64,000 nt of DNA. Source: Brevundimonas huaxiensis (GTDB lineage: Bacteria; Pseudomonadota; Alphaproteobacteria; Caulobacterales; Caulobacteraceae). This document shows positions 1 through 64,000 of the stretch, one piece after another. The stretch lies in NCBI RefSeq assembly GCF_014218725.1, contig NZ_JABBJE010000008.1, positions 1 to 64,000 of the forward strand, read 5' to 3'. A program made the translations under genes and the position numbers. Numbering within the stretch: position 1 is the first letter of the stretch; every line of letters starts with the position of its first letter. The notes below the pieces were generated by a model. The model did not search any database and was not told where the DNA came from. It saw only the letters and a program-made list of their open reading frames with translations.

Positions 1-97
1 GACGGCCCCGCCGAGCGATCAGCGCTGTCAGCTCTCGCGCGACGCGGCGTCCCGAGATCGAGGTGTCGGGGATCGCCGCCAGGCACTCGCGGGTGGA
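1..97 (-). mobile_element. IS3-family transposase (OrfB) fragment, runs off the window
   Basis: Read on the minus strand from base 97 to base 1, one frame gives the block STRECLAAIPDTSISGRRVA followed by RELTALIARRGR. This matches the stretch of IS3-family OrfB integrases around the second catalytic region, usually TRECLAL..DTSLSG..V.REL..LIA.RG, just before the SDNGTEF motif. Nothing like the preceding OrfB sequence (VVDDF) lies upstream of base 97, so the homology starts inside the transposase gene and not at an IS end. It therefore looks like the broken edge of an element. The rest lies outside the window, so I cannot say whether it is complete on the other side. Confidence 0.7.
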
Positions 98-1190
98 CCA
101 ACGTCTCGACCATGGCCTTTGGCGTGTAATGCGCTCCAAGCTCGCCCCTCTCCTCGGCGAACAAGGCATTTTCCATCAGCGCGCCAAAGATCGCAGGCTC
201 GACCTTCGCCCAGTCGCAGGCCGCAGCCTGACAAAGAATATCCAGCTCAATTTCCGAAACCGCGATCGCCGCGTCTTCGGCGTACAGACCGCCATTGTAC
301 CAGAGCATGTCGCATCGAAGGACCGGGCAGTAACCCCCCGTATCCATCGTGCGGAATACCTGACTGATCGCTTTGCTGAAGTTCTGCGCAGCTCCCTGAT
401 AGCTTTTCAGGAACTCGCCAAAGGCTCGATCCGGGATCAGTTGAACGCTATCGGCAAACATGGCGAAAACGCACTGCATCACAAAGACGGCCACGCGCCG
501 TTCCCATGCTGCCCGATGAACCGGATCGTTCGCTGCCGCTGCTTCGCACGAGAAGCGTTTTCGGAAGGACTGAACGAGGCGTCCCAGAAGCACAGCAACT
601 TCCGTCGTTGTCTCCTCCACACGCCTTGCAGGGTCCAGCGACATGGGATCGCTCCACACGGCCGCCAGGCGCTCCCTGATCTTGGGATCGCGTAGATCCG
701 AAAGCGCAATCCGGTAGTTTTCGCGGTCGGGATACTGGAGGTAGGTCTTTCCCATGCGGCTGAAGTCGGACCAGAGTTCAATGCTCCGCCCCACGTCGAC
801 CATGATGAGAAACGGCGGCCATTCGTCCAGCGCTCGCGCATAGCCCTTTGCCTGGGCCCGAGCCTTCTCCATTTTTCGTTCGACAACGTCGGGCCCGACC
901 AACTTCATCTGCTGCTTGTCAGGACTGTTGGCCAACCGCTTGGCTGTCTGCTTCGCTTCAAGCACGAAACATTCGCGACGATAGCAGTCGATGTAGCCCC
1001 AATGGGAGCTGAGGTCGTCGTGACGGAACCTTACGATCCGTTCGAACCCGTAATCGGGGTCGCCGACCTTTTCGTCATTAGGAGCGGCGACACCAAGAAC
1101 CCTGCAGAGTTGAATAACAAAGGACTGTGCTGTCTGCCGCTCTGAAGCCGAAGCGTTCGTCCAAATCTTGATGAAGTCGTCCACATCCAT
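98..1190 (-). pseudogene. MmeI-like type IIL/IIG restriction-modification protein, N-terminal part only
   Basis: From an ATG at 1190 the frame stays open for about 364 recognisable residues and continues past the window edge. Residues 1-80 form an MmeI-type nuclease domain with a PD-(D/E)xK signature: D68, nine residues, then E78-A-K80. A helical spacer follows, with DPARR near residue 185, and then FGALMENALF and GELGAHYT near residue 350, the block that normally precedes the SAM-dependent adenine methylase domain. Right after the block reading MVETLV the sequence becomes transposase-like in another frame, so no methylase domain (NPPY) is present here. Base use is AT-richer than the rest (about 52% G+C at 361-420 by hand count), which suggests horizontal acquisition. 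Related proteins occur as solitary type II enzymes and in DISARM/BREX-like loci; partners would lie to the left. Confidence 0.72.
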
Positions 1191-1252
1191 AAGTCGCACC
1201 CCAGAACAAGAATGCGTCTTTCGCGTGTGTTTTAAGCGGCCACAACCGGTGA

Positions 1253-2446
1253 TTACATTTGGCCAAGAAGGGTTGGCTTGCCTAACCAATAGGAGAGTTC
1301 AGCAGGCCGCGAGATGTCCCAAATCGCCAAATCAGCGGCTTTGCCATTTTCGATGGTGCCGATCTCACCCGACAGACCCAGCGCCCGCGCCGCCTCTCGG
1401 GTCGCGCCGGCTAAGGCCTCTTCGGGTGTCATGCGGAACTGAACGCAGGCGAGGTTGAGCGCGGTGGTCATCGAAGCGACGGGCGAGGTGCCGGGGTTGC
1501 AGTCGGTGGCGACGGCCATCCGCACGCCGTGGCGGCGCAGGAGATCGATGGGCGGCGGCTGGGTCTCGCGCAGCATCAAATAGGCGCCGGGCAACAGGAC
1601 GGCGACCACGCCGGCTGCGGCCATGGCGGCGACGCCTTCCTCGGTCGCATGTTCGATGTGATCGGCGGACAGGGCTTCGTAACGCGCCGCCAGCGCCGCA
1701 CCGCCGCCGTTCGACAACTGATCGGCGTGCAGCTTGACCGGCAGGCCCAGCGCACGCGCCTTGTCGAACAGGCGCGACACTTCCGCGGTCGAGAAGGCGA
1801 TGGGCTCGCAATAGGCGTCGACCGCATCGACCAGACCTTCGGCATGGGCAGCAGGCAGGATGTGATCGATGGCCAGATCGACATAGGCGGCCCGGTCGTC
1901 GCGATATTCAGGCGGCACGGCATGCAGGCCCAGATAGCTGGTGCGGACACGCACTCCGCCCTCGCGCCCGATCCGACGCGCAACACGCAGCATCTTCAGC
2001 TCCGTCTCAAGGTCCAGACCATAGCCGGATTTGATCTCGACGGTGGTGACCCCTGTGGCCTTCAAACCCGCCAGACGTGTCATGGCCGAGGCGAACAGGT
2101 CATCCTCCGACTCGGCGCGCGTGGCCTTCACGGACGAGACGATGCCGCCGCCGGCCCGCGCGATCTCCTCATAGGGCGCGCCACCCAGCCGCTGTTCGAA
2201 CTCGGCCGAACGGTCGCCGCCGAACACCAGGTGGGTGTGGCAGTCGATCAGGCCAGGCGTGATCCAGCGGCCGTCCAGCCGCTGGGTTTCAGCTGCCTCT
2301 ACGGCCGGCAGGTCAGCGCGCGGTCCCACCCAGGCAATGCGGCCATCGGCGACGACCACGGCGGCGTCCTGTATCGCGCCGTAAGGAACCCGTCCCTCGA
2401 CCATGGTGGCGACGTGGCAATCGATCAGCAGACGGTCGGCCTTCAT
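1253..2446 (-). CDS. hutI: Imidazolonepropionase
   Basis: This cytosolic amidohydrolase-fold enzyme opens 4-imidazolone-5-propionate to N-formimino-L-glutamate, the third step of histidine breakdown. The 397-residue length fits the family. The metal-binding [11 protein letters not shown] motif is at about residue 67, [11 protein letters not shown] lies in the middle, and [10 protein letters not shown] is near residue 330. The start is the ATG at 2446, which overlaps the hutC stop as ATGA; a longer upstream extension would lie inside hutC and has no family similarity. The C-terminus ([12 protein letters not shown]) is a little shorter and more divergent than usual. It is the last gene of the hutF-hutC-hutI arm and is presumably repressed by HutC. 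Confidence 0.95.
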
Positions 2447-3168
2447 CGGCGAGGTTCCTTGGCCAAAACGGGTGAACGGGCTGACGAGAAGCGCGCCACC
2501 AGATCGTAGCGGTCGCCGGGGAAGGTCTGCCACACCCGCGTCACCCCCTGCCCGTCCCGCCATGTCCGCCGCTCGACGCATAGACAGGCGGCGCCGGGCT
2601 TGAGTTCCAGCAGGCGGACAGCGCGGGCGTCCGCCGCGATCGCTGAGATGCGGTTCTCAGCCTCAGTCCAGGGCGCCGAGTCCAGCAGCCAGCTTCCCGG
2701 CGGAACCGTATGAAAATCGACATCTATGGCTTTAGGCGCCGCGCCGAGCGCGATGAGCCTGTGTTCCAAAGCCAGGGGCGCGCCGTCGGCGCTGTGCAGA
2801 CAGGTCAGATCCAGCAGAAGACCACCCGACGCCAGTTCGATTTCGTCCTCACCATTTGGCTCGCGTTCGATCCGCTCCATCAGGACGTAGCCGTAAGCCT
2901 GCCCGCGCTCGATCACCTCGGCCCGCAGGTCGGGAATAGCCAGGACGGCAGCGTGGGCGTTGGGCTGGGCGACGAAGGTACCGGCTCTGCGTCGGCGCGT
3001 CACCAGCCCCCGCCCCGCCAGTTCCGAGATGGCCTTGGACACCGTCATGCGCGAACAGTTGTAGCGTTCAGTCAACTCATGCTCGAACGGAATGCGGTCG
3101 CCGGGCGATAGCTCGCCGGACAGGATGAGCCCCTCCAGATCGGCGTAGATGCGGCGATGAAGGCTCAC
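2443..3168 (-). CDS. hutC: Histidine utilization repressor HutC (GntR family)
   Basis: This is a GntR/HutC-subfamily repressor of 241 residues. An N-terminal winged helix-turn-helix occupies about residues 1-70 ([20 protein letters not shown], then [14 protein letters not shown]), followed by a UTRA effector-binding domain that in this subfamily senses urocanate. The chosen start is a GTG at 3168 that overlaps the hutF stop as GTGA. The upstream extension to 3264 runs through hutF in another frame and is not domain-like. It is cotranscribed between hutF and hutI, so it should repress its own arm, and probably the opposite arm, through the palindrome at 4569-4582. Confidence 0.92.
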
Positions 3169-4541
3169 CCCAACACCGCCGACAAGGACTTGCGATAACG
3201 CGCCTCGATGCCGTCCCGCGCGATGTGGCGGCCGTCTTTCACGACCTCCCGCCCCGCGCGCCACACCGAACGGATCGAGCCCGTCGGCGCGCCAAAGATC
3301 CAGCTGTCGAGCACCGCATCGCCCGACCGTCCCGCAAAGGCAGCGCCGCTCGTGTCCAGCGATATGATGTCCGCCGACGCCCCGACGCTCAGCCCCGATG
3401 CCGTGCCTGTCGCCTGGACGCCGCCCGCCAGCGCGCGATCGAACAAGGCGCGGCCCGTCGACCGTTCAGGGTCAGCCATGACGGCGCGACCGCGCCGCGC
3501 CAGCCGCTGGCTGTACTCCAGCATCCGGAGTTCCTCTGCGACGCCGATCTGCACGTTGGAATCCGTCCCGATGCCAAACCGCCCGCCGGCACGCGTGAAA
3601 TCGACCGCCGGGAAGACGCCGTCGCCCAGATTGGCCTCCGTAATCGGGCACAGGCCGACGACGGCGCCGCGCGCGACGACGCCGCGCCATTCGGTCTCAG
3701 TCACATGGGTGGAGTGGATCAGGCACCAGCCCGAATCGACCGGCGTGTTGGCAAGCAGCCATTCGACCGGCCGCGCGCCAGACCAGGCCATGCAGTCCGC
3801 AACCTCCTTGGTCTGTTCGGCGACATGGATATGGATCGGACCGTCGCCCGCCAGCGCGGGCATAGCCGTCACCTCATCCGGGCTAACGGCGCGCAGGCTG
3901 TGCGGCGCCACCCCGACCACGGCGTCGGGCAGATCGGCGGTCAGGGTCCGGCATCGCGCGACCAGATCGGCGAAACCGTCCAGATCGTTGATGAAGCGCC
4001 GCTGTCCATGCGCCGGCGGCTGTCCGCCGAACCCGGCATGGGCGTAGAAGACCGGCAGCAAGGTCAGGGCAATGCCCGTCGCCTGCGCCGCCGCCACGAT
4101 CCGCGCGGCGACCTCGGCCCGGTCCGAATAGGCCGCGCCCGACGGGTCGTTGTGCAGATAATGGAACTCGGCGACGCGGGTGAATCCGCCTTCCAGCATT
4201 TCCACGAAGGCCAGGGCGGTGATGGCCTCGATCTCTTCCGGCCCGCCCCCATCCAGGAAGCGGTACATCAACTCGCGCCACGTCCAGAAGTCGTCGTCCG
4301 AAGGCCCGCGCGCTTCGGTCAGGCCCGCCATGGCGCGCTGAAAGGCGTGGCTGTGGACATTGGCAACGCCCGGCAGGGCGACACCGCCCCCCTCGTCCGC
4401 AGGGCTGCGCGCCACGCCGGTTTCCAGACTGGCGATCCGCCCGCCCGCCACACCGATGCGGACATCGCGCGCCCAGCCGTTCGGCAAGAGAGCCGCCTCG
4501 AACCAGAGGGTGCGATCCACAGGCTGCGGCTGAAGGGTCAC
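3165..4541 (-). CDS. hutF: Formimidoylglutamate deiminase
   Basis: HutF hydrolyses N-formimino-L-glutamate to N-formyl-L-glutamate and ammonia, which defines the pathway branch that ends with HutG. The 458-residue protein has the amidohydrolase metal motif NVHSHAFQR near residue 62, IHIHVAEQ in the middle, the STHVT histidine and GTDSNVQIG near residue 340. The GTG at 4541 is preferred: it gives a normal N-terminus (LWFEAALLPNGWARDVR) and leaves the 4569-4582 operator outside the gene. A GTG at 4586 would put the operator inside the coding region. No clear Shine-Dalgarno sequence is seen. It is the first gene of hutF-hutC-hutI. Confidence 0.92.
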   Translation of the reverse strand: MTLQPQPVDRTLWFEAALLPNGWARDVRIGVAGGRIASLETGVARSPADEGGGVALPGVANVHSHAFQRAMAGLTEARGPSDDDFWTWRELMYRFLDGGGPEEIEAITALAFVEMLEGGFTRVAEFHYLHNDPSGAAYSDRAEVAARIVAAAQATGIALTLLPVFYAHAGFGGQPPAHGQRRFINDLDGFADLVARCRTLTADLPDAVVGVAPHSLRAVSPDEVTAMPALAGDGPIHIHVAEQTKEVADCMAWSGARPVEWLLANTPVDSGWCLIHSTHVTETEWRGVVARGAVVGLCPITEANLGDGVFPAVDFTRAGGRFGIGTDSNVQIGVAEELRMLEYSQRLARRGRAVMADPERSTGRALFDRALAGGVQATGTASGLSVGASADIISLDTSGAAFAGRSGDAVLDSWIFGAPTGSIRSVWRAGREVVKDGRHIARDGIEARYRKSLSAVLG

Positions 4542-4568
4542 TGGACAGGTCCGTGTCGTTGCGATCAA

Positions 4569-4582
4569 TATGTCTAGACATA
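4569..4582. promoter_or_regulatory. HutC operator, perfect 14-bp palindrome between the divergent hut arms
   Basis: The site TATGTCTAGACATA is a perfect palindrome, and its core GTCTAGAC fits the HutC-subfamily GntR consensus GT-M-TA-K-AC. It lies 28 bases from the hutF start and 37 bases before hutG, so one site could control both arms. The match to the consensus is seen in the sequence; control by the neighbouring HutC is inferred. Confidence 0.8.
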
Positions 4583-4618
4583 CCACGATGGATCGATTTG
4601 GCGAGGGAGGCCGAACGG

Positions 4619-5431
4619 ATGCAGGACTGGCTGACCGTCCACGAAGGTTCGGCGCCGCTGGTGATCGGCCTGCCGCACACCGGAACGGATATTCCGGCTG
4701 CCATCGAGGCGCGGATGGCCTCGCCCTGGCTGGCCCGCAAGGATGCGGACTGGTGGGTGGATCGGCTGTACGACTTCGCGATCGATATGGGGGCCACCCT
4801 GGTGCGAACGGGCGTGTCTCGCAGCGTCATCGATGTGAATCGCGATCCGTCGGGCGTCTCCCTCTATCCCGGCATGACCACGACCGGCCTGTGCCCGACA
4901 GAAACCTTCGACGGAGAACCGCTGTATCAGGCAGGTCAGGAGCCCGACGCGGCCGAAACGGAGGAGCGACGTGCGACTTGGTTCGATCCCTACCACGCCG
5001 CCCTGCAGGGCCAGTTGGAGCGACTGCACAGCCGAGGTCCGGTCGTCCTCTACGACGCCCATTCGATCCGGTCTGTCGTGCCGCGCCTGTTCGAGGGCGA
5101 ACTGCCGAAGTTCAACATCGGCGACAACGACGGCGCCACCTGCGCCAGCGAGCTGACGCAGGCTGTCGAAGAAGCCTGTGCCGTCAGCGGCAACAGCGTC
5201 GTCGTCAACGGCCGCTTCAAGGGTGGCTGGACCACGCGCCATTATGGCCGTCCGGAAATCGGCGTCCACGCCATTCAAATGGAACTGGCGGACCGGGGCT
5301 ACATCCTCGATCCCGCCGGCCCGGTGTCGCCCGACAACTGGCCTAGCCCCTATGAGCCCGACCGCGCCGCGCCGATGCGCGGCCATCTGCGCCGCGTCCT
5401 GACCGCCTGCATCGCCTTCGCCGAGAGCTGA
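4619..5431 (+). CDS. hutG: N-formylglutamate deformylase (amidohydrolase)
   Basis: This enzyme hydrolyses N-formyl-L-glutamate to glutamate and formate, the last step of the HutF/HutG route. The 270-residue protein begins [20 protein letters not shown] and shows [10 protein letters not shown] near residue 75, [17 protein letters not shown] near residue 145 and GGWTTRHYG near residue 205, all typical of the FGase family with its metal histidines. The ATG at 4619 has a strong Shine-Dalgarno sequence (GAGGGAGG) about 9 bases upstream; an earlier in-frame start at 4553 would cross the operator. It is the first gene of the hutG-hutU-hutH arm, with hutU two bases downstream. Confidence 0.94.
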
Positions 5432-5433
5432 CT

Positions 5434-7098
<1,665 letters not shown>

Positions 7099-7101
7099 AC
7101 C

Positions 7102-8631
7102 ATGACCGCGATTACTCTCGGCCAGTCGCCTCTCACACTTACTCAGCTTCGTGCGGTGCTGGAGGGCCCTGCTATCGTCTCACTGACGCCCGCCGCCTGG
7201 GCCGATGTGGAAAGGGGCGCAGCGACCATCGCCGCCATCGTCGCCGAGGGGCGCACCGTCTATGGCGTCAACACCGGCTTCGGCCTGCTGGCCAACACGT
7301 CCATCGCGCCTGAAGACCTGGAGACGCTGCAGCGTAATCTGGTTCTCAGCCACGCCTGTGGCGTCGGGCCGCTGCTGCCGGATTCGGTGACGCGTCTTTT
7401 GATGGTGCTGAAGATCGCCAGTCTGTCGCGCGGCGCCTCGGGCATTCGGCGCGAGACGCTGGAGGCCCTGATTGCCCTGGTCAACGCGGACGTCCTGCCC
7501 TGCATTCCATCCAAGGGATCGGTCGGCGCCTCGGGCGACCTGGCGCCGCTGGCCCATATGTCCTGCGTCCTTATCGGCGTGGGCGAGGCGCGGCTGAACG
7601 GCGAGACCTTAGAGGCCGAAGCGGCTCTGGCGAAGGTCGGCCTGACGCCTCTGACGCTGGGCCCGAAAGAAGGCCTGGCGCTGCTGAACGGCACCCAGTG
7701 TTCGACGGCCCTAGCCCTGGCCGGTCTGTTCGCGGCCGAGGCGACGTTCGCGGCAGGCATCGCCGCCGGGGCTCTGTCGGTCGATGCCTTGAAGGGGTCC
7801 GACGCGCCGTTCGATCATCGCATCCACGCCCTGCGCGGTCAGCCCGGCCAGATCGCCGTCGCCGCACGCCTGCGCGAACTGATGGCGGGCTCCGCCATCC
7901 GCGACAGTCACCGCGACGACTGCTCCAAGGTCCAGGATCCCTACTCCCTGCGCTGCCAGCCCCAGGTGATGGGCGCAGTCCTCGACGTGCTGACCAGCGC
8001 CGCCGCCACGCTGGCGCGCGAGGCCAACGCCGTGACCGACAATCCGCTGGTCTTCATCGAGGATGGCGACGTCATCTCGGGCGGAAACTTCCACGCCGAA
8101 CCCGTTGCTTTCGCTGCCGATCAGATCGCCATGGCTCTGTGCGAGATCGGCAATATCTCCGAACGCCGCACCTCGATCCTGGTCGATCCCAAGATGAGCG
8201 AACTGCCGGCCTTCCTGGTCAAGGAAAGCGGCCTGAACTCCGGCTTCATGATCGCCCAGGTGACGGCGGCCGCCCTGATCGCCGAAAACCGCATGGTCGC
8301 TCATCCGTGCAGCGTCGACACCGTGCCGACCAGCGCCAATCAGGAAGATCACGTCAGCATGGCCACCCACGGCGCCCGCCGCCTGTTGGACATGGCCGAG
8401 AACACGGCGACGGTGGTCGGCATCGAACTTCTGGCGGCGGCGCAGGGACTGGAATTCCATCGGCCGCTCACCAGCTCGCCGGCGCTGGAACAGGTCTTCG
8501 CCACCGTCCGCGAGGCCGCCGCCCCCTATGCCAGCGACCACTATTTCGCCCCGGACATCGCCCGAGCGACCGACGCCGTGCGCGCCGGTCGTTACCGAAC
8601 CTTCGCGGCGGACCTGCTGCCCTCGGCCTGA
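7102..8631 (+). CDS. hutH: Histidine ammonia-lyase
   Basis: HAL removes ammonia from L-histidine to give urocanate, the entry step of the pathway. The protein is 509 residues, as expected. The self-processing MIO prosthetic group would form from Ala-Ser-Gly at residues 143-145 in [22 protein letters not shown] near residue 54 carries the catalytic tyrosine, and the tail holds [17 protein letters not shown]. It is the last gene of hutG-hutU-hutH. Its stop is only six bases from the convergent mntP end, and no separate terminator hairpin is visible there. Confidence 0.97.
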
Positions 8632-8637
8632 TCCGGC

Positions 8638-9211
8638 TCAGCCGCCGAGAACGCCCAGGTGTTCGAGCAGGATGGCCGTGCCCAGACCGATCAGGGCCAC
8701 GCCGCCGATGATCTCGGCCGTCTTGCCGAATCGCGTGCCCACGGCCTTGCCGATCAGCATGCCGATGGTGGTCAACACGAAGGTGGTGAAGCCGATCGAG
8801 GCGGCGATCACCCAGATATTGGCCCCGATGAACGCCAGCCCAACGCCCACGGCCGCAGCGTCGATGCTGGTGCCGACCGCCGTCGCCACGAGCGCCCAGG
8901 GGCCGGACCGGCGCGGCGCCTCATCTTCGTCCGCGCCGCGAGGTTGAACGCCTTCCCAGATCATCTTGCCGCCGACGATCAGCAGCAGGGTGAAGGCGAT
9001 CCAGTGATCGACCTTTTCGACCAGCCCGGCGGCGATGATGCCCAGTCCCCAGCCGATCAGGGGGGGTGATCGCCTCGATGACGCCGAAGACCAGGCCGGC
9101 CTTGACCGCGTCCTTGACGACAGGTCGATGCGACGCCCCGCGTCCGACGGCGGCCGCAAAGGCGTCCGTGGACATGCTGAGCGAGAGAATGGCGATGGCG
9201 CCTGGGGTCAT
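8638..9211 (-). pseudogene. mntP: MntP manganese efflux pump, frameshifted in a run of seven G
   Basis: The start at 9211 gives [20 protein letters not shown] followed by [20 protein letters not shown], the standard MntP N-terminus with its first membrane helix and conserved Asp. At 9060-9066 a run of seven G (C on the coding strand) shifts the frame. Removing one base joins EAITP to [20 protein letters not shown] and restores a 190-residue, six-helix protein, the normal MntP length. The rest is well conserved, including VGTSIDAAAVGVGLAF, so this is either a sequencing error in the homopolymer or a very recent mutation. The upstream riboswitch is intact. The intact family exports Mn2+ across the inner membrane. 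Confidence 0.85.
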
Positions 9212-9269
9212 GGAACAGCACTCGACCGGACGCGTGACAGCGGTCCTGCACCGGCCGGTCGCGGCGTCA

Positions 9270-9376
9270 GGACACGCTGGTCTCGCTAGGCGGTGGTTCC
9301 GCTGATCGCGCCACGCGCCGAAGCGCGAGTATGTTGACGCGATCCCGACGACGAACGCCGGAAGCTACTCCCCAAC
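9270..9376 (-). promoter_or_regulatory. yybP-ykoY (mntP leader) manganese riboswitch
   Basis: On the minus strand the three conserved blocks appear in order: TTGGGGAGTAGC (9364-9375), GCGTCAACATACTCG, and GCGAGACCAGCG (9275 upward). A six-pair P1 stem including two G.U pairs can join the ends (TGTTGG with CCAGCG). This is the Mn2+-sensing yybP-ykoY aptamer. It ends about 60 bases before the mntP start, its usual client gene, and should turn mntP on when Mn2+ is high. Confidence 0.92.
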
Positions 9377-9377
9377 A

Positions 9378-9404
9378 GGAGGCGGCTCTCTACACGCCGC
9401 CTCC
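9378..9404 (-). terminator. Perfect 9-bp hairpin after the PPC-repeat gene, possible terminator
   Basis: GGAGGCGGC and GCCGCCTCC flank a nine-base loop. The hairpin lies 26 bases past the stop of the gene ending at 9430 and directly before the riboswitch. It has no real T-tract (the next bases are TGTTGGGG), so it could be a weak terminator or an upstream structural part of the mntP leader. Confidence 0.45.
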
Positions 9405-9429
9405 CGCGCTTGGCAACCTCACAGGTCGA

Positions 9430-11328
9430 TCAGCCGCCCGACTTGGGAGCCATGACGACGGGCGCATCATCGCGGGCCGAGGTCGATGCGCCGGCCGGTT
9501 GGCGCTCGACCGTCAGGGCGTAGGCGCCCATCTGATTGGGTCCATAGGCGCGGGCGCGCACGACGTACCAGCCGTCGTCCGGCGCGGTCCAATCCAGCTT
9601 GGCGTGCGCGTCAGACAGGCTGTCGTCATCTGTGGCCAAGCTGGTGAAATCGCCGTCTTCGTCTTCCTTGCCCAGGTCGATGAAGGAGTCGAAGGCGTTG
9701 GACACCATCGTCAGACGCAGCTTCTCGTCCTTCTTGGCCTGGAAGCGGTAGGCGTCGAAAAAGGCGCCTTCGTCGCTGAGCGCGGCGCTGTTCGACAGGG
9801 TTCCGCGCACGGTCGACCCGATCAGCAGGCTGCCGGGCTTGGGCTCTGGCCCGCGATCCAGCAGTTCCAGCGAATAAAGGCCCTTGCCCTCCGCATCCAG
9901 CGGCATGGCGCGGACCACATAGTTCCCGGCCGAAGGCAGGGTGAAGTTCAGCCGCGAATCCGTGCCCTCGGCCAGGCCGTCGTCATCGCTGGCCAGGCCC
10001 TCGAACTCACCGTCGGCCTTGCCGATCTCCAGATAGGCGTCGAAGTCGCCGGACCGCAGGATCGCCTGGACACGCTGACCTTCCGTTCCAGCAAAGACAT
10101 AGGCGTCATAGCGTTTGCCGTCGTCGGCCTGGGGGTCCTCGTCGGTGATCTCGCCTTCCACGGTTTGACCCAGGGTCGCCGTGGTCGGCGGCGGCGGCGG
10201 CGCGATTTCGGTCAGCTTCAGCGTATAGTCGCCCTCGGCCTCGTCGCTGAACCCTCGCGCCTCGATGATGTAGTCGTCATCGGCGTCCAAGGTGCGCGCG
10301 ATGCGGGCGTCGGTGCCCGAGCCGGCGCCGTCATCATCCTCCGCCAAAACCGCATCATCCGAAGCGCGGCGAAGCGTCAGATAGGCGTCGAAGTCGCTCG
10401 ACTTCATCTCGATGGCGACGCGCTGGCCGTTCGTTCCGGTGAAGCGATAGGTTTCTGCGCGCTGGCCGACGTCGTTCGTGGCGCTGTCCGAGCCCAGTTC
10501 ACCCTTGATCTCGTCACCGATCGCGATGGGCTTCGACGGCGGGGCGGGCGGGGCCTCGGACAGGCCCAGTTCGTAGCGCCCCAGCCCGTCTTCCAACGAC
10601 GTGGCCCGGATCACATATTCGCCGGCCGTCGGCGCCGTGAAGGTCAGCCGCGAGTTCAGCCCGCCGCCGGGCGCGTCGTCGTTCGAACTAATTTCCACGA
10701 AATCGGGACCGTTCATCCGCCCCACCCGCACGAGGGGATCGAAAGCCTCGGAATCCAGCGTCACCACGAACCGATCGCCGGCGTTGGCGCGGAAGGCGTA
10801 GGCGTCATAGCGGCCGCCGTCTTCCTGCTCGGGATCGCGCGCCGTCAGTTCGCCGCTCTGGGTCGCCCCGATACGAATGCCGCCGGGTCGCGGCGCGCGC
10901 GGCGGCGCCGGGCGTTCCTGCAACGATAGACGATAGTCGCCGCCGTCCAGTCCGCTCAGCGTCCGGGCTCTCAGGATATAGGTCCCCGCCTGCTCCGGCG
11001 TGAAACGCAACCGCGCATTCGTGCCGTCACCCAGTCCGTCGTCGTCGGACGCCAGCGGCTCGCCTGCCGCGCCGTCGGCATGGATTTCCAGATAGGCGTC
11101 GAAAGCGTCCGACCTCAGCGTGGCTTCCAGCCGCTGCCCCGCTCGCGCCTCGAACCGATAGTCGTCATAGCGATAGTCGTCATTCGCCGCCTTGGCGTCG
11201 CCGTCCGTCAGGGCGCCGTTCACGTCCGCGCCGATGCGCAACGGCTGCGCGTCCTGGGCGACGGCCGGCGCGACCGCCCACAAGAGGGCAAGGGTGCTGA
11301 CAGCGGCGGCGAGCGACGGACGGTTCAT
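9430..11328 (-). CDS. Secreted protein of five tandem PPC-like (pre-peptidase C-terminal) repeats
   Basis: The 632-residue protein starts at the ATG at 11328, with GGAGG five bases upstream, and begins with a Sec signal peptide (MNRPSLAAAVSTLALLWAVA, cleavage near AVAQD). The rest is five copies of a domain of about 118 residues. Each opens with IG..V.G.L, then YDAYRF.A..GQR, SDAFDAYLEI, LASDDDGLG.GT.ARL.FT, AG.YVVRA and ends Y.L.L. These are PPC-type beta-sandwich domains, usually appended to secreted proteases, but no protease domain is present. The repeated acidic DDDG loop suggests Ca2+ binding (inference). It is divergent from folD and followed by the mntP leader. Function is unknown; a periplasmic or surface adaptor role is possible. 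Confidence 0.8.
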   Translation of the reverse strand: MNRPSLAAAVSTLALLWAVAPAVAQDAQPLRIGADVNGALTDGDAKAANDDYRYDDYRFEARAGQRLEATLRSDAFDAYLEIHADGAAGEPLASDDDGLGDGTNARLRFTPEQAGTYILRARTLSGLDGGDYRLSLQERPAPPRAPRPGGIRIGATQSGELTARDPEQEDGGRYDAYAFRANAGDRFVVTLDSEAFDPLVRVGRMNGPDFVEISSNDDAPGGGLNSRLTFTAPTAGEYVIRATSLEDGLGRYELGLSEAPPAPPSKPIAIGDEIKGELGSDSATNDVGQRAETYRFTGTNGQRVAIEMKSSDFDAYLTLRRASDDAVLAEDDDGAGSGTDARIARTLDADDDYIIEARGFSDEAEGDYTLKLTEIAPPPPPTTATLGQTVEGEITDEDPQADDGKRYDAYVFAGTEGQRVQAILRSGDFDAYLEIGKADGEFEGLASDDDGLAEGTDSRLNFTLPSAGNYVVRAMPLDAEGKGLYSLELLDRGPEPKPGSLLIGSTVRGTLSNSAALSDEGAFFDAYRFQAKKDEKLRLTMVSNAFDSFIDLGKEDEDGDFTSLATDDDSLSDAHAKLDWTAPDDGWYVVRARAYGPNQMGAYALTVERQPAGASTSARDDAPVVMAPKSGG

Positions 11329-11420
11329 GAATTCCTCCAGCATAGGCTGCGGATCATAGACGCCGAACCGTGACGCCTGTAAATCGCCGCCATCCTGATT
11401 TCCCGCCAGACGGAGCTGCC

Positions 11421-12344
11421 ATGTCGGCCCAATCCACGCCTGCGACCCTGATCGACGGCAAGGCCTTCTCGGCCGCACTGGTGGAACGCGTCGCCACGGC
11501 CGTCGCCCGGCTGGAAGCCGCGCACGGCGTCAAACCCGGTCTGGCCGTCGTCATCGTCGGCGAGGACCCGGCCAGCCAGATCTACGTCCGCAACAAGGGT
11601 GAGACGACGCTGCGCGCCGGCATGCGCTCCGACACCCACCGTCTGGCCGAATCGACGCGCCAGGATGAACTGCTGTCCCTGATCGCCCAGTTGAATGCGG
11701 ATGCCGGCATCCACGGCATCCTGGTGCAACTGCCTCTGCCCGCCCACATCGATGCGACGGTGGTTCTGGACGCCATTTTGCCGGACAAGGATGTGGACGG
11801 CTTCCACGTCGTGAACGCGGGTCGTCTGGCTGTCGGCCTGCCGGGTCTAATCCCCTGCACGCCCCTTGGCTGTCTGATGCTGCTGAAGGATCAGCTCGGC
11901 GATCTGTCGGGCCTGAACGCCGTCATCGTCGGCCGATCCAACATCGTCGGCAAGCCGATGGCGCAGTTGCTGCTCGGTGAAAGCTGCACCGTCACCATCG
12001 CCCATTCGCGCACGCGGAACCTGCCCGACGTCTGCCGTCGCGCCGATATTCTGGTCGCCGCCGTTGGTCGGCCCGAGATGATCAAGGGCGACTGGATCAA
12101 ACCGGGCGCAACCGTCATCGATGTAGGCATCAACCGCGTTCCCTCGGCTGATCCCGTCAAGGCCGCCGAGGGCAAGACCCGCGTCGTCGGCGACGTGGCC
12201 TTCAAGGAGGCGATCGAGGTCGCCGGCCGCATCACGCCGGTGCCGGGCGGCGTCGGCCCCATGACCATCGCCTGTCTGCTGGCCAACACCTATTCGGCCG
12301 CCTGCCGCCTCAACAATCTCCAACCGGAGCCATTGGACGCTTGA
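11421..12344 (+). CDS. folD: Bifunctional methylenetetrahydrofolate dehydrogenase/cyclohydrolase
   Basis: FolD interconverts 5,10-methylene-, methenyl- and 10-formyl-THF using NADP+, supplying one-carbon units in the cytosol. The 307-residue protein carries the catalytic YVRNKGE motif (Tyr55, Lys59), [10 protein letters not shown] near residue 98, PCTPLGCL, the NADP-binding [12 protein letters not shown] near residue 170, and the closing [14 protein letters not shown]. The ATG at 11421 follows GGAG at a good distance; an earlier start at 11370 would extend into the divergent promoter. It is transcribed away from the PPC-repeat gene. Confidence 0.96.
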
Positions 12345-12405
12345 TGCATTCATTGGGCCGGTGAATAGTCCCGCTCAACGGCGCTGTCGCCGAACGGGAG
12401 ATGTC

Positions 12406-13089
12406 ATGGTCCGCTTCAACGCTCGCGCCGTCGCTCTGACCGGCGCTCTGATGATCGTCCCCGCCGTGGCGGGCTGCGGCTACAACACAATTCCAACCAA
12501 GCAGGAACGCGCCGAGGCGGCCTGGGCCGATGTGCAGAGCCAGTATCAGCGCCGCGCCGACCTGATCCCCAATCTGGTCGCGACGGTTCAAGGCGCCGCG
12601 ATTCAGGAACGCACCACCCTGACGGACGTCATCAACGCCCGCGCCCGCGCCACCTCGGTCAACGTCTCGGCCGACGACCTCGATAATCCGCAGGCCTTCC
12701 AGCAGTATCAGGAAGCCCAGGGCCAGCTGTCCGGCGCCCTGTCGCGCCTGCTGGTGACGGTCGAAGCCTATCCGCAACTTCAGGCCAACCAGAACTTCCT
12801 GACCTTGCAGTCCCAACTGGAAGGCACCGAAAACCGCATTCAGATCGCGCGCCGCGACTACAATGAGGCCGTCCGCGACTACAACACGACGCTTCGCACC
12901 TTCCCGCAGGTGATCTGGGCCAAGACCCTGCACGGCGGGTCGCAGCCGATGCAGTTGTTCACCGCCACCGCCGCCGCCCAGTCGGCGCCCCAGGTCAACT
13001 TCAACCTGAACGCCCCGCCCGCCAACGCCTCGGCGCCCGGCGGCGGCGCTCCGGCCGTGGCGCCGGGCGCGCCCCCGCCCGCCCAGTGA
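12406..13089 (+). CDS. LemA family lipoprotein
   Basis: The 227-residue protein starts at the ATG at 12406 after GGGAG. Its signal sequence ends in a lipobox (AVAGC), so it is probably lipid-anchored. The body is the helical LemA domain, with AWADVQSQYQRRADLIPNLV near residue 40 and a conserved coiled region (LLVTVEAYPQLQANQNFLTL). The last 30 residues are low-complexity Pro/Ala/Gly. The stop overlaps the GTG start of the next gene. LemA proteins very often sit beside TPM-domain genes, as here; the molecular role is not settled. Confidence 0.9.
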   Translation: MVRFNARAVALTGALMIVPAVAGCGYNTIPTKQERAEAAWADVQSQYQRRADLIPNLVATVQGAAIQERTTLTDVINARARATSVNVSADDLDNPQAFQQYQEAQGQLSGALSRLLVTVEAYPQLQANQNFLTLQSQLEGTENRIQIARRDYNEAVRDYNTTLRTFPQVIWAKTLHGGSQPMQLFTATAAAQSAPQVNFNLNAPPANASAPGGGAPAVAPGAPPPAQ

Positions 13090-13910
13090 CAAATCTTCAA
13101 GCGGCGGCGCGGCGTTCGCCGGGCGTCGCCGCCTTCCTTGTCAGCCTTGTCATCGCCTTGCTGCTGGTCCTGCCGGCGGCGGCTCAGAGCAAGATCGACT
13201 TCCCGCCCCTGACCGGCCGCGTGGTCGATCAGGCCAATCTGCTTGATCCGGCGACGGAACAAGCCCTGACCGAAAAGCTCGCGGCGCTGGAAGCCAGTTC
13301 CACCGACCAGTTGGTCGTCGTGACGGTCAACAGCCTCCAGGATCAGGAGATCGAGGACTACGGCTATCAGCTGGGTCGCGCCTGGGGCATCGGTCAGAAG
13401 GAGAACGATAACGGCGCCCTGCTGATCGTCGCGCCGAACGAACGCAAGGTCCGCGTCGAGGTCGGCTATGGGCTGGAGCCCATTCTGACCGACGCCTTCT
13501 CGTCCCAGGTCATTCGCAACGACATTCTGCCGGCCTTCCGCGACGGCGATTACCAGGCGGGCGTGATCAAGGGCGTCGACGCCCTGATCGCCCAGCTGTC
13601 GCTCGACCCGGCGGAGGCGCAGGCGCGCGCCCAGGCCGCCGCAGCCGAGCAAGCCGACACCAAGGGCGACTCCATCATTCCGCTGGTCATCATCGCCGGG
13701 CTTTTCCTCTTCATCTTCTTGATCGCCATGCGGTCCGGACGCGGACGACGCAGCAATGTCAGCTCGGTCCTGCTGTGGGCGGCGTCCGAGGCGCTGCGGA
13801 ACTCCGGCAGAGGCGGCGGCGGTTGGGGCGGCGGCGGCGGCTTCGGCGGGGGCGGGTTCGGCGGCGGAGGCGGCAGTTTCGGCGGCGGCGGCGCGTCGGG
13901 GGGATGGTGA
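13086..13910 (+). CDS. TPM-domain membrane protein, YgcG-like, with Gly-rich tail
   Basis: This 274-residue protein starts at a GTG overlapping the LemA stop. It has a signal peptide or first membrane helix (residues 14-33), then a TPM domain from about residue 40 (GRVVDQANLLD, LGRAWGIGQKENDNGALLIV, VRVEVGYGLE). A membrane segment follows (IIPLVIIAGLFLFIFLIAMR near residue 197) and then a tail of Gly-Gly-Gly-Phe runs. The TPM domain was named for photosystem II repair proteins; some members have phosphatase activity in vitro. The LemA-TPM-TPM order argues that the three act together at the envelope. Confidence 0.88.
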   Translation: MTNLQAAARRSPGVAAFLVSLVIALLLVLPAAAQSKIDFPPLTGRVVDQANLLDPATEQALTEKLAALEASSTDQLVVVTVNSLQDQEIEDYGYQLGRAWGIGQKENDNGALLIVAPNERKVRVEVGYGLEPILTDAFSSQVIRNDILPAFRDGDYQAGVIKGVDALIAQLSLDPAEAQARAQAAAAEQADTKGDSIIPLVIIAGLFLFIFLIAMRSGRGRRSNVSSVLLWAASEALRNSGRGGGGWGGGGGFGGGGFGGGGGSFGGGGASGGW

Positions 13911-14587
13911 TGCAGATCACGGACAACGACCGCACCCGCATCGCCGAAGCCATAGCGGCCGCCGAGCGTCAGACATCGGGCGAAATCTTCTGCGTCGTCG
14001 CGCGCCGGGTCTCGACCTACGTGGACGTCAGCCTGGCCTGGGCGGCGGCGATGGCGCTTGTGGCCCCGATCGTCTTCGTACCTTTCGTGCTGGATCTTCG
14101 CTGGCCCAGCAATGGCTGGGAGGCGGCCCACCAGGCCGCGCAAGAGGCCACGACGGCGCAGGCTCTGGGCCTTTACGCCCTGTCGCAGGCCGTCGTTTTC
14201 GTCGGCGTCTTTCTGGTGACTCGTATCCCGGCCGTGCGCCGTCTCGTGACGCCTGCCGGCGTCAGGCGCGGCCGCGTCAGGGAGGCGGCCTTGCAGCAGT
14301 TCCTGGCCCAAGGCGTCCGTGTCACGCAGGAGCGCACGGGCGTGCTAATCTTCGCGGCCCTGGACGAACATCAGGTCGAACTGATCGCCGATGAAGGCAT
14401 CTACGCCAAGGTCGATGAGGACGCCTGGGCGCAGGCCGTCGCCGTCCTGACCCGCGAGTTGCGCGCCGACCGACCCGTCGATGGATTCGCCGCCGCCATC
14501 GGTCTGTGCGGCGAGGTTCTGGCCCGCCACTTTCCGCCGCGCGCCGACAATCGCAATGAGTTGCCCGATCATCTGATCCTGCTCTGA
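13910..14587 (+). CDS. Second TPM-domain membrane protein
   Basis: The frame starts at an ATG overlapping the previous stop by one base (TGATG), behind a run of six G. An ATG two codons earlier is possible. The 225-residue protein begins with a TPM half (MQITDNDRTRIAEAIAAAER, TSGEIFCVVARR). Two membrane segments follow near residues 43-63 and 83-103, then the rest of the TPM fold (TQERTGVLIFAALDEHQVEL, then IADEGIYAKVDEDAW). It is the third gene of the LemA-TPM-TPM operon. Having the membrane helices inside the domain distinguishes it from its neighbour. Confidence 0.85.
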   Translation: MQITDNDRTRIAEAIAAAERQTSGEIFCVVARRVSTYVDVSLAWAAAMALVAPIVFVPFVLDLRWPSNGWEAAHQAAQEATTAQALGLYALSQAVVFVGVFLVTRIPAVRRLVTPAGVRRGRVREAALQQFLAQGVRVTQERTGVLIFAALDEHQVELIADEGIYAKVDEDAWAQAVAVLTRELRADRPVDGFAAAIGLCGEVLARHFPPRADNRNELPDHLILL

Positions 14588-14659
14588 TCGTCGCATCGGG
14601 GTCGCAATCGCGCGCCAGAAGGCCTAGCCCACGGTCATCTTTCAAACAGCCGCCAGCTC

Positions 14660-15397
14660 ATGCCTCGCCTTCTCACCTACAATGTCCACCGCTGCGTCGG
14701 CACGGATCGCCGTCTGGATGTCGGCCGGATCGTCGCCGTCATCGCCGAATTCGAGCCGGACATCGTCTGCCTGCAGGAACTGGATGTCGGCCGCGCGCGC
14801 ACAGGCGGGGTCGATCAGGCCGAGGCGATCGCCGACTGTCTGGCCATGACCTCACGCTTTCACCCGGCGATGCGGGTCGAGGCCGAACAGTACGGCGACG
14901 CCATCCTGACCCCGCACCCCGAACGGCTGATCCGTGCCGGCGCCCTGCCGACCGTGAGCGGCATTCCGGGCCTGGAACCGCGCGGGGCGATCTGGTCGGA
15001 AATCGAGATCGACGGCACGGGCGTGAACGTCATGAACACCCACCTGGGTCTGGTCCCACGCGAACAGCGGCTTCAGGCCGCCGCTCTGGCCGGGTCCGGC
15101 TGGGTCGGCGCATGCGAGGGACCGATCCTGTTGGCCGGCGATTTCAACGCCACCTCCATCACTCGCCCCTATCAGACCCTGTGCCGCAGCCTACAGGACT
15201 GCCAGCGTCAGTTGGGCCAGAAGCCCAGCGTGAAGACCTTCCCGTCCGCCTTCCCCGCTATCCGCATCGACCACTGTTTCGTCAGCCCGCATATCCGCAT
15301 CCGCGCAGTGCAATCCGCCTTCTCGCCCCTGGCGCGCGTGGCCTCGGACCACCTGCCGCTGATCGTCGATTTCGAGGTCGTTCAACCCGGCGCGTGA
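14660..15397 (+). CDS. Endonuclease/exonuclease/phosphatase (EEP) family protein
   Basis: The 245-residue protein shows the EEP metal-dependent phosphoesterase signature in order: LTYNVHRCVG near the start, IVCLQELDV (catalytic Glu) near residue 36, VMNTHLGL near residue 117, LLAGDFNATS near residue 155, RIDHCFVS near residue 210 and ASDHLPLIVDF at the end. The family includes nucleases, sphingomyelinases and phosphoinositide phosphatases, so the substrate cannot be read off. No signal peptide is seen. It converges on a phospholipase D gene with a 16-base 3' overlap; EEP and PLD domains are often linked in bacteria, which hints at a phospholipid substrate. Confidence 0.86.
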   Translation: MPRLLTYNVHRCVGTDRRLDVGRIVAVIAEFEPDIVCLQELDVGRARTGGVDQAEAIADCLAMTSRFHPAMRVEAEQYGDAILTPHPERLIRAGALPTVSGIPGLEPRGAIWSEIEIDGTGVNVMNTHLGLVPREQRLQAAALAGSGWVGACEGPILLAGDFNATSITRPYQTLCRSLQDCQRQLGQKPSVKTFPSAFPAIRIDHCFVSPHIRIRAVQSAFSPLARVASDHLPLIVDFEVVQPGA

Positions 15398-16860
15398 CCG
15401 CCCTCGGACGCGGGGCGGGTGCGCTGCGAACGGTTCAGACGCTTCCACGGGCGCCAGGCGTCGCTGGACGACGTGGGGTCGCCCAACTGCCATTCCGCAA
15501 ACATCCGCTGGATACGCGTCGGGGGCTCTGAACCCAACGGCTTCAGTCGATCGGTTTCGAAGTTGCAGATCGCCTGTCCCATTGAGCCGAAGACGCCCTC
15601 GACCGCGGCATAGTCCTCCGTCGCGACGCCCAGCCAATGGGCGATCGTCCGGTGACGGTACGCCGTAATGAAGGCCCGACCCGCCGCATCGACAGGCTCG
15701 GCGGCGATGTCGCATTCGGTATCCAAGCCCATCGACCGGTTGTTCAGATTGGTGGACCCGATCCTGAGCAACCGATCATCAATGATGGTCACCTTGGCGT
15801 GGACGATGATCCGGTCGCCGTCGGCGGTCAGCGGGGCGAAGGCGAAGAAGCGGTTGTATTTGTCCGCCTGCTCCAGCCGATGAAGCACCTCGGCCCGGGC
15901 CGTGTCCATGGTCATGCTGTCGAACCAGCTCGGGCTCTTGGCGGTCGAGATGACGATGACCTGCGGCCCCTCCACCTCGGCTAGTCGTTCGGCCAGCGCG
16001 GCGGCGATGACCGGCGAGGTGAAATACTGGTTTTCGATATAGATCAGCCGCTTGGCGCGCCGGATGGATTCCAGGTGCAAGGCCTCGCTCTCGCGCACCT
16101 CGTGACGCCCCGACCATTTCGGCTCTGTGCGGGCGATGCCGACGGGCACGTCGGTCATCTGCACCGGCACGCCGTCGGGCCAGGGATCGTCCTCGACCTC
16201 ATCAGGGATAGTGCGCTCCCACGTCGCCTTGAACCAGCGTTCGCGCGCCAGATCGCCCAGGGCTCGCGCCGCAGGGCCGTCCATCACGCTCATCACCTCG
16301 TGACGCGCCTTGCAGATCAGGCCGCTAGGCAGGGCGCGGCGCGGGTCGCCGTCCAGATGTTCGTCGGAATCCCAGCGATCGGTCGAGATGTCGCCACCGC
16401 CGCAGAAGGCCACCTTGTCGTCGATGACCACCACCTTCTGGTGATGACAGGCGCCGATAGGACCGGGGGAATCGAGCCGGAACTCCACCATCCGCTTACG
16501 GAACCAGCGCTGCGCCTTGTGCGGATAGAAGCCCTGCGACGCGGCGATCAGCAGCGGCGATTTCCAGATGAGCAGTCGCACATCCAGGTCCGGCTTTTTC
16601 TTGACCAGCATCCGCAGCTGGCGACCGATTTCCGCCGACTTGTCGCCGGGCCGCGTTTCCGGATCCAGATGGGTGCGTGGATCGAACTGCCATCCCAGCA
16701 GCACGATGGAGCGTTGGGCCTTGTGAATCGCGGACGACAGGGCGTCGAAATAGGCCTCGTTTTCCATCAACACCGAAAAGCGGTGCGCGACGGCGGACGT
16801 CCACAGGGCTGGCCCCTGCTCCAGCAGACTGCCTTCGTAACTGTCGCCGGCTAAAGTCAT
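15382..16860 (-). CDS. Phospholipase D / cardiolipin synthase-like protein
   Basis: The 492-residue protein has two HKD motifs, HHQKVVVIDDKVAFCGGGD near residue 163 and HAKVTIIDDRLLRIGSTN near residue 370. This makes it a two-domain PLD-superfamily enzyme that would hydrolyse or transfer phosphatidyl groups. Other PLD blocks are IENQYFTS and SIVLLGWQFDPRTH. There is no obvious membrane anchor. The ATG at 16860 (MTLAGDSYEGSLL) is preferred with AGG at a suitable distance; an upstream GTG at 16920 is possible. Its 3' end overlaps the convergent EEP gene by 16 bases. Confidence 0.88.
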   Translation of the reverse strand: MTLAGDSYEGSLLEQGPALWTSAVAHRFSVLMENEAYFDALSSAIHKAQRSIVLLGWQFDPRTHLDPETRPGDKSAEIGRQLRMLVKKKPDLDVRLLIWKSPLLIAASQGFYPHKAQRWFRKRMVEFRLDSPGPIGACHHQKVVVIDDKVAFCGGGDISTDRWDSDEHLDGDPRRALPSGLICKARHEVMSVMDGPAARALGDLARERWFKATWERTIPDEVEDDPWPDGVPVQMTDVPVGIARTEPKWSGRHEVRESEALHLESIRRAKRLIYIENQYFTSPVIAAALAERLAEVEGPQVIVISTAKSPSWFDSMTMDTARAEVLHRLEQADKYNRFFAFAPLTADGDRIIVHAKVTIIDDRLLRIGSTNLNNRSMGLDTECDIAAEPVDAAGRAFITAYRHRTIAHWLGVATEDYAAVEGVFGSMGQAICNFETDRLKPLGSEPPTRIQRMFAEWQLGDPTSSSDAWRPWKRLNRSQRTRPASEGGHAPG

Positions 16861-17017
16861 GCGACCTATCTGTCTGATTCGCGTGACATGGTGTCGAAGC
16901 GCCTGCATCCTCCGTTCCACGCGCGTGTCCTTCGGTCAATCTTTCAGGGCGGGATTGTGACGTTCGCCGATTTGGCGCATAAGGAGCGTAGCCATACAGG
17001 CTGCGAGGGAGGGTAGA

Positions 17018-17200
17018 ATGCAGGCGCTTGTCGAACTGATCGCTGGCTTCATCGCCCTGCTGGCCGCCGCCGTCCTGACGCAGTTCGGCGTCGACACCCA
17101 CAACCCCAACCACGGCGACCGCGAAGTGCGCCGTGTGGTGGAGTGCCGTGACACCGGCTCCAACGCCACGCTGCTGTCCGAATCCAAGCGCGACTGCTGA
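17018..17200 (+). CDS. Small single-helix membrane protein, unknown function
   Basis: This 60-residue frame starts at ATG 17018 behind a strong Shine-Dalgarno sequence (GGGAGGG, about 8 bases upstream). Residues 5-27 form one membrane helix (LIAGFIALLAAAVLTQFGV). The short charged tail contains two cysteines, one of them the final residue. I do not recognise a family. It stands alone between the divergent PLD gene and the TipN-like gene. The good ribosome site and the protein-like composition support a real gene. Confidence 0.65.
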   Translation: MQALVELIAGFIALLAAAVLTQFGVDTHNPNHGDREVRRVVECRDTGSNATLLSESKRDC

Positions 17201-17339
17201 ACGCTGCGGCGCTTTGCGCGCTGCATGACGCGGTTCATCGACAGGTTGCGGACTTGAGTCGGTTTCGTCCGCATCGATCATGCTCTAGGGTTTCCTCGGC
17301 GCTGTCGGACGCCCGCGTAGAGATCGAGTTTTTGAGCTT

Positions 17340-19922
17340 ATGAAGTCTCCCAAACGGCCGCCGCTGAAGCTGACCGACGACGAGGCCGCCGCGCCGGTCG
17401 ATCTTTCGGCCTCCGATGAAATGTCGGTCCAGGAGGCGACACCGTCGCTCGATCCGATTCCCGAGCCTGACTTCGAGATCGTGCAGCCGACGTTCGAGCC
17501 GCCGATGTCGGAGCGCCGCCGCCGTCGCCTGCTGGAAGAGCAGCGGCAGGCCGAAGAACGCGCCCTTGCCGCCGAAAGGGGCGCCGCCCCTGTCAATGCG
17601 GAAGCGACGACAAAGACGCCTGTCGATATGGCGGTCACCGCCGGTCAGCCGCCCGCGCCGTTCGAGCTGTCCAAACCGCCGGCTGTGAAAACTGTTCAAG
17701 CCAAGGCCCAGGGCGAGCCGTCCGGCCGACACGCCTATGTGATCGCAGGCGTCGCCTCCGCCCTGTGGATCGGCGGTGTCGCCTCCTGGGCCGCTTACGA
17801 GTTCGGCGCCGGCGGGGCCGAACTGGACCCGCTCCGGATCGCCATCTACGCCCTGATCGCCCTGGCCCCTGCGGGTTTGGCCATCATGTTGGCCCATGCC
17901 GTCCGACAGGGCGCCGGTCTGGCCGCGGAGACGCGTCGCGCCCGGCAACTGGCCGAGGCCCTGGTGGCCCCGACCGCCCTGGCCGCCCAGCAAACCGGCG
18001 AGGTGCTTCAGACGCTGCGTTCCGACATCGATCACGCCACCCTGGCGGCGGAACGCGCACGCAACGACATGGCCCTGCTCCGAGAGGCGTTGGCCCAGGA
18101 GACAGCGCGCCTGAACGAGGCGGCCGAGAACGCCGGCCGCACCGCACGACGTCTCACCGAAAATCTGGGCCGCGAGCGTGACCAGATGCAGACCCTGGGC
18201 ATCCACCTGGATACCCAGGCGTCGGGCGTCATCGACGCGGTCGAGCGTCAGTCGCGCATGGTCGCGGACGCCTCCGATCTGGCTCAGGCGCAACTCCGTG
18301 AAGCCGAGGCCGCCCTTGCTGCGCGCGCCGCCGACCTCGCCGCCGCCGCAGGCGAAGCCCAAGACGCCGCCCGCGTGGCCTCCGACGATCTGGCGCGCCA
18401 GACCATTCGACTGGAGAACGCCGGTTCGGGCGTCGCCGAGCAGATCCAGTCCGTCGAGGAAGGCCTCAGTCAGCAGCGCGCCGCCTTGGTCACCGCCGCC
18501 TACGCCCTGCGCACGGATCAGGAGGACTTCTCCGCCCAGGTCGAAAGCCAGCGCGCCCAGCTGATCGAACACCTGTCCGCCACGCGCAGCGCCGCGGGCG
18601 ATCTGGATCGCACCACCCAGACCTCGGTCGAGTCCATGCGCGATCTGGTCGAGGCCGCCACCGACCAGTTCCGCGCTCTCGTCGACATGTCGCAACGCGA
18701 GGCCGACGGCTTCGATTCCGCCACCAAGCTCGCCCTGGATCGCTTCGAAGCGCTGGCCGCCGAGGCGCGCGACGCTCTGATGGAAGAGACGCGCCGCGCC
18801 CTGGAACAGATGCGCGCCACAGCCGAAGATTCCCGCGCCGCCGCAGCCGACGCCGCAGAACAGGCCCGTCTCCGCACCGACCGACTGGGTGAATCCCTGT
18901 TCGAAGCCGCCCAAAAGGCCGACACGGCCGCCGACGCTCGCATCGCCGACGCCCGCCGCATCGTCACCGAAACATCCGGCCTGGTCGAAGAGACCGGCGA
19001 GCGGATGGTCAGCCGGCTGGAAACCCTGGTCGCTCGTCTCAACAGCGCCTTGTCGGAAATCGACACCGCCGTCGCCGACATCGACGAACGCGCCGCGCGC
19101 CTGCCTCAGGAAGCCCGCGCCCGCGCCGACGCCGTGCGCGCCACGGTCGAGGAAGGCCTGGCCTCCCTTTCGGCCGCGTCGCGCAAGGCGGCCGAGGACA
19201 CCGAGGCGTTGGATGTCGGCTTCCAGGATCGCGTGCGCCGGAACTACGACATGCTGACCGAGGCCGTGCGTCTGATGGGCGTGGTGTCGGGCGATACGAC
19301 CCCGGTGCGGCGTCGCGAGCCGGCCGCAGAGATCGAAGCCCGGCCCGAACCTCGTCCCGAGCGCTGGATCGATCGCCCCACGCCCCCCGCCTCGCCGCCT
19401 GCCGAAGAGCGCCGGTTCGGTCTGCGCAGCCGCCTGCGCCTCGAGCCCGCAGAGACGCCGCCGCCGTCCACGGACAAGGGCCTGGACTGGAGCGATCTGA
19501 TCGACGGCGACGACGACAACGAGGCCCCGCTGGAGCTGGACACGCCCTCCCCTTCGCCTGCCGAGGCCGAAGCCCTGTCCGACCGGGTCGCCGCCGCCAT
19601 CCGGCGCATGGGGGTCGATCCCAACGCCCTCCTGCCCCGCTCGCGAGTCGAAGAAGCCGCCCGCGCCTTCAGCAACGGCGACCCCGACGCCGCGCGTCAG
19701 ATCGTGCGTCGCGTCGCCCCGGCCGCCGTCCGCAGCGTGTCTCGCCGTGTCCTCAGCGACGCTGAACTGCGGGCTGACGCCGAACGCTATGTCCGCAACT
19801 TCGCGGTCATGCTGAACGCTTCGGCTCGCGCCGGAGACAGCGCGGCGGTGCAGTCCAGCCTGGCGTCCGACAGCGGTCGCGCCTTCATGTTGCTGGATGC
19901 GGCGGTCGGCGACCTGGGCTAA
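17340..19922 (+). CDS. Large coiled-coil membrane protein, TipN-like polarity factor
   Basis: The 860-residue protein has a Pro-rich, charged cytoplasmic N-terminus (1-130) and two adjacent membrane helices (about 132-154 and 166-188). A very long Ala/Glu/Arg-rich coiled coil spans about residues 190-670, then a disordered acidic linker, then a conserved C-terminal block (AIRRMGVDPNALLPRSRVEE, then YVRNFAVMLNASARAG). This layout and length match Caulobacter TipN, the new-pole landmark that positions the flagellum and helps chromosome segregation. One GANTC site lies upstream at 17256-17260. The TipN assignment rests on architecture and taxonomic context. Confidence 0.6.
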   Translation: MKSPKRPPLKLTDDEAAAPVDLSASDEMSVQEATPSLDPIPEPDFEIVQPTFEPPMSERRRRRLLEEQRQAEERALAAERGAAPVNAEATTKTPVDMAVTAGQPPAPFELSKPPAVKTVQAKAQGEPSGRHAYVIAGVASALWIGGVASWAAYEFGAGGAELDPLRIAIYALIALAPAGLAIMLAHAVRQGAGLAAETRRARQLAEALVAPTALAAQQTGEVLQTLRSDIDHATLAAERARNDMALLREALAQETARLNEAAENAGRTARRLTENLGRERDQMQTLGIHLDTQASGVIDAVERQSRMVADASDLAQAQLREAEAALAARAADLAAAAGEAQDAARVASDDLARQTIRLENAGSGVAEQIQSVEEGLSQQRAALVTAAYALRTDQEDFSAQVESQRAQLIEHLSATRSAAGDLDRTTQTSVESMRDLVEAATDQFRALVDMSQREADGFDSATKLALDRFEALAAEARDALMEETRRALEQMRATAEDSRAAAADAAEQARLRTDRLGESLFEAAQKADTAADARIADARRIVTETSGLVEETGERMVSRLETLVARLNSALSEIDTAVADIDERAARLPQEARARADAVRATVEEGLASLSAASRKAAEDTEALDVGFQDRVRRNYDMLTEAVRLMGVVSGDTTPVRRREPAAEIEARPEPRPERWIDRPTPPASPPAEERRFGLRSRLRLEPAETPPPSTDKGLDWSDLIDGDDDNEAPLELDTPSPSPAEAEALSDRVAAAIRRMGVDPNALLPRSRVEEAARAFSNGDPDAARQIVRRVAPAAVRSVSRRVLSDAELRADAERYVRNFAVMLNASARAGDSAAVQSSLASDSGRAFMLLDAAVGDLG

Positions 19923-19982
19923 GACTTTTGCAGACTTGACGGCGTCGGGAAGTTACAGCCACTTGCACGTCACCGAACTGTC

Positions 19983-20600
19983 ATGGATGGGGCTATGACT
20001 GGCACGATGAACGAAATCGACAGTCGGACGAGCGGCGATCGCCGCCCTGGCATCATCATATGCGCCTATGACGGCGACGATGACGGGTGGGATCTGGTCG
20101 AGGATCTGTCGGGCGAAATCTGGAGTCCCAGCGGGGCCCGCGCCGTGCCCATCGCCGCCGCCGATCCCGACGAACTCGCCTCCACCCTGGCCGCCCGTCT
20201 CGGGAGCGGAGAGTGCCGGGCTGTCCTCCTGGTCGGACGCACGCAAAAGGGCGCTGGCTTCCGGGTCCAGATGCGCGCCGAGAACCGCACTCTCGACTAC
20301 AAGCACCGCCTGTCCAGCACCGGGCCGGGCGTGGCCCGCACCACGGCGCCCGTCGCCGACATGGTTCGCGCCCTGACCGCCGCCGGGCTGCAGGCCGACG
20401 CCTCGTCCGACATCGAGGAAGACGCCGGCTCCTATATTCTCTACCGCGTGCTCTCGGATTTGCCGGACGGCCCTCTGACGCCGTCGATCGGCCTGCTGCG
20501 CGCGCCCGCCCCAGCCAATGAGGCGGCCGTGCGAAAGGGCGTCAAGGCCGCCGCCTCGGCAATGGCCAGCCACCTGACGCCGCTGCCGCGTGTCGGTTAA
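19983..20600 (+). CDS. Conserved protein with a possible degenerate pyroglutamyl-peptidase (C15) fold
   Basis: This is a 205-residue cytosolic protein with no signal or membrane segment. I do not recognise a named family. Several blocks resemble pyroglutamyl peptidase I in order: AVLLVGRTQKG, a long central region, DAGSYILYRVLSDL where C15 enzymes have AGTYVCN, and IGLLRAP near the end. The position of the catalytic Cys is Leu or Ile here, so if the fold is right the protein should be inactive as a peptidase. The start is uncertain, with in-frame ATGs at 19983, 19995 and 20007. It follows the TipN-like gene by 60 bases and may share its transcript. Confidence 0.6.
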   Translation: MDGAMTGTMNEIDSRTSGDRRPGIIICAYDGDDDGWDLVEDLSGEIWSPSGARAVPIAAADPDELASTLAARLGSGECRAVLLVGRTQKGAGFRVQMRAENRTLDYKHRLSSTGPGVARTTAPVADMVRALTAAGLQADASSDIEEDAGSYILYRVLSDLPDGPLTPSIGLLRAPAPANEAAVRKGVKAAASAMASHLTPLPRVG

Positions 20601-20648
20601 CCTTCCTGGGTCGCAGACATCGTCGAACTGGCGGTCTAGGGTTTTGAA

Positions 20649-21011
20649 ATGACAGTGAGTCGCAACCTGATCGTATTCGCCGCCCTGAATGGCGCCCTGG
20701 CCGTGGCGCTGGGCGCCTTCGCCGCGCATGGCGCCGGGCCGCAGATCAAGACCCTGCTGACCACCGGCGCCCAGTATCAGATCGTCCACGCCGTCTTCGC
20801 CTTCGCCTGCGCCCGATGGACAGGGGGCGGCGGGCTAGCGCGCCTTGCGGGCTGGCTCGGATCGATCGGCGGCCTGATCTTCTGCCTCGCCCTGGCGGCG
20901 ATCGCGTTTCTCGGCGTGCCGGCGTTCGGCGCCGTGGCCCCGATCGGCGGCCTACTGATGATCGCCGGCTGGCTCTGCCTGGCCTTTGCGGCCTTGCGCT
21001 CTCGCCCCTGA
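20649..21011 (+). CDS. DUF423 family membrane protein (YgdD-like)
   Basis: The 120-residue protein has four predicted helices and the family opening NGALAVALGAFAAHG followed by TGAQYQIVHAVFAF. It is a small inner-membrane protein of unknown function, similar to E. coli YgdD. It starts at the ATG at 20649, 48 bases after the previous gene, and ends 26 bases before pip, so cotranscription with either neighbour is possible. Confidence 0.9.
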   Translation: MTVSRNLIVFAALNGALAVALGAFAAHGAGPQIKTLLTTGAQYQIVHAVFAFACARWTGGGGLARLAGWLGSIGGLIFCLALAAIAFLGVPAFGAVAPIGGLLMIAGWLCLAFAALRSRP

Positions 21012-21037
21012 TTTCCTCGTAGAAAGACCCAGCATCC

Positions 21038-22018
21038 ATGGCCTTCCCCACGCCCGCCGAGCCGCGTCGTGTGCTCCACCCCGAGATCGAGGCCTACGCC
21101 TCGGGTTGGATGCCGACCGAAGGCGTGCATGAAATCTATTACGAGGAATCCGGCAATCCGCACGGCCTGCCGGTCCTGGTTCTACACGGGGGACCAGGCG
21201 GCGCGGTCAATCCGGGCATGCGCCGCTTCTTCGACCCGGCCGTCTATCGCATCATCATGTTCGACCAGCGCGGCTGTGGTCAGTCGCGGCCCCACGCCTC
21301 GCTGGAAAACAACACGACCTGGACCCTGATCGACGATATCGAGCGTCTGCGCGTCCTGTGCGGCGTCGACAAATGGGTGGTGTTCGGCGGGTCCTGGGGT
21401 TCGACCCTGTCGATGGCCTACGCCATCACCCATCCGGATCGGGTTCTGGCCCTGCTGCTGCGCGGCATCTTCCTGCTGACGAAGAAGGAGTTGCACTGGT
21501 TCTATCAGGACGGCGCCTCGATGATCTTCCCCGACGCCTGGGAGCGGTTCGTGGCCCCCATCCCCGAGGCCGAGCGCGGCGACCTGATGGCCGCCTATTA
21601 CAAGCGGCTGATCGGCGATGATGTCGCCGAGCGCGAGCTCTGCGCCGTCGCTTGGTCCAGCTGGGAGGGCGAAACCGTCAGCGTCGAGGGCCCCAACGCC
21701 CGGCCGGACAAGTTCGCCGAGCCCGACTTCGCCGTCGCCTTCGCCCGGATCGAAAACTGGTTCTTCACCAACGCCGGCTTTTTCGAGGAGGACGGCTGGC
21801 TGCTGAAGAATGTTGACCGGATGCGGCATATCCCTTGCTGGATCGCGCAGGGCCGGTTCGATGTGGTGACGCCGATTTCAGGCGCCTGGGCGTTGCACCG
21901 CGCCTGGCCCGAGGCCCATCTGGACATCGTCGGCGACGCCGGCCACGCCTCGTCGGAACCCGGCATCGTCGATAGCCTGGTCCGCGCCGCCGACTGGGCC
22001 GCAAGCCTTCGGGCATGA
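21038..22018 (+). CDS. pip: Proline iminopeptidase (S33 alpha/beta hydrolase)
   Basis: The 326-residue cytosolic enzyme releases N-terminal proline from peptides. It has the oxyanion-hole block LVLHGGPGG near residue 48, FDQRGCGQSRPH near residue 74, the nucleophile elbow GGSWGSTLSMAYA near residue 112 (Ser114), GRFDVVTP with the catalytic Asp near residue 272, and the GDAGH histidine near residue 300. Length and motifs match the bacterial Pip family. The stop codon borders a bidirectional terminator shared with the convergent DoxX gene. Confidence 0.95.
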   Translation: MAFPTPAEPRRVLHPEIEAYASGWMPTEGVHEIYYEESGNPHGLPVLVLHGGPGGAVNPGMRRFFDPAVYRIIMFDQRGCGQSRPHASLENNTTWTLIDDIERLRVLCGVDKWVVFGGSWGSTLSMAYAITHPDRVLALLLRGIFLLTKKELHWFYQDGASMIFPDAWERFVAPIPEAERGDLMAAYYKRLIGDDVAERELCAVAWSSWEGETVSVEGPNARPDKFAEPDFAVAFARIENWFFTNAGFFEEDGWLLKNVDRMRHIPCWIAQGRFDVVTPISGAWALHRAWPEAHLDIVGDAGHASSEPGIVDSLVRAADWAASLRA

Positions 22019-22052
22019 AAAAACCGCCGCGCAGGACAGCGCGGCGGCCTTT
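22017..22052. terminator. Bidirectional Rho-independent terminator between pip and the DoxX gene
   Basis: CCGCCGCGC (22024-22032) and GCGCGGCGG (22039-22047) form a perfect 9-bp stem with a six-base loop. Six A at the left become TTTTTT on the minus strand, giving a strong terminator for the DoxX gene. The plus side has only CCTTTCC, weaker, for pip. Confidence 0.85.
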
Positions 22053-22065
22053 CCATTTCCACAGA

Positions 22066-22464
22066 TCAGAACCGCTTTGCGGTTCGATTGTCCATGCTCC
22101 ACGCGCCCGGACCGGCGGTGAAGATGTACAGGAAGATGAAGCAGTACAGGATGGCCGCGTCGCCGCCGTTCACCGCCGGATACGGGCTGCTGGGGGAGTG
22201 GAACATCCAGTAGGCGACCGCCATCTGGCCCGAGGCGATGAAGGCGGCCGGACGCGTGAACAGGCCAAGAATCAGCAACAAGCCCGTGATCAGCTCGATC
22301 ACCCCGCCGATGCCGAACAGCGACAGCAACTCCTGCTGACCGGGTTCGGCCCCGGCCGGAAAGCCGAAGACCTTGATGACGCCATGCGCCAGGAACAACA
22401 GACCGGCGACGATCCTGAGCGCCGCCAGGGCGCGGGAAGACCAGCCATTCGCTTGATTGAACAT
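22066..22464 (-). CDS. DoxX family membrane protein
   Basis: The 132-residue protein has four membrane helices and the DoxX pattern: ALRIVAGLLFLAHGVIKVFG at the start, IGGVIELITGLLLILGLFTR in the middle and GDAAILYCFIFLYIFTAGPG near the end. The family has been linked to thiosulfate/quinone oxidation in archaea and to redox stress in bacteria, but the role of this member cannot be inferred. It lies downstream of the pirin gene on the same strand; a perfect hairpin at 22496-22520 separates them. Confidence 0.9.
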   Translation of the reverse strand: MFNQANGWSSRALAALRIVAGLLFLAHGVIKVFGFPAGAEPGQQELLSLFGIGGVIELITGLLLILGLFTRPAAFIASGQMAVAYWMFHSPSSPYPAVNGGDAAILYCFIFLYIFTAGPGAWSMDNRTAKRF

Positions 22465-22495
22465 TCTCTTTCCTCGCCTTTTTGATGCGGTTGTT

Positions 22496-22520
22496 CACGG
22501 TCGGATCGGGTCCGACCGTG
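22496..22520. repeat. Perfect 10-bp inverted repeat between the pirin and DoxX genes
   Basis: CACGGTCGGA and TCCGACCGTG flank a five-base loop. It lies 16 bases past the pirin stop and about 30 bases before the DoxX start. No T-tract follows on either strand, so it may be an mRNA-stabilising hairpin, a weak terminator or an operator. Confidence 0.6.
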
Positions 22521-22536
22521 AAGCTTGTTCCGAAAA

Positions 22537-23250
22537 TCAGGCGGCGTCCACCAGCACGACCTCGGCGTCCGACAGCGCCTTGACCGTCACGACATCCTCC
22601 TGAGCAATGGCCGCGCCGTCACGGGCGTTCAGTCGGACGCCATTGACCTCGACCTCGCCCTTCGCCGGGACCAGATAGGCCCGCCGCGCGCCGCCTAACG
22701 GATAGTCGGCGCTGTCGCCTGCCTTCAGCGTCGCCGCCACGATCCGCGCATCGGTGCGAATCGGCAGGGCGTCCCCACCGCTTTCAAGCGTATCGCCCTC
22801 AAAGCCCGACGCCAGGACCACGAACTGACCTGACCGCTCGCCCTTGGGGAAGGGCTTGGTGCCCCAACTCGGCGCGTCGCCGCGACGGGTCGGCTCGATC
22901 CAGATCTGGAAGATCCGCGTCAGGTCCGGCTCGGCGTTGTATTCGGCGTGCCGGATGCCGGTTCCGGCGCTCATCACCTGGACATCGCCCGCGACGGTGC
23001 GGCCCTTGTTGCCCAGACTGTCCTCATGGGTGATGGCCCCGTCGCGGACATAGGTGATGATCTCCATGTCGGCGTGCGGATGCGGCGGGAAACCGGTGCC
23101 GGCGGCGATCTCGTCGTCGTTCCAGACCCGCAGATTGCCCCAGCTCATCCGCTTGGGATCATAGTAGTTGGCGAAGGAGAAATGGTGTTTGGCGTTCAGC
23201 CAGCCGTGGTTGGCGCCGCCGAGGGATTCAAATGGTCTGCGCTCGATCAT
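22537..23250 (-). CDS. Pirin family protein (YhhW/quercetinase-like bicupin)
   Basis: The 237-residue protein starts at the ATG at 23250 (MIERRPFESLGG) behind AGGACGAG. The N-terminal cupin has the metal set FPPHPHADMEIITYV (two His) and GTGIRHAEYN (His plus nearby Glu), typical of bacterial pirins with quercetin 2,3-dioxygenase-like activity. GNLRVWNDDEIAAGTGF is the conserved pirin block. It is divergent from a LysR-family regulator 120 bases away, the common bacterial arrangement in which the regulator controls the pirin gene. Confidence 0.92.
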   Translation of the reverse strand: MIERRPFESLGGANHGWLNAKHHFSFANYYDPKRMSWGNLRVWNDDEIAAGTGFPPHPHADMEIITYVRDGAITHEDSLGNKGRTVAGDVQVMSAGTGIRHAEYNAEPDLTRIFQIWIEPTRRGDAPSWGTKPFPKGERSGQFVVLASGFEGDTLESGGDALPIRTDARIVAATLKAGDSADYPLGGARRAYLVPAKGEVEVNGVRLNARDGAAIAQEDVVTVKALSDAEVVLVDAA

Positions 23251-23338
23251 CGCACTCGTCCTTTCGCGTCGGAACCGTCCGACGCCTTTGCTTGACGGCA
23301 AGATAGAGATCGGCGACCGATCAGAAATAGAAACAACC

Positions 23339-23353
23339 GAAACTCATCGTTTC
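23339..23353. promoter_or_regulatory. Possible LysR-type operator between pirin and lysR
   Basis: GAAAC, five bases, then GTTTC form a short inverted repeat 18 bases before the LysR start, in the 120-base divergent region. Size and position fit an autoregulatory LysR box, but the arms are short and the assignment is tentative. Confidence 0.4.
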
Positions 23354-23370
23354 AGGACGCAACGCCGCCC

Positions 23371-24297
23371 ATGTCCCGCCTGCCCGATCTGGAAGCCCTG
23401 GCCATCTTCGCCAAGGTCGCCGACAGCCAGTCCTTCTCCGGCGCGGCCGAGACGCTGGGCCTGTCCAAAGCGACCGTGTCCAAGGCGGTCACGCGTCTGG
23501 AACAACAGCTGAAGACCACACTGCTCCACCGCACGTCGCGGCGCTTCGCCCTTATCGATGCAGGCCGAACCCTGGCCGCCCGCGCCGCCCACATGCTGGC
23601 CGAGGCCGAGGGCGCGGTGTCGGAGGCGTTGGATATGTCCGTTACGCCGCGCGGCCTGGTGCGACTGGCGGCGCCCATGTCGTTCGGCATGGCCTATGTG
23701 GCCCCGGCCCTGCCCGAGTTCCTCGCCACGCACCCGGATGTGTCGGTCGATTTGCACCTGTCGGATGAGGTCATCGATCTGGTCGGCGGCGGCTTCGATT
23801 GCGCGCTGAGGATCGCCGCCCTGGCCGATTCCTCGCTGACGGCGCGCAAGCTGCGGCCTGTGGCCCGCGCCCTGGTGGCCTCGCCGTCCTATCTGGATCA
23901 GCGGGGTCGCCCCAACCATCCCGACGATCTGGCCCGTCACGCCTGCCTCGGCTACGCCTACATGCCCAGCCCCGACACATGGCGGTTCAGCAATGCGGCG
24001 GGTGAAGAAGTGGTCGTGCATCCGCGCGGGCCGCTGCGGGCCAACAACTCCGACGCCCTGACGGCGTCGTTGTGCGCGGGTCTGGGGCTCTTTCCCCAGC
24101 CGGACTTCATCTACTGGAAGGACGTCGCCGACGGCCATCTCGAGACGGTGATGACCGACTGGCGCCTGCCGCCCATCGCCCTGCATCTGGTGGCGCCCAG
24201 CGGCGGACCGCGCCCGGCCAGGGTCACGGCCTTCATGGACTATCTGGCGGAGAAGTTCAGCGGACCGCTGTGGCCGGGCGATACGGTGGGGCGCTAA
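23371..24297 (+). CDS. LysR-family transcriptional regulator
   Basis: The 308-residue regulator has an N-terminal winged helix-turn-helix (LEALAIFAKVADSQSFSGAA, then SKATVSKAVTRLEQQL, residues 6-45) and a periplasmic-binding-protein-like effector domain from about residue 90. HRTSRRFALIDAGR is the usual linker start. It resembles the CrgA/DsdC-like group often found opposite pirin genes. The likely target is the divergent pirin gene and possibly DoxX. The effector is unknown. Confidence 0.93.
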   Translation: MSRLPDLEALAIFAKVADSQSFSGAAETLGLSKATVSKAVTRLEQQLKTTLLHRTSRRFALIDAGRTLAARAAHMLAEAEGAVSEALDMSVTPRGLVRLAAPMSFGMAYVAPALPEFLATHPDVSVDLHLSDEVIDLVGGGFDCALRIAALADSSLTARKLRPVARALVASPSYLDQRGRPNHPDDLARHACLGYAYMPSPDTWRFSNAAGEEVVVHPRGPLRANNSDALTASLCAGLGLFPQPDFIYWKDVADGHLETVMTDWRLPPIALHLVAPSGGPRPARVTAFMDYLAEKFSGPLWPGDTVGR

Positions 24298-24300
24298 CCT

Positions 24301-24597
24301 TCAGCCGCACTTCACTTCGCGCACGATGTCGGTCGCCTCGTCATAGACGAAGTTCACCCGGTTCTCGCGATAGTCCATGGTCGCGGCGCAGGTGGTGCAA
24401 AGCACACGGAAGGTCTGGCCGGCGGGCGCGGTCGGGATGGCCGAACGGTTGCGGCCGACATAGCTCTGATAGTCCGAAACCTTGCACGCCTTGAAGGCGG
24501 TGTCCGATGCCGACGCAGGCTCGGCGGTCTGGACTGGCGCGCAGGCCGACACGGCCAATGCGCCGGCGGCCAACAGGGTGCTCACGATGATCTTCAT
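24301..24597 (-). CDS. Peptidase inhibitor I78-like lipoprotein, copy A
   Basis: The 98-residue protein starts MKIIVSTLLAAGALAVSACA, with a lipobox at Cys19. The mature part has C38, YVGRNRSAIP, RVLCTTCAATMDYRENRVNF and ends REVKCG. The TMDYR..R.N...D..I..V.CG pattern is that of the I78 inhibitor family (small Ser-protease inhibitors). The CTTC motif is an extra feature shared with the next gene, which is a diverged tandem copy. It lies 21 bases downstream of copy B and three bases from the convergent LysR stop. Confidence 0.75.
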   Translation of the reverse strand: MKIIVSTLLAAGALAVSACAPVQTAEPASASDTAFKACKVSDYQSYVGRNRSAIPTAPAGQTFRVLCTTCAATMDYRENRVNFVYDEATDIVREVKCG

Positions 24598-24618
24598 GGT
24601 CGTCTCCTTGCATCGGGC

Positions 24619-24975
24619 TCAGCCGCAGCGGACCTGTTCGATGATGCCGGTCTGTTCGTTGTAGAAGATGTTCAGACGATAGGCGGAGAAGTCCTGCGTC
24701 ACCGGGCAGGTGGTGCAGGTCACGCGCCGATTGACGACGTCCACCGGCACCGGGATTTCGGTCCGGGACTTGCCGACCAGATATTGCATCTCGCCGGCCT
24801 TGCAGACGTCCTCGGTCTGGGCGGTCGGCATTCGGCTGCCGACGGGCGGGTTGAGCTGAGCCTGCTCGACCGCACGCGGCGCGGGCGCCTCGGAAACCGG
24901 CGTCGAACAACCGGCCAGCAGAACCAGTCCGATCAGGCCGCCTTTTCCCAGCGCCCTTCGTCCGTTTGACGCCAA
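24619..24975 (-). CDS. Peptidase inhibitor I78-like lipoprotein, copy B
   Basis: A paralogue of the next gene downstream, with the shared pattern C..GE.QYLVGKSRTEIP, RVTCTTCPVTQDFSAYRLNI and IIEQVRCG. The signal region GLIGLVLLAGC is a lipobox. The start is unclear because the 5' end overlaps holC: TTG 24975 gives a sensible lipoprotein signal, an ATG at 25071 gives an over-long N-terminus, and no ATG or GTG lies in between. No good Shine-Dalgarno sequence is visible, so it may be translationally coupled to holC. Confidence 0.68.
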   Translation of the reverse strand: MASNGRRALGKGGLIGLVLLAGCSTPVSEAPAPRAVEQAQLNPPVGSRMPTAQTEDVCKAGEMQYLVGKSRTEIPVPVDVVNRRVTCTTCPVTQDFSAYRLNIFYNEQTGIIEQVRCG

Positions 24976-25391
24976 TAGGCCAGGTTCGCGCCCTGCCCCT
25001 TCAGCGCCTTCCAACGTCCCCGCGCGTGTTGCAAAGCCGGCTCGTCGCGACCGTCGAAAATAATGAAGCATCGTTCGAACCCTTCCGTCCCGCCCAGTTC
25101 TGCGTCGTCGACTATGAACAGCGCCTGAGCGCCGTTCAGGTTCTCCCCTGTCTCGCTCAACAGCACAGGCTGGCGCTCGGCATGGGGCTGGTCGGCCCGG
25201 CCGTGCGGCAAAAAGCTGTCATCGCGAAACGTCCACAGCGTCTCGTCGACCTCGTCCAGCCGATGCGAATGCGACGATTTGATCATGGCCCGCCAACCCC
25301 GCTCGATCGTCTTTTCGAGCAGGGTTGGCAGCACCTGATCCAGCGATGAACGCTCCAAGTGATAGAACCAGATTTCGGGCTTGTCGCTCAC
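24933..25391 (-). CDS. holC: DNA polymerase III subunit chi
   Basis: The 152-residue protein opens IWFYHLERSSLDQVLPTLLE and carries LDEVDETLWTFRDDSFLPHG and QPVLLSETGENLNGAQALFI, the conserved HolC blocks. Chi joins psi in the clamp-loader complex and contacts SSB at the replication fork. It follows pepA by 21 bases on the same strand, the usual pepA-holC order in proteobacteria. Its end overlaps the 5' part of the I78-like gene. Confidence 0.93.
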   Translation of the reverse strand: MSDKPEIWFYHLERSSLDQVLPTLLEKTIERGWRAMIKSSHSHRLDEVDETLWTFRDDSFLPHGRADQPHAERQPVLLSETGENLNGAQALFIVDDAELGGTEGFERCFIIFDGRDEPALQHARGRWKALKGQGANLAYWRQTDEGRWEKAA

Positions 25392-25412
25392 CCGGCTCTA
25401 CCTCCCAACCGA

Positions 25413-26888
25413 TCAGCCTTCGTAGGAATCCGCGACCATCCGGTCCAGCGTCCGCACGGCGAAGCCGACGCCGCCTTCCGGCACGGTGGGGCTGGGGCTC
25501 TTGTTGGCCCAGGCCGTCGGCGCGATGTCCAGGTGCGCCCACGGCACGCCGTTGGTGAAGCGTTGCAGGAACAGGGCGGCGGTGATCGAGCCACCGGCGC
25601 GGCCGTTGCCGGTGTTCTTCACATCGGCGATCTTGGAATCGATGTGCTGCTCGTAGATGGCCGGGATCGGCATGCGCCAGAAGTTCTCGCCGACCTTCTT
25701 GGCCGCCGCCAGGATCGGATCGGCGACATCGTCAGAGTTCGAGAAGACGCCGGCGTAATCCAGGCCAAGGGCCACGATCATGGCGCCCGTCAGGGTGGCC
25801 AGGTCGATCATGAACTTCGGCTTGAAACGCTCTTGGGTGTACCAGAGGGCGTCGGCCAGAACGAGGCGACCTTCGGCGTCGGTGTTGATGACCTCCACCG
25901 TCTGACCCGACATGGACACGACCACATCGCCCGGACGCTGGGCGTTGCCGTCCGGCATGTTTTCGACCAGGCCCAGCACCCCGACGACGTTGACCTTGGC
26001 CTTGCGGCTGGCCAAGGCGATCATGGTGCCGGTCACGGCGGCCGCGCCGCCCATGTCCCACTTCATGTCTTCCATGCCTTCGGCCGGCTTGATCGAGATG
26101 CCGCCGGTGTCGAAGCAGACGCCTTTGCCGACGAAGGCCAGGGGCTGAGCGCCGGCTTCGCCGCCGTTCCACTTCATGATCGCCAGCTGGCTCTCGCGAC
26201 GGCTGCCCTGGCCCACGCCCAACAGGGTGCGCATGCCCAGCTTCTCCATCTCGGCCTCGCCGAGGATTTCGACTTCAAGGCCCAGGCTCTCCAGCGCCTT
26301 CACCCGCTTGGCGAACTCGGCCGGATACAGGACGTTGGCGGGTTCGGACACCAGATCGCGCGCGAAGATCACGCCGTCGGCGACGGCCGACAGCGGCTCC
26401 AGCGCGGCTTCAGCGCCCCGCAGGTCGGTCGTGACCACGCGGATGGTGGTGATCGACGGAATCTTGTCGGCCTTTTGCGTCGTGCGATACTTGTCGAAGC
26501 GATAGGCGGCCAGACGCGCGGCGAAACCGACGCGGGCGGCCTGCTCAGGCGACAGGTCCGAAGCGTCGATCGTCAGCACCTCGGCGCCCGACAGCTTGAC
26601 CGCCGCATAGGCGTTGCCGCCGAAGGCCTCGACCGCCAGGTCATCCAGCTTGTCCTTTGCGCCCGCGCCGACGAGCAGCACGGCGTCCGCCTCGACGCCC
26701 GCTGGCGCGGCGATGCTCAGGCTCTGTCCTGCCTTGCCCGTGAAACGACCCTTGCCCGCCGCCTTGGTCAGGGCGCCGTTGGCCTTGCCGTCCAGCGCGG
26801 TCCCGGCGGCGGTGAAGGTGCGATCTTCAAAAACCGGTACGGCCAGGATTTCGGCGGCGTCCACGGCGGCGACGAATTCGATCTTCAT
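25413..26888 (-). CDS. pepA: Leucyl aminopeptidase (M17)
   Basis: The 491-residue cytosolic dizinc aminopeptidase removes N-terminal residues from peptides. The catalytic domain contains VGKGVCFDTGGISIKPAEGM, MKWDMGGAAAVTG and the signature NTDAEGRLVLADAL, with the Zn-binding Asp/Glu and active-site Lys/Arg. Length is normal for bacterial PepA. It is the first gene of the pepA-holC unit and divergent from lptF. Confidence 0.96.
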   Translation of the reverse strand: MKIEFVAAVDAAEILAVPVFEDRTFTAAGTALDGKANGALTKAAGKGRFTGKAGQSLSIAAPAGVEADAVLLVGAGAKDKLDDLAVEAFGGNAYAAVKLSGAEVLTIDASDLSPEQAARVGFAARLAAYRFDKYRTTQKADKIPSITTIRVVTTDLRGAEAALEPLSAVADGVIFARDLVSEPANVLYPAEFAKRVKALESLGLEVEILGEAEMEKLGMRTLLGVGQGSRRESQLAIMKWNGGEAGAQPLAFVGKGVCFDTGGISIKPAEGMEDMKWDMGGAAAVTGTMIALASRKAKVNVVGVLGLVENMPDGNAQRPGDVVVSMSGQTVEVINTDAEGRLVLADALWYTQERFKPKFMIDLATLTGAMIVALGLDYAGVFSNSDDVADPILAAAKKVGENFWRMPIPAIYEQHIDSKIADVKNTGNGRAGGSITAALFLQRFTNGVPWAHLDIAPTAWANKSPSPTVPEGGVGFAVRTLDRMVADSYEG

Positions 26889-26942
26889 TCAATCAACTCC
26901 AGCCAGGCCCCACCCGGCGTCTGCAAACAGCAAAATGACAAC

Positions 26943-26969
26943 GGCGCGTCTGCTTGTCGCGGACGCGCC
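26943..26969. repeat. Perfect 8-bp inverted repeat in the pepA/lptF divergent region
   Basis: GGCGCGTC and GACGCGCC flank 11 bases. The 143-base divergent region also contains GCTACTAGA at about 26978, similar to the Caulobacter housekeeping -10 element, which could serve lptF. The repeat could be an operator or a leader hairpin. Confidence 0.5.
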
Positions 26970-27031
26970 CTGATGTGCTACTAGATGCGCCTCAATGTCG
27001 CCGCCTGCAACCGGGCGAAGTCCATCCGCCC

Positions 27032-28168
27032 ATGACCCTGATTCAAAGATACCTTTTTCGCCAGATCCTGTTCCCTGTGATCGCCGCGTGCGCAGCGCTG
27101 GCGGGAATCGGGATTCTGAGCCAGAGCCTCGACCAACTCCAGGTCATCGTGGAGCGGGGCCAGAGCGTGTGGATCATGGTCAAGCTGACCCTGCTCGCCT
27201 TGCCGCAACTGCTGTCGGTGATTCTGCCGATTGGCCTTTTCGTCGGCGCCCTGATCGCCCTGACCCGTCTGCAACGCGAGCAGGAGCTGACGGCGGCCTT
27301 TGCGGGGGGCATGACCCGGTGGCAGGTCATATCGCCGGCCGCCCGCATCGCCGTGCTGGTCGCCCTGGTCACTCTGCTGGTCAATGTCTTCATTCTGCCT
27401 TGGGCGCAGCAGGAGGCGCGGCGTCAGGCGTTCGACATCCGCACCGACCTCGCCGCCCTGCTGGTCGAGGAAGGCCAGTTCGTTCAGGGGCCTGACGGCC
27501 TGACCGTCTATGTGCAGCAGATCGAGCAGAACGGTCTGTTGAAGAACCTGTTCGTCTATCTGGACGACAAGGACAAGGTCACGACCTGGAACGCGTCCGA
27601 GGCGCGCTTCAGCCGCGACGCCGGCGGCATTCCGATCCTGACCATGATCGACGGCTCGGCCCAGCGCTATTCGTCGGGCGGCGTGCTGGAGACGCTGTCG
27701 TTCGGGCGATACGATTTTTCTCTCGCACCCTTCGTCGGGGTGACCGACACCATTCGCTACAAGCCGACCGACCTCTATCTGCGGCAACTGCTGAACCCGA
27801 CGGCCAAGGTGCTTGAGGTCGCAGGCTCGCGCGGCGAACTGCTGGCCGAGGCGCATTCGCGGCTGGCCTCGCCCCTCTACGCCATGGTCGCCATGGCGCT
27901 GGCGCTTTCGGCCATCCTGGGCGGCGCCTTCAGCCGCACCGGCTATACCTTGCGCATCGCCAAGGCGGCGGGCCTGTTCCTGGTCCTGCGCGTCATCGGC
28001 TACGGCCTCGTAGCCGCCAGCGCCTGGAACGGCTGGATGAACGTGCTCCAATACGTCGTGCCGATCGTGGCCATCGTCGTCGCCCTGCGGGTTCTGTTCC
28101 GCGCGCTGAAGCCGCGTCGCAGCCGGACCACCGCCGCCCTGCGCGATCTGAAGGCCAAGTTCGCATGA
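27032..28168 (+). CDS. lptF: LPS export ABC transporter permease LptF
   Basis: The 378-residue inner-membrane protein starts MTLIQRYLFRQILFPVIAAC and has six membrane helices, three on each side of a periplasmic jellyroll domain (about residues 110-260). It is a YjgP/YjgQ-family permease which, with LptG and LptB, extracts LPS from the inner membrane. The ATG at 27032 is chosen because the frame upstream has no family similarity. The stop overlaps the lptG start (ATGA). Confidence 0.94.
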   Translation: MTLIQRYLFRQILFPVIAACAALAGIGILSQSLDQLQVIVERGQSVWIMVKLTLLALPQLLSVILPIGLFVGALIALTRLQREQELTAAFAGGMTRWQVISPAARIAVLVALVTLLVNVFILPWAQQEARRQAFDIRTDLAALLVEEGQFVQGPDGLTVYVQQIEQNGLLKNLFVYLDDKDKVTTWNASEARFSRDAGGIPILTMIDGSAQRYSSGGVLETLSFGRYDFSLAPFVGVTDTIRYKPTDLYLRQLLNPTAKVLEVAGSRGELLAEAHSRLASPLYAMVAMALALSAILGGAFSRTGYTLRIAKAAGLFLVLRVIGYGLVAASAWNGWMNVLQYVVPIVAIVVALRVLFRALKPRRSRTTAALRDLKAKFA

Positions 28169-29304
28169 CCGCCCTCGCCGCCTCCGCCCGTCGCTCGCCG
28201 CATATCCCCCGTCTCGGCGGCATCGAACGCTATGTGCTGGTCCAGCAGTTGAAGTCGCTGGGTGTAGCCCTGGCCGTGATTTCGGCCCTCGTCATGCTGA
28301 TCGACTTCGTCGAGGTCTCGCGCGGCGTTGGCTCGGCCCAGGATTTGTCGGCCGTGCGCATTTTCGGCCTGGTGCTGCTGAAGTCGCCGTCGGTCATCGT
28401 GCAGTTGATGCCGTTCGTTTTCCTGTTCGGCACCCTGTCGGCCTTCATCAGCCTGAACCGACGCAGCGAACTGATCGCCATGCGCGCTGCCGGCGTCTCC
28501 GCCTGGCGTTTCGTCCTGCCGGCGGCCGGCATGGCCTTCGTCCTGGGCGTGCTCACCGTCACGGTCTTGGGTCCGATGGCCTCGGCCGGCGACGGTCTGT
28601 GGCAACGCGAGCGCGCACGGATTTCCGGTACGGCGCCCGGCGGCGACCCCAAGGAGGCGATCTGGCTGCGCGAGGGCGACGATCAGCGCCAGATGATCAT
28701 CCGCGCCGGCCAGCAGGACCGCGCCAACGCGCGCCTGCTGAACGTCAGCTTCTTCATCTATACGACCGCGCCCGGCGGCGGTCGCACCTTCTCCGAGCGG
28801 ATCGACGCCAAGTCGGCCTCTTTGAACGCCGGCAGCTGGCGCCTGACCGACGCCGTCGGCGCCCAGATCGGCCAGCGCGCCGTCACCTATTCCAGCCTGA
28901 CCCTGGTCTCCAGCCTGGCCGACGACGAGGCCTTCGATCGTTTCGCCCGGCCGCAGGCCACGCCCTTCTGGTCGCTGCCCAACCAGATCAGCCGAATCGA
29001 GAACGCCGGCTTCACATCGACCGCCTATCGCCTGCGCTTCCAGCAACTTCTGGCCACGCCGCTGGTGTTCGCCGCCATGTCCATCCTAGCCGCCGCCTTC
29101 TCGCTGCGGCTAATGCGATTGGGCGACCTGGCGCGCATGAGCGTGGCGGCCGTGGTGCTGGGCTTCGCCTTCTTCTTCCTGAACCAGTTTTCGTCGGCGA
29201 TGGGATCGGCCGAGGTCGTGGCGCCCTTCGTCGCCGCCTGGCTGCCGCCTGTTCTTACGGCGCTCGCAGCCTTGACCTTGCTGTTCTATACCGAAGACGG
29301 CTAA
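28165..29304 (+). CDS. lptG: LPS export ABC transporter permease LptG
   Basis: The 379-residue partner permease of LptF has the same layout of six helices around a periplasmic domain. The motif ALVMLIDFVEVSRGVGSAQD near residue 40 and the coupling-helix region LNRRSELIAMRAAGVSAWR near residue 95 mark the LptG branch. The order lptF-lptG-lptD places the inner- and outer-membrane parts of the Lpt bridge in one transcript. Confidence 0.94.
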   Translation: MTALAASARRSPHIPRLGGIERYVLVQQLKSLGVALAVISALVMLIDFVEVSRGVGSAQDLSAVRIFGLVLLKSPSVIVQLMPFVFLFGTLSAFISLNRRSELIAMRAAGVSAWRFVLPAAGMAFVLGVLTVTVLGPMASAGDGLWQRERARISGTAPGGDPKEAIWLREGDDQRQMIIRAGQQDRANARLLNVSFFIYTTAPGGGRTFSERIDAKSASLNAGSWRLTDAVGAQIGQRAVTYSSLTLVSSLADDEAFDRFARPQATPFWSLPNQISRIENAGFTSTAYRLRFQQLLATPLVFAAMSILAAAFSLRLMRLGDLARMSVAAVVLGFAFFFLNQFSSAMGSAEVVAPFVAAWLPPVLTALAALTLLFYTEDG

Positions 29305-29337
29305 TCGGGCGCTCGCTTCTCAGACTACGGATGGCCT

Positions 29338-31776
29338 ATGCAGGGTGATCGGCGCTTCGACGCTTTCAAAGCAAGGCTTCTCGCCGGTGCGGCCCTGGTC
29401 GCCTGCGCGCCCTTGGCGACGCCTGCATGGGCGCAAACACCCCCTCCAGCCGCAGCCGCGCCTTCCGACGGCCTGCCGCCCGAAGCGGTCTATGTCGATG
29501 CCGACAATGCGCGTCGCGAAGGCGACAACATCATCGTCAGCGGCACGCCCGAGAACCGCGTCTATGTCCGCACGCGCGGCCATGTGCTGCGCGGCGAGAA
29601 CCTATCGTATGATCTGAACGCCGGCTCGGCGACGGCCGAAGGCCGCGTCGAGGCCATCGCGCCCGACGGCACGGTGGTCTACGCCAGCCGTCTTGAGCTG
29701 GACGAAAACCTGGAGACCGGCGTCGCCGTGGATTTCGCCACGCGTCTGGCCAACGGCGCCAGTCTGATGGCCGCAACGGCTGTGCGTCGCAGCGAGAACG
29801 TCAGCGAACTGAACTACGCCCGCTTCACCCCCTGCCCGATATGCGACGATGGCGGTCCCAAGACGCCGACCATCTCGATCCAGGCGGAAAAGGTGACGCA
29901 GGACGAGCAGTTGCGCGCGATCCTGTATCGCAACGCCGTCTTCTACATCGGGCCGGTGCCCGTCTTCTACACGCCCTTCTTCGCCCACCCCGATCCCTCG
30001 GTCGAGCGCGCGTCGGGCTTTCTGGTGCCCATCGTCAACTATGACGAGGGTCGCGGCGTCTCCGTCGAGGTTCCCTATCTGCACGTCGTGTCGCCGTCCG
30101 AGGACTGGCTGATCAGCCCGCAGATCAACACCAGGGTCGCGCCGCTGCTGAATCTACAATGGCGTCGACGGTTCGCCAACGGCATGATCGTGGCGCGCGG
30201 CGGCTATACCTACGAGCGCGAGTTCGGCGACTTCGATCGGGACGGCGACGGCGACTTTGAAAGCAACGTCAAGTTCGGCGATCGCGAACACCGCAGCTAT
30301 CTGTTGTCGCACGGCGAGTTCGATCCGGATGGCCCCTGGCGGTTCGGCTTCACGGCCGAGCGCACCTCGGACAAGACGCTGTTCGATCGCTACGATGTGC
30401 GCTCTCCGTATCAGGACAACGGCCTGTATTACGGCGACCGCCGTCGTCTGATCAGCCAGATCTACGCCGAACATCAGACCGATCGGTCCTATGTTTCGGT
30501 CGCGGCCTTCTCGATCCAGAGCCTGCGCCTAGATCCGGCCTTCGCCGCAACGGACTTCCGCGACGCCAACGGCTTTAAGGTGTTCGAGGACGACGACACC
30601 CTGCCTTTGGTCGCTCCGCTGATCGACGCCCGCTGGGAGCCGCGAGAACTGGTCTTCGGCGGCCGGCTGCGCTTGAAGGGCTCGGCCGTCTCTCTTTATC
30701 GCGACGCTTTCGTCGGCGCGCCGATCCTGAACCCGGAGATCGTTCCCCCCGTCACGACAGGTCTGGCCGGCGTCGACAGCCGCCGCATCACGGGTCAGAT
30801 GGAATGGCGACGGGCGATCATCCTGCCGGTCGGCATGCGGGTGGAGCCGTTCGTCGATACGCGCGTCGATCTCTATTCCATGTCCGACCTGCCGCCGATG
30901 ATGGGCGTCGATAGCGACGAGACGGTCAGTCGGTCCAGATTCAGCGCGGGCGTGGATGTCGCCTATCCGTTGATCAAGCGTATCGCAGACGCCGACATCA
31001 TCCTGGAGCCGGTGGGTCAGGTCTCGGTCTCCAACAAGGTCAGCCTGGACCGCCGCATCCCCATCGAGGACTCCCAGGTTCTGGAACTGGACGAGTCGTC
31101 GCTGTTCCGCATGGATCGCTTCTCCGGCTACGATCTGCTGGAAGGCGGCGCGCGCGTGACGGCGGGCGGCCGGGCCACGATCCGCTGGGCTGAAGGTCGC
31201 AAGGCCAGCCTGTTCGTGGGACGCAGCTATCGTTTCGACCAGCAGGACGACTTCAAGACGTCGATTCCCGATGATCCTGCGCGTCTCTATGACCCCACGG
31301 GCCTGGCCTCAGAGACCTCCGACTGGGTGGTCCAGGGCGACTTCTCGCCGTCGGATCGCATTCGCAGCTGGTTCCACGCCACGGTCGACGGTTCGGGCGA
31401 GGTGCGCCGCGCCGAAGCGGCGCTGGACGGCCGCTGGGGTCGCCGCAACCTGGCGACCGTCAGCTACATTCTGGATCAGTCGAACCCCGTCGACGGGCCG
31501 CTGAACCGCAACTACGAGTTCGTCCAGTTGGCGGGTCAGCAGTTCGTCTTCCAGAACTGGGGCTTCACCGTCGCCGGCATCGCCGATCCGGACGAGAACG
31601 AGATCACGCGATCCGAAGTCGGCGTGCTGTTCGACGACGACTGCCTGCGGTTCGAACTGGGTTATCGGCGCGACAACACCCGCGCCCGGCCCGGCGGCCC
31701 GTCGGAAGGCATCTATGTGCGCCTAAACCTCGCCACTTTCGGAGGTTCAGGTTATGGACAGGGCGATATGCGTTGA
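29338..31776 (+). CDS. lptD: LPS assembly outer-membrane protein LptD
   Basis: The 812-residue protein has a signal peptide (cleavage near AWAQ, residues 31-33). An N-terminal OstA/LptA-like beta-jellyroll domain (YVDADNARREGDNIIVSGTP onward) is followed by a large C-terminal beta-barrel from about residue 210 (VPVFYTPFFAHPDPSVERAS). It inserts LPS into the outer leaflet together with LptE. The two Cys near residue 165 (CPICDD) lie in the conserved N-terminal region. It starts 33 bases after lptG and precedes surA, its known folding chaperone in other bacteria. Confidence 0.95.
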   Translation: MQGDRRFDAFKARLLAGAALVACAPLATPAWAQTPPPAAAAPSDGLPPEAVYVDADNARREGDNIIVSGTPENRVYVRTRGHVLRGENLSYDLNAGSATAEGRVEAIAPDGTVVYASRLELDENLETGVAVDFATRLANGASLMAATAVRRSENVSELNYARFTPCPICDDGGPKTPTISIQAEKVTQDEQLRAILYRNAVFYIGPVPVFYTPFFAHPDPSVERASGFLVPIVNYDEGRGVSVEVPYLHVVSPSEDWLISPQINTRVAPLLNLQWRRRFANGMIVARGGYTYEREFGDFDRDGDGDFESNVKFGDREHRSYLLSHGEFDPDGPWRFGFTAERTSDKTLFDRYDVRSPYQDNGLYYGDRRRLISQIYAEHQTDRSYVSVAAFSIQSLRLDPAFAATDFRDANGFKVFEDDDTLPLVAPLIDARWEPRELVFGGRLRLKGSAVSLYRDAFVGAPILNPEIVPPVTTGLAGVDSRRITGQMEWRRAIILPVGMRVEPFVDTRVDLYSMSDLPPMMGVDSDETVSRSRFSAGVDVAYPLIKRIADADIILEPVGQVSVSNKVSLDRRIPIEDSQVLELDESSLFRMDRFSGYDLLEGGARVTAGGRATIRWAEGRKASLFVGRSYRFDQQDDFKTSIPDDPARLYDPTGLASETSDWVVQGDFSPSDRIRSWFHATVDGSGEVRRAEAALDGRWGRRNLATVSYILDQSNPVDGPLNRNYEFVQLAGQQFVFQNWGFTVAGIADPDENEITRSEVGVLFDDDCLRFELGYRRDNTRARPGGPSEGIYVRLNLATFGGSGYGQGDMR

Positions 31777-31848
31777 GCATGACGCTTTACGGGGCGCGAC
31801 CGCCTGCCGGCCTGGCTGGCGGACCGCTGTGAGGAATCAGGACGACCA

Positions 31849-33216
31849 ATGGGTTTGATGCGTTATTCGACGGGGGCTGCGCTCGCGGCAGTCCTCCTCG
31901 CCGGTTCGGCCTATGCCCAGACGGCGCCCGCTCCGGCACAGACCCCCACGCCCCAGCCAGGTCCTGCGGCCGGCGCGCCGAATCCTGCGGCTGAAGAGGC
32001 GCCGACGACGGCGCGCGCCGAGCCTCAGTTCGAAATGGCCGACGGCATCGTCGCCACGGTCAATGACAAGATCATCACCGGCTTTGATCTGCGTCAGCGC
32101 ATGCTGATGCTGATCGCCTCGTCTCAGGTTCAGCCGACCGAGCAGAACCTGCCCGCCATTCAGCAGGCCGCCCTGAACGCCCTGATCGAGGATCGCCTCA
32201 AGGATCAGGAGATGGCCAAGTTCGAGAGCCTGAAGGTCACGGACGAGGAAGTCGACGGCGAGATCGCCGAAATGGCCCGCGCCGCCGGCACGACGCCGCA
32301 GGCCTATATGCAGTTCCTGCAGCAGGGCGGCATCCAGCCCGCCGCCTTCCGCGACAACCTGCGCACCCAGATCGGCTGGAGCCAGCTGATCCCGGGCCGC
32401 TTCAACAGCCGCGCCCGCGCCAGCACCCTTCAGGTAGATCAGGAAGTCCGCCGTCTGAACGAGGCGGCCTCCAAGCCCCAGTTCCTGCTCGGCGAAATCT
32501 ACATCGACGCCGCGCGCGTCGGCGGCGCGCAGGCGGCCCTGAACGGCGCCCGCCAGCTGGTTCAGCAGATCATTCAGGGCGCGCCGTTCCAGGCCGTCGC
32601 CCAGCAGTTCTCAGCCGCCCCTTCGGCCAGCGCCCGCGTGCCGGGCGATGCGGGCTGGGTGGTCAAGGATTCGCTTCAGCCGGCGGTGCAATCGGTGTTG
32701 GAACAGCTCCAGCCGGGACAACTGTCGAACCCCATCGTCGTCGATGGCGGCGTCTATATCCTCTACCTCCGCGACAAGCGTGACGGCGCCTCCACCAGCC
32801 TGGTTTCGCTGAAGCAGGTCATGGTCGAACTGCCCGAGACGGCGTCGGAAGCTGACGTGGCCGCTGCGACCGCCAAGCTGGAGGGTCTGCGCAACGGCCT
32901 GACGTGCGACAACATTATCTCCCAGGCGCGCGCGACTCAGGGCGTCCTGGGCGCAGATCTCGGCGAATCCGACGTCGCCAACCTGGCGCCCCAATTCCAG
33001 CAGTTCGCCCGCACCGGTGAAATCGGTTCGGTCTCGACGCCGATCCGCACCCCGCTGGGTCTACACTTGGTCGCCGTCTGCGGTCGTCGCGTCGGCGGGC
33101 CGGAAGCGCCGAACCGTCAGCAGGTCGAAAACCGTCTGCGCGCCCAGAACCTGGCCGTGCTGGAGCGCCGGTATCTGCGCGATCTGCGCAGCGACGCCCT
33201 GATCGAGTTCAAATGA
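31849..33216 (+). CDS. surA: Periplasmic chaperone / peptidyl-prolyl isomerase SurA
   Basis: The 455-residue protein has a signal peptide ending GSAYAQ and a Pro/Ala-rich spacer. The SurA N-terminal domain starts at ADGIVATVNDKIITGFDLRQ (residues 64-83), and PpiC-type parvulin regions follow (QFLLGEIYIDA near residue 210 and a more degenerate second one). SurA helps outer-membrane proteins such as LptD to fold. A second ATG three codons in is equally likely as the start. It overlaps pdxA by four bases. Confidence 0.9.
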   Translation: MGLMRYSTGAALAAVLLAGSAYAQTAPAPAQTPTPQPGPAAGAPNPAAEEAPTTARAEPQFEMADGIVATVNDKIITGFDLRQRMLMLIASSQVQPTEQNLPAIQQAALNALIEDRLKDQEMAKFESLKVTDEEVDGEIAEMARAAGTTPQAYMQFLQQGGIQPAAFRDNLRTQIGWSQLIPGRFNSRARASTLQVDQEVRRLNEAASKPQFLLGEIYIDAARVGGAQAALNGARQLVQQIIQGAPFQAVAQQFSAAPSASARVPGDAGWVVKDSLQPAVQSVLEQLQPGQLSNPIVVDGGVYILYLRDKRDGASTSLVSLKQVMVELPETASEADVAAATAKLEGLRNGLTCDNIISQARATQGVLGADLGESDVANLAPQFQQFARTGEIGSVSTPIRTPLGLHLVAVCGRRVGGPEAPNRQQVENRLRAQNLAVLERRYLRDLRSDALIEFK

Positions 33217-34217
33217 CCCCAGCGGTCGCGCCTTTGGTCCTGACGCTGGGCGAACCCGCCGGCGTCGGGCCGGAGATCGTGGCCGCCGCCTGGAAAGCGT
33301 TGCGCGCCGACCAGACGGCCTTCGCCGTCATCGGCGACGCGGCGCTGCTTCGCGCACAAGGCGTCGCCGTGGCCGAAGTCGGGACTCCCGGCGACGCCGG
33401 CGGCCTGTTCGGCTCAGCCCTTCCCGTCCTTCATCGCCCCCTGCCCGCACCGGTCCTGGTCGGGTCGCCCGATCCGGCCAATGCCTCACCCGTCGCGGAC
33501 GGCATCGAAGAGGCGGTCAGCTTCGCCCTGTCGGGCGAGGCGTCCGGCGTCGTCACCGCCCCGATCGCCAAGGCGCCGATGTACGCCTCGGGCTTTCGCT
33601 TTCCCGGCCATACCGAGTTCATCGCCGAACTGACGGCCGATGCGCCCTATGCCGGCACGCGAGGGCCGGTGATGATGCTGACGGCCCAAGACCTGCGCGC
33701 CTGCCTCGTCACCATTCACGTCGCCCTGGATCAGGTGCCGGAACTGGTCACAGCCGAGCGCGTCGCCCGCACCGCCCGCGTCGTCCACGAAAGCCTGAAA
33801 CGCGACTTCGCCATCGCCCGACCGCGTCTGGCCATGGCGGCCCTCAATCCCCATGCGGGCGAAGGCGGCGCTCTGGGTCTGCAGGAACGCGACATTCTGA
33901 TTCCCGTCGCCGAACAGCTCCGCGCCGAGGGCATCGACATCACCGACCCCCGACCGGCCGACACCCTGTTCCACGACGAAGCCCGCGCGGCCTATGACGC
34001 CGCAATCTGCATGTATCACGACCAGGCTCTGATCCCGGTCAAGACCCTGGATTTCTGGGGCGGCGTCAATGTCTCCCTGGGCCTGCCCATCATTCGCACC
34101 TCGCCCGACCACGGCACAGGCTTCGACATCGCCGGCAAGGGCGTCGCGCGCGCAGACAGCCTGATCGCCGCCATTCGCCTGGCATCGGAGATGGCGGCGG
34201 CCCGCGCCGCGCGCTAA
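33213..34217 (+). CDS. pdxA: 4-hydroxythreonine-4-phosphate dehydrogenase
   Basis: PdxA oxidises 4-phosphohydroxy-threonine in pyridoxal phosphate synthesis. The 334-residue protein begins LVLTLGEPAGVGPEIVAAAW, has FPGHTEFIAELT near residue 130, ALNPHAGEGG near residue 210, MYHDQALIPVKTL near residue 267 and RTSPDHGTGFDIAGKG near residue 292, which together supply the metal-binding histidines. The ATG overlaps the surA stop; surA-pdxA-rsmA is the classic order. Confidence 0.96.
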   Translation: MTPAVAPLVLTLGEPAGVGPEIVAAAWKALRADQTAFAVIGDAALLRAQGVAVAEVGTPGDAGGLFGSALPVLHRPLPAPVLVGSPDPANASPVADGIEEAVSFALSGEASGVVTAPIAKAPMYASGFRFPGHTEFIAELTADAPYAGTRGPVMMLTAQDLRACLVTIHVALDQVPELVTAERVARTARVVHESLKRDFAIARPRLAMAALNPHAGEGGALGLQERDILIPVAEQLRAEGIDITDPRPADTLFHDEARAAYDAAICMYHDQALIPVKTLDFWGGVNVSLGLPIIRTSPDHGTGFDIAGKGVARADSLIAAIRLASEMAAARAAR

Positions 34218-34225
34218 CAGGGCGT

Positions 34226-35035
34226 GTGACCGACCTTCCCTCTCTCCGCGAAACCCTCGACGCCCACGGCCTTTCGGCCAAGAAGAGTTTCGGCCAGCAT
34301 TTCCTGCTGGACCTGAACGTCACCCGCAAGATCGTGCGTCTGGCCGGTCCGTTCGACGGTCGCGGGGTGATCGAGGTCGGCCCCGGTCCAGGCGGCCTGA
34401 CGCGCGCCCTGCTGGAATCCGACGCCGGCCCCGTGGTCCTGGTGGAAAAGGATCCGCGCTTCATCCCCCTGCTGACCGAACTGGACGACGGATCCGGCCG
34501 CCTGACCCTCGTCGAGGCCGATGCGCTGAAGGTGAAGGAGGCCGATCTGGTCTCCGGCCCGACCCATCTGGTGTCGAACCTGCCCTATAACGTCGGCACC
34601 GCCCTGCTGATCAAATGGCTGACTGGTCCGTGGCTGCCTCACAGCCTCACCCTGATGTTCCAGAAGGAAGTGGCCGAGCGCGTCGCCGCAGGGCCGGGCG
34701 AGGATGCCTACGGCCGTCTGGCGGTTATCGCCCAGGCCGTCTGCACCGCCCGCATCGTCATGCATCTGCCCGCCGCCGCCTTCACACCGCCGCCCAAGGT
34801 GGCTTCGGCCGTCGTCCATCTGGTTCCGCTGGATGAGCGGCCGTCGCCGGAACGCCTGAAGAAGCTGGAACGCGTCACCGCCGCCGCCTTTGGCCAGCGC
34901 CGCAAGATGCTGCGGTCCAGCCTGAAACAGCTGGGCGGCGCCGCCCTGTGCGAGGCCGCCGGCATCGAACCCGACGCCCGCGCCGAAACCATCGATGTCG
35001 CGGGCTTCCTGCGACTGGCGGACGCCCTTCCATGA
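34226..35035 (+). CDS. rsmA: 16S rRNA dimethyladenosine methyltransferase
   Basis: RsmA (KsgA) dimethylates two adjacent adenines near the 3' end of 16S rRNA (A1518 and A1519 in E. coli numbering). The 269-residue protein shows SFGQHFLLD near residue 22, the SAM-binding VIEVGPGPGGLTRALL near residue 47, and the catalytic SNLPYNVGTALLIKWL near residue 110. The start is GTG at 34226, eight bases after the pdxA stop. The stop overlaps the aminotransferase ATG. Confidence 0.96.
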   Translation: MTDLPSLRETLDAHGLSAKKSFGQHFLLDLNVTRKIVRLAGPFDGRGVIEVGPGPGGLTRALLESDAGPVVLVEKDPRFIPLLTELDDGSGRLTLVEADALKVKEADLVSGPTHLVSNLPYNVGTALLIKWLTGPWLPHSLTLMFQKEVAERVAAGPGEDAYGRLAVIAQAVCTARIVMHLPAAAFTPPPKVASAVVHLVPLDERPSPERLKKLERVTAAAFGQRRKMLRSSLKQLGGAALCEAAGIEPDARAETIDVAGFLRLADALP

Positions 35036-36156
35036 CCGTCGAACCCTTTCGCGCCATCTCCGTCAGCCGCCTGGCGCATCAGCTCAAGAGCGAAGGCCGC
35101 TCGATCATCCATATGGAGTCTGGCCAACCCTCGACCGGCGCGCCCGCCGCCGCGATCGCCCGCGCCCATCAGGTGCTGGACGCCGACGCCATGGGCTATT
35201 GGGAAAGTCCCGATCTGCGCGGCCGCATCGCGCGCCTGTACGACGAGAGGTACGGCGTCGCCGTCGATCCCAACCGCATCTTGCTGACCTGCGGCGCCTC
35301 CCCGGCCCTGGTCCTGGCGCTCAGCACCCTGTTCAAGCCCGGCGACCGGATCGCCCTGGCCCGGCCCGGCTATGTCGCCTATCGCAACACCCTGCGCGCC
35401 CTGCATCTTGAGCCGGTCGAAATCGCCTGCGGTCCCGACACCCGCTTCCAGCTCACCGCCGCCCAACTCCAGGCCTTGGACCCCGCCCCCGCCGGCGTCA
35501 TCATCGCCAGCCCGGCCAATCCAACCGGCACCATCATCCCGGACGCCGAGCTGGCCGCCATCGCCGAGGTCTGCCGCGCGCGAAACATCGCCATCGTGTC
35601 GGACGAGATCTACCACGGCCTCAGCTACGTCGGCCCGACGCCCTCGATGCTCCAGTTTGCGCCCGACGCCGTGGTCATCAATAGCTTCTCCAAATACTGG
35701 AGCATGGCGGGCTGGCGCCTGGGCTGGCTGCTGGTCCCGGAGGACCGGATCGACGCCGCCCGCGCCTATATCGGCAATATGTTCCTGACGCCGCCCAGCC
35801 TCAGCCAGCATGCCGGTCTGGTCGCCATGGACGCGATCGATGAACTGGGGGGCCATATCCAGACCTACGCCCGCAACCGCCAGCTTATGCTGGAGGCCTT
35901 GCCCGCACTGGGTCTGCGCAAGATCGCGCCCCCTGACGGCGCCTTCTACATCTGGGCTGACATCGGCCATCTGACGAACGACAGCGTGGCCTTCTGCGAG
36001 CAGTTGTTGCGCGACACCGGCGTCGCCACCGCGCCCGGCGTCGACTTCGACCCTGTCGAAGGCCACCACTTCATCCGTTTCAGCTTCGCCGTCTCGACGC
36101 CGGAGATCGAAGACGCCTTGAGCCGCCTGCGCCCCTGGTTTGCAGCCTTGGCTTAG
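35032..36156 (+). CDS. PLP-dependent class I/II aminotransferase
   Basis: The 374-residue protein is a fold-type I aminotransferase. It has ILLTCGASPAL for the phosphate cup, SPANPTGTI near residue 160, VSDEIYHGL near residue 188, the PLP lysine in NSFSKYWSMAGWRLGW near residue 220, and HFIRFSFA with the substrate-binding Arg at the end. The substrate is unknown; the family includes aspartate, alanine and aromatic aminotransferases. The ATG overlaps the rsmA stop, so it is probably the last gene of the lptF operon, and its own end overlaps a convergent histidine kinase. Confidence 0.93.
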   Translation: MTVEPFRAISVSRLAHQLKSEGRSIIHMESGQPSTGAPAAAIARAHQVLDADAMGYWESPDLRGRIARLYDERYGVAVDPNRILLTCGASPALVLALSTLFKPGDRIALARPGYVAYRNTLRALHLEPVEIACGPDTRFQLTAAQLQALDPAPAGVIIASPANPTGTIIPDAELAAIAEVCRARNIAIVSDEIYHGLSYVGPTPSMLQFAPDAVVINSFSKYWSMAGWRLGWLLVPEDRIDAARAYIGNMFLTPPSLSQHAGLVAMDAIDELGGHIQTYARNRQLMLEALPALGLRKIAPPDGAFYIWADIGHLTNDSVAFCEQLLRDTGVATAPGVDFDPVEGHHFIRFSFAVSTPEIEDALSRLRPWFAALA

Positions 36157-37904
36157 GCCGCCTTGGCCTGCGCCGCGGCCGATGTCGCCCGGTGCAAGGC
36201 GTCATAGAGCTTCTTCGGCTCCAACGGCTTGGCAAGCCAATCCGTCATGCCGGCCGCATAGCAGGCCTGCACCTGTTCGGATTCCGTGCCTGCGCTGAAC
36301 CCGATCACAGGGGCGTCCGCATTGGGCCCGTCCGACGCGCGCAAGCGCCGTGTCGTCTCGTTGCCGTCGATGCCGGGCATATTCACATCCATCAGCACCA
36401 CGTCGAACACCTTCTCCGACAGCAGCGCCAGCGCCAGATGGCCGTCCGAGGCCGTGGTCAGATCGACGTTCAAGGGTTGAAGCACGAGCGCGATGGTTCG
36501 GCGATTGATCTCGTGATCGTCCACGGCCAGCACGCGAAGACGCCGAGCCAGAACGGGCGCCGCCGCCTCGTGTCCGTCCAAGGCCTGCGTCGGCTGACCC
36601 GCCGGCAGATCGACACACAGGGTGAAGGCCGCCCCCTGTCCCGGCGTGCTCTCGACCGTCAGATCGCCACCCATCAACCGCGCCAGCTCCCGGCTGACGG
36701 TCAGGCCCAGGCCTGTCCCGCCATAGGTGCGCGCCACCTCGGCGGACCCCTGCGCGAAGGGGGTGAACAGCCGGCTCATCGCCTCGGGCGCAATGCCCGC
36801 GCCCTGGTCGATCACGGTCAGGGTCAGACAGTGCTTGCCGTCCCCGCCCGGCGCCGACGCCTCGAGACGGATCGCGCCCGACGGGGTGAACTTGATCGCG
36901 TTGGACACCAGGTTGTTGATGATCTGGCGCAGACGATAGGGGTCCCCGCGCAGCCACACCGCCTCGCTGCCCACGCCCGACATCTCCAGCGTCAGCCCCT
37001 TGTCGGCAGCCGGCGCCGCCCAGAACCGCACCGTATCGCGCATCAAATCACCCAGTTCGAAGTCGCGGCTTTCCATCGCCATGGCGCCGGCCTCCATCTT
37101 GGAGTGGTCCAGAAGGTCGTTGAGCATGCCGGTCATCAGTCGTCCGGCGTCGATGATCAGATCGGCCGTCTCTACGCGATGTTCCTTCAACTTGCCGTCA
37201 CGAATCACATGGGCGCCGGCCAGGATGGCGCTGACGGGCGTGCGCAGTTCGTGGCTGACGATCGCCGCCATCGCCGCGCGATCAGCCATGGCCGCCTGCG
37301 CCTGCTCCAGCCGCGTTTCCGCCTCCGCCCGAGATTTCACCTCGGCTTCACGTGATCCGTGCACCCGCCAGTAGATGTTCAGCACCATGCCGACGAACAG
37401 AACGGCGGACAGGGTCATGACCACGACCCCACGCGTATCGCCCTGGATCACCTTGATCGCCGGCATAAGGGCCAGCGCCGCCAGATAGGGACTGCCGCCG
37501 ATGAAGAAAATCGTTCGTGAAGCGATGCCGGATGCGACGTTGGTCAATAGACCGCCCGCCATCGTCAGGGCGGCGAGCGTGACAAGCGCTGGGTGATTGG
37601 TGGACCAGATCACCAAGGCGATGACGGCATAGGTCGTCGCCATCGCGGTGGTGGACGCCAAGGCGACGAACACGGACAGCGAGCTTTGTGACGGCTCGGC
37701 GCGTCTGAACGGCGCCATGGCCCACAGTTCGAATGCCTGAACCACAATCGCGACCGCCAGCCACAGCGGGACCCATCGCAGCATCCCGGCTTCGGTCATC
37801 GCCCAACCGACCAAGGCGGCCAGCAAAAGCCTGACGGGGACCTGCTTGACCCTCTCCCTGGCGCTGCTGGCCAAAAGAGGCGCGATCGAATGAAGAAAAC
37901 CCAT
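36153..37904 (-). CDS. Hybrid sensor histidine kinase with C-terminal receiver
   Basis: The 583-residue inner-membrane protein starts at the ATG at 37904 behind GGGGG. Residues 20-195 hold about six membrane helices (MASE-like sensor). The HisKA box VSHELRTPVSAIL lies near residue 225, the HATPase N box NLVSNAIKFTPSG near residue 335, and the G boxes DQGAGIAPE and GTGLGLTVS follow. A receiver domain spans about 455-575 with DDHEIN, the phosphoacceptor Asp in VVLMDVNMPGIDG and the Lys in WLAKPLEP. The output partner is not encoded nearby. Its stop overlaps the convergent aminotransferase by four bases. Confidence 0.93.
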   Translation of the reverse strand: MGFLHSIAPLLASSARERVKQVPVRLLLAALVGWAMTEAGMLRWVPLWLAVAIVVQAFELWAMAPFRRAEPSQSSLSVFVALASTTAMATTYAVIALVIWSTNHPALVTLAALTMAGGLLTNVASGIASRTIFFIGGSPYLAALALMPAIKVIQGDTRGVVVMTLSAVLFVGMVLNIYWRVHGSREAEVKSRAEAETRLEQAQAAMADRAAMAAIVSHELRTPVSAILAGAHVIRDGKLKEHRVETADLIIDAGRLMTGMLNDLLDHSKMEAGAMAMESRDFELGDLMRDTVRFWAAPAADKGLTLEMSGVGSEAVWLRGDPYRLRQIINNLVSNAIKFTPSGAIRLEASAPGGDGKHCLTLTVIDQGAGIAPEAMSRLFTPFAQGSAEVARTYGGTGLGLTVSRELARLMGGDLTVESTPGQGAAFTLCVDLPAGQPTQALDGHEAAAPVLARRLRVLAVDDHEINRRTIALVLQPLNVDLTTASDGHLALALLSEKVFDVVLMDVNMPGIDGNETTRRLRASDGPNADAPVIGFSAGTESEQVQACYAAGMTDWLAKPLEPKKLYDALHRATSAAAQAKAA

Positions 37905-38060
37905 GATACCCCCGTTCACCGCCTGACGTTAGGTCAAGAGGGCGAACAGGTCGTAAACCTGCGATATCGAGCCGCTACGGAACATTCCCTATGGCCGCGT
38001 TTACCGTCCGAAATCTTCTGGGCGGCAAAACAGCGTCAGTAGCGTAGCGTTGAGTACCCC

Positions 38061-38100
38061 ACAGCGCCGCAGGTCCCCACGGCCTGTGGCGCTGTTTTTT
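38061..38100 (+). terminator. Strong plus-strand Rho-independent terminator with no plus-strand gene upstream
   Basis: ACAGCGCCGCAGG and CCTGTGGCGCTGT form a 13-bp stem with one G.U pair and a nine-base loop, followed by six T at 38095-38100. Read the other way there is no T-tract, so it acts on plus-strand transcripts only. The genes on both sides (histidine kinase, gmk) are on the minus strand, and the last plus-strand gene ended 1.9 kb earlier. It may end an unannotated small RNA starting somewhere in 37920-38040. Confidence 0.75.
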
Positions 38101-38741
38101 CAGACGGCTTCGTTCAGCAGGGCGGCCTTGTAGTCGCCGACCCACAGGTTCCTGAACCGGCGCGAACGCTCGGCGTGATAGATGTGGGCCAGTTCGGCAT
38201 AGGACCGGTCGAAGTCCTCGTTCACCAGCACATAGTCGAAGGCGTCGCAGTGTTCGATCTCGCCCTTGGCATTGGCCACGCGGCGCTCGATCACGTCGTC
38301 GGCGTCCTGTGAGCGCGTGACGAGACGACGCCGCAGTTCTTCGAGGCTGGGCGGCAGGATGAAGACGCGTACGGCGTCCTCCGGGCATTTCTCGGCGACA
38401 TCACGCGCGCCCTGCCAGTCGATGTCGAACAGCACGTCACGTCCCTCGGCCAGCGCCTTGTCCACCGGCCCGCGCGGGCTGCCGTAGCGATTGCCGTGGA
38501 CGTCCGCCCATTCCAGGAAGGCGTCCTCGTCGATCAGGCGCTGAAACTCGTCATGGCCGACGAAGTTGTAGTCGCGCCCATGCACCTCACCCGGCCGGAT
38601 GCCGCGCGTGGTCATGGAGACGGACAGCTCCAGCCCGCCATGATCGGCCATCAACCGGCGGCACAGCGAGGTCTTGCCGGCGCCCGAGGGACTGGCGACG
38701 ATCAGGAGGACGCCCCGGCGGGGACTGCGTTCATTCGACAT
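38100..38741 (-). CDS. gmk: Guanylate kinase
   Basis: Gmk phosphorylates GMP to GDP. The 213-residue protein begins MSNERSPRRGVLLIVASPSG, with the P-loop SPSGAGKTSL near residue 17, the GMP-binding TTRGIRPGEVHGRDYNFV near residue 40, and DIDWQGARDV near residue 100. The ATG at 38741 overlaps the end of yicC by 11 bases, which argues for coupling. It is the last gene of the fab-mltG-yicC-gmk unit. Confidence 0.96.
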   Translation of the reverse strand: MSNERSPRRGVLLIVASPSGAGKTSLCRRLMADHGGLELSVSMTTRGIRPGEVHGRDYNFVGHDEFQRLIDEDAFLEWADVHGNRYGSPRGPVDKALAEGRDVLFDIDWQGARDVAEKCPEDAVRVFILPPSLEELRRRLVTRSQDADDVIERRVANAKGEIEHCDAFDYVLVNEDFDRSYAELAHIYHAERSRRFRNLWVGDYKAALLNEAV

Positions 38742-39615
38742 TCTGGACCTGCTCACGCAACTGTTCGATGACGGCCTTGAGCTCCAGGCCGATTCCGGTG
38801 AGCGCGGTCGTAGCGGATTTCGAGCACAGCGTGTTGGCCTCACGCATGAATTCTTGCATCAGAAAGTCGAGTTTCCGCCCGGCGGGCGCCGAGGCCACAA
38901 GCTGACGCGCCGAGGCGACATGGGCGGTCAGCCGATCCAGCTCCTCGCGCACATCGGCCTTGGTCGCCAGAGAGGCGGCTTCCAGGAAAATCCTGTCCTC
39001 AAGCCCCGGCGCATCGGGCGCCAGTTCGGAGATTCGGCGGGTGAAGCGATCACGAATGGCCTCGACCTGCGCGGTCGCCTCGCCTTCCGCCTGGGCGACC
39101 AGCGCCTCGATCCGAGCGATGAATTCGTCCAGCACCGGCGTCAGTTGCGCGCCCTCGTTCTGGCGTGACGCCTTCAGCGCATCCAGCGCCTCTTCGACCG
39201 TGCGGGTCATCGCCGCCTCCACCGCCGCCCGCGCCTCGGGATCGTCCGCCTCTTCGGGCGCCTCGATCACGCCGCGCAGGGCCAGAAGGCCGTCGGCGGA
39301 CGGCGGCGTTGCGCCGTCTTCGGCCAGTTCGTTCGCCAGCGTCAGATAGCGCGCCAGCACGGCGGCGTTGATCGTGACCGCCGCCTCGCCGGCTTCGGCT
39401 CGCTTGGCCTGAACGCCGATGGTGACTTGGCCCCGCGCGAACCGCGCCTGGCCGGCCGCCTTGGCCGCGCGCTCCAGCCCGTCGAAACCGTTCGGCCCCC
39501 TAAACCGGACCTCCAGATTGCGCCCGTTGACCGAGCGCGCCTCGACCGACCAAGTCCAGCCTTCGCCGGCCCCGTCGGCCCGGCCGAAGCCGGTCATGCC
39601 AGAGAGGGTGCTCAT
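38731..39615 (-). CDS. yicC: YicC/YloC family endoribonuclease
   Basis: The 294-residue protein starts MSTLSGMTGFGRADG, the conserved YicC opening, with SVEARSVNGRNLEVRFRGP near residue 27. It ends with the strongly conserved GRKLDFLMQEFMREANTLCS followed by KS, near residue 255. Family members have been shown to cut RNA. The yicC-gmk pairing is widespread. The start overlaps the mltG stop (ATGA); a longer upstream reading frame lies inside mltG and is not family-like. Confidence 0.94.
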   Translation of the reverse strand: MSTLSGMTGFGRADGAGEGWTWSVEARSVNGRNLEVRFRGPNGFDGLERAAKAAGQARFARGQVTIGVQAKRAEAGEAAVTINAAVLARYLTLANELAEDGATPPSADGLLALRGVIEAPEEADDPEARAAVEAAMTRTVEEALDALKASRQNEGAQLTPVLDEFIARIEALVAQAEGEATAQVEAIRDRFTRRISELAPDAPGLEDRIFLEAASLATKADVREELDRLTAHVASARQLVASAPAGRKLDFLMQEFMREANTLCSKSATTALTGIGLELKAVIEQLREQVQNVE

Positions 39616-40772
39616 CGGGGCCCCTGCGTCGCGCCGGCCGGAAGGGTGATCATCGCCTGACCGTTCTCGACCGATGCGGCGGCCGGCTCGCTCGTCATCG
39701 GCGCCGCACTGGTTCCCGGCGTGGCGGGCGGCGTCGCTTCCGGCGGCAAGCCCGCCTTCTGGCGCTCGATCTGACGCCACCGCGCGACGTTCTGCAGATG
39801 CTCGTCATAGGTCAGGGCGAAGGCGTGTCCGCCGGACCCATCGGCCACGAAGAACAGGGCCGGATCGCCCGGCGGATTCAACACCGCCTTGACCGCCTCC
39901 TTGCCCGGATTGGCGATCGGCGTCGGCGGCAGCCCATTGATCTGGTAGGTGTTCCACGGCGTCGGGGCCAGCAACTCCGAGCGCCGGATGCCCCGGCCCA
40001 GCGGCCGACCCTTGGTCACGCCGTAGACGATGGTCGGATCGCTCTCCAGCCGCATCCCCGCCCGCAGACGATTGGAGAACACCGCCGCCACGCGGGGCCG
40101 CTCCGCAGCCAGCGCCGTTTCCTTCTCCACGATGGAGGCCAGGATCACAGCCTCCTCAGGCGTGCGCGCCACGGTCGCGGGCGACCTCTGGCTCCACAGC
40201 AGACGCAGGTTCTCGGTCGCCGCACGCTGCATCCGATCGATCACCGACTGGCGGGTGTCGCCGCGCGAAACCTCATAGGTGTCGGGCCACAGGCTGCCTT
40301 CCTCGGGCGTTTCGACGACCGTCCCGGTCAGCACGGCCTCCTTGTTCAGGATGTCCACCGCCTGCAACGACGACCAACCCTCCGGCAGGGTCACGAAATG
40401 GCGCACCACCCGCCCCTCGACCAGCAGGTTCAGCACCCCGGCCAGCGACGTGCCGGACGGCACCTCGTACTCGCCGGCTCTCAGCCGCCGATCCGCGCCC
40501 GTCAAGGTGGCCGCCGCACGGAACAGGTCCGTCGAACGGATCACCCCCGCCGCCTTCATCCGCGCCGCGATGGCCGAGACACCGGACCCGCTGGGCAGGG
40601 TGACGACCGTCGTTTGGCCCTGCCGCGCGGACGGCCCCGGCGCATAATAGACCGCCCAGACGGCGATCAGCGCCACCAGCAGGAACAGGCCGAAGGTCGC
40701 AGACGCGGTCAGCAGCGAGACCGTAAAGCCCGACCGCCCGCTGGATTTCTCGACCCGCCCGCGCCCGAACAT
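39612..40772 (-). CDS. mltG: Endolytic peptidoglycan transglycosylase MltG
   Basis: The 386-residue protein has one N-terminal membrane helix (about residues 22-44) and a periplasmic YceG domain. Signatures are LRAGEYEVPSGTSL, LPEGWSSLQAVDIL, EGSLWPDTYEV and the active-site block VILASIVEKETA near residue 210, with SDPTIVYGVT and PTPWNTYQINGLPPTPIANP following. MltG cleaves nascent glycan strands and may set their length. The C-terminal 40 residues are Pro/Ala-rich. It follows fabF by one base. Confidence 0.95.
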   Translation of the reverse strand: MFGRGRVEKSSGRSGFTVSLLTASATFGLFLLVALIAVWAVYYAPGPSARQGQTTVVTLPSGSGVSAIAARMKAAGVIRSTDLFRAAATLTGADRRLRAGEYEVPSGTSLAGVLNLLVEGRVVRHFVTLPEGWSSLQAVDILNKEAVLTGTVVETPEEGSLWPDTYEVSRGDTRQSVIDRMQRAATENLRLLWSQRSPATVARTPEEAVILASIVEKETALAAERPRVAAVFSNRLRAGMRLESDPTIVYGVTKGRPLGRGIRRSELLAPTPWNTYQINGLPPTPIANPGKEAVKAVLNPPGDPALFFVADGSGGHAFALTYDEHLQNVARWRQIERQKAGLPPEATPPATPGTSAAPMTSEPAAASVENGQAMITLPAGATQGPR

Positions 40773-40773
40773 C

Positions 40774-42045
40774 TCAGTCGACCTTCTTGAAGATCACCGA
40801 GGCGTTGGTGCCCCCGAAGCCGAAGCTGTTGGACATGGCCACATCGATCTTCATCGGCTTGGCTTTGTTGGGGACCAGGTCGATGGGCGTTTCCATCTCG
40901 GGGTCGTCCAGATTGATCGTCGGCGGCGCGATCTGATCGCGGATCGCCAGCACGCAGAAGGCCGCCTCGATGGCGCCCGCCGCGCCCAGCAGGTGGCCGG
41001 TCATCGACTTGGTCGAGGAAACGGTCAGGTTCTGCGCGTGATCGCCGACCAGCCCCTCGATCCCCTTCAACTCGATCCAGTCAGCCATGGTCGAGGTGCC
41101 GTGGGCGTTGACATAGTCCAGGTCCGACGGCTGCAGACCGGCCCGCTTCAGCGCCGCCTTCATGGCCCGCACCCCGCCCTCGCCGTCCTCTGACGGGGCG
41201 GTGATGTGATAGGCGTCGCCGCTCATGCCGTAGCCCACGACCTCGGCATAGATCTTGGCCCCGCGCGCCTTGGCGTGTTCGTATTCTTCCAGCACCAGAA
41301 TGCCGGCGCCATCGCCCATGACGAAGCCCGCATGGCCACGGTCATAGGGGCGCGACGCCTTCTCGGGCGTGTCGTTATAGGCGGTGCACAGCGCCTTGCA
41401 GGCCAGGAAGCCCGCGATGCCGATCGGCACGATCGAGCTTTCGGCTCCGCCCGCCACCATCACGTCAGCGTCATCCAGCGCGATCATCCGCGCCGCATCG
41501 CCGATGGCGTGGGCGCCGGTGGCGCAGGCGGTCACCGCCGCATGGTTCGGCCCCTTCAGGCCGTGGCGGATCGAAATCTGGCCACCAGCCAGATTGATCA
41601 GGGCGCTGGGGATGAAAAAGGGGCTGACGCGACGCACGCCCTGTTCCTTCAGCACGATCGCCGTGTCGGCGATGGGGCCCAGGCCGCCGATGCCGGAGCC
41701 GACCATCACGCCGGTGCGCTCCTTGTCCTCGTCCGTTTCGGGCTTCCAGTTCGCATCGGCCAAGGCCTCGTCCGCCGCCGCAATGGCGTACAGGATGAAG
41801 TCGTCGACACGCTTGCGGTCCTTGGCGGACATGATCTTGTCGGGGTCGAAGTCGCCCTCGCCGCCGCCGCCGCGTCCATCCACGCTCGGCACTTCGCCGG
41901 CGATGGTGCAGCCATAGCCCTCGGTGTCGAAGGCCGTGATCGGACCGATGCCCGATCGTCCCTCGACAATACCCTTCCAGCTCTTCTCGACGCCCCAACC
42001 CAGGGGGGTCAGCAGACCGATGCCCGTAACGACGACGCGGCGCAT
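40774..42045 (-). CDS. fabF: 3-oxoacyl-ACP synthase II
   Basis: FabF condenses malonyl-ACP with acyl-ACP in fatty-acid elongation. The 423-residue protein starts MRRVVVTGIGLLTPLGWGVE at the ATG at 42045, with GGGAG upstream. It has the active-site Cys in AVTACATGAHAIGDA near residue 170, a catalytic His in VNAHGTST near residue 310, the second in KSMTGHLLGAAG near residue 350, and the C-terminal SNSFGFGGTNA. acpP lies immediately upstream in the operon. Confidence 0.97.
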   Translation of the reverse strand: MRRVVVTGIGLLTPLGWGVEKSWKGIVEGRSGIGPITAFDTEGYGCTIAGEVPSVDGRGGGGEGDFDPDKIMSAKDRKRVDDFILYAIAAADEALADANWKPETDEDKERTGVMVGSGIGGLGPIADTAIVLKEQGVRRVSPFFIPSALINLAGGQISIRHGLKGPNHAAVTACATGAHAIGDAARMIALDDADVMVAGGAESSIVPIGIAGFLACKALCTAYNDTPEKASRPYDRGHAGFVMGDGAGILVLEEYEHAKARGAKIYAEVVGYGMSGDAYHITAPSEDGEGGVRAMKAALKRAGLQPSDLDYVNAHGTSTMADWIELKGIEGLVGDHAQNLTVSSTKSMTGHLLGAAGAIEAAFCVLAIRDQIAPPTINLDDPEMETPIDLVPNKAKPMKIDVAMSNSFGFGGTNASVIFKKVD

Positions 42046-42117
42046 GGTGCGTGCTCCCTTATCTCCAACCCGACCCTTCGGAATCATCGCGGATTCGCGC
42101 GGGTCAGAAACAGTAAA

Positions 42118-42154
42118 GGCCGCCGGGCGTCTCCGCTAGGAGCGCCGGGCGGCC
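42118..42154 (-). terminator. GC-rich hairpin between acpP and fabF, possible attenuating terminator
   Basis: GGCCGCC.GGCG pairs with CGCC.GGCGGCC around a 13-base loop. On the minus strand it is followed by TTTACTGTTTC, a loose T-rich tract. It lies 43 bases past the acpP stop and would lower fabF expression relative to acpP. Confidence 0.65.
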
Positions 42155-42196
42155 CTGTGAACCGTCAGCCTGTTCGGCCGATATCGGCGATTGAGA

Positions 42197-42436
42197 TCAG
42201 CCGGCCGACTTTTCGTCGATGAACTTGACCGCATCGCCGACCGTCTGGATGTGCTCGGCGGCGTCATCCGGGATCTCGATGTCGAATTCTTCTTCGAAGG
42301 CCATCACCAGCTCGACGTTGTCGAGCGAGTCAGCGCCCAGGTCGTCGATGAAGCTGGCCTTTTCGGTGACCTTGTCCGGATCGGCGTCCAGATGGTCGAT
42401 GACGATCTTGCGAACGCGCTCGAGGGTGTCGGACAT
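42197..42436 (-). CDS. acpP: Acyl carrier protein
   Basis: The 79-residue acidic protein carries the growing acyl chain on a phosphopantetheine attached to the Ser in [20 protein letters not shown]. It starts at the ATG at 42436 ([20 protein letters not shown]) with an AGAGAG ribosome site; upstream in-frame starts add non-ACP sequence. It lies between fabG and fabF, the standard place, and is probably the most abundant product of this operon. Confidence 0.97.
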
Positions 42437-42607
42437 GAGTGTCTCTCTGCCTGTTTGAAATCGCCGTAGAGGCGGGGGTAGCTCAGAAATCGCCGTCTCA
42501 CGGCAGCGTTGGCGACGCAAGCCCGAAGGCTGTGATCGACAATGCATCCCTGCCCTTTAGCACAGCCTTTCGGGCAGGAAATAGTCTGTTGCGTGACGTG
42601 ATGACGA

Positions 42608-43348
42608 TCAGATCATCGCCATGCCGCCGTTCACGTGCAGGGTCTGGCCCGTCACATAGGCGGCTTCGTCGGACGACAGATAGACGGCGGCGGCGGCGAT
42701 CTCGTCGCCCGTGCCCAGCCGGCCCGCCGGAATCTTGGTCAGAATGGTTTCCCGCTGCTGATCGTTCAGCACGTCGGTCATGGGCGAGGCGATGAAGCCC
42801 GGCGCGATGCAGTTGACGGTGATGCCGCGCGACCCAACCTCCTGGGCCAGCGACTTGGAAAAGCCGATCATCCCGGCCTTGGACGCCGAATAGTTGGTCT
42901 GACCCGGATTGCCGGTCACGCCGACGACCGAGGTCACGCCGATGATTCGCCCGGAACGGCGCTTCATCATGCCCTTCACCGCCGCGCGGGTCAGGCGGAA
43001 ATAGCTTTCCAGATTGACGGTCAGGACGGACTGAAAGTCCTCGTCCTTCATCCGCATCAACAGGCCGTCCTTGGTGATGCCGGCATTGGCGACCAAGATG
43101 TCTAACGGCGCGCCCGCCGCCGTCTCGGCCGCAGCGACCAGATTGTCGACCGACTCGGGATCCGACAGGTTCGCGGTCGCGAAATGCGCCCGCTCGCCCA
43201 GCTCCTTGGTCAGATCGGCCAGCACGGCCTCGCGCGTGCCCGACAGCACCACGGTCGCGCCCTGGGCGTGCAGCGCGCGCGCCACCGCCCCGCCGATTCC
43301 GCCCGTTGCGCCGGTGACCAGCGCGGTCTTGCCTGCAAGATTGAACAT
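42608..43348 (-). CDS. fabG: 3-oxoacyl-ACP reductase
   Basis: FabG reduces 3-oxoacyl-ACP with NADPH. The 246-residue short-chain dehydrogenase has the nucleotide loop TGATGGIGGAVARAL near residue 12, NAGIT near residue 87, the catalytic Ser and Tyr-x-x-x-Lys in TSVVGVTGNPGQTNYSASKA near residues 139-158, and the FabG tail VTGQTLHVNGGMAMI. The ATG at 43348 is preceded by GGAGAG. It lies 88 bases downstream of fabD and about 170 bases before acpP. Confidence 0.96.
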   Translation of the reverse strand: MFNLAGKTALVTGATGGIGGAVARALHAQGATVVLSGTREAVLADLTKELGERAHFATANLSDPESVDNLVAAAETAAGAPLDILVANAGITKDGLLMRMKDEDFQSVLTVNLESYFRLTRAAVKGMMKRRSGRIIGVTSVVGVTGNPGQTNYSASKAGMIGFSKSLAQEVGSRGITVNCIAPGFIASPMTDVLNDQQRETILTKIPAGRLGTGDEIAAAAVYLSSDEAAYVTGQTLHVNGGMAMI

Positions 43349-43436
43349 TTATGTCTCTCCGAAGTGGCGAGTGATTAGTGTCGAGTGACGAGGAAAAGCA
43401 AAGTCGCGTGACGAAGCCGTCGCCACGCGCCCCGCG

Positions 43437-44378
43437 TCACCCCTTGGCGAAGGCTTCCAGCTCTTCCGGCGTGTTCAGAGGCAGGGCCTCCGCGTCTGGC
43501 GCGATTCGCTTGGCCATGCCGGTCAGCACCTTGCCCGAGCCGATCTCGACGAAGCGGGTCACGCCGCCTTCGGTCGCCATCCACTCCATGCTCTCACGCC
43601 AGCGCACCCGGCCGGTGACCTGCTCGACCAGCAGGCGGCGGATGACTTCCGGGTCGCTCTCGGGCCGCGCCAGGACGTTCGCCACCACCGGCACGACCGG
43701 CGCGACGATCTTCGCCTCGGCCAGGGCGGCGGCCATCTCGTCGGCGGCAGGCTGCATCAGCGGACAGTGGAAGGGCGCCGAGACGTTCAGCGGGATCGCC
43801 CGCGCGCCCAGTTCCTTGGCCTTTTCGATGGCCCGGTCCACAGCGGCCTTATCGCCGGAGATGACGATATTGCCGTTGTTGTTGTCATTGGCGACCACGC
43901 AGACGCCGACTTCCGAACCGGCCGCCGCAGCCGCTTCCGCCAGCGCGAGATCCGTCTTGGGTCCGATCAGCGAGGCCATCGCCCCCTGCCCCACCGGCAC
44001 GGCGCGCTGCATGGCTTGGCCGCGCAGCTTCAGCAGCCGCGCCGTATCCGACAGCGAGATCGCGCCCGCCGCCGCCAGCGCCGAATATTCGCCCAGCGAG
44101 TGACCGGCCACATAGGCCGCGCTCGCCACATCAAAGCCGAACTCGGCCTTCAACGCCCGGATCGCCGCCACGGACACCGCCATCAATGCGGGCTGGGCGT
44201 TCTCGGTCAGGGTCAGTTGATCTTCGGGGCCGTCGCGCATCAGCACCGACAGCTTCTGGCCCAGCGCCTCGTCCACCTCGGCGAAGACGTCGCGGGCGGA
44301 TTGGAAGGCGTCCGCCAGTTGCGCGCCCATGCCGACGGCCTGGCTGCCCTGTCCCGGAAACAGAAGTGCGAGGGTCAT
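43437..44378 (-). CDS. fabD: Malonyl-CoA:ACP transacylase
   Basis: FabD loads malonate onto ACP. The 313-residue protein has the start LALLFPGQGSQAVGMG, the nucleophile motif VAGHSLGEYSALAAAGA (Ser near residue 93), an Arg-containing LRGQAMQ near residue 118, and the catalytic His in VSAPFHCPLMQPA near residue 200. The ATG at 44378 follows GGGAGCG. It is the first gene of the fabD-fabG-acpP-fabF-mltG-yicC-gmk series; the 131 bases upstream hold no visible gene and probably the promoter. Confidence 0.96.
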   Translation of the reverse strand: MTLALLFPGQGSQAVGMGAQLADAFQSARDVFAEVDEALGQKLSVLMRDGPEDQLTLTENAQPALMAVSVAAIRALKAEFGFDVASAAYVAGHSLGEYSALAAAGAISLSDTARLLKLRGQAMQRAVPVGQGAMASLIGPKTDLALAEAAAAAGSEVGVCVVANDNNNGNIVISGDKAAVDRAIEKAKELGARAIPLNVSAPFHCPLMQPAADEMAAALAEAKIVAPVVPVVANVLARPESDPEVIRRLLVEQVTGRVRWRESMEWMATEGGVTRFVEIGSGKVLTGMAKRIAPDAEALPLNTPEELEAFAKG

Positions 44379-44509
44379 CGACCGCTCCCTGAATCATTGA
44401 TCAAGAGCGCGGACCCGTAAGCCCAGACTTACCCGAGGGCAAGCGGAGGTGGTGGGTGCTTGTGTCTCGGACCGTTCCCATGACCGCAGGGATGCTGCCC
44501 TGAGAGCGC

Positions 44510-44938
44510 CTAGCGGCGCCGGTATTTTGCGAGAAGTCGATCGCGCGCGGCGTTGACGCGCGTCGCCAGCCCCTCCGTGCCGCCCTGATCGGGATGGGCG
44601 CGGGCCATGGCGCGTTTCCAGGCTGCGCGGATTTCGGCCTCGGTCGCGGCTGGCCCGACACCCAGCACGGCGCGGGCGTCCGCTTCGCTGATGGGTTCGG
44701 ATCGGATGATCGGTCGCTGCCGGGACGACCAGGCCAGATAGAGCCCTGCCCCGGCCAGCGCCGCCGCCGTCAGCCACGACCCACGAAACGCCGCAAGCGC
44801 GCCGCCGGCCAACAGAACCGCACCCAGCAGGGTCGCCGTCACGCGCCAGTGAGCGCGTCCGCGTCGCTCGGTCTGTCGGCCCAGCAGCACCAGCGCCCAG
44901 ACGGCGATCGCCGCCAGGGCCAGCCAGATCAAACCCAT
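44510..44938 (-). CDS. Membrane-anchored J-domain protein
   Basis: The 142-residue protein has membrane helices at about 2-19 and 36-68, then a C-terminal J domain (residues 80-142: SEADARAVLGVGPAATEAEI, then RAHPDQGGTEG). The HPD motif needed to stimulate a DnaK-type ATPase is intact, and the layout resembles mitochondrial TIM14/Pam18 and bacterial DjlA-like proteins. It starts seven bases after the mipZ stop on the same strand, so it is probably cotranscribed with mipZ. Confidence 0.85.
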   Translation of the reverse strand: MGLIWLALAAIAVWALVLLGRQTERRGRAHWRVTATLLGAVLLAGGALAAFRGSWLTAAALAGAGLYLAWSSRQRPIIRSEPISEADARAVLGVGPAATEAEIRAAWKRAMARAHPDQGGTEGLATRVNAARDRLLAKYRRR

Positions 44939-44945
44939 CAGGCGA

Positions 44946-45782
44946 TCAGGCCGCCACGTCCAAAGGGCTGAGAACCTGCTCCAGACCCATGGCCATCATC
45001 AGATTGCGCATCTCCTGGCGCGCAGCGACGTGGGCCAGGGACACCGCAACCGGCCGGATGTCGTTCGACAGGTCCGCCACCGTCAGGCCGAAGGGGAACA
45101 GCTCGCGATAGATGACCCGGTCGCGCAGGCCCGGACCGACGCGGAAGCCGACGCGTTTGGCCAGCTTGGTCATCCGTTCTTCCAGACGCTTGCGGTTGCG
45201 GGCCTCCGCGACGGCGAGGCGATTGGTGACCACCAGCCAGTCGATCGTCGCGTGACGGCCCTGGGCGATGGCGCGCTGCTTGCGCGCCTCCCAGACGCTC
45301 TCGGAATAGATCGAGGGTTTCAGCAGTTCCAGAGTGACCGGATCGACGTCGCCCAGCAGGTCGAAATCGACGAAGCTGTCGTTCATCGGCGTCACGATCT
45401 GATCGGCGCGGGCGTGGGCGGCGTTCGACACGGCCGTGTCGCCGCCGGGCGTGTCGATCAGGATGCAATCGACGCCCCGCGCCACCGCCTCGTCGAAGGC
45501 GCGCTCGAAGGTCGCGATCTGATCGGCGACATCCGCCTTGGCCAGGGCCTTGCCGTCGCCCATGTCGGGCACGAAGGGTTGGGGAAGCTCGTGACCGTTC
45601 GCGGCCAGCCAGGCGGCGCGGTTCTGGAAGAAGCGCTGCATCGAACGCTGGCGCAGGTCCAGATCGATGATCGCCACCGAGCGCCCGGCGTGCAGCAGGC
45701 CGGTCACGATGTGGATGGCCAGGGTGGACTTGCCCGCCCCGCCCTTTTCGTTGCCGAGGACGATCACATGCGGCTGCGTCAT
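44946..45782 (-). CDS. mipZ: Division-plane positioning ATPase MipZ
   Basis: The 278-residue ParA/MinD-superfamily ATPase starts at the ATG at 45782 and has the deviant Walker A motif NEKGGAGKST at residues 11-20. Further blocks are AIIDLDLRQRSMQRFFQNRA near residue 42, the Walker B-like CILIDTPGGD near residue 110 and VTPMNDSFVDFDLLGDVDPV near residue 133. In Caulobacter MipZ forms a gradient from the ParB-marked poles and blocks FtsZ assembly there. The sequence follows that family closely. Three GANTC sites precede the gene. Confidence 0.94.
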   Translation of the reverse strand: MTQPHVIVLGNEKGGAGKSTLAIHIVTGLLHAGRSVAIIDLDLRQRSMQRFFQNRAAWLAANGHELPQPFVPDMGDGKALAKADVADQIATFERAFDEAVARGVDCILIDTPGGDTAVSNAAHARADQIVTPMNDSFVDFDLLGDVDPVTLELLKPSIYSESVWEARKQRAIAQGRHATIDWLVVTNRLAVAEARNRKRLEERMTKLAKRVGFRVGPGLRDRVIYRELFPFGLTVADLSNDIRPVAVSLAHVAARQEMRNLMMAMGLEQVLSPLDVAA

Positions 45783-45788
45783 TCGAGG

Positions 45789-45869
45789 GAATCCTCTGTG
45801 CCGACCGCGCGACTCAGACTGCGCGGTCCTAGGTCCACAGAGACTCGGCCTCAAAGCGCCAAACGTCAA
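45789..45869 (-). promoter_or_regulatory. mipZ promoter region with three GANTC (CcrM) sites
   Basis: GANTC sites occur at 45789-45793 (GAATC), 45811-45815 and 45842-45846 (both GACTC). A TTGACG -35-like element lies at 45864-45869 on the minus strand, placing the 45842 site near the -10 position. In Caulobacter the mipZ promoter is controlled by GcrA and CcrM methylation, so the cluster fits that mode. Confidence 0.7.
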
Positions 45870-45911
45870 CGGAACCTTAACGCAGACCTGTGGACGGCGA
45901 ACCGGGGTCGG

Positions 45912-46571
45912 TCAGCTGTTACGCGCGCACCAGGCGTCGCCGACAGCGGCGGAGCGGCAGACCGCAGCGGCGGTTTCGGTGGATACCGGCCCGACCTTCA
46001 GCCGCGTCAGCCGACGGCCGCCCACCTCGACCTCCTGATAGATCGGCGACAATCCCGACAGGTCTGACGTGGCCTTCATCCGATCCCAGGCCTGACGCGC
46101 GCCGGCCGCACTGGAATAGGCGCCCAGTTGGATCGTTCGCCCGGTTTCCGGCGCAGCCGTGAGACTGGCGGGACGCAAGACGGGGGCCTGCACCCGCGAG
46201 ATCGCCTCATCCGCCACGGCTTTGACAACCGCGGGCGAGGCAGCCCGGACAATTGCGTCCCGCAGGCCTGCATCTTCACCGACGGGGCGAAGGCCTGCCT
46301 GGACGTCTCGGGCGTCCCACATGGCGTGCGGATCCATGACCGCCACCTTGACCGGCGTGAAGCGCACGGGCCGCAGTCCGGCCTTTTCAGCAACGGCATG
46401 CCGGGTTTCGCGATCGCGCGCCGAGAGCGGAATGTCGATCGCCGCGACGGTCTCGGCCATCGCGCTGAATCGATGGGGATCGCTGTCCACCGCGCCGCAG
46501 CCGGCGACGGCAAGGCTGCTGGCGATGGCCAGGGCGATCAGAACTGGACGGGTCGCTTCTGCGGGCGTCAT
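45912..46571 (-). CDS. SPOR-domain lipoprotein
   Basis: The 219-residue protein has a lipoprotein signal (ALAIASSLAVAGC, Cys near residue 25). Its C-terminal domain reads TIQLGAYSSAAGARQAWDRM, LSPIYQEVEVGGRRLTRLKV, then GPVSTETAAAVC, the SPOR fold that binds denuded glycan strands at division sites. The middle part is unassigned. The ATG at 46571 is preferred to a GTG two codons earlier. Its location next to mipZ fits a division-related role. Confidence 0.85.
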   Translation of the reverse strand: MTPAEATRPVLIALAIASSLAVAGCGAVDSDPHRFSAMAETVAAIDIPLSARDRETRHAVAEKAGLRPVRFTPVKVAVMDPHAMWDARDVQAGLRPVGEDAGLRDAIVRAASPAVVKAVADEAISRVQAPVLRPASLTAAPETGRTIQLGAYSSAAGARQAWDRMKATSDLSGLSPIYQEVEVGGRRLTRLKVGPVSTETAAAVCRSAAVGDAWCARNS

Positions 46572-46646
46572 AAGCACGACCCTAGAGCCCAGACTTTGCG
46601 GTCTGGTGCATCAACAGGCTTAAGCGGAAAGGTTAATCGCTTCATC

Positions 46647-47519
46647 ATGATAGACGCCGCCCCCCCGTTCCCTTCTTTGGCCGTCGTCCGCACCGTCGCC
46701 GACCTGCGCGCGGTCGTCCGGGACTGGAAACGTCAAGGCCTGAGCGTCGGCATGGTTCCGACCATGGGCGCCCTGCATGAAGGCCACCTGACCCTGGTGC
46801 GCGAGGCCACGCGCCGCGCCGACCGCGTCGTCGCCTCCAACTTCGTCAATCCGACCCAGTTCGCGGCGCATGAGGATCTGGGCAAATACCCTCGCCAGCA
46901 GGAAGAAGACGCCCGTCTGCTGGCCGGCGCCGGCTGCCACCTGATGTTCGCGCCCTCAGCCGACGCGATGTATCCGGAAGGCTTTGCGACCAGTGTCGCC
47001 GTCGCCGGGCCGGCGCTGGGTCTCGAGGGTGATTTCCGGCCTCACATGTTCGGCGGGGTCGCCCTGGTCGTCACCAAGCTGTTCAACCAGGTGCAGCCTG
47101 ATGTCGCGGTCTTTGGCGAGAAGGACTACCAACAGCTTATGGTCGTACGTCGGTTCGTGCGCGATCTGGACCTGCCGGTCGAGATCGTCGGCGCGCCGAC
47201 GGAGCGGGACGGCTGGGGCCTGGCCCTGTCGTCACGCAACGCCTATCTGTCGGAGGCTGAGCTTGAGACCGCCCGCCGGCTGAACGGCATTCTGGCGGAG
47301 GCCGGCGTCTATGCGTCCAGCGGTCGCCCCCTGCCCGGCGTCGAGCGTGAAGCCTATGCCGCCCTTTTGAAAGCCGGGTTTGATCGGGTCGATTACGTCG
47401 CCATTCGCCACGCCGAGGACCTGACGCCGTTCCGCAACGACATCGTCGACGCCCCCGCCCGCATCCTGGCCGCCGCCTGGCTGGGCAAGACGCGACTAAT
47501 CGACAATATGGCGGTCTGA
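46647..47519 (+). CDS. panC: Pantothenate synthetase
   Basis: PanC joins pantoate and beta-alanine with ATP to make pantothenate. The 290-residue protein has the ATP-binding VPTMGALHEGHLTLVREATR near residue 36, SNFVNPTQFAAHEDLGKYPR near residue 66, the FGEKDYQQLMVVRRFVRDL block near residue 155 and ALSSRNAYLSEAE near residue 193. The start at 46647 has AAAGG about 14 bases upstream; the longer frame upstream runs through the divergent lipoprotein gene. Downstream lies a hairpin at 47526. Confidence 0.96.
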   Translation: MIDAAPPFPSLAVVRTVADLRAVVRDWKRQGLSVGMVPTMGALHEGHLTLVREATRRADRVVASNFVNPTQFAAHEDLGKYPRQQEEDARLLAGAGCHLMFAPSADAMYPEGFATSVAVAGPALGLEGDFRPHMFGGVALVVTKLFNQVQPDVAVFGEKDYQQLMVVRRFVRDLDLPVEIVGAPTERDGWGLALSSRNAYLSEAELETARRLNGILAEAGVYASSGRPLPGVEREAYAALLKAGFDRVDYVAIRHAEDLTPFRNDIVDAPARILAAAWLGKTRLIDNMAV

Positions 47520-47525
47520 AAAGAT

Positions 47526-47554
47526 GGGCCGCATCCGTTCGCCGGACGCGGCCC
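47526..47554 (-). terminator. Terminator hairpin between panC and the chorismate mutase gene
   Basis: GGGCCGC and GCGGCCC enclose an inner TCCG/CGGA stem. On the minus strand the hairpin is followed by ATCTTTTC, ending transcription from the chorismate mutase gene. It may also serve panC in the other direction, without a T-tract. Confidence 0.7.
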
Positions 47555-47561
47555 TGTCAGA

Positions 47562-48284
47562 TCAGCCGATCGCGCCGACGCAGCCCTCCGCGTCACCCGG
47601 CGCCAGATCGGCGTCGGTCAGGGCGATGGTCCAGCCGTGATGGGTGTTCAGGCCCCAGCGCCGCGCGCCGCCGCCATCGCCCGCATCGCCGCCCGCGGTG
47701 ACCACTACGCGTCGGCCCTTGGGCAGAGCCGGCGGATCGATCTTGCCGACCGCCAGCGACGTCGGGGTCTCGCCGCCGTAGCCGTCGAAGACGCTCAGCA
47801 TCGACCACTCGCGCCGCAGGCCCATCCACCAGGCGTCCTCGGTATTGATCGCCAGCACGGCGATCCCGTGGCTCTCGGCGGCGAAAGCCAGGGCCTTCTG
47901 CGGATCGCGCACCATCTTGATGTCGGCGGCGGCCCCGAAACGCAGGCGCGCGCCGTCATAGGCGCGGGTCGGTTCGATGGGCGCCCAGACCTGAACCTGA
48001 AGCCGGCCCTGGCGCGCCAGGCCCCAGCCAACGATCTCGCGCCACAGATGTTCGACCGCCTCGGCGTTCTCGGGCTTGGCCTGCTTGAGCATGCGCGAGA
48101 GGACGGTCTGCTCGCGATCGGGACGCAGCTTGGTGTGCGGGCCGGTGGGCGCGTCCTTTGCCCGGCCGACGGTGGCGGCGATGGCCAGGCGTTGCTCGAA
48201 CAGCGCCAGGATCTGGTCGTCGATGCCGTCGATCTCGGCGCGCAGGGCGGCCAGCGCCTGCTGTTCGGGGGTCAGGTCGGCCAT
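47562..48284 (-). CDS. AroQ-type chorismate mutase with a C-terminal extension
   Basis: The N-terminal 90 residues are a helical AroQ chorismate mutase: LAALRAEIDGIDDQILALFE near residue 9, RLAIAATVGRAK, RPDREQTVLSRML and WREIVGWGLARQ, with the expected Arg, Lys and Glu/Gln residues. It would turn chorismate into prephenate for Phe and Tyr. About 150 further residues (VQVWAPIEPTRAYDG onward) form a second domain I cannot assign with confidence. The start is uncertain: ATG 48284 or ATG 48320, neither with a good ribosome site. It is preceded by the Phe/Tyr-rich leader frame and terminated at 47526-47554. Confidence 0.85.
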   Translation of the reverse strand: MADLTPEQQALAALRAEIDGIDDQILALFEQRLAIAATVGRAKDAPTGPHTKLRPDREQTVLSRMLKQAKPENAEAVEHLWREIVGWGLARQGRLQVQVWAPIEPTRAYDGARLRFGAAADIKMVRDPQKALAFAAESHGIAVLAINTEDAWWMGLRREWSMLSVFDGYGGETPTSLAVGKIDPPALPKGRRVVVTAGGDAGDGGGARRWGLNTHHGWTIALTDADLAPGDAEGCVGAIG

Positions 48285-48370
48285 ATTAGGCCAGACTTGC
48301 TGAAGGTTGGAATGGGGCATGGAAAAGGGCTTTCGGCATTCTGGGATTCGATATGTGCAGGAGCGAACAG

Positions 48371-48389
48371 CCGCTCTGGTCCAGAGCGG
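48371..48389 (-). promoter_or_regulatory. Leader hairpin downstream of the Phe/Tyr-rich short frame
   Basis: CCGCTCT and AGAGCGG form a perfect 7-bp stem with a five-base loop, 40 bases after the short frame ends. CTGTTCGCTCC follows, not a proper T-tract. A CGCCGG/CCGGCG pairing (48434-48439 with 48391-48396) lies just before it. It may be part of an attenuator, but a clear terminator/antiterminator pair was not found. Confidence 0.45.
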
Positions 48390-48429
48390 TCGCCGGTGAA
48401 GCAGTCAGGGACGGAGTGCGCCCGACGCC

Positions 48430-48531
48430 TCAGCCGGCGTATCGAAAGCCGTAAAAGCCGTAGCCGAAATAGAGGCCGGAAACCGCGCGCGAACGGTCGA
48501 AAGAAACAGAAAGAGCGCGCAGGCGGGACAT
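48430..48531 (-). CDS. Putative Phe/Tyr leader peptide (33 codons) upstream of chorismate mutase
   Basis: An ATG at 48531 opens a 33-codon frame that ends in TGA at 48430. The peptide starts MSRLRALSVSFDRSRAVSG and continues LYFGYGFYGFRYAG. Seven of residues 21-31 are Phe or Tyr, four of them Tyr, and the frame uses TTT and TAT codons that are rare in this G+C-rich genome. It lies 71 bases after the pheA stop and about 110-145 bases before the chorismate mutase start. A weak promoter (TTGACG at 48601-48606) precedes it. This layout is that of a leader peptide whose ribosome stalls when Phe/Tyr-tRNA is low. No strong Shine-Dalgarno sequence is visible. Confidence 0.6.
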   Translation of the reverse strand: MSRLRALSVSFDRSRAVSGLYFGYGFYGFRYAG

Positions 48532-48602
48532 GGTCCGGTTCCGGTTTATGCGGATCGTGTTGCGACCCGTAGGTGTCTTAAGGACGCAAAGACCGTGCGC
48601 CG

Positions 48603-49178
48603 TCAACCCTCAGGGAAGCTCAACAGGACAAAACGCGTCTGATTATCGCCGGAATCCTGCAAGTCGTTGCGCAGGATCGACAGGCCGTACACCTCGGCGG
48701 CGCCGACCGGGGCGATGGCCGCCCGTGTGGGATCGCCCGCTTCGGCGACATCGCGCGCCGCGCCTGCGGTATCGAAATGCTCGACCACCTCGACATTCAA
48801 ACCGGCCAGCGTGTCCTTGCACTGGGCCAAGGCGATGGGATGGCTTTCCACCGTTCGAATATCGGACAGACGCGCGCCGTCGATCGCCATCAGCGCATGA
48901 CGGATCGGCCGCCAGACCTGAGCGACCGGCTCCACGCCAAGCGCACCGACCAGCGTCGCCGCCGGCTCGACCACGCCGATGGTCGAGTTCTCGACAGGGA
49001 TCAGGGCGCAACCGCAGTCGCCGGCGCGCAGCGCATCCAGGGCCTGGTCGAAGGTTTCGAACGCCACAGCCTCGTCCCACGGACGCAGGGCCAGACACGC
49101 CTCATGGCTGAACGATCCGGGCGCGCCCTGATAGGCGACCCGGCCGGGCCTCTCCTCAGTTGGAGCCGCTGATTGCAT
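48603..49178 (-). CDS. pheA: Prephenate dehydratase, catalytic domain only
   Basis: The 191-residue protein converts prephenate to phenylpyruvate in Phe synthesis. It has VAYQGAPGSFSHEACLAL near residue 14, ALIPVENSTIGVVEP near residue 58, ESHPIALAQC near residue 112, a conserved mid-region, and DNQTRFVLLSF at the very end with the catalytic Thr-Arg-Phe. The usual C-terminal ACT domain, which gives Phe feedback inhibition, is absent; the gene stops right after TRFVLL. It follows aroG on the same strand. Lack of ACT suggests control at another level. Confidence 0.92.
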   Translation of the reverse strand: MQSAAPTEERPGRVAYQGAPGSFSHEACLALRPWDEAVAFETFDQALDALRAGDCGCALIPVENSTIGVVEPAATLVGALGVEPVAQVWRPIRHALMAIDGARLSDIRTVESHPIALAQCKDTLAGLNVEVVEHFDTAGAARDVAEAGDPTRAAIAPVGAAEVYGLSILRNDLQDSGDNQTRFVLLSFPEG

Positions 49179-49268
49179 CGATCACTCCCTCGGTCTCAGA
49201 TCGATCTGGCGCTGCCTCGGTGGCGTCACCATGACCGGATCGGCCCGCATTTGGGGCGCTGACGCCCG

Positions 49269-50639
49269 CTAGGCCGCCGCCGACTGCGCCACACGTCCGG
49301 CCTTCAGCCGCTCCGCGACCAGGAAGGCCAGCTCCAGCGCCTGATCGGCGTTCAGGCGCGGGTCGCAGTGGGTGTGATAGCGGTTGGACAGATCGTCCTC
49401 GGTCACCGCCTGGGCGCCGCCGATGCATTCGGTGACATTCTGGCCGGTCATTTCCAGGTGGACGCCGCCGGGGTGGACGCCTTCCGCCTCGGCCACATCG
49501 ATGAAGGTCCGGACTTCGCCCAGGATGCGGTCGAACGGCCGGGTCTTGTAGCCGTTGCCGGCCTTGAGCGTATTGCCGTGCATCGGGTCGATGGACCAGA
49601 TGACCTTGCGGCCCGAGGCCTTCACTTCGCGCATCAGCTTGGGCAGGCGCTCGCCCACCTTATCGTGACCGAAGCGTCCGATCAGCGTCAGACGACCCGA
49701 GACATTGTCCGGGTTCAAGGCGTCGATCAGGGGCAGCAGATCGTCGGCCGTCATCGTCGGCCCGCACTTTACGCCGATGGGGTTCTTGATCCCCTTCATG
49801 AACTCGACGTGGGCGCCGTCCAGCTGACGCGTGCGCTCGCCGATCCACAGCATATGGGCCGAGGTGTCGAACCATTCGCCCGATCCGCCATCCAGACGCG
49901 TCAGGGCGCTTTCGACGTTCAGCAGCAGGGCTTCGTGGCTGGTGAAAACCTCGACCCGGCTGAGGTCCGGATGGGTCTCGGGCGTGACGCCGACCGCCTC
50001 CATGAAGGCCAGGGCCTCGGTGATCTTGTCGGCCAGTTCGCGGTATTGGGCGCCGGCGGCGTTGTCGCCGGCAAAGCCCAGCGTCCAGCGATGGATGTTG
50101 TACAGATCGGCATAGCCGCCGCCCGCAAAGGCGCGCAGCAGGTTCAGCGTCGAGGCCGACTGGTTGTAGGCGCGGATCAGACGTTGCGGATCAGGCGCGC
50201 GATCTTCCGGCGTGAAGCCCATGCCGTTGATGATGTCGCCGCGATAGCTGGGCAGTTCGACGCCGTCGATCTCTTCCAGCGGCGACGAGCGAGGCTTGGC
50301 GAACTGGCCCGCGATCCGTCCCACCTTCACCACCGGCTTGCGTCCGGCGAAGGTCAGGACGACCGCCATTTGAAGGATCAGGCGGAAGGTGTCGCGGATA
50401 TTGTCGGTCGAGAACTCCTTGAAGCTTTCGGCGCAGTCGCCGCCCTGGAGCAGGAAGGCGTCGCCCCGCTCGACCTGCGCCAGCTTCGACGTCAGGCGCC
50501 GCGCTTCGCCGGCGAAGACCAGCGGCGGCAAGGCGCGCAACTCGTCTTCCACCCGCGCGAGGGCGGCAGGATCCGGATAGTCCGCCGGCATGTGCAGGGC
50601 GGTCTTTGTTCTCCAGCTTTCGGGGGTCCAGCGTGTCAT
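49269..50639 (-). CDS. 3-deoxy-7-phosphoheptulonate synthase, class II
   Basis: Type II (plant-like) DAHP synthase condenses phosphoenolpyruvate and erythrose-4-phosphate at the entry to the shikimate pathway. The 456-residue protein starts [20 protein letters not shown] and has [11 protein letters not shown] near residue 68, [15 protein letters not shown] near residue 105, [20 protein letters not shown] near residue 290, [10 protein letters not shown] near residue 345, and [18 protein letters not shown] near residue 385. The ATG at 50639 fits the family; a GTG at 50660 would put the inverted repeat inside the gene. It leads the aromatic cluster. Confidence 0.95.
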
Positions 50640-50646
50640 CGCGCAA

Positions 50647-50668
50647 GAATAGGACTTCACGCCTATTC
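50647..50668. promoter_or_regulatory. Inverted repeat just before the DAHP synthase start
   Basis: GAATAGG and CCTATTC, 7-bp perfect arms separated by eight bases, lie seven bases upstream of the DAHP synthase ATG where the ribosome site should be. It could be a repressor operator or an RNA hairpin that limits translation. No regulator gene is adjacent. Confidence 0.45.
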
Positions 50669-50705
50669 AAACAACGAAAAGACAGGCGGATTTTGCCGCG
50701 AAATG

Positions 50706-50846
50706 TCAGTCTTCCGAAGAAGGCGACTTTTCCGCCGCAGCTTCGGCCTTGCGTTCAGCCTTGGCCGCCGCCTTCTCGGCCGCCTTCAGCGCCGCGGCGC
50801 GCTCGCGTTCCTGACGCTCGAAGCTGTAGTTGGGTTTGCGAGCCAT
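50706..50846 (-). CDS. Small charged conserved protein
   Basis: The 46-residue protein MARKPNYSFERQERERAAAL has a short conserved opening followed by an Ala/Lys/Glu helix and a SPSSED tail. It starts at the ATG at 50846 with GAGGAC upstream. Small proteins with this N-terminus are common in alphaproteobacteria; the function is unknown. It lies 66 bases before the DAHP synthase gene on the same strand. Confidence 0.75.
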   Translation of the reverse strand: MARKPNYSFERQERERAAALKAAEKAAAKAERKAEAAAEKSPSSED

Positions 50847-51089
50847 CGGCGTCCTCGTCTTATCTCGTGTCCTGGCGGTGAAGGTGGCGATGCAGGGAGC
50901 CGGACGCAATCGCCAAATCCAGCACTCTGCAAAATCGGCTCACAGCAGTCTTTCCTTGCGCGTCAAAATCTTGGCGGCGGCGTCGAAGGCGATGAACAGA
51001 CGGGCTAGAAGGGTCATGGGCTCTGAACGCTTGGCCCTGTTCGATGTTCAGTCCCGCGAACCTTCGTCGCACCCGAAAGGCAGGCGCCC

Positions 51090-52028
51090 ATGTCGACCCA
51101 ATCCATCCTCCTCGGCGGTGTCGAAGCCGGCGGCACCAAGTTCATCTGCGGCGTCGCCGCCGCCGACGGCGTGATCATCGACCAGATCCGCATCCCGACG
51201 ACGTCGCCCGACGAGACGCTGGATGCGGTCGCGGCCTTCTTCGTCGACGCACAGTCGAAACACGACCGGCTTTCGGCTTTGGCGATCGTCAGTTTCGGCC
51301 CTCTGTCGTTGAAGCCCGACGCGCCGGATTTCGGCGCCATCACCAGCACGCCCAAGCCCGGCTGGAGCGACATCAACCTGTTGGCCCGTCTGCGCCGGCG
51401 CCTCGATGTTCCCATGACGCTGGACACCGATGTGAACGGCGCGGCCGTGGGCGAACGCCTGTTCGGCAGCGGGCAAGGACTGGAGAGCTTCTGCTACGTC
51501 ACGGTCGGCACGGGCGTGGGTATCGGGGTGATGATCGACGGCGCACCGCATGGCGGGGCGAACCATCCCGAAGCCGGTCATATCCGGCTGCCCCGCGCCA
51601 AGGGCGACGAGACGTTCTCGGGCGTTTGTCCCTTCCACGGCGACTGCCTGGAAGGCCTGGCGAGCGGGCCGGCGCTGAAGGCGCGCTGGAGCGCGGCCGC
51701 CGAAACGTTTTCCCACGATCATCCGGCCTGGCCGATGGCAGCGGAGTATATCGCCGGTCTGTGCGCCAACCTGACCTACACGCTGCGGCCCGAGCGAATC
51801 ATCATCGGCGGCGGCGTGATGCAGCCGCACATGTACGATCTGGTCAGACAGGCGTTGGTGAGACAGCTCGGCGGCTATGACGCCAGCCTGAAAGGTCTGG
51901 ACATGCAGACCTACATCGCGGCGCCGAGCGCGGGCGTGTCCGCCGGCCTGATCGGCGCATTGGCCCTCGCCTACCGTTCCATCACGGGCGCGTGGCCCAA
52001 GGACTGGCGCACGCAAGGCCGGGATTAG
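51090..52028 (+). CDS. ROK-family sugar kinase (fructokinase-like)
   Basis: The 312-residue cytosolic kinase has the phosphate motif GGVEAGGTKFICGV near residue 9, DTDVNGAAVGERLFG near residue 112, TVGTGVGIGVMIDG near residue 138, the metal site HPEAGH near residue 165, and CPFHGDCLEGLASGPALKAR near residue 183 with the Zn-binding Cys/His cluster of fructokinases. GGGVM sits near residue 239. It probably phosphorylates fructose (or another hexose). It stands alone on the plus strand with the tRNA-Val gene following on the opposite strand. Confidence 0.9.
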   Translation: MSTQSILLGGVEAGGTKFICGVAAADGVIIDQIRIPTTSPDETLDAVAAFFVDAQSKHDRLSALAIVSFGPLSLKPDAPDFGAITSTPKPGWSDINLLARLRRRLDVPMTLDTDVNGAAVGERLFGSGQGLESFCYVTVGTGVGIGVMIDGAPHGGANHPEAGHIRLPRAKGDETFSGVCPFHGDCLEGLASGPALKARWSAAAETFSHDHPAWPMAAEYIAGLCANLTYTLRPERIIIGGGVMQPHMYDLVRQALVRQLGGYDASLKGLDMQTYIAAPSAGVSAGLIGALALAYRSITGAWPKDWRTQGRD

Positions 52029-52041
52029 ATCGAAGTGGAGA

Positions 52042-52116
52042 TGGTGGACGCGACAGGGATTGAACCTGTGACCCCCTCGGTGTGAACGAGGTGCTCTCCC
52101 GCTGAGCTACGCGTCC
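52042..52116 (-). tRNA. tRNA-Val (anticodon CAC)
   Basis: The minus strand folds as a tRNA: acceptor GGACGCG/CGCGTCC, D-arm GCTCAGCGGGAGAGC, anticodon stem CCTCG/CGAGG with loop TTCACAC (anticodon CAC, reads GUG), T-arm ACAGG-TTCAATC-CCTGT, discriminator A and an encoded CCA. No mismatches are seen in the stems. Confidence 0.97.
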
Positions 52117-52172
52117 TTGCCTTGCGGAGGCGGCGACATAGCCCGGTCGCCGGCCCCGCGCAAGCGCCTGTT

Positions 52173-53462
52173 TCAGATTCCGGCGGCGCGAACGCCTTCG
52201 GGCGTATCGGCTTCCGGGTCGCCCGGCAGCCAGGCGACGTGACCGTTGTAGATGTCTTGGTTGAGGATGCCCTCTTCCTTGGCGACCAGCACCGGCACCA
52301 GCATCTGTCCGGTGACGTTGGTCGCGGTGCGCATCATGTCGATGATCCGGTCGATGGCGACGATATAGCCGATGCCTTCCAGCGGCAGGCCGGCGGTCGA
52401 CAGGGTCAGGGTCAGCATGACGATGCTGGTGCCCGGCACGCCGGCCGTCCCCAGTGATCCGAGCACCGCCGTCAGGCCGATGAGGACGTATTGGGTCAGC
52501 GTCAGATCGATCTTGAAATACTGGGCGATGAAGATCGAGGCGATGGCCGGATAGATGGCCCCGCACCCGTCCATCTTCACATTGGCCCCCAGGGGCACGG
52601 CGAAGGCGGCGTAGGCCTGCGGCACGCCCAAACGCTCGACCGTCTGGCGAAGGGTGATCGGCAAAGTCCCCAGCGAGGAAGAGGTAGCGAACGCAGTCTG
52701 TTGGGCCGCGAAGGCGCCGCGGAAGAAGCTGGTCACCTTCAGCCCATGGACCTTCAGCAGGCCCGAATAGACGATCAGGATGTGGAACAGGCAGGCGGCG
52801 TAGATGGCCAGGATGAACTTCACCAGGGGCAGCAGCGCCTCCCAGCCGTAGCCGCCGACGACCGATCCGATCAGGCCGAACACGCCGATGGGCGTCAGCT
52901 GGATCACCCAGCGGGTGATGCGGAAAATGATGGCTGCCCCCTCATCCACCAGACGCCGAACGCCCTGCGCCCGGTCGCCCAGCGCCACCAAGGCCATGCC
53001 GACAAGGGCCGAGAAGAAGATGATCTGCAACACCTTGCCTTCGGCCAGGGCGGCGAACGGATTGGTCGGCACGACGCCGATCAAGACTTCCAGCGGGGTC
53101 GGGATTACGCGCTCTTTAACCTCGCCCAGCGGCAGGTTGGACAGGCCGACGCCCGGATTGATGATGTGACCGAAGGCGAAACCGACCAGCACCGCCAGCA
53201 GCGACGTGATGGCGAACCAGAGGATGGTTCGCACCCCCAGCCGCACAGCCCCCGCCCCTTCCCCCAGCTTGGCGATGGAACTGGCGATGGTGAACAGCAC
53301 CAGCGGCGCCACCACCATGCGGATCAGGTTCAGATAGACGTCGCCGATCGGCTGAAGCCAGGTCTCGGCCCGCTCGCGCAGGATCAGCCCGGCGATGATG
53401 CCGAGGATGAAGCCGGCGGCGGTCCGCTGCCACAGCGGAATCTTGAAAAAGCGAGCGAGCAT
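52173..53462 (-). CDS. Dicarboxylate/amino acid:cation symporter (DAACS family)
   Basis: The 429-residue inner-membrane transporter has eight helices and two re-entrant hairpins. The Ser-rich hairpin AFATSSSLGTLPITL is near residue 265, LGANVKMDGCGAIYPAIASI near residue 295, and the second hairpin GTAGVPGTSIVMLTLTL near residue 345, followed by IDRIIDMMRTATNVTGQ, which holds the substrate- and Na+-binding residues. It resembles GltP/DctA and would take up glutamate, aspartate or C4-dicarboxylates with Na+ or H+. It is monocistronic as far as can be seen. Confidence 0.93.
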   Translation of the reverse strand: MLARFFKIPLWQRTAAGFILGIIAGLILRERAETWLQPIGDVYLNLIRMVVAPLVLFTIASSIAKLGEGAGAVRLGVRTILWFAITSLLAVLVGFAFGHIINPGVGLSNLPLGEVKERVIPTPLEVLIGVVPTNPFAALAEGKVLQIIFFSALVGMALVALGDRAQGVRRLVDEGAAIIFRITRWVIQLTPIGVFGLIGSVVGGYGWEALLPLVKFILAIYAACLFHILIVYSGLLKVHGLKVTSFFRGAFAAQQTAFATSSSLGTLPITLRQTVERLGVPQAYAAFAVPLGANVKMDGCGAIYPAIASIFIAQYFKIDLTLTQYVLIGLTAVLGSLGTAGVPGTSIVMLTLTLSTAGLPLEGIGYIVAIDRIIDMMRTATNVTGQMLVPVLVAKEEGILNQDIYNGHVAWLPGDPEADTPEGVRAAGI

Positions 53463-53562
53463 GACGGCACTTTCAACTGGGGTGCGCCAATCTGTCCATC
53501 GCCATGGCGATCCGCAACCGCAGCAGCGATCATTCAGCCAACAGATTTCCTGTCGGCTGGCT

Positions 53563-54276
53563 TCAGAATTTCAGCGCCCGCCGCACGTAGAAGTCGGAGA
53601 GAATGCCGTCGATCGCCTCTTCGACGTCTTCGAAGGCATCGATCAGCACGTCCCCGCCCAGGTCTTCAACAGGCGTCGGCGTAAAGCCGAAGGTCGTCAG
53701 AATGCAGGGCATGCTGGCGTCTTTGGCGGCGTCCGCGTCCGGCGAAGCGTCTCCCACCATAATGGCTCGTTCGGGATCGCCGCCTGCGATCACGACGGCC
53801 TCCTTCAAATGGGCGCCTGAGGGCTTGCGCGCGCTGACCCGATCCGGGCCGACGATGGCGGCGAAATGTCGGGTCAAGTCCAGTTTGCCCAACAACAACT
53901 CCGACAGGTCCGAACGCTTGTTGGTAGCCACGACCAGGATAGCGCCCCGCTCGCTGAGCCGCTCCAGCGTCTCGACTACGCCCTCGAAAGGCTGCGAGCC
54001 GTCGGCGATATGGGCGGCGTAATCGACCAGGAACCGCTCGAACAGTTCGTCGGACTTGGCCCGCTCGACCGGCGCGCCGGCGGCTTCGAAGCCGTGCACC
54101 AGCAGCGCCCGCGCGCCCGATCCGATCAGGCTCGAGGCGGACTCCATCGGCACGGGCGGCAGCCCCTCCTCGACCAGCATCCGGTTCAGCGTGCCGATCA
54201 GGTCCGGGGCGGAATCGACCAGCGTGCCGTCAAGGTCGAAGGCGATGGTCCAGCCTTCCAGGTCGCGATCGCTCAT
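53563..54276 (-). CDS. gph: Phosphoglycolate phosphatase-like HAD hydrolase
   Basis: The 237-residue protein carries the HAD motifs: FDLDGTLVDSAPDL near residue 13 (nucleophile and acid Asp), VVATNKRSD near residue 117, the Lys in SARKPSGAHL near residue 150, and VGDASPDADAAKDA near residue 173. This matches Gph, which removes phosphoglycolate formed by DNA repair or oxygenation. The start at 54276 is favoured because GGGAG sits at the right distance; an ATG two codons earlier is too close to it. It is divergent from glmU. Confidence 0.9.
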   Translation of the reverse strand: MSDRDLEGWTIAFDLDGTLVDSAPDLIGTLNRMLVEEGLPPVPMESASSLIGSGARALLVHGFEAAGAPVERAKSDELFERFLVDYAAHIADGSQPFEGVVETLERLSERGAILVVATNKRSDLSELLLGKLDLTRHFAAIVGPDRVSARKPSGAHLKEAVVIAGGDPERAIMVGDASPDADAAKDASMPCILTTFGFTPTPVEDLGGDVLIDAFEDVEEAIDGILSDFYVRRALKF

Positions 54277-54340
54277 CCACATCTCCCGCTGGCCCGCATG
54301 ATGGGCTAGATCGCAGGACGACTAGACTGCGAGACGATTC

Positions 54341-55693
54341 ATGACCAGCCAGACGCGCGCCCGCGCCGCCATCATTCTCGCCGCCGGCCAGGGCACGCGG
54401 ATGAAGTCGCCGCTGCCCAAGGTGCTGCACCCCGTCGCCCACCGCGCCATGCTGGACCACGCCATCGATGCGGCGGAAGGCCTGGGGTGCGAACGCATCG
54501 TCGTCGTGGTCGGCAATCACTCGCCCGAGGTCCGGGCCCATGTGGTGAAACGGCTGGGCGAGGCCGCCATTGCGGTCCAGGACCCGCCGCTCGGCACCGG
54601 CCACGCGGTGCGCGCCGCCGAACAGGCGCTGGCCGGTTTCGACGGCGAGGTGGTCGTCACCTATGGCGACGTCCCTTTGCTGAAAGCCGCCGACATCGAG
54701 CCCGTGTTCAATGCGGACGGCGTGACCGTCATCGGGTTCGAGGCTCGCGATCCGGGCGCCTATGGCCGTCTGATCGTCGAAGGCGACACCCTGACCGCCA
54801 TCACCGAGGCCAAGGAGGCGTCGTCAGACGTTCTCGCCATCACCGCCTGCAACTCCGGCGTCATGGCCGCGCCTGCGGCCCTGCTCTTCTCGCTGCTGGC
54901 CGAGGTGAAGAACGAAAACGCCAAGGGCGAATACTATCTGACGGATGTCGTCGCTCTGGCGCGGAAGGGCGGCCACCCGACCCGCGCCGTCTTCGCCGCA
55001 GAGGACGCGGTGATGGGCGTCAACTCCCAGGCCGAACTGGCTCAGGCCGAGGCCCTGTTTCAGACCGTGCAACGCGACACCTTCCTGGCGGCCGGCGTGA
55101 CGATGGCGGCGCCCGAAACCGTCCATTTCGCCTGGGACACCCAGATCGGCGCCGGAACCGTCATTGAACCTTTCGTGGTCTTCGGTCCCGGCGCGGTGAT
55201 CAATGCCGGCGCGCGCATTCGCAGCTTCAGCCATATCGAGGGCGCGCGGGTCTCGGCCGGCGCCGAGGTCGGTCCTTACGCGCGCCTGCGTCCCGGCGCG
55301 GACCTGGCGAAGGGGGTCAAGGTCGGCAACTTCGTCGAGGTCAAGAACGTGAAGATGGCCGAAGGCGCCAAGGCCAATCATCTGGCCTATCTGGGCGACG
55401 GATCGGTCGGCGCCGGCGCCAACGTCGGCGCAGGGACCATCTTCTGCAACTATGACGGCTTCAACAAGGCTCAGACCCAGGTCGGCGCCGGCGCCTTCAT
55501 CGGATCGAATTCCAGCCTGGTGGCCCCGGTGGTCATCGGCGACGGCGCCCTGATCGCCTCCGGCTCCGTCATCACCGAGGACGTGCCCGCCGACGCCATG
55601 GCCTTCGGCCGCGCGCGCCAGACTGTCAAACCCGAAGCGGCTGCGGCCTTCCGTGCCGAAGCCAAGGTCAGGAAGGCTGCGAAATCCAAATGA
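54341..55693 (+). CDS. glmU: Bifunctional UDP-GlcNAc pyrophosphorylase / glucosamine-1-phosphate N-acetyltransferase
   Basis: GlmU makes UDP-GlcNAc for peptidoglycan and LPS. The 450-residue protein has the uridyltransferase motif [20 protein letters not shown] near residue 11, VTYGDVPLL near residue 106, ACNSGVMA near residue 168, and a left-handed beta-helix acetyltransferase domain from about residue 250. That domain carries [20 protein letters not shown] near residue 312 and [19 protein letters not shown] near residue 365 (catalytic His in [10 protein letters not shown]). Its stop overlaps the rpiA ATG. Confidence 0.97.
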
Positions 55694-56373
55694 GCGACCT
55701 CCAGAAGAAGAACGCCGGCGAGGCCGCCGCCGCCCACGTCGAGGCGGGCATGATCGTCGGGTTGGGCACCGGCTCGACGGCCGCCTGGTTCGTCAAGGCG
55801 CTGGCGGCGCGCAACCTGCCCGACCTGCGCTGCGTGCCGACATCGGAGAAGACCGCAGATCTCGCGCGCGAACTCGGGCTGACGCTCTCGACGCTGGAGG
55901 ACACGCCCCGTATCGATCTGACCGTGGACGGCGCCGACGAGATCGGGCCGGGCCTGGCGCTGATCAAGGGGGGCGGAGCGGCCCTGTTGCGCGAGAAGCT
56001 GGTGTGGGAGGCCTCGGCACGCTGCATCGTCATCGCCGACGCGGCAAAGGTGGTGCCAGTGCTGGGAACCTTCCCCCTGCCGATCGAGGTCGTCGCCTTC
56101 GGTCACAAGACGACAGCCAACCGCATCGCCGATGTGCTGATCGACCACGACATCAACCAGCCGGCGCGCGTGCGTCAGGCGGATCGCGGCCTGGTCCGCA
56201 CGGACGGCGGCAATCTGATCTATGACGCGGTCTGCAAGGCGATCCACGATCCGGTCCGTCTGGCCGACGATCTGAAACTGATCACCGGCGTGGTGGAGCA
56301 CGGCCTGTTCCTGGATCTCGCCGACCTCGCCATCATCGGCACGGACGACGGCTTTGAGGAGCGTCTTCCCTAG
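55690..56373 (+). CDS. rpiA: Ribose-5-phosphate isomerase A
   Basis: RpiA interconverts ribose 5-phosphate and ribulose 5-phosphate. The 227-residue protein shows [15 protein letters not shown] near residue 24, [20 protein letters not shown] near residue 77 (catalytic region), [12 protein letters not shown] near residue 98 and the C-terminal [20 protein letters not shown]. It is coupled to glmU through an ATGA overlap, and its end overlaps the convergent sugar transferase by four bases. Confidence 0.96.
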
Positions 56374-57032
56374 GACACGCCCCGTCGGCTCAGCACCGCC
56401 GGGATCGTGCGCGCCAGGATCGCCAGATAGACGCCGACGGTGCGGTTTCTGACCAGCCAGACATCCATCGCGACACGGCGCGGATAGGGCACGGCGTTTC
56501 GGCCCGAGACCTGCCACAGCCCCGTCAGCCCCGGCCGGACCGCGCAGTAGTCGGCCAGTCGCCGGCCATATCGTGCAGCCTCATCGATCACGATCGGTCG
56601 GGGGCCGACCAGCGACATCTCGCCCCTCAACACATTGATCAGCTGAGGCAGTTCATCCAGGCTGAACCGTCGCAACAGGCGGCCCAACGACGTAACGCGC
56701 GGATCGTGTGTCAGCTTTCGCATCGCCTGCCATTCCGGATCAGAGGCTGAGGGCAGCGCTTGCTCCGCGCCTATATGCATCGAGCGAAACTTGAGGCAGT
56801 CGAACATTCGGCCGTCGCACCCGATCCGCTGCTGGCGAAAGATCGCGGACCCTCCGTCCTGCGCCCTGACGCCCAGAGCGATGACAAGGAAGAGCGGCCA
56901 GGTCAGAAGCAGACCTGTCAGGGCGAAGAGGACATCCATGGCGCGGGTCGGGTCAAGACGAATGCGGCGTCGAGACGCAACGACGCCGCGTGTCGACGTC
57001 ACATCGCAGCCGGCCAATTCCGATGTCGACAT
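56370..57032 (-). CDS. Undecaprenyl-phosphate sugar phosphotransferase (ExoY/HfsE-like)
   Basis: The 220-residue protein has one membrane helix (about 33-52) and the bacterial sugar transferase domain: FRQQRIGCDGRMFDCLKFRS near residue 65, TSLGRLLRRFSLDELPQLIN near residue 115, VLRGEMSLVGPRP near residue 135, and RPGLTGLWQVSGRN near residue 167. It transfers a sugar-1-phosphate to undecaprenyl phosphate, the first step of a repeat unit for exopolysaccharide, holdfast or O-antigen. No other polysaccharide genes lie nearby, so which polymer it serves is unclear. Short single-domain form. Confidence 0.9.
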   Translation of the reverse strand: MSTSELAGCDVTSTRGVVASRRRIRLDPTRAMDVLFALTGLLLTWPLFLVIALGVRAQDGGSAIFRQQRIGCDGRMFDCLKFRSMHIGAEQALPSASDPEWQAMRKLTHDPRVTSLGRLLRRFSLDELPQLINVLRGEMSLVGPRPIVIDEAARYGRRLADYCAVRPGLTGLWQVSGRNAVPYPRRVAMDVWLVRNRTVGVYLAILARTIPAVLSRRGVS

Positions 57033-57112
57033 TCAGCGCCCCCCAAGCGTCACCATGACCTGGGATTGCGAGATTGGCAATCTTGGCGCGTCTTCAGCAC
57101 AGATCGCTTAGA

Positions 57113-57610
57113 TCAGTCGCCGCCCCACCAGCTTAGCGTGAACGGCGTGCGACGACCGTTGGCCGAAATCGTCCCGGTGACGACAGGCGTCTGATCTCCG
57201 AGATTGCGCCGCGCTGTCGCCAATGCGCCATGATCAATCCGCGCCGACAACTCCAACGGGCCCATGCCGGGTACGGAGCCGCGCATCTGGATCCGATCGT
57301 CGGTGACGACATAGGCGTCCGGCAGAACCCTGGCCTCGCCTTGCGGGCCGGTCAGCGACAGGATCAGCGGCGGCGAAGCGCGGGCCCCGCCGTCCCAGGC
57401 GGCGAAGGCCTCATCCTGACCGACAAACAGGGAAGCCACGAGCGGCATCTCCCCCTCACCTGTCGGGCGATAGTCGCCCGAAATATCACCGCTCAGACGA
57501 TGCTGGAACGTCGCTTCCGGCATCGACGTCGGTGTCGCGGCGTCGCGCCGCTCGCATGCCGCCAAGCTCAGCACGGCCATGACCGCGACGATCACCCATG
57601 AAGATCTCAT
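57113..57610 (-). CDS. Lipoprotein of unknown function
   Basis: The 165-residue protein has a lipoprotein signal (MRSSWVIVAVMAVLSLAAC, lipobox Cys19) and a beta-rich mature part with no family I recognise (FQHRLSGDISGDYRPTGEGE, then TPFTLSWWGGD at the end). It overlaps the preceding M28 peptidase gene by four bases (ATGA), so it is probably translated from the same mRNA and may act with that enzyme on the periplasmic face. Confidence 0.75.
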   Translation of the reverse strand: MRSSWVIVAVMAVLSLAACERRDAATPTSMPEATFQHRLSGDISGDYRPTGEGEMPLVASLFVGQDEAFAAWDGGARASPPLILSLTGPQGEARVLPDAYVVTDDRIQMRGSVPGMGPLELSARIDHGALATARRNLGDQTPVVTGTISANGRRTPFTLSWWGGD

Positions 57611-58563
57611 CGATCAAGCGCCTGATCCAAGGCGCGGAACCCGGCGATGGCGATCTCGGTCGCGCTAGTGAAGACCGACGGCGTGATCCGGTCGAAGGTG
57701 TCGCTCGGTCGATGGTAATCGGGATGATAATCGACGCCCATGTACAGGAAGGGCACGCCCGCCTCGTTGAAGGCGCCATGATCGGAGGCGTCGACCCAGT
57801 TGTTCTCGCCCGTATCCTGCGGGGTGTCCTTGCCAAAGGCGAAGGACACGGCCCCGTTCGGCACCACGGCCTCAAGCACGGGGCGCAGATTGGGGTGCTG
57901 ATAGGTCCCGGTGACCCACAGATGGCCATCCGTTTCCGCCCGCGCCGTCATGTCGAAGTTCAGGTTCAGGCTGAGTGACGACAGGGGCACCGGCGGCGCC
58001 TTGACGAACTCGCGAGCCCCCAACAGCCCCCGCTCCTCGCCATCCAGCGCAACGATCAGCACGCTGTGTTCCGGCGGTTGGGCCTTCAGTCGCGCCGCCA
58101 ACTCCAGCATCGTCGCCACGCCCGAGGCGTTGTCGTCGGCCCCGTGGAAGACCTGGCCGTCATTGACGCCGACATGGTCGTAGTGGGCAGTCACCACGAT
58201 ATAGCGGTCGGCGACGCGCGTTCCGGGAATCAGGCCGACGATGTTGACGCCGCTGAAGGTCTTCACGCCCTCGCGCGTGCGGCCCGGCGCCTCGAACCGC
58301 TGCAAACGCCCGAACGGCGCCGCCTGGACGCCCATAGCCTCCAGCCGCGACACGATATAGGCGCGCGCCCGCTCGCCGCCTTCCGAGCCCGTGTCGCGGC
58401 CCTGCATGTCGTCGGCCGACAGGATGCGCACGTCCTCCAGCAGTTGGCTCGTACCGGTCGCGACGGCGCTCGGCGCAATCGGCGCTGCCGGAGGAACGGC
58501 GGTGCAACCGCTGACGATCAGGGCGGCACCAGCTACGAAAAGGCAGAGGGTCGAACGAGTCAT
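57607..58563 (-). CDS. M28-family metallopeptidase lipoprotein
   Basis: The 318-residue protein has a lipobox (AALIVSGC, Cys20) and an M28 Zn-aminopeptidase domain. Zn-binding and catalytic blocks appear in order: VTAHYDHVGVNDG near residue 124, GADDNASGVATMLELAARLK near residue 140, ALDGEERGLLGAREF near residue 173 with the catalytic Glu and a metal Glu, NLNFDMT near residue 203, and a final His in YHRPSDTFDRI near residue 284. It would trim peptides in the periplasm. It is divergent from ligA. Confidence 0.92.
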   Translation of the reverse strand: MTRSTLCLFVAGAALIVSGCTAVPPAAPIAPSAVATGTSQLLEDVRILSADDMQGRDTGSEGGERARAYIVSRLEAMGVQAAPFGRLQRFEAPGRTREGVKTFSGVNIVGLIPGTRVADRYIVVTAHYDHVGVNDGQVFHGADDNASGVATMLELAARLKAQPPEHSVLIVALDGEERGLLGAREFVKAPPVPLSSLSLNLNFDMTARAETDGHLWVTGTYQHPNLRPVLEAVVPNGAVSFAFGKDTPQDTGENNWVDASDHGAFNEAGVPFLYMGVDYHPDYHRPSDTFDRITPSVFTSATEIAIAGFRALDQALDR

Positions 58564-58593
58564 ACAGGCTCCGATAGGGACGCGCGAACCTAG

Positions 58594-61017
<2,424 letters not shown>

Positions 61018-61139
61018 AGTTGACCTAAGGGTCGGTTTTCGTTGGTGATCGCTGGGGTTTTGGCCTTGTTTTCAACCGAAACCGCGATCAACGTCCGCTT
61101 CAACGGGCGGCGCGACCGACCCGACGAAAGGGAACGACT

Positions 61140-61562
61140 ATGAAGAACAAGATCATGCTGGCCGCAGCGACCCTGGCGGGCGCCCTCGCCTCTCCGGCCC
61201 TGGCGGGCGACCCGACGGGCCTGTGGCAGACGCCGACCAATGGCGGTCAGGTGCGGATCGCGCGCTGCGGACAGGCGCTGTGCGGCACGCTGGTGACCTC
61301 GGACCACATTCGCCGCGACGCGAATGCGCGCGACGCGAACAATCGCGACGCCTCGCTGCGGAACCGCACCCTGCGCAATCTGCCCATGCTGACCGGCTTC
61401 ACCGGCGGTCCGACGGAATGGCGCAACGGCTCGGTCTATAACCCGGCCGACGGCGGCACCTATCGCGGCACCATTACCATGACAAACGACAACAGCCTGC
61501 GTCTGCGCGGCTGCATCGTGGCTCCGCTCTGCAAGACCCAGACCTGGACCCGCATCCAGTAG
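61140..61562 (+). CDS. DUF2147 secreted protein
   Basis: The 140-residue protein has a signal peptide (MKNKIMLAAATLAGALASPA, cleavage near ALAGD). The short DUF2147 beta-barrel-like domain begins DPTGLWQTPTNGGQVRIARC and ends GGTYRGTITMTNDNSLRLRG followed by two Cys. An unusual Asn/Asp/Arg-rich run occurs near residue 60 (RRDANARDANNRDAS). The start follows AAAGGGAACG. The role of the family is unknown. It is ended by the bidirectional terminator at 61584-61617. Confidence 0.9.
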   Translation: MKNKIMLAAATLAGALASPALAGDPTGLWQTPTNGGQVRIARCGQALCGTLVTSDHIRRDANARDANNRDASLRNRTLRNLPMLTGFTGGPTEWRNGSVYNPADGGTYRGTITMTNDNSLRLRGCIVAPLCKTQTWTRIQ

Positions 61563-61583
61563 GATCAGGACCCCCCACATACG

Positions 61584-61617
61584 AAAGGCCCGGCCGGAGT
61601 GATCCGACCGGGCCTTT
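61584..61617. terminator. Bidirectional Rho-independent terminator
   Basis: AAAGGCCCGG and CCGGGCCTTT form a perfect 10-bp stem with an inner CGGA/TCCG extension. It lies between the convergent DUF2147 and aldo/keto reductase genes, with TTTCTC following on the plus strand and TTTCGT on the minus strand. Confidence 0.9.
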
Positions 61618-61634
61618 CTCATGTCTGCCCTAGT

Positions 61635-62621
<987 letters not shown>

Positions 62622-62730
62622 GGGGCCTTCTCCTGTCGATGTGGGGATCGGCCTAAAAACAGATAGGACGGCCGACGATCAGGAGATGGTCGCGGCGACG
62701 GCGGGCTGCAAGCCCGGCCGTGCTTTGCGA

Positions 62731-62807
62731 TGGTACCGCCTCTCAGGCTTGAACTGAGGACCTCCGGTTCCACAAACCGGCGCTCTAACCAACTGAGCTA
62801 AGGCGGC
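62731..62807 (-). tRNA. tRNA-His (anticodon GTG)
   Basis: The minus strand folds as a tRNA: acceptor GCCGCCT with AGGCGGT (the first pair is G1.U72), D-arm GCTCAGTTGGTTAGAGC, anticodon stem CCGGT/ACCGG with loop TTGTGGA (anticodon GTG), T-arm CTCAG-TTCAAGC-CTGAG, discriminator A73 and an encoded CCA. A73 with G1.U72 is the unusual alphaproteobacterial form that lacks the G-1:C73 identity pair. Confidence 0.95.
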
Positions 62808-62901
62808 CCGCGCATCGCGAGGCGCGTTCTCTACCGGGCCTGCGGCAGGCGATCAAGCGCCTTCCTCATATTTCGTCAGGAGATTTCGCGGGTGACCGCC
62901 C

Positions 62902-62936
62902 AAACAAAAACGCCCCGGAGATTGCTCTCCGAGGCG
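62902..62936 (-). terminator. Rho-independent terminator after tonB
   Basis: CGCCTCGGAG and CTCCGGGGCG form a 10-bp stem with one mismatch and a six-base loop. TTTTTGTTTGG follows on the minus strand. It lies 22 bases after the tonB stop. Confidence 0.9.
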
Positions 62937-62957
62937 TCTTGTCTGTTGCCGTGACGA

Positions 62958-63677
62958 TCACCCGAGGGTGAAGGGCACCCGGACGCGGAAGGTCGCGTCT
63001 TGAGCGGCGCCGTCGACGGTCCGCGGAGACAGTTGTCCACGCTGAACCACCCGAATGGCGGCGCGGCCGAAGCCCATTCCGGCAGGCTCTTCGGACACCA
63101 CGCGGCAGTTCGCCGGAGATCCGTTGGAGCGCGCCGTGCACTCGACCGTAGCCGAACCGCTGATTTCACGCTCCAGCGCACGCGCCGGGAAGTCATCAGC
63201 CGTCGGACGCGGTTGGCGCGACCACTGAACGTTCGTGATCGTCGACGGACGCGGCGGAGCCGGCGGTGCGGGCGGAGGCGGCGGTCCAGGAATATTGACG
63301 GGCGGACCCGTGTATTCAACCCGATCTTCCTTCTTCGTCGGCGTGATGTTGACCGGCGGAGGGGGAACGATGTTCGGGACCGGAGCCGGCACGCGCACCT
63401 GAAGCTTCGGCGGCGGAGGCGTATCCGTCGGCGGAGGCGGCGGGGGCGGAGGCGGCGGAGGCGGCGGAACCGGCTCGACCAACTCGACCTCGACGGACTC
63501 GTCGACGTAGTTGAACTCCTTCAGCTTGAACTTGGACTGCTGAACAAAGAAAATCAGCAACGCAAACAAGATGCTGACCACCATCAGGCAGACGATCAGC
63601 ACGGGGTAGGACACCCCCATGAAGCCCTTCTTCTTGGGTACGTCGTAGCGACTGCGATGATATTCGACGTCTGTCAT
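62958..63677 (-). CDS. tonB: TonB energy transducer
   Basis: The 239-residue protein has a cytoplasmic start, one membrane helix (about residues 24-45) and a long Pro-rich periplasm-spanning segment, including a run of 13 Pro near residue 71 and several PPPP blocks. The C-terminal TonB domain starts near residue 160 (ALEREISGSATVECTARSNG) and ends FRVRVPFTLG. It carries proton-motive force to outer-membrane receptors together with ExbB/ExbD. The exbD end lies 15 bases upstream, so it is the last gene of an exbB-exbD-tonB type operon. Confidence 0.93.
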   Translation of the reverse strand: MTDVEYHRSRYDVPKKKGFMGVSYPVLIVCLMVVSILFALLIFFVQQSKFKLKEFNYVDESVEVELVEPVPPPPPPPPPPPPPTDTPPPPKLQVRVPAPVPNIVPPPPVNITPTKKEDRVEYTGPPVNIPGPPPPPAPPAPPRPSTITNVQWSRQPRPTADDFPARALEREISGSATVECTARSNGSPANCRVVSEEPAGMGFGRAAIRVVQRGQLSPRTVDGAAQDATFRVRVPFTLG

Positions 63678-63691
63678 ACTATCTCCGCATC

Positions 63692-64000
63692 CTAACTCGT
63701 CGCCTGGTCTTCGCCGACCAGCGCAACGCTATAGAAGCCGTTATCCTGCAGCGCATTCATCACCTGCATGAAGTCGCCGTAACGGGTGTTCTGGTCGCCC
63801 CGAATGAAGATCCGCTCATCGGCCGGGTTCCGGGATCCGATCTGTTTTTTCAGATCTTCACCCAGGGCTCCGACGTCGGTCCGGAAATCGCCCACATAGA
63901 CGTCGCCGTCATTCTGGATCGAAATATAGACCGGCTTGGGCGGGTTCGGGGCCGCCTTGGCGACGGCGATTGGCAACTCAACAGGCACCGACACGGAGGC
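63692..64000 (-). CDS. exbD: ExbD/TolR family biopolymer transporter, C-terminal part
   Basis: The frame is open from the window edge to the stop at 63692 and shows the periplasmic half of ExbD: VELPIAVAKAAPNPPKPVYI, SIQNDGDVYVGD, DERIFIRGDQNTRYGDFMQV, then MNALQDNGFYSVALVGED. The N-terminal membrane helix with its essential Asp lies outside the window. The start at 63994 found inside the window is not real. It precedes tonB and would form part of the TonB energising complex. Confidence 0.88.
   Translation of the reverse strand, partial: ASVSVPVELPIAVAKAAPNPPKPVYISIQNDGDVYVGDFRTDVGALGEDLKKQIGSRNPADERIFIRGDQNTRYGDFMQVMNALQDNGFYSVALVGEDQATS

What the first reader, a model, noticed from the sequence alone, without database searches (positions are those of the whole stretch)
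1..1190. MmeI-type restriction-modification gene broken at an IS3 transposase fragment
The N-terminal nuclease (D-x9-E-A-K) and spacer of a large type IIL/IIG enzyme are intact, but just after GAHYTPKAMVETLV the sequence switches, in another frame, to the interior of an IS3-family OrfB. The transposase homology begins mid-gene and not at an IS end, so a simple insertion does not explain it; a deletion or recombination between a defence gene and an IS copy does. The AT-rich base use marks the start of a foreign island abutting the hut operon. A nuclease domain left without its methylase could be harmful or silent.
Basis: partly seen in the sequence, partly recalled or inferred. Interest (0 to 1): 0.6.

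Follow-up and report, generated by a model that had tools for sequence, protein, structure and literature searches.

The report
Restriction gene broken by IS remnant
A one-gene anti-phage restriction enzyme in a Brevundimonas bacterium has been cut in two by a damaged copy of a common jumping gene, and the half that looked lost sits at the end of another piece of the same draft genome; this is an ordinary way for such genes to die.

Summary
Window 99-1190 (minus strand) encodes the first 364 residues of an MmeI-type (Type IIL/IIG) restriction-methylase; bases 1-95 are the interior of an IS3-family orfB. The window begins at the end of draft contig C8. The "missing" methylase half is not lost: it lies at the end of contig C1 as an open frame of 748 codons, joined to the exact right end of the same 1269-bp IS. 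Two relatives carry the gene without the IS, with both flanks. The simplest structure is: gene 5' part | IS ~756-1269 | gene 3' part, with about 59 bp of gene and the IS's left 755 bp gone. The break falls between methylase motifs X and I, so the gene is most likely dead. The "foreign island" reading does not: this is a single low-GC gene in a slot between hutI and a histidine-kinase gene, filled by divergent MmeI-like genes in 12 of 20 further Brevundimonas loci read and empty in 8. One oddity remains: another IS remnant in this genome (contig C4) starts within one nucleotide of the same IS position. Overall this is ordinary decay of a restriction gene; interest is low.

The parts
99..1190 (-). 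5' part (364 codons) of an MmeI-type restriction-methylase gene: PD-(D/E)xK nuclease domain, helical spacer and motif X (GAHYTP)
   Evidence: Pfam MmeI_N and MmeI_hel; PADLOC REase_MTase_IIG 372 bits; D68-x9-EAK and motif X located; 97% protein identity and 96.8% DNA identity to L042
1..95 (-). Interior of an IS3-family orfB (IS positions 756-850 of 1269), cut off by the contig end
   Evidence: 95 of 95 bases match the full IS at L063:1100-2368; NCBIfam transpos_IS3 E 4e-70 on that IS's orfB
94..95 (.). Junction gene/IS: 2 nt (CA on the minus strand) that fit both sides
   Evidence: C8, IS and L042 laid side by side; gene match ends at window 94
1253..2446 (-). hutI (imidazolonepropionase), the conserved gene that borders the slot
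   Evidence: ORF list; hutI found by tblastn in 20 of 20 fetched loci

Best explanation
A chromosomal single-gene Type IIL (MmeI-like) restriction-modification gene, sitting in a variable slot between hutI and a histidine-kinase gene, was hit by an IS3-family element in the same direction as the gene. The IS's left 755 bp and about 59 bp of adjoining gene were then (or at the same time) lost, leaving gene 5' part | IS ~756-1269 | gene 3' part. The nuclease/spacer part now runs out of frame into the IS remnant and would stop about 138 codons later; the methylase/target-recognition part has lost its start and motif X. The most likely state is a silent pseudogene, with neither restriction nor methylation. 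Shown: both halves, both junctions, the orthologues, the slot. Inferred: that C8 and C1 are still joined through this one IS remnant, the order of events, and the loss of activity.
For: Missing half at C1:1030660-1032908, 93% identical to L042, ending where the IS right inverted repeat begins. C8 enters the IS in orfB sense and C1 is bounded by the IRR in the matching direction. L042 and L043 hold the region without the IS and with both flanks. The two sides stop at L042 7097 and 7157. The rest of the gene is open: 364 and 748 codons without a stop, dN/dS 0.11 and 0.215 against L042, so this break looks like the only and a recent lesion. It lies between motif X (residue 352) and motif I (LDPACGTGNF). 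MmeI cleaves as a dimer and needs two recognition sites for efficient cleavage (PMC4833311, passages), so a fragment without TRD should not cut; that step is inference.
Against: No read or contig spans the IS remnant; the C8-C1 link rests on synteny with two relatives. Contigs C23-C35 read wholly as N, so the middle of the IS in this genome was not seen and the 514-bp length of the remnant is inferred from the relative's copy. The 3' part has a possible in-frame TTG start before motif I (noticed by eye in the sequence, not tested), so a low level of a methylase fragment is not excluded.
Confidence: 0.85

Rival explanations
1. Assembly chimera: the 95 bp of IS interior were wrongly joined to the gene at the contig end.
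For: The junction is 95 bp from a contig end, in a draft where 22 of the 44 ends of the readable contigs C1-C22 lie in this same IS.
Against: 21 of those 22 ends carry 92-95 bp of the repeat beyond their junction (C1_s carries 383), as expected where a contig stops one overlap length into a true repeat. A chimera would also have to remove the 59 bp of gene and the IS left end. C1 ends at a precise IRR on the other side.
Confidence: 0.07
2. The two gene halves are no longer neighbours: recombination between IS copies moved them apart, each keeping part of an IS.
For: Many IS ends (9 left, 9 right, 4 interior among 44 readable contig ends) give ample substrate.
Against: Two relatives keep both flanks together; a single remnant between the halves needs no further event.
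Confidence: 0.08

Closest known systems
MmeI (Type IIL restriction-modification enzyme, PDB 5HR4)
   Same: Domain order nuclease, helical spacer, gamma-class N6-adenine methylase, TRD; D-x9-E-x-K nuclease motif
   Different: Longer (1134 against 919 residues in the intact orthologue); 5HR4 is the only distinct solved sequence matched at E 0.001 or better (E 3e-34); here the gene is cut in two
PADLOC REase_MTase_IIG model PDLC03627
   Same: Intact orthologue L042 matches positions 2-1132 of 1136 at 1147.7 bits
   Different: Broken by an IS in this strain; window part covers positions 2-362 only
IS3-family insertion sequence, 1269 bp, full copy L063:1100-2368
   Same: Interior identical over 95 of 95 bp (C8) and right end over 95 of 95 bp (C1)
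   Different: The copy in the gene lacks its left 755 bp

Membership tests
MmeI-type (Type IIL/IIG) restriction-methylase | N-terminal PD-(D/E)xK nuclease domain with D-x9-E-x-K | tested here: met
   MmeI_N hit; DCYRRECFVLEAK at residue 68; MmeI has D70, E80, K82 (PMC4833311, passages)
MmeI-type (Type IIL/IIG) restriction-methylase | Nuclease, spacer, methylase and TRD in one chain | tested here: not met
   Met by the orthologue L042 (4 Pfam domains). In this strain the methylase and TRD domains lie beyond the IS, so no single frame holds them all: it is a broken member
MmeI-type (Type IIL/IIG) restriction-methylase | Cleavage and methylation at a specific site | not testable with these tools
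   Needs an assay
IS3-family element | OrfA/OrfB with DDE domain, inverted repeats | tested here: met
   transpos_IS3 237 bits over cut-off 160; rve domains; first 15 nt of both ends identical. All tested on the full copy in an unnamed relative
Simple IS3-family insertion | Both IS ends present, short target duplication | tested here: not met
   Left end absent at the C8 junction and about 59 bp of gene missing

The most novel reading that the evidence does not exclude
Nearly the same internal IS position (755-758, TCA|CCCGCG) is the left boundary of two IS remnants at unrelated places (the MmeI gene and the region downstream of a tRNA-Ala gene), and a third starts 18-19 nt further in: the IS may have a recurrent internal breakpoint, for example a surrogate left end or a fragile site, that yields short IS pieces with a genuine right end.
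Probability: 0.1. Interest if true: 0.35.

Novelty: new member of a known kind. Interest (0 to 1): 0.17.

Why it matters
It settles a suspicious contig end: no half-gene with a loose nuclease, but a restriction gene apparently freshly inactivated by a truncated IS. The comparison adds that the gene occupies a variable slot between hutI and a histidine-kinase gene in Brevundimonas, with divergent alleles, empty sites and several independent breakages, which is useful to anyone studying how restriction genes come and go.

Tried and rejected
Surrogate inverted repeat at the internal breakpoint: not supported. By gapped local score 618 of 1180 interior 28-nt stretches match the IS ends as well as the breakpoint does; without gaps the best nearby site (position 750, 8 nt before the break) scores 10 of 20, level with several others in the IS and below the best interior sites (13, 12, 12).

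Recurrent truncation in other genomes: a 28-base pattern just inside the breakpoint (up to 3 mismatches) gave 9 matches in 7 of 131 genus genomes, this one included. The 7 matches outside this genome continue with the normal IS sequence; only the two in this genome (C4, C8) do not.

Partner of the C4 remnant: looked for with relatives. What follows the tRNA gene in two relatives was not found cleanly at any of the 44 readable contig ends (a weak 65-74% likeness inside C18 only), so that copy's right side stays unknown. The parts of C15 and C22 searched gave only partial or weak matches in relatives, none across the IS junction. Clustering of the four interior breakpoints has a simulated chance of about 0.0009 (a pair within 1 nt and three within 19 nt), but the test was chosen after seeing them.

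Literature: 3 searches; none of the papers held has all four terms Brevundimonas, restriction-modification, insertion sequence and IS3. One paper was seen in passages (PMC4833311); the others only in search listings. I do not claim that the slot or the IS is unpublished.

Full report
Setting. The window is the first 64,000 bases of contig C8 (97,051 bp) of a 35-contig draft of 3.16 Mb. The closest named genomes found are Brevundimonas sp. ASV9 (L042) and B. vesicularis S00192 (L043), the only 2 loci returned by the genome scan, which leaves out the window's own genome.

The gene. The frame from 1190 down encodes 364 residues with Pfam MmeI_N and MmeI_hel, the nuclease motif D68-x9-E-A-K and motif X GAHYTP at 352 (the name 'motif X' and 'motif I' are recalled). 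In MmeI the catalytic residues are D70, E80 and K82 and the order is nuclease 1-155, spacer 156-300, methylase 301-620, TRD 621-825 (PMC4833311, passages). The intact orthologue in L042 (1134 residues from the same start) has MmeI_N, MmeI_hel, MmeI_Mtase and MmeI_TRD, matches PADLOC's Type IIG model over nearly its length and, among solved structures at E 0.001 or better, only MmeI (5HR4). NCBIfam gave only a weak BREX methylase hit far below its cut-off (18 against 900 bits).

The IS. Bases 1-95 match, 95 of 95, positions 756-850 of a 1269-bp IS3-family element whose two ends share their first 15 nt; the family rests on transpos_IS3. The full copy is from an unnamed Brevundimonas relative. 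In this genome the same IS appears at 22 of the 44 ends of contigs C1-C22: 9 left ends, 9 right ends and 4 interior points. Contigs C23-C35 read wholly as N.

The missing half. A search of the own genome with L042 DNA found the rest of the gene and its downstream neighbours at the end of C1 (C1:1026973-1032908, 94%). C1's last 95 bp are exactly the IS right end. The C8 side stops at L042 position 7097 and the C1 side starts at 7157, so about 59 bp of gene are absent (a base or two at each side fit both gene and IS). Directions agree with gene 5' | IS ~756-1269 | gene 3'. The C1 half is open for 748 codons to the orthologue's stop; dN/dS against L042 is 0.11 (5' part) and 0.215 (3' part), so no other lesion is seen. 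The gene's frame continues into the IS for about 138 codons and stops, reading the relative's copy. The break separates motif X from motif I, hence the expected loss of both activities; this is inference.

The slot. With the L042 gene as query, 3 of 131 genus genomes, this one included, match at over 90% DNA identity; with weaker matches anywhere in the genome the total is 63 of 131. The kinase gene beyond the slot is matched in 108 of 131 at E 1e-20 or better (some of these matches are short). I fetched 20 loci: the 24 best kinase matches less this genome, G069 and G126 (which hold the L042-type gene) and G105 (too near a contig start). hutU, hutF, hutC, hutI and the kinase gene are found in 20 of 20. 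An MmeI-like gene lies between hutI and the kinase gene in 12 of 20, at about 49-55% protein identity to L042 (one piece 41%); in 8 of 20 tblastn finds none (E 1e-10) and hutI and the kinase match are 400-446 bp apart. In 3 of the 12 (L155, L157, L159) a further 1.6 kb or so lies between the MmeI-like gene and the kinase gene (2.0 kb against about 0.38 kb), so the slot is not always one gene; I did not study that extra DNA. Of the 12, 10 are single open frames and 2 (L146, L147) are split. L043's copy of the L042-type gene carries a stop codon where L042 has GAA. So this is a variable restriction-gene slot, with breakage in several strains, rather than the edge of a larger foreign island here. 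The gene's GC (58.0%) is lower than in 115 of 115 comparison windows, which fits horizontal arrival of the gene.

The oddity. The C4 end, just after a tRNA-Ala gene, enters the IS at 755 and C8 at 756; the neighbouring DNA shares only 2-3 nt (CA, TCA) with the IS there; C15 enters at 774 and C22 leaves at 909. The seven copies outside this genome found by pattern run normally through this point. The site has no special likeness to the IS ends. A post hoc simulation gives about 0.0009 for such clustering. I leave it unexplained.

Verdict. Observation confirmed; deletion at an IS copy supported; 'lost methylase' and 'foreign island' not supported; ordinary decay of a known kind of gene.

Noticed in passing
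L062 (C4:350001-353028), end; L040 (C15) end; L012 (C22) start: Three further contig ends lie in the interior of the same IS (positions 755, 774 and 909), one within a nucleotide of the window's breakpoint although the neighbouring DNA is unrelated.
   Followed up: partly
L140-L159, between hutI and the kinase gene: Variable restriction-gene slot: 12 of 20 loci filled by MmeI-like genes at about 50% protein identity to the L042 type, 8 of 20 empty, although flanking proteins are 74-99% identical to L042's. Three filled loci hold about 1.6 kb more before the kinase gene.
   Followed up: partly
L043:8000-8100: B. vesicularis S00192 has a stop codon in the same MmeI-type gene (681 + 445 residues), an independent breakage of this allele.
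   Followed up: yes
contig ends C5_e, C6_s, C8_e, C14_e, C16_s and C16_e, C17_s, C17_e, C20_s, C21_s: Two further repeated sequences (containing GAGGCTGTGTGAAAACGCC and GAGGCCGTGTAAAAACC) sit at five contig ends each and look like other insertion sequences; the genome seems IS-rich.
   Followed up: no
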